Source: Entamoeba histolytica HM-1:IMSS
Taxonomy: Eukaryota; Evosea; Mastigamoebida; Endamoebidae
Reading direction: 5' to 3'
Length of the DNA stretch: 16,311 nt
NCBI RefSeq assembly: GCF_000208925.1
Contig: NW_001915085.1
Span: 1 to 16,311, forward strand
Below, one piece after another: positions 1-16,311 of this stretch. Numbering within the stretch: position 1 is the first letter of the stretch; each line of letters opens with the position of its first letter. The notes beneath the pieces were generated by a model. That model was given only the letters and a program-made list of their open reading frames with translations. It searched no databases and was not told the DNA's origin. The position numbers and the translations under genes were made by a program.

Positions 1-2239
1 AATTGTATAAAACTCATAATAAATGCGAATGCATAATTAATGAATAACAATGAAGTGAAAGAATAAGTGAAATATTTCATTCATTATCATTATTTTATTA
101 ATTTTATTTTAGTAGTTACATAAATAACAATTAAATTATTAATATATTCCTTTAGAAATCAAAACAAATCAACAATCAAATATTTTAATGATAAGAATGA
201 TAAATAACAACAAACAAATATGAAATAAAATAACAAATATTATTAACTAAAAACAAGAAGAAATAACTAGAAAAACATATGAATATCATTAATAATATAG
301 AATAATATGAATATAAAAATAACAGAATAAATACATATGTTTATCAAATAAATTATAATTATCTTATTATTTCATGATATTTTGTTTATTGTTTTATTTA
401 CTATTTACTTAGTTCAATTTATTTAATTTATATATTTCTTATATTTATTTATATTTTATATATCTTTCACATTCATTACATTTCATGCAATTTTAATATA
501 TTACGTTATGTTTTAAACATTCGTTTGAAATGATTTAATATTTTATTTTATCATTTATTCTCACCATTAAATATATGAAGTATAATTGTTAGTTAAATTG
601 ATATTATCTATTATTCAATTATTCATTATTATGTTTTTGAATATACTAAATCTCATAAGATTGTCAACTAGTTATTTCAAATGTCATTACCACAATTAAC
701 ATTATTGTTTATTTTATTCAAGTTAAATATTAGTAACAACAGCATTATAAAATTCATATAAAACCAATTTTTCATCAAAAAACATTGAAATAATGTAAAT
801 GATATAACTATTATAATATACTATTAAAATAATATTAATTTCATTAACTATCAATAATTCATTCTCAAATAACCAAAGTTATAATAAAAAAGAACGATTT
901 CACTTGTTATAAAGACAATTATCATAATTCAATTAGAATATTTAATCGAAACGAATATGAATAAAAATATAAGATAGAACATCATAGTGATGAAATAATA
1001 AGATAAAAATGAAGAAAGGCTATAAATAATTAAGAATAATAAAATATGAAAATGAAGAAGATTGAAAAGAAAGAGATTGTATAAATCATGTGATAAAAGA
1101 AATAATAAAAATGAATGTAATACAATATATCAAATTATTCCAAATAAGAATAAATTAACTACATTAATAAAATAATTAAAGAATAAATAGAATGAAATAT
1201 ATAAAAAATTGAAATGAAATGATTAGTTAATTATTAAATTACAATGAAAATGAAATGATAATAAATTAACAAATAAAATAATGAAGCATGTTAATATAAA
1301 AAGAAATGAATTTAAACAATGAAATTAATTCAAGAAAGTTGTATCTTTATATGAAATTAACAAATAAATAATTACATCAAATAAGAAATGAAATGGTGTG
1401 TTATTTGTAAATATAAAATAACAATAAATGAAGTTATAATAATAAATTATATTGTAAATAAGAATGAACAGATTAAATATGGGTTAATAAATGAATATAT
1501 GTTGAGAATAAATAAAATAACATGTAAAATGAATGTAATGAAGATATAATTGAGAATAAAACATGAGAGGAGAATATGAAATTAAGCAACAGTTAAAATG
1601 AAAATGATAAAAACAAAAGAAGAATAGAAAATAAAGAAATAAGAATAATGAGTGTTATAATAAAAAGATAATAATAGAATGATAAATTTGACAATTACTA
1701 ATAAATAAGAAATGGATAAAACTCCCTGATATAAAATAATACAAAATAATAGAATAAAATAAATTGAATTTAAAAAATAATGACAATAAATTGAATAACC
1801 AATAAAGAAACAGTAAGAATGATCAAAGAACAAAACATTGTAGTTGAAATTTTACATAATGATATAATAAATAATAAATAAAAAACATGAAACGTCTAAT
1901 GAAATAATGTTAAGGCAGACAATGAGAATATCGAGATATAGAAGTACCTCATGAACAAAACTCGAAAGAGAGGGAATGAAATTCAATGAAACAAATAAAA
2001 TAGAATAGAAAACCAATACCTACTAAAACTTAATTTAGTGATTGTTATTTTTCTTTTCTTATTTATTAAAAACACTCTCATTGGGTGTGAATATTTCAAA
2101 TAAAGTAAAATAAATCAACATTGAATTGTATCCATTTTTAATTCACCATTTCATTCATTGGCAGATGAATGAAATGTTCATATTCTTCATTGTTTTGTTT
2201 TTATTCTTTTTAGTTCATTTTCAATTAATCAAGATTGAA
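1..2239. other. gene-free AT-rich region
   Basis: I find no supportable gene in these 2.2 kb. All frames are broken by frequent TAA and TGA codons. The one longer open stretch, an 83-codon minus-strand frame at 1582-1833, is hydrophobic low-complexity sequence made from AT-rich DNA and looks like chance. The composition is uneven: about 340-620 is T-rich on the + strand, while about 880-2000 is dominated by A and G with very little C. Loose recurring words such as AAATGAAATG and AAATTAACAAATA (about 1263 and 1354) appear without forming a regular tandem array. I see no tRNA B box and no reverse-transcriptase-like frame. A patch at about 1911-1974 is richer in GC. This could be decayed repeat or non-coding transcribed sequence; I cannot tell which. 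Confidence 0.6.
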
Positions 2240-3274
2240 TCATTTCATTTCAATTACTATGATTCGTTTTGGTGTGAAATGGTATGGAAATTCTTTTCCA
2301 CAAAGTGCATTTGATATTCCTTCATATGAAAATGATTGTTGACTACAATATGATTGTGTTTTATAACTTTCTTTACAAACATGAATATCACCAAATCCAT
2401 TTCCAAATCCAAACAAACTATCACCTAATTGATAAAATAAATAAAATGCACGTTCTGGTTGTTTAATATCAAATTTCTTCATTCCTTTCATTCTTCCATT
2501 TGATTTTAATGAAAATATAAATGATTTTGAATCATTTATCCAACCACCAACTTTATCAATTTTCTCACTAACATATCCTCCAAATTTATTTCCTTCTGAA
2601 TCTTCAATAATAATCATTATATGTTCTTTATTCTTTATTCTTTTATCAAATACTGATGTATTTTTATTCCAATTATCAATATCTGAATCAAATAGTATAT
2701 TTCCTACTTTTTTATTTGTCCATTCTTCTAGTTGTAACATTTCTTCTATTGTATTCATTTCTCTCATTATTCTTAATCTATTCATTCTTTCTAAATAATC
2801 ACTGTAATATGTTTCCCATTCTTCTTTCTTCTTATTAAATTCTGACGTGATTGTATCTCTTTCTTCTGGTGTTTTTATTATTTTGTTTTTCATTATCATT
2901 TCTTCAATTGAAATGATTTTATCTATTAATTCATTCCGTGTTTTACTTAATGTTTCTTCATCATTATTACATTCTTCTATGATTCTTGACATTTTATTCT
3001 TCACTATTTCTATTTGGTTGATTGTTTCTTGACTTTTTTCTATCACTAATTTTCTTCTTCTTTCTGTTTCATCCATTCTATCAAATATTCCTTCTCCTCT
3101 TTTAATTGCTTCTGAATATGTTTCATTCTCTTTTATTTCAAATACTTCATTTTTAATACTTCCTATATAATATTGATAATTCTTAGTAGTATCATCAATT
3201 GATTGTTGAATGTTTGGAAGTGTTTCTACTTCTTCTTTAAAAAATTGGTTGTTCTTGTTTATTAACTCTTCCAT
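2240..3274 (-). CDS. coiled-coil and TLDc domain protein
   Basis: This is a 344-residue intronless protein. Residues 1 to about 185 are highly charged and probably helical or coiled-coil, rich in Glu, Lys and Asn. Residues about 190-344 match the TLDc fold: FGGY at 231-234, followed by a stretch like GGWINDSKSFIFSL, then a glycine-rich FGFGNGFGDIHV block and a final strand at the C-terminus. TLDc domains in other eukaryotes occur in oxidation-resistance (OXR1) and TBC1D24 proteins and can bind the V-ATPase. In Entamoeba, coiled-coil plus TLDc proteins form a family whose role is, to my knowledge, undefined. No signal peptide or membrane segment is seen. The start is supported by a TATA-like and a GAAC-like box 20-50 bases upstream. 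It is divergent from the Rab gene. Confidence 0.85.
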   Translation of the reverse strand: MEELINKNNQFFKEEVETLPNIQQSIDDTTKNYQYYIGSIKNEVFEIKENETYSEAIKRGEGIFDRMDETERRRKLVIEKSQETINQIEIVKNKMSRIIEECNNDEETLSKTRNELIDKIISIEEMIMKNKIIKTPEERDTITSEFNKKKEEWETYYSDYLERMNRLRIMREMNTIEEMLQLEEWTNKKVGNILFDSDIDNWNKNTSVFDKRIKNKEHIMIIIEDSEGNKFGGYVSEKIDKVGGWINDSKSFIFSLKSNGRMKGMKKFDIKQPERAFYLFYQLGDSLFGFGNGFGDIHVCKESYKTQSYCSQQSFSYEGISNALCGKEFPYHFTPKRIIVIEMK

Positions 3275-3784
3275 TTTAATTTAATTTGATGTTTATAAGT
3301 TCAAAATATGGATGTTTAAATAGTTAATAAACGTTATTAACATCAAGTCAATTATTATTTTAAACATCATTCTATTTTAAATAAATGTTATTTTTATTTT
3401 ACAATAACAATAATTATATAATAACAACAAATTAGAAGATAATAACAAAGAAGAGCAAAACGTCTCATCATAAATAAAACCAAAAGCACAAAATAATGAG
3501 ATGATGATTAAGATACAAATAAAAAAGACTCAATCCAGCTACTTCCAATGAAATAAGAAAAAAAAACTAAAAAAAAATAATAAAGAAAGAATAAAGTTGA
3601 GAAAAAAAAAAAGAAAAAAAGAAGTATGAAGTGATATAGAGACGTAAAAAAATAAATTTAAAGGAAAGAACAAATAAAAAGAAAAAAAAAATAATAAGAT
3701 CTAAATGACTATTGAAGGGGGGTTTTTAAATTATTTCTAAATAATTCTATTTTTTAATATTTTCATTTTAAAAAGAAAAAAAAA
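3275..3784. other. divergent intergenic region with A/G-rich tract
   Basis: This 510-base gap separates the divergent TLDc and Rab genes. It carries the TLDc promoter at its left end and Rab promoter material at its right end. About 3540-3715 is an A/G-rich run on the + strand with several stretches of 7-10 A, followed by an isolated run of six G at 3717-3722 before GTTTTTAAA. No ORF or RNA gene is seen. Confidence 0.6.
3298..3323 (-). promoter_or_regulatory. core promoter of the TLDc gene (TATA and GAAC-like boxes)
   Basis: On the minus strand, CTATTTAAAC at 3323-3314 closely resembles the Entamoeba TATA element GTATTTAAA(G/C). TTTGAACT, with its GAACT core at 3302-3298, matches six of eight bases of the GAAC element AATGAACT. 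Both lie in the expected order about 25-50 bases before the ATG at 3274, which implies a short leader. Boxes were matched by eye; no transcript start is known. Confidence 0.6.
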
Positions 3785-3791
3785 ATGAACT
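3784..3791 (+). promoter_or_regulatory. GAAC core promoter element of the Rab gene
   Basis: AATGAACT matches the Entamoeba GAAC consensus at all eight positions. It contains the ATG at 3785 that opens the longest frame, so that ATG is more likely promoter sequence than a start codon. The next in-frame ATG, at 3818, gives a normal Rab N-terminus and lies a plausible distance downstream. A weak TATA-like ATTTTAAAAAG sits at about 3765. Confidence 0.6.
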
Positions 3792-3817
3792 TAAAAAGAA
3801 CTTGTACATACTTTCAT

Positions 3818-4533
3818 ATGTCTACCCTTAATTATAAAATTGTCTTGGTAGGTGATGTTGCTACTGGTAAAACTGCATTAATTCAAAGACTTATTACAAA
3901 TGGATTTACTGAAGGACATGCTCAAACCATTGTTGCATCATGTCAATCGAAAACAATAGTATTAAAAGATAATAAATCAGTAAATATTAATGTTTGGGAT
4001 ACTGCTGGACAAGAAAGATTTAGATCATTGATATCTAATTTCTATAGAGGGTCATCAGGAATTATTGTATGTTACGATGTATCTGAAAATTCATCACTTG
4101 ATGTTGTTCCAACATGGGTTGAAGCTGCACAAAATTCAGTAGATGATAATGTGTGTTGGTTATTAGTTGGATGTAAGTCTGATTTAGTTAATTCAGTTGA
4201 TGAAGAAAAATTAAAAGAAATTATTGAAAAATATCATTTTACTCATTTAACATGTTCATCTAAAACAGGTGATAGTTTGTTTAATTTTGATTTTATTAAA
4301 TAATGACCTATTACTCTCATAAAGAAATTTATAATTCTTATTACTTAGATGTTAATGAAGTTTTTACAACGTTATGTCAATTAATTGTTGATAAATTAAA
4401 TTCTAATAATGAAACTACAACTCCAAATAAACAAGAAACTGAACAACAAGATGATGAAATAATTAAAATAGTAGCTCAACCACAACGAACAGAAGCAAAT
4501 GGAGAAAAGAAAGAAGGAGATTGCAAGTGTTAA
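3818..4533 (+). CDS. Rab family small GTPase (one intron)
   Basis: Joining 3818-4274 to 4349-4533 gives 213 residues, normal Rab length. Visible motifs are the P-loop GDVATGKT (12-19), a switch I threonine (T37), WDTAGQE (60-66) and the G5 motif SSKTGDN. The C-terminus ends CKC, a Cys-x-Cys double geranylgeranylation signal, so the protein should cycle on and off membranes in vesicle traffic. The 74-base intron opens with GTTTGT and closes with TAG; splicing restores GDNVNEVF, the usual Rab sequence after G5. The guanine-specificity motif NKxD reads CKSD (119-122), with Cys in place of the usual Asn. The longer frame from 3785 would add MNLKRTCTYFH, but that ATG lies in a GAAC promoter box. 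Entamoeba has a very large Rab set, and I cannot assign a subfamily. Confidence 0.92.
4275..4348 (+). other. intron of the Rab gene
   Basis: This 74-base intron runs from GTTTGT to TTACTTAG and falls in phase 1. Reading through it would end at TAA after FDFIK and lose the last Rab helix and the prenylated tail, so splicing is needed for function. Confidence 0.93.
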
Positions 4534-4648
4534 AGAACAAAAAAAAGAAATTTGGGGAAGAGGTATTTAAATACATTCAAAAACAAAATAATTATTTTTA
4601 ATTTTTGTTTTGTTTTAAGTTTTTAAATAAATAATAAACAAGAATGTG

Positions 4649-5419
4649 TTAAGCCTTAATTATTATATTAAATGCTGTTCCATCAACTATTCTTTTTGAA
4701 AATAAAGTATCATTACCATTTACTTCAGCTCCTGCAAAAATTATATTAAAACTATTTGTGTCATATTCAAATAATTTTGCTGCTTTTTCTTTTAATTCAA
4801 TAAATGTTGTTTGTTGTGGAACTTTAGTTTCAATAACTTTTTTTTCACATTTAAGTTTAATTGTTATTTCTCCTTTTCCAATTAATTTAGCAGTTATTTC
4901 ATTATATTCTGTAACTAAGTAATAAAGTGGTTGAAATGATTGCATTTGTAGTGATTGAATAATGTCTAAATCGGATAATTCAGTTGGTTCATTTTTTTCA
5001 TTCATATAATATAATGCGATGTATTGTTTAGGTTGTACTAATACTCCAGACTGCATAATATCTTCTTTAACTTTACCTATCATATCCATTTTTTTACATT
5101 TAATTGAATATCTAATTGATGGATCAAGTAAAGAAATGACATATAATACAATAGTATCTTCTTGGTCATTCAGTTTTGTATAAATTTGTAAATTAATTTC
5201 TTTTTTATCAAATGTAGACACCGTTCCTTTATCGTCTAATTCTTTTTGTTCATAAAAAAGATGAATATAAGATTTGTCAATACAATATGCTGATTCTAAT
5301 TCTTGTTTAACATCACCCCATGTATAAGACTTTGGTGGAGTAATTTTTTTTTTTGGAATATTTTCATCTCGTGGAAGGTCAGTGTTAACAAAAGAAAGAG
5401 AAACATAACCACCTAACAT
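4649..5419 (-). CDS. protein of repeated ubiquitin-like folds
   Basis: This intronless gene encodes 256 residues. The last segment (about 175-256) reads as a ubiquitin-like beta-grasp: two strands around TIKLKCEKKVIETKV, a helix TFIELKEKAAKLF, then FNIIFAGAEVNGNDTLFSKRIVDGTAFNIII, which parallels the ubiquitin LIFAGKQLEDGRTLSDYNI region. Residues about 86-170 and about 4-82 look like two more divergent copies with the same strand-helix-strand rhythm. There is no C-terminal Gly-Gly, so it cannot be processed or conjugated like ubiquitin. A scaffold or adaptor role is more likely, but the family is not one I recognise. It converges with the Rab gene (115 bases between stops) and diverges from Snu13. 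No signal peptide is seen. Confidence 0.75.
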   Translation of the reverse strand: MLGGYVSLSFVNTDLPRDENIPKKKITPPKSYTWGDVKQELESAYCIDKSYIHLFYEQKELDDKGTVSTFDKKEINLQIYTKLNDQEDTIVLYVISLLDPSIRYSIKCKKMDMIGKVKEDIMQSGVLVQPKQYIALYYMNEKNEPTELSDLDIIQSLQMQSFQPLYYLVTEYNEITAKLIGKGEITIKLKCEKKVIETKVPQQTTFIELKEKAAKLFEYDTNSFNIIFAGAEVNGNDTLFSKRIVDGTAFNIIIKA

Positions 5420-5496
5420 AAAGTTATTAAAATGAAAAATATGAGATATTCAAATGATGTTTATAACATTTTTTTTTGTTTTTGTTTTTTTGTTTT

Positions 5497-5569
5497 TAAG
5501 AAATAATAAATTAATAAATTAAATTATTTATTATAATAAATTATTAATAATAAATTAAATTATTTCTTA
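5497..5569. repeat. AT-rich direct and inverted repeat between divergent genes
   Basis: The 18-mer TAATAAATTAAATTATTT occurs at 5512-5529 and again at 5548-5565. Around them, TAAGAAATAAT (5497-5507) is the perfect inverse of ATTATTTCTTA (5559-5569), so the block could form a loose hairpin. It lies upstream of both the ubiquitin-like gene and Snu13. The sequence is nearly pure A+T, so chance duplication or slippage is a fair explanation. Confidence 0.5.
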
Positions 5570-5603
5570 TTAAAAAAATAAAAAGGGTAAATAATAACTT
5601 TGT

Positions 5604-5610
5604 AAATTCA
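5604..5610 (+). promoter_or_regulatory. initiator-like box of the Snu13 gene
   Basis: AAATTCA matches the 3' part of the Entamoeba initiator AAAAATTCA. If transcription starts here, the leader is about 30 bases long and consists almost entirely of the possible kink-turn at 5612-5636. Position is inferred from the motif only. Confidence 0.45.
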
Positions 5611-5611
5611 C

Positions 5612-5636
5612 TTGGTGAAGGAAACTAGTGATCCAA
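5612..5636 (+). promoter_or_regulatory. possible kink-turn in the Snu13 mRNA leader
   Basis: The leader RNA can fold as a kink-turn of box C/D type. UUGG (5612-5615) pairs with CCAA (5633-5636). U5616 faces U5632. The tandem sheared pairs are G5617 with A5631 and A5618 with G5630. AG (5619-5620) pairs with CU (5625-5626), closed by a GAAA tetraloop (5621-5624). The unpaired 3-base bulge is A5627, G5628, U5629, with U in the L3 position as in U4 snRNA and box C/D RNAs. Snu13, the product of this gene, binds exactly such elements. A5636 is the first base of the start codon, and the 5' splice site is at 5639. The short 2-bp capped helix is the weak point. Function in autoregulation is inferred. 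Confidence 0.55.
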
Positions 5637-6082
5637 TGGTTTGTAACAGTTTTGTTTTCTTCTGACTTCATTTTTTCTTTTAATGAAGAAAATATTTATA
5701 TGAATAGACTGATTGTAATTCTAAAATTTTTCCACTTGCAGAAAAAGAACTTCAAAACAAATTAATTGAATTTGTTCAACAAGCTCAACAAAATGGATTT
5801 GTTAAGAAAGGAGCAAATGAAGCAACCAAAGCACTTAATAGAGGAAAAGCAGATATTGTTATTATAGCTGCTGATACTAAACCAATTGAAATTGTTTTAC
5901 ATCTTCCAATTCTTTGTGAAGATAAAAATGTTCCTTATGTATTTGTTGGATCAAAAGCAGCTCTTGGAAGAGCATGTGGTGTTTCAAGAGATGTTATTGC
6001 AGTTGCAATTATTAATGATAAAGGAAAATCAGCACCATCAGTTGAAACAATGAAAGATGAAATTGAAAAGCTTTTATTCTAA
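5636..6082 (+). CDS. SNU13: Snu13/15.5K (NHP2L1), U4 snRNP and box C/D snoRNP protein
   Basis: Joining the ATG at 5636-5638 to 5708-6082 gives 125 residues, against 128 in human NHP2L1. The start MTDCNSKIFPLAEKEL parallels the human N-terminus with its PLA motif. KGANEATKALNRG, AADTKPIEIVLHLPILCEDKNVPYVFV and SKAALGRACGVSRDVIAVAI are the signature L7Ae/L30e blocks that contact kink-turn RNA. The protein nucleates the U4/U6.U5 tri-snRNP and box C/D snoRNPs in the nucleus. The first coding exon is only the start codon: a GTTTGT intron follows at once and ends at GAATAG (5707). Translation of unspliced RNA would stop after nine codons. The leader holds a possible kink-turn, suggesting feedback control. 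RPC11 follows 133 bases downstream on the same strand. Confidence 0.93.
5639..5707 (+). other. intron directly after the Snu13 start codon
   Basis: This 69-base phase-0 intron opens with GTTTGT and ends GAATAG. It was chosen over a later AG at 5741 because only the TAG at 5705-5707 gives the conserved N-terminus ending in FPLAEKEL and keeps the frame; the TAG itself is the in-frame stop bounding the second exon. Retention adds eight codons, then TGA. Confidence 0.88.
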
Positions 6083-6215
6083 AAAGTGATTGATTTTTTT
6101 TTGTTATTGGTTTTAAAACATATTTTATTGTTATTTTTAAATTTCAAAATTGAAGTTAAAAAAAAATAAATCAAAACCCTTTTTCTTATTTTTTAGTTTT
6201 AAAATATATCATTTC

Positions 6216-6593
6216 ATGACATTCTTCTGTGCTAATTGTGGTAATTTATTGGTTGTTGAACGAGGAACTGAATTATATTTTAAATGCAATACTTGTCCTT
6301 ATAAATTTACATTTAATAAAAAAATTGTATATGAATCAGAATTAAAAAGAAAACAAATTGATGCAGTATTAGGTGAAGAACAATGGAAAAATGCTCAAAA
6401 AACTGAAAGTTTGTTATATTAATTATTTGGTATACAATTAATGATCAATATTTATTGTTTAGTTATTTGTGAAAAATGTGGACATAATTCTGCTTATTTC
6501 ATGCAAATTCAAATTCGATCAGCTGATGAACCAATGACAACCTTTTATAAATGTGCTAATTTTGATTGTGGATATCAATGGAGAGATGGATAA
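6216..6593 (+). CDS. RPC11: RNA polymerase III subunit C11 (RPC11/POLR3K)
   Basis: Joining 6216-6408 to 6463-6593 gives 107 residues, the normal length of C11 (108 in human). The N-terminal zinc ribbon has CANCGN and CNTCPY (Rpb9-like). The C-terminal TFIIS-like ribbon has CEKCGH, then CANFDCGY, with the RSADEPMTTFYKC hinge whose Asp-Glu pair is the acidic tip entering the polymerase active site. C11 promotes RNA cleavage by polymerase III and helps termination and reinitiation on tRNA and 5S genes. The start at 6216 is preferred over the in-frame ATG at 6150, which would add 22 Lys/Phe-rich residues absent from the family. The single intron separates the two ribbons. Confidence 0.94.
6409..6462 (+). 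other. intron of RPC11
   Basis: This 54-base phase-1 intron runs from GTTTGT to TTGTTTAG. Splicing joins AQKTE to IICEKCGHNSAYFMQ, restoring the second zinc ribbon. Without it the product would end after three extra residues and lack the cleavage-promoting ribbon. Confidence 0.93.
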
Positions 6594-6901
6594 TTGCAAA
6601 TGTAATTTGAGTTTTAACAGATATGTTTTGTAAATGTCAAATTTGATTTTATCAATTATTAGTTTTGATTAAAAAGGAGATTATTTGTGGTGAAAGGTTG
6701 AAAAATGATTATTATAAGAAGAAAGGTTATTGAGTTAGTTATCACAGTTTTAGTAAAGTGATTGAAAAAAAGTATTAAGAAAAAGAACCGACAAAAAAGG
6801 AAATTTTAATTTTTTTTTTGACTAATTTCTATTAAGAAACAAACCCCTTCTTTAAATTTAAATTTTCACTTAAAAGTTTAATTTATTCTTTTGTTACTTG
6901 A
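6594..6901 (+). other. intergenic region before the arrestin-fold gene
   Basis: This 308-base gap contains the RPC11 3' end and the promoter of the next gene. TTTAAATTTAAATTTTCAC at about 6852-6870 is the nearest TATA/initiator-like sequence. ATGATTA at about 6704 resembles a snoRNA C box, but no matching D box or terminal stem follows. I see no ORF or structured RNA I can support. Confidence 0.4.
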
Positions 6902-9624
6902 ATGCCACCTACCATCAAATTCGTTTTTCCTTTTCATCAATTCCTTCTTGGTCAAATGGTGGATGGGAAATTTATCGTTGAAACTAAACATAATTTGATG
7001 GTTGTTACTACTACAATTGCATACGTTTGTGTTGAAGTTGTTTTAGAAGAAAATGAAAAAATAGAAAAAACGATTCATCAACACACTGTTGTTATTAAAT
7101 CATCAAATGAACCATTTATTATAAAAGATGGAGATGAATTTCCGTTTCATATTTCTGTTCCTATTGACTTACCTCCAACAATCAAAAATGATTGTGTATC
7201 AATAGAACATCGGTTTATTGCAACAGTTGTTAAAGCAAAGACAACTTCATTTTTTGGTCAAAAGAAATTAGAGGAACATATTATTGTTGATATGCTTTAC
7301 CCTCATCTTAGTGGATTATCATATTTTACTAAACGCCATGAATTTTCTGTCGAAGGGTATTCTCTGTCTGTTAATCTTGAAAGAGACATATATTCTCTTG
7401 GACAAAATCTTCGTGTTAATTATTTATTAGAAGGGTCAGCAGAAAAAGATGTTCAATTACCTTTACTGATGTCTTTAGTAAGAACATTTACAAATAGAAG
7501 TACTGGAGAAATGGCTGTTATTACGTTTGTTAATTTATTATTTATTTCTTCAACGTTATTATATATCATATCATTTAATTAAGCAAAGAGTCTCATAAAA
7601 TAGAAAACATGATGATCATATTAGAATTAATCAACCTATTTCACTTGAAATCACAGTTCCAAATACAATATGTCCAACAGTAAAATCAGCTATATCTGAA
7701 GTTAATGTTGAATATTCTCTTATAGTTTCAGTTGATATGTTATCTCTTTGTTGTAAAAGAATTCAAATTGAAGGAAAAATTCCAATTCTTATTACTGATA
7801 TGCAACAAAGTTCAAAATCTAACTTCAATGAAATTGGTACATTAATTACCCCAAATGAATTTAATGAAAATTATAAAGAACAATTAAATTCTGTTTTAAA
7901 TAATTATCAAATGGTATTACAAACATTATTAGATATGAAATTTTATAAAGACTTTGTTGTTCCTGATTGTCCTAATAGGAGAATGTTCAATATTAATCAA
8001 TATATATCATTAGTTAAAGAAATACTTGAGTCAATTCTTTCACTTGTTATAAATCCAGTTACATGGAGAGACTCAACAACCCTTCTTCCTAATTATTGTA
8101 GTATTAGAAAAATGACAAGAATGTTTCAAGTAGCTATTCATTTTTCTGTTAATTTGATTTTATTAATTCCACCAACAGCATTACGTACTTCAATTTATGT
8201 TAATTGTCTTCAAACATTAAATTGTTATCAAAATTTATTATATCATCTTTATATGAAAAAGAAATCAATAGAAGAAAGTATAGAAGAACTTAGAAAATCA
8301 ATATCACATTATTTAGAATGTATTATTGAAGCAGATGAAGACAAATGGGTTGTAGAATTAGATGAATTTAGAAAATGGTTAAATGGTTTGACTTTAGAGT
8401 CTATTCCAATAAATACAACAATACCTAAAGAAAATATAATGGATCAACTAAAACCACTATTTCATGAAGTACCAAATTTATTGTATAATATTAGAATGGC
8501 ATGTGATACTGTTTCATTAGAAGGACTAAAAGACTTAATAGCTATATTTAAAACCAAAGTAATTAGTTTTATTGGATTAATACAAGGATTAATTACGGAT
8601 GAACGTTCCAAAGAATTTCTTCGATGTCAATTTATTAATTTTAATCGTGGATTAGAGTCATATGTTGAAAGAGCAGAAGTATTAAGTTTTGAGCCAACAT
8701 ATAGAACAGAAAAATATTGGGATTATTCTAAAACTGTTTTATCAATGTGGAATATTGTTTCTATAGTTATTGAAGACAACCCAATTAATAATAATAATGA
8801 TTATTTTCTTATTTACCAATGTGGTATGGAAAATGATAATTTTGTTATTAGAGGTGAGAATGGAATAATTGTTGAAAATCCATGTATATATTGCGTTTAT
8901 AAAGATGGTTTATCTTCAATTATTAAAGAAGGAATTTATAGATTAAAAACAAATTATAGTGATTTTATTGAAATGCATTCAAAAGATTTCTTAATGGTAT
9001 TTAGTAAATTTTTACATTTATTATCTGCTTCATATCTTCATCCAAATGTTTTTAGTAAATTTGTTTGTTATTATTATTTAAAGTAATATTATTTTAAATG
9101 AAATAAAAATAATTAATAAATAGGTAAATCAATTTCAGATTAAACAACGTGATGTTCAATTATTTAATCCTTTAAAAGAACTTTTTATTCGTATCGAAAA
9201 TTTTATTCAAAAATTGATTATATTTTATAGAATTAATACTTCGAGAGATCCAACTTCAATTGTATATGATACATGTCATGCACAGAAAAGAGTTGTTGAA
9301 CAATTAATGGTACTTGTAAGACTTTGTCTTTTACATGGTCAAATTTATTCTCCAATTTACGTTCAAATGATTGATGAATTTCAGAAATTCAGAGAAATGG
9401 TATATGGGTTATTACTTCGTCAATTTCATCGTTTAAATGAAGAAGTTAAACATTCTAATGCAATTGATGATGAAATTCAAGGTTCATTTTTTGGTGCAAA
9501 ACAACGACAAGTGGTATATACTCTTCTTTTTGAAGAACATGTTGATTGTTCTGAAAGTGCTGATATTCCAATTCAAATAAAAGAATTAGAAGAAGAGGTG
9601 GTGAGTAGTGCTGAAGAATTCTGA
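6902..9624 (+). CDS. arrestin-fold protein with long uncharacterised C-terminal region
   Basis: Joining 6902-7524, 7604-9062 and 9124-9624 gives 860 residues. Residues 1 to about 275 read as the two beta-sandwich lobes of an arrestin-fold protein. The N lobe has a GQMVDGKFIVET-type first strand and a FPFHISVPIDLPPTI block. The C lobe holds YSLSVNLERDIYSLGQNLRVNYLLEG and, after the first splice, ISLEITVPNTICPTV. Such proteins act as trafficking adaptors in other eukaryotes. The remaining roughly 585 residues are mostly alpha-helical by pattern, with hydrophobic and charged heptad-like stretches, and match no domain I recognise. No PPxY motif, signal peptide or clear membrane span is visible. 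It is far longer than Vps26 or most alpha-arrestins. Its stop converges with the Sec7-like gene, 74 bases away. Confidence 0.8.
7525..7603 (+). other. first intron of the arrestin-fold gene
   Basis: This 79-base phase-2 intron runs from GTTTGT to CATAAAATAG. Splicing rebuilds a Thr codon and continues the second arrestin lobe (EMAVITKHDDHIRINQPISL). An upstream in-frame TAA just before the acceptor rules out an earlier one. Confidence 0.9.
9063..9123 (+). other. second intron of the arrestin-fold gene
   Basis: This 61-base phase-0 intron runs from GTTTGT to AATAAATAG and joins FSKF to VNQFQIKQRDVQLF. A CAG ending at 9138 is also in frame and would remove only VNQFQ, so the exact acceptor is uncertain. 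Retention would end the protein at residue 701, lacking the last 166 residues. Confidence 0.8.
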
Positions 9625-9698
9625 ATTGTTATTAATTAAATTAAATTTGAAATAATAAAAAAAATAAATGGTTAACAATAAATTGATTATACATAGTT

Positions 9699-12600
9699 TT
9701 ATAAAATAGCTAATAATTGTTTAACATCTTTACGAACTTCCATATCATCAATATTAATTAATTCACATAATACAAGTTGAATATTTTGATTAGTAATAAA
9801 TAATTTTGGATTATTACTATTTTTTAAATGGTATAATAAAATTTTAATAATATCAATATTTTTAAATTCAAATAATTTTAATATAAAAGGAGAATATTGT
9901 TCTGATTTAATAATTAGTGAAATACACATTGTTGTAAATAACTTTAAAATAGAATCTATTTGTTCTTTTGAAGAAGTTGAAAGAAGTCTTAATGATAAAT
10001 ATCTTTCAATATGTTTATATAATAAAGGAATAAGAAGAGTTGGACATTTTTCAATATTACAATTTATAATTGATAATATTTCATATAATGCTGAAAATGA
10101 TTTTAATAAATCATTTTGTTTTGGAATATACATATGTCTAATAATTTTATGTGCAATAAAATTATGTGGTTGTTGTGAATGTATTTTTAAACATGAAGTT
10201 GAACATATTGGAAGTCCACAAAGAGCACATTGAATCATTTCACAAGCAGGTAATAATTTATTACAATGAGAACATATGGATAATATTGAAGGTTGAATAG
10301 GGTCAGTAAAAGATGGAGTAATATTTGTTATTGATAATAATGAAGTTGTAATTTGATCATAAAAATATTCTATTAAATCAGTAAAATGAATAATAAATAA
10401 TGAAGGTTCAGAAACAAGTTTTGGAATAATTTCATTTAAAATAAAAATACCTGTTTTTTGAAGAGCTTCATTTGTTGTTAAAATTAAAAGTGTTATTAAA
10501 TTAATAACATCAGGTAATAATAATGGGTATGACTTTGATGTTTCTAATGATCTAAATGCAATAGATGTACCAATAATAGCTACCCAATCTTTTGATGTTT
10601 CATCAATACTTAGTGTAGAACTCATTATAATTTGTAATGCTCTCATTTTAATATCATCAATTAATGTAGGTTGTGTAAGTAATTTTTCATAAACAATTTG
10701 TATAACTTTTGTTGATATTTCAACATTTGTATTGAGCATTGATTTAGCAAGTGCTTTAATACATGGCATCCAAATATTAATTACATCATTATTTAATACT
10801 TTAAGGTCTTTAACATTTTCAGCAATATTTGCTAATTTTTCAACTGCATAATGAGCTGCTTTATCATTTGGACATATAGAAAACATAGATAAAGTATTAA
10901 TATAATATGGAAAATATGAATCAAAATATTCATCTTTATATTTCTCAAATTCAACTAATTTCTCAAATCCTGTCTCAACAATAATCATTTCTATATCTTC
11001 AGCTGCTGTTGATAATATTTGAAAAATATGTCTCCAATCAGAACATTTTTTTACATATGAAAGAACTAATTGTCTAACAGATAAAAGAGGGGAATCATTA
11101 ATAGTAATTAATAGCATTTCATAATATGTTTCTGTTATATTGAAATATTCTAATTCTTCTCTTTGTATTAATAAATCATAAATTGAACTAAGTATTTCTA
11201 ATGCAACTTGAGCAACTTTTGGTTGTGGATGAAGTGATATACTATTTAATATTTGAAATAAACTGGTTGATAATGAGTCATAAATATAAAATATACGATA
11301 AATATTAAAATGAATAACTGAAAGTAACATATTTAATAAAGAGATTGATGGTGTTTGTGAATTTGTCATTTCAAATGCTACATTTAACAATTGAATAATA
11401 TATGATAATAACCCAGATGGTGATAATGCTGTTCCATGAATTACTGCTAAGAATAATGTATCATCAGGACAAATAATTGTTTGATAAGAAGTTGTAGTAG
11501 TTAAATCAAATGTTTTGTATGGAATATATCTATTAAATCTAAAGTGTTTTGGAATAGAAGTAATACGATCAGTTTGGATATTTATCAAATGAACAAATAA
11601 TTTAATTGGATATTGCCATGCTTCATGAAATGAATTTCCATGAGAATAACAAAATTGTAGAAGTAATTTTAATGATGCAGACTGAGAAGTAGTAGATATT
11701 GATTCTTGTAAAGGCCAATCAGATACTAATGATAATAATTGATTTAATTCATCTTTTTCTCTACATAATGATGAAAAATAAAGTAAAGCACGTGTTGAAG
11801 AAAATGGATCTAATTCATTAATAAATAATTGTTGTAAAGCTGAAAGAATTAAAGAAAAACATCTATGAAACATATCAATTTGATCTTCAGTTGGTATTTG
11901 TTTATTTTCTTTAAATAATGGAGTTTCTTCTAGTTGATCATATAATTTCATTAAATCTGTTGTTGGTACTTTGATATTCATTTTTATTGAAAGTTCCTTA
12001 AGTTTTTGAAAATTAGATATAATAGGAGTATCAGAAATATCTCTTGAAAATTGAAGAAGTAACATACATAATTTTTTTACTGTATCAATTGAATAACTTG
12101 TTGCAACATGATATATTTCAGCAAATGTTTTAATAAATTCAGTTGTTGATTTATTATCATTTGGTAATATAAATCCATTTAATGAAATAGATAACGCATC
12201 ATAAAAATCATATCGAGAAAGATCAAGAATAGAAAAATAACCAGTTAATGCATCTTCATGTCTTGTTAAATAATATCCAATTCCATTCTTGTCTAATGTA
12301 GAATCTTTACGTAAATAATTACCAACTACTAATGGTTTTTGTGTTGGACATTTTTCTTCAATTGCTTCTTCTATCATTTTAGCTGAAGATAATAATACTG
12401 ATGGATGTATTTCTAAAGGTGGTGAAGGTGCAAATGAACGAATACATTGAACAATACCTTGAGCACAATACTTTTTAATAACATCATTTTTAAATCCATT
12501 AAGAAAACAATTAACAATTGATTTAAATACTGAACCTCCCAAAGAATCTCTGTCAAAAATTGTATAAATACAATACATTGCATTACCTGAAGATGACAAT

Positions 12601-13784
12601 GATACTAATGATTTAATTGAAACAATACTATTATTTGGGTTATTAGTTTCATTAATATAATTGTTAATAATTGTTCTACATTCACTTTTCATATGACTCC
12701 CATGTCGAATAATTAATTGAATTAATATCTGAACAGCAAGATCACTAATACTCCCTCCAATAAAACAGGTTGTTGAAAACATTTTAAGTAATTGATGTCT
12801 AATTGCATTATTTAATACATTAGGAAGGCATGAAGAAAGAAGAGAATCTGCCATTTCCATTGAAATTTCATGGTATTTTATATTACCTTTACCTCCTTTT
12901 TCTTCTAAAAGAATATATTCTTTTTTAAATTCTGTTTTAGAAAATGATGGTTGATTAAACCAATTAGTTGATGCACATTGAAGTAGTTCAAGTAACACTG
13001 CTTGTTGTATACTTTGTTTTAATGATTTATTTTCATTTTTTATTGATGTAGATGAAATACTTAAATTATTCCAAGAAGTATGACTTCTTGAAGGATATTT
13101 TTGTTGAATAAGAAATGAAGATTGAATAGAAGGAGTATTTGAATAATGAGGACTTGAAGAGAGAGTTGAATTTAGTGATGAGAAAGAAATAAGTTGATTT
13201 ATATTTAAATTAGAATTTATTGCTGGTGATGGTGATGGAGCAAATACTGGAGAAATTGATGGAGAGTTTTGTAATAAAGGAGACATACATGATGGAGAAT
13301 GTGACTCATCAATTAATGTAGCAATATAATCACGAACAAGACGTAAAGGATAAAATTGTGATGGAGTTGTTTGGTAATATGAAGATATAACATGAGCGTC
13401 AATAATAAAATGAATAGCCTTACAATGATAAGTATTTTCAATTTGAAATTTTGATGTTAAAAAAACTATTCTACAACAATTAAGAATTGACTGAATTGGT
13501 TGAGGTAGAAAAGAAGTGAAAATAGAAGATAGGAATAGTCTCATTGTTTGATTTGAAAGAAATAATGGATCAATAATTGGTAATAAAACAGTTGTAAGTT
13601 TAGTTGTCAATTTTAAACGAATGATTTGAGGAAGTAATATTTGAAACAATTGTTGTAAATTATCTGATAATGGTTTTGTTGTTAATAAACAACTTTTAAT
13701 TGATTTTATAGTAGAAAGTATGTCTTTATCTTTTATTTCTTTTGACAAATCATTCATATAAGTACACAAGATGTTTTGGTCCAT
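9699..13784 (-). CDS. BIG/Sec7-type large ArfGEF-like protein, degenerate Sec7 domain
   Basis: This single-exon gene encodes 1361 residues, mostly helical HEAT/ARM-like repeats. IYTIFDRDSLGGSVFKSIV (from 406) matches the HUS box of BIG-type Arf exchange factors (IYVNYDCD...NIF). About 490-625 aligns with Sec7: YLRKDSTLDKNGIGYYLTRHED, then LSISLNGFILPND, then LYDQLEETPLF. The family catalytic glutamate of the LPGEAQ loop is replaced: here it reads LPND (540-543), with Asp in place of Glu. The second motif (normally FAIIMLNTDLHNP-like) has also decayed, and the first Sec7 helices are not recognisable. Residues 159 to about 253 form a Ser/Pro/Asn-rich linker with many SP sites. A Cys/His cluster at 1171-1207 resembles a MYND finger. 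Probably a Golgi/endosome Arf-pathway protein, possibly non-catalytic. Confidence 0.72.
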   Translation of the reverse strand: MDQNILCTYMNDLSKEIKDKDILSTIKSIKSCLLTTKPLSDNLQQLFQILLPQIIRLKLTTKLTTVLLPIIDPLFLSNQTMRLFLSSIFTSFLPQPIQSILNCCRIVFLTSKFQIENTYHCKAIHFIIDAHVISSYYQTTPSQFYPLRLVRDYIATLIDESHSPSCMSPLLQNSPSISPVFAPSPSPAINSNLNINQLISFSSLNSTLSSSPHYSNTPSIQSSFLIQQKYPSRSHTSWNNLSISSTSIKNENKSLKQSIQQAVLLELLQCASTNWFNQPSFSKTEFKKEYILLEEKGGKGNIKYHEISMEMADSLLSSCLPNVLNNAIRHQLLKMFSTTCFIGGSISDLAVQILIQLIIRHGSHMKSECRTIINNYINETNNPNNSIVSIKSLVSLSSSGNAMYCIYTIFDRDSLGGSVFKSIVNCFLNGFKNDVIKKYCAQGIVQCIRSFAPSPPLEIHPSVLLSSAKMIEEAIEEKCPTQKPLVVGNYLRKDSTLDKNGIGYYLTRHEDALTGYFSILDLSRYDFYDALSISLNGFILPNDNKSTTEFIKTFAEIYHVATSYSIDTVKKLCMLLLQFSRDISDTPIISNFQKLKELSIKMNIKVPTTDLMKLYDQLEETPLFKENKQIPTEDQIDMFHRCFSLILSALQQLFINELDPFSSTRALLYFSSLCREKDELNQLLSLVSDWPLQESISTTSQSASLKLLLQFCYSHGNSFHEAWQYPIKLFVHLINIQTDRITSIPKHFRFNRYIPYKTFDLTTTTSYQTIICPDDTLFLAVIHGTALSPSGLLSYIIQLLNVAFEMTNSQTPSISLLNMLLSVIHFNIYRIFYIYDSLSTSLFQILNSISLHPQPKVAQVALEILSSIYDLLIQREELEYFNITETYYEMLLITINDSPLLSVRQLVLSYVKKCSDWRHIFQILSTAAEDIEMIIVETGFEKLVEFEKYKDEYFDSYFPYYINTLSMFSICPNDKAAHYAVEKLANIAENVKDLKVLNNDVINIWMPCIKALAKSMLNTNVEISTKVIQIVYEKLLTQPTLIDDIKMRALQIIMSSTLSIDETSKDWVAIIGTSIAFRSLETSKSYPLLLPDVINLITLLILTTNEALQKTGIFILNEIIPKLVSEPSLFIIHFTDLIEYFYDQITTSLLSITNITPSFTDPIQPSILSICSHCNKLLPACEMIQCALCGLPICSTSCLKIHSQQPHNFIAHKIIRHMYIPKQNDLLKSFSALYEILSIINCNIEKCPTLLIPLLYKHIERYLSLRLLSTSSKEQIDSILKLFTTMCISLIIKSEQYSPFILKLFEFKNIDIIKILLYHLKNSNNPKLFITNQNIQLVLCELINIDDMEVRKDVKQLLAIL

Positions 13785-13796
13785 TTAGAATGCGAA

Positions 13797-13811
13797 GTAA
13801 ATTTTTAGTTC
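13797..13811 (-). promoter_or_regulatory. core promoter boxes of the Sec7-like gene
   Basis: The minus strand reads GAACTAAAAATTTAC, which places a GAACT core directly before AAAAATTTA, an approximate initiator. They lie 13-27 bases before the ATG at 13784, implying a leader of about 20 bases. This supports the chosen start, as no earlier in-frame ATG precedes these boxes. Confidence 0.55.
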
Positions 13812-14019
13812 TTTTCTTTTTCATATTGAATTTTCGATTGAAATTTTCTCTATATTTTTCTGATATAAAAGAAGAAATCAGTTAAATAACATTTCAAGAA
13901 TAAAGAGTTTAATTTAATTAGAATATGATTTAACTAATAACAATTAAAGACTTTAAAGAAAAGAAGTTTTAATTAAGTTATAAATATTTGTAATTAAATA
14001 AAGAAAAATATTTAATGTA

Positions 14020-16199
14020 TTATTGAGAGAATGAATGAATAAATTTTGAGAATGATTCGTTATACATTTTTTCTGCATAATGTTCTAAAATTTCTTTAAA
14101 ATCATTAAAATGAGGATTTTCTAATGATAATAAAAGTGTTTTAATAATTATTTGAAATTCTTTATAATATTGATGTTTTAATAATATTTTAAGGTATTGT
14201 AATATTAATTCAATATGAAAGAAATTAATTTCTTTTCTTGATTTTAAATAAGATATTAAAATATTAATTAATTCTTTAGTATTTTCTATTTCAAATAATT
14301 CAATTTCTTCAATTCTTTCATCTAATTTTTCTATTTGAATTTTATCATTAGCAAATGAAATTTTTGGATTATTATAAATATTATAATATTTTGAATAATA
14401 TTGAATAAGTTCATTTTTAACATCATTTGGAAGTGCATTTAAAACAGATATATCAATTTGAGATGCACTTGGTAATTCAACAAATTTATTCTTTTCATTT
14501 TGTTTTATTTTTGTATATTTTTCTTCTTCTTGTTTTGCTAAAAGAATTTGTTGAAATATTTTTGATTCTTTTATTTGAACTGGTTGAATAGAATGTACTT
14601 TACTTATTTGAATAGAAATTCCTCTTAAATCTTTTATTGGAATTTGAAATTGATTCCATAAAATAATAGCACTTTTATTAAGAATTGCTGAATTTTGAGT
14701 TTCACAAATAGTAATACTCTTAGATTGCATATTAACAATACCATGTCCTTTATATTTAATTGCTTCTCCACTTCCTTCTTTTCTTGTCATTATTTGCATA
14801 GTCATTAAAGTTCCCATAACATTAGATTTGTGTAATCGTTTTTCTACTTCACAACACATTCTAAAAATAAATTGTTTAACATCATCATCATTCTCAAATC
14901 TAATTCCCCAATTTATTGATATTCCAACACTTTTCTTTTCTTTTTTATTCTCAAATTGAGTATTATCAATTCCTTTACTCATTTCAATTAATTTAAGAGT
15001 ATTTTTCTCTCCTATTTGTTTTTCTAATACTTCTTTTGAAATTAATGAAATATCTCCACATGTATAAACCCCAATTATTTTACATTGTTCTGAAAGAGAA
15101 TAACCAAAACCTGGAAGTTCTGCTATTTTTATTGTAGAAATAAATTCTTCAATCTCCATTATTATTTCATATTCTTTTTAAATAAAAAAAAACAATTAAA
15201 ACAAACATTTGATAGTAAATAGTATATTCCATCAGGTTTTGCTTTTTTCATTGCTAGACGTGCTGTAAGAGGATTTATTCCAATTCCAAAACTTATTCCA
15301 CAATGAATTGTTTCTTTAATTTCTATTCTAACTTGTTGTAAAAAAATATCAATAGGTTCAGGAACAGATGAAATATCTATAATACATTCATCACAACTCA
15401 ATACTTCAATATTATGAAAATATTTTGTTAATATTTCATACATCTTTAATGCAACTTTTTCATATTCATCGAAGTCATATCCAACAACAATTAATTGTGG
15501 ACAAAGATTATATGCTTGTTTTAACCACATCCCATTTTTTATTCCATATTTTCTTGCTTCATAATTACAACTAGAAACATCTGCATTATTTCCACCATGT
15601 GATACAACTACGGGTTTTCCTTGTAATTCAGTGTGTTTAGAAATTGTAACAGAAGCAAAGAATGAGTCAATATCAACATGCATAATTTTAGAATAATTTG
15701 ATTTAATTCCTTCAACTTTTTCTGAAAGAAAATCTGAAAATATTGTTTTCCATAAAGAAATATGATGAAGTCTTGAACTTAAATAATATTTATCAAGAAA
15801 ATTTGGATCAGTACAATCTAAATCACTTCGTTGTTGTTGGTTCTTATTCATTTTTTGTAGACTATAATTAGTTGTTGCTTGTAATGTTCCATATTTAATA
15901 GAATCTATTATCCAATTTGGATGAACAACAATCTTTCTTTCAAATTGAATTTGATGTTGATATGATAATTGAGTTGCAACAATATGAGTAACTTCAGATG
16001 AAGAATATTTCATTAAATATTTTCCACCATTTTGAAGAATTAAAGAACGTAAAATTGATGCTGAAGGATGTGTTCTTCCAGTAATCCAAACAGCAACACC
16101 TTTAAAAATATTTCTTTTTCCATATTTCTTTCTTTGTTCATCAAATTGTTGTTGTTGTAATTTATCTTTTTTCTTAAAGTATTGTTTAAGAGTCAACAT
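14020..16199 (-). CDS. REV1: REV1, Y-family translesion DNA polymerase (dCMP transferase)
   Basis: Joining 16199-15207 to 15153-14020 gives 708 residues. Domains in order: BRCT (about 28-112, with HPNWIIDSI); the REV1 signature SRLHHISLWK (142-151), whose Arg143 and Leu144 correspond to the residues that template dCTP and push out the template base; the palm with HVDIDSFFASV (Asp176) and SCDECIIDIS (Asp270, Glu271) as metal ligands; thumb ELPGFGYSLSEQ; the little-finger domain; a ubiquitin-binding UBM at about 558-585 (LPSASQIDISVLNALPNDV); and a helical C-terminal domain (about 618-703) that in other species binds other translesion polymerases. The start at 16199 is preferred over an in-frame ATG at 16271 because an initiator-like box lies between them. 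The intron acceptor is unusual. Confidence 0.92.
15154..15206 (-). other. intron of REV1 with unusual acceptor
   Basis: The donor GTTTGT at 15206 follows KPDGIYYLLSN. The frame shifts by two, so intron length must be 2 modulo 3. The only AG that satisfies this and keeps the VDDF-like segment (IEEFISTIKIAELPGFG) ends at 15154, giving 53 bases and a GGAG acceptor instead of TAG. An alternative, donor 15202 with the TAG ending at 15123, is open but would delete that conserved segment. Confidence 0.6.
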
Positions 16200-16209
16200 C
16201 TTATAAAAT

Positions 16210-16218
16210 TGAGTTTTT
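16210..16218 (-). promoter_or_regulatory. initiator-like box of REV1
   Basis: AAAAACTCA on the minus strand matches eight of nine bases of the Entamoeba initiator AAAAATTCA. It lies 11-19 bases before the ATG at 16199, the usual leader length. The upstream ATG at 16271 would lie outside the transcript. Confidence 0.55.
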
Positions 16219-16311
16219 GATTTTGTAATAAAAATAAAATAATTTAAAAAAAAACAAAAAAACAACAACAACTAAATAACACAAAAAGAGAAAGAAGAAC
16301 TAATTAATTAA

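Follow-up and report, generated by a model that had tools for sequence, protein, structure and literature searches.

A candidate kink-turn at the leader, start codon and 5' splice site of one of two Snu13 genes in Entamoeba histolytica

The window, the whole stretch of 16,311 nucleotides of Entamoeba histolytica HM-1:IMSS that was analysed, carries on its plus strand a gene for the kink-turn (k-turn)-binding protein Snu13 that is interrupted by a short intron directly after its start codon (Table 1). Three AG ends were tested as the end of this intron, and the one at 5707 is alone in leaving an open frame; 3' splice sites at 5741 and 5747 break the frame and were rejected. Joined to exon 2, the start codon opens a full-length Snu13-like protein that begins with MTDCNSKIFPLAEKELQNKL, and retention of the intron leads to a translation stop at codon 10, after MVCNSFVFF. 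The encoded protein belongs to the L7Ae family (PF01248, E 2e-28). Its top match among solved structures is an L7Ae-family protein named L7A (2aif, E 3e-43), which is followed by yeast Snu13 (E 1e-39) and human 15.5K (E 4e-39), and alignments with Snu13 and 15.5K relatives show that the stretches KKGANEATK and ACGVSR are kept. The former corresponds to the recognition helix and the latter to loop 9, here of the eukaryotic type. The family domain, the matches to yeast and human proteins and the full-length product after splicing thus bear out the assignment of this gene to Snu13 in the preliminary description of the window. Among the best 120 of 5101 protein matches, the best that bear amoeba names are Entamoeba marina (77%) and E. 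invadens (76%), and near relatives without names are also present. Scans with the protein as query confirmed no Snu13 locus in viral_contigs and one in genome_contigs (L047, CAJWGN010000024.1). The latter is a piece with a Snu13-like product (61% identity) from a contig end in a gammaproteobacterium bin, and is probably eukaryotic contamination of this bacterial bin.

The leader of the window gene reads, as RNA and piece by piece, UUGG-U-GA-AG-GAAA-CU-AGU-GA-U-CCAA. In the k-turn numbering of PMC6298567 (which is drawn on in excerpt, as are the other papers cited here), its -1b:-1n pair is U5626:A5619. A bulge of three nucleotides is followed by tandem G·A/A·G pairs, and both helices are paired by sequence, the C helix being short. 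By sequence, the leader is thereby confirmed to hold a complete standard k-turn, and each of the parts listed in the preliminary description is found where it had been placed, including the overlap with the first base of the ATG and the gap of two bases before the 5' splice site.

Table 1. Features of the Snu13 gene and of the candidate k-turn in its leader (positions in the window)
Feature	Position	Strand	Basis or remark
Initiator-like TTCACT, presumed start A5610	5607..5612	+	5/6 positions of WWYAWW
Candidate k-turn, Snu13 gene leader	5612..5636	+	sequence; rarity
NC helix, 4 Watson-Crick pairs	TTGG 5612-5615 / CCAA 5633-5636	+	sequence
3b·3n pair	U5632·U5616	+	sequence
Sheared pair 2b·2n (2n-1n GA 5617-5618)	A5631·G5617	+	sequence
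Sheared pair 1b·1n (1b-2b GA 5630-5631)	G5630·A5618	+	sequence
C helix, 2 Watson-Crick pairs	AG 5619-5620 / CT 5625-5626	+	sequence
GAAA loop	5621-5624	+	closes C helix
Bulge AGU	5627-5629	+	3 nt, then tandem G·A pairs
Start codon ATG, end of exon 1	5636..5638	+	sole splice model with open frame; A within NC helix
Intron, 69 bases, GTTTGT...TAG	5639..5707	+	frame test of AG ends
Intron stretch complementary to leader 5617-5625	5654..5662	+	RNAfold of 5610-5707
Exon 2 of Snu13	5708..6082	+	125 residues in total including first Met; PF01248

The k-turn lies directly before and extends into the ATG, and its presence in the transcript depends on a start that we infer. The E. histolytica initiator is described as WWYAWW, transcript starts are said to peak 10 bases upstream of the start codon, and Entamoeba leaders had earlier been reported to measure about 5-20 bases (PMC7677554). 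A start at A5610 would give a leader of 26 bases, which is longer than usual. This predicted site is one of ten between 5555 and 5635 that score 5 or 6 against the initiator, and five of the other nine score 6. A5635 is likewise a match at five of six positions, and a start there would leave out the k-turn.

The element is rare in its strict form. A descriptor of four Watson-Crick pairs, a U·U pair, two Watson-Crick pairs, a GNRA loop and a uridine at L3, modelled on the leader site itself and therefore flattering to it, has the leader site as its single match in 282,843 bp of genome (both strands, 22% G+C). If any 3b·3n pair is allowed, the same 282,843 bp hold 7 matches in the polarity of the leader, the leader included, and 5 in the polarity of U4. 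Expected rates were taken from a first-order simulation of 57 Mb. For the polarity of the leader they are 0.018 per Mb per strand for the strict form (a value that rests on one event in 57 Mb), 1.1 for U·U with any loop of 3-8, 9.3 for any 3b·3n pair and 68 for the loosest class. In the same four classes, matches in the U4 polarity contribute a further 0.12, 11.7, 11.7 and 76. The loosest class, which admits G-U pairs, any L3, any 3b·3n pair and both polarities, is thus expected about 144 times per Mb per strand. With about ten start positions, our arithmetic puts the chance per leader between about 1e-6 (strict, post hoc) and about 1e-3 (loosest). In the leaders of 121 other open reading frames of at least 100 aa, a comparable k-turn with a 4-bp outer helix is found in none and one with a 3-bp outer helix in a single case.

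The core pattern STGANNGNRANNNNTGATS is found at 9 places in the whole genome, as against 9 for the reversed control, and is thus not enriched. Four of the other eight places were fetched: none has a 4-bp outer helix, and a 2-bp inner helix is found in one (L048), with one G-U pair. The remaining four, two of which share one sequence, were assessed from the matched letters alone, which make a 2-bp inner helix impossible in three and a closing G/C pair impossible in one (C367). At the level of the letters, the leader site turns out to be the sole full k-turn among these nine genome-wide matches. A scan of L7Ae-family loci from -120 to +60 around the first ATG of each open frame found no leader k-turn in the 11 that were counted; the twelfth, the window's own gene (L008), was left out as it enters this set from an internal ATG, and one of the 11 (L018) has k-turn matches that lie within its coding region. 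An Rfam family at gathering score and a tRNA were also considered and rejected (0 matches each). The 24 bases before the ATG have 42% G+C, a value reached by 4 of 68 leaders, whose mean is 21%.

When the free leader RNA is folded by nearest-neighbour rules, the k-turn does not come out as the best structure. For a 29-base leader, the best fold is a weak hairpin (-1.7, as against -1.3 for the k-turn pairing); a rival UCACU/AGUGA hairpin (-5.9 to -6.1) becomes available if transcription starts further upstream, and in longer fragments other pairings are favoured over the k-turn. These values come from RNAfold, which does not model the kinked k-turn fold. An unusually stable hairpin was considered and rejected, as five fragments gave z-scores of -0.23 to 0.84 against shuffles. 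The leader stretch GAAGGAAAC can also pair with GUUUUCUUC of the intron over the 5' splice site, which excludes the k-turn. Because the fold of 5610-5707 that contains this helix is no better than shuffles (z -0.23), the intron stretch counts as no more than a potential competitor of the k-turn in the pre-mRNA. Further into the intron, 5666-5672 and 5682-5688 form a hairpin of 7 bp.

A second Snu13 gene is present in the genome (G000:C352:61139-61522, in L002, L006 and L009). It is intronless, and its product differs from that of the window copy at 5 of 125 residues. Over 379 compared bases, the last of which lies past the stop, the two copies differ at 36, and 29 of these differences fall at third positions, an excess that points to the maintenance of both proteins. 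AAATTC immediately precedes the ATG of the second copy, whereas in the window copy a G+C-rich leader separates a similar AAATTCA from the ATG, and the intron begins right after the ATG. Between -120 and +60, the second copy (L009) has no k-turn, even under a descriptor that tolerates G-U pairs and an outer helix of 3 bp. The second copy does without the element, showing that it is not needed for Snu13 as such. The presence of two copies would allow the selective control of one, and since the second lacks both element and intron, any feedback would be limited to one of the two.

Recognition by yeast Snu13 is reported to depend on the two G·A pairs together with an intact -1 pair in stem I, and archaeal L7Ae to be less strict and to bind k-loops as well (PMC8413462). 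All three features required by the yeast protein are present in the leader, as A5618·G5630, G5617·A5631 and A5619-U5626. Nevertheless, snR51-kl2 from yeast, which has all three features but in which stem I is short, bound Snu13 only weakly (PMC8413462), and by analogy the 2-bp C helix of the leader would count against binding and calls for caution. The leader has neither 3b=C, 3n=G nor -1b:-1n=C:G, and by the rules given in PMC6298567 it should therefore not kink on ions alone, which is the state wanted in a switch. U:A at -1b:-1n is absent from the pairs named as studied in the excerpted text of that paper.

A control site of this kind has precedents. The l7ae leader switch of archaea is established and the L30 switch of yeast is described (PMC5539422, PMC6298567), so that the parallels drawn in the preliminary description are found in print. 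Like the archaeal leaders, the Entamoeba leader would place a k-turn with a short C helix ahead of the protein's own coding sequence, beside the region where translation starts; a loop on the C helix is drawn in 3 of 6 of the archaeal examples (PMC6298567), and their sequence is likewise predicted not to fold on ions alone. In contrast to the GAU bulge of all six (PMC6298567), the bulge is AGU here, and the protein is eukaryotic Snu13 rather than L7Ae. Where the archaeal complex has a Shine-Dalgarno site to cover, the Entamoeba leader offers a 5' splice site as well as the start codon. It further differs in its GAAA-closed C helix and in the existence of a second gene copy that is free of the element. 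With yeast RPL30 it shares a eukaryotic protein of the L7Ae superfamily, a site presumed to lie on its own transcript and a position adjoining an early 5' splice site, and in yeast both splicing and translation are reported as regulated (PMC6298567, PMC5539422). The RPL30 motif includes the 5' splice site, whereas the Entamoeba motif ends two bases short of it; the protein is a different one, and the likeness is drawn from published descriptions of the yeast case.

The element had also been taken for the one that Snu13 binds in U4 and in C/D snoRNAs, and this identification stands in part: the order of its parts agrees with C'/D', whereas the layout in U4 has the opposite polarity. As in the C'/D' motif and k-loop, a D-like GUGA is followed by a loop and then by a C-like GUGAU, the loop lies on the side of stem I, and a U·U pair adjoins the G·A pairs (PMC8413462). 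Differences are that stem I of the leader is a 2-bp helix with a GAAA loop, that the next pair of stem II is a G-C in the other direction and that there is no guide RNA context. The U4 snRNA of the same genome (L020, G000:C283:48624-48753, 76.7 bits) has, when read by eye, a k-turn with an AAU bulge, G·A pairs, a 2-bp CU/AG helix and a GCAA loop, and folding prediction gives it an internal loop of 5+2 besides a 2-bp helix. G·A pairs, a bulge ending in U and a 2-bp helix with a GNRA loop are thus common to both RNAs. On our reading of the sequences, the loop closes the NC helix in U4 but the C helix in the leader, and with the polarity reversed in this way, the element in the leader is no copy of the U4 k-turn. 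U3 is found twice in the genome, at 36.8 and 35.8 bits.

The reading that we favour, with a probability of about 0.62, is that the leader is a cis-acting site for the gene's own Snu13 and mediates negative feedback on one of the two copies. Snu13 that exceeds its U4 and C/D snoRNA targets would capture the leader as a k-turn. Since no part of the motif extends beyond exon 1, both pre-mRNA and mRNA are possible targets. On the spliced mRNA, a complex about two bases from the presumed cap and holding the A of the ATG would block the loading of ribosomes; on the pre-mRNA it would crowd the 5' splice site, from which it is separated by two bases, so that the intron would tend to stay and translation would end early, at codon 10. 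Of the two steps, ribosome loading would be blocked, and splicing probably as well. E. histolytica is described as being without U1 snRNA, recognition of its 5' splice site being ascribed tentatively to U1C and U1-70k (PMC13292270), and a neighbouring RNP would thus hinder proteins and not a U1 duplex. The net effect would be negative feedback on the window copy, which the intronless copy would escape.

This reading, in which we infer both the binding of Snu13 and the two blocks, is plausible but not proven, and the interpretation given in the preliminary description is partly supported. That a gene encoding a k-turn-binding protein should itself carry a complete k-turn where leader, start codon and splice site meet argues for feedback, as do, by analogy, the repressive precedents of archaeal L7Ae and yeast L30; our confidence is limited by the 2-bp C helix, by a start that is only predicted and by a DNA comparison confined to one genome. 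More tentatively, and at somewhat less than even odds, the k-turn between cap and splice site may be a Snu13-sensing switch for both splicing and translation, with the second copy as an unregulated baseline. It might then represent the archaeal l7ae leader switch in a core protein of the U4 and C/D particles of a eukaryote, in a lineage described as being without U1 snRNA, a suggestion we hold just as tentatively. Feedback through a leader k-turn is known; the case proposed here differs in the use of Snu13 instead of L7Ae or L30, the eukaryotic host (as against archaea), the AGU bulge, the GAAA-closed C helix and the setting of two copies. The preliminary description knew of no report of Snu13 feedback in Entamoeba, and in agreement with this, none of a eukaryotic Snu13 switch or an Entamoeba leader switch is found among the matches listed from the CC-licensed PMC literature; self-control of Snu13 is not reported in the excerpted text of PMC9895063. 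If the switch is real, the archaeal self-control of a C/D core protein would exist in a eukaryote too, or would have arisen there anew, and an RNA of 25 bases would set how much is made of a protein common to splicing and snoRNPs, for which the element-free second copy would provide a built-in control.

Other explanations are conceivable for the same anatomy. A short, G+C-rich leader could follow the k-turn rules by chance and not be bound in the cell, which we regard as rather unlikely: the strict form is found nowhere else in the 282,843 bp and sits in the leader of a gene for a k-turn-binding protein, with the U·U pair, the uridine at L3 and the GNRA loop also in place. Yet this leader k-turn was picked by eye, loosely defined k-turn-like strings are frequent and a 3-bp form is seen in one of 121 leaders, the z-scores of folding are ordinary, and a Snu13 copy without the element exists, all of which speak for chance.

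The likeness to a k-turn might also be the by-product of a signal at the level of DNA or sequence, such as a splicing enhancer rich in purines or a promoter motif downstream of the start. For E. histolytica starts, a downstream motif GAASAA is described along with an enrichment of C/G at +25 (PMC7677554), GAAGGA in the leader matches five of the six positions of this motif, and, as noted above, a few other leaders are equally G+C-rich. Such a signal leaves unexplained why two matched helices should flank a G·A/G·A arrangement, and we consider it very unlikely. It is most unlikely, in our estimation, that Snu13 binds the leader and promotes expression, for example by aiding the choice of the splice site, as the precedents in print repress (PMC6298567, PMC5539422) and the hold on the A of the ATG favours repression; the anatomy of the site would fit promotion as well, and in an organism described without U1 snRNA (PMC13292270) a neighbouring RNP could be of help.

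Several other genes were noticed in the window. The next gene downstream of Snu13, at 6216-6593, resembles one for a small subunit of RNA polymerase that carries two zinc ribbons: 6216-6422 holds a ribbon of RPB9 type, and another CxxC..CxxxxC stretch extends to 6593; the two parts are probably joined by a short intron, and we presume the gene to be RPC11-like. On the minus strand, two adjacent open reading frames at 14020-16271, one with BRCT and IMS polymerase domains and the other with IMS thumb and C-terminal domains, are probably one REV1-like gene split by an intron. An open reading frame of 1361 aa at 9699-13784, also on the minus strand, has a Sec7 domain at residues 468-620.
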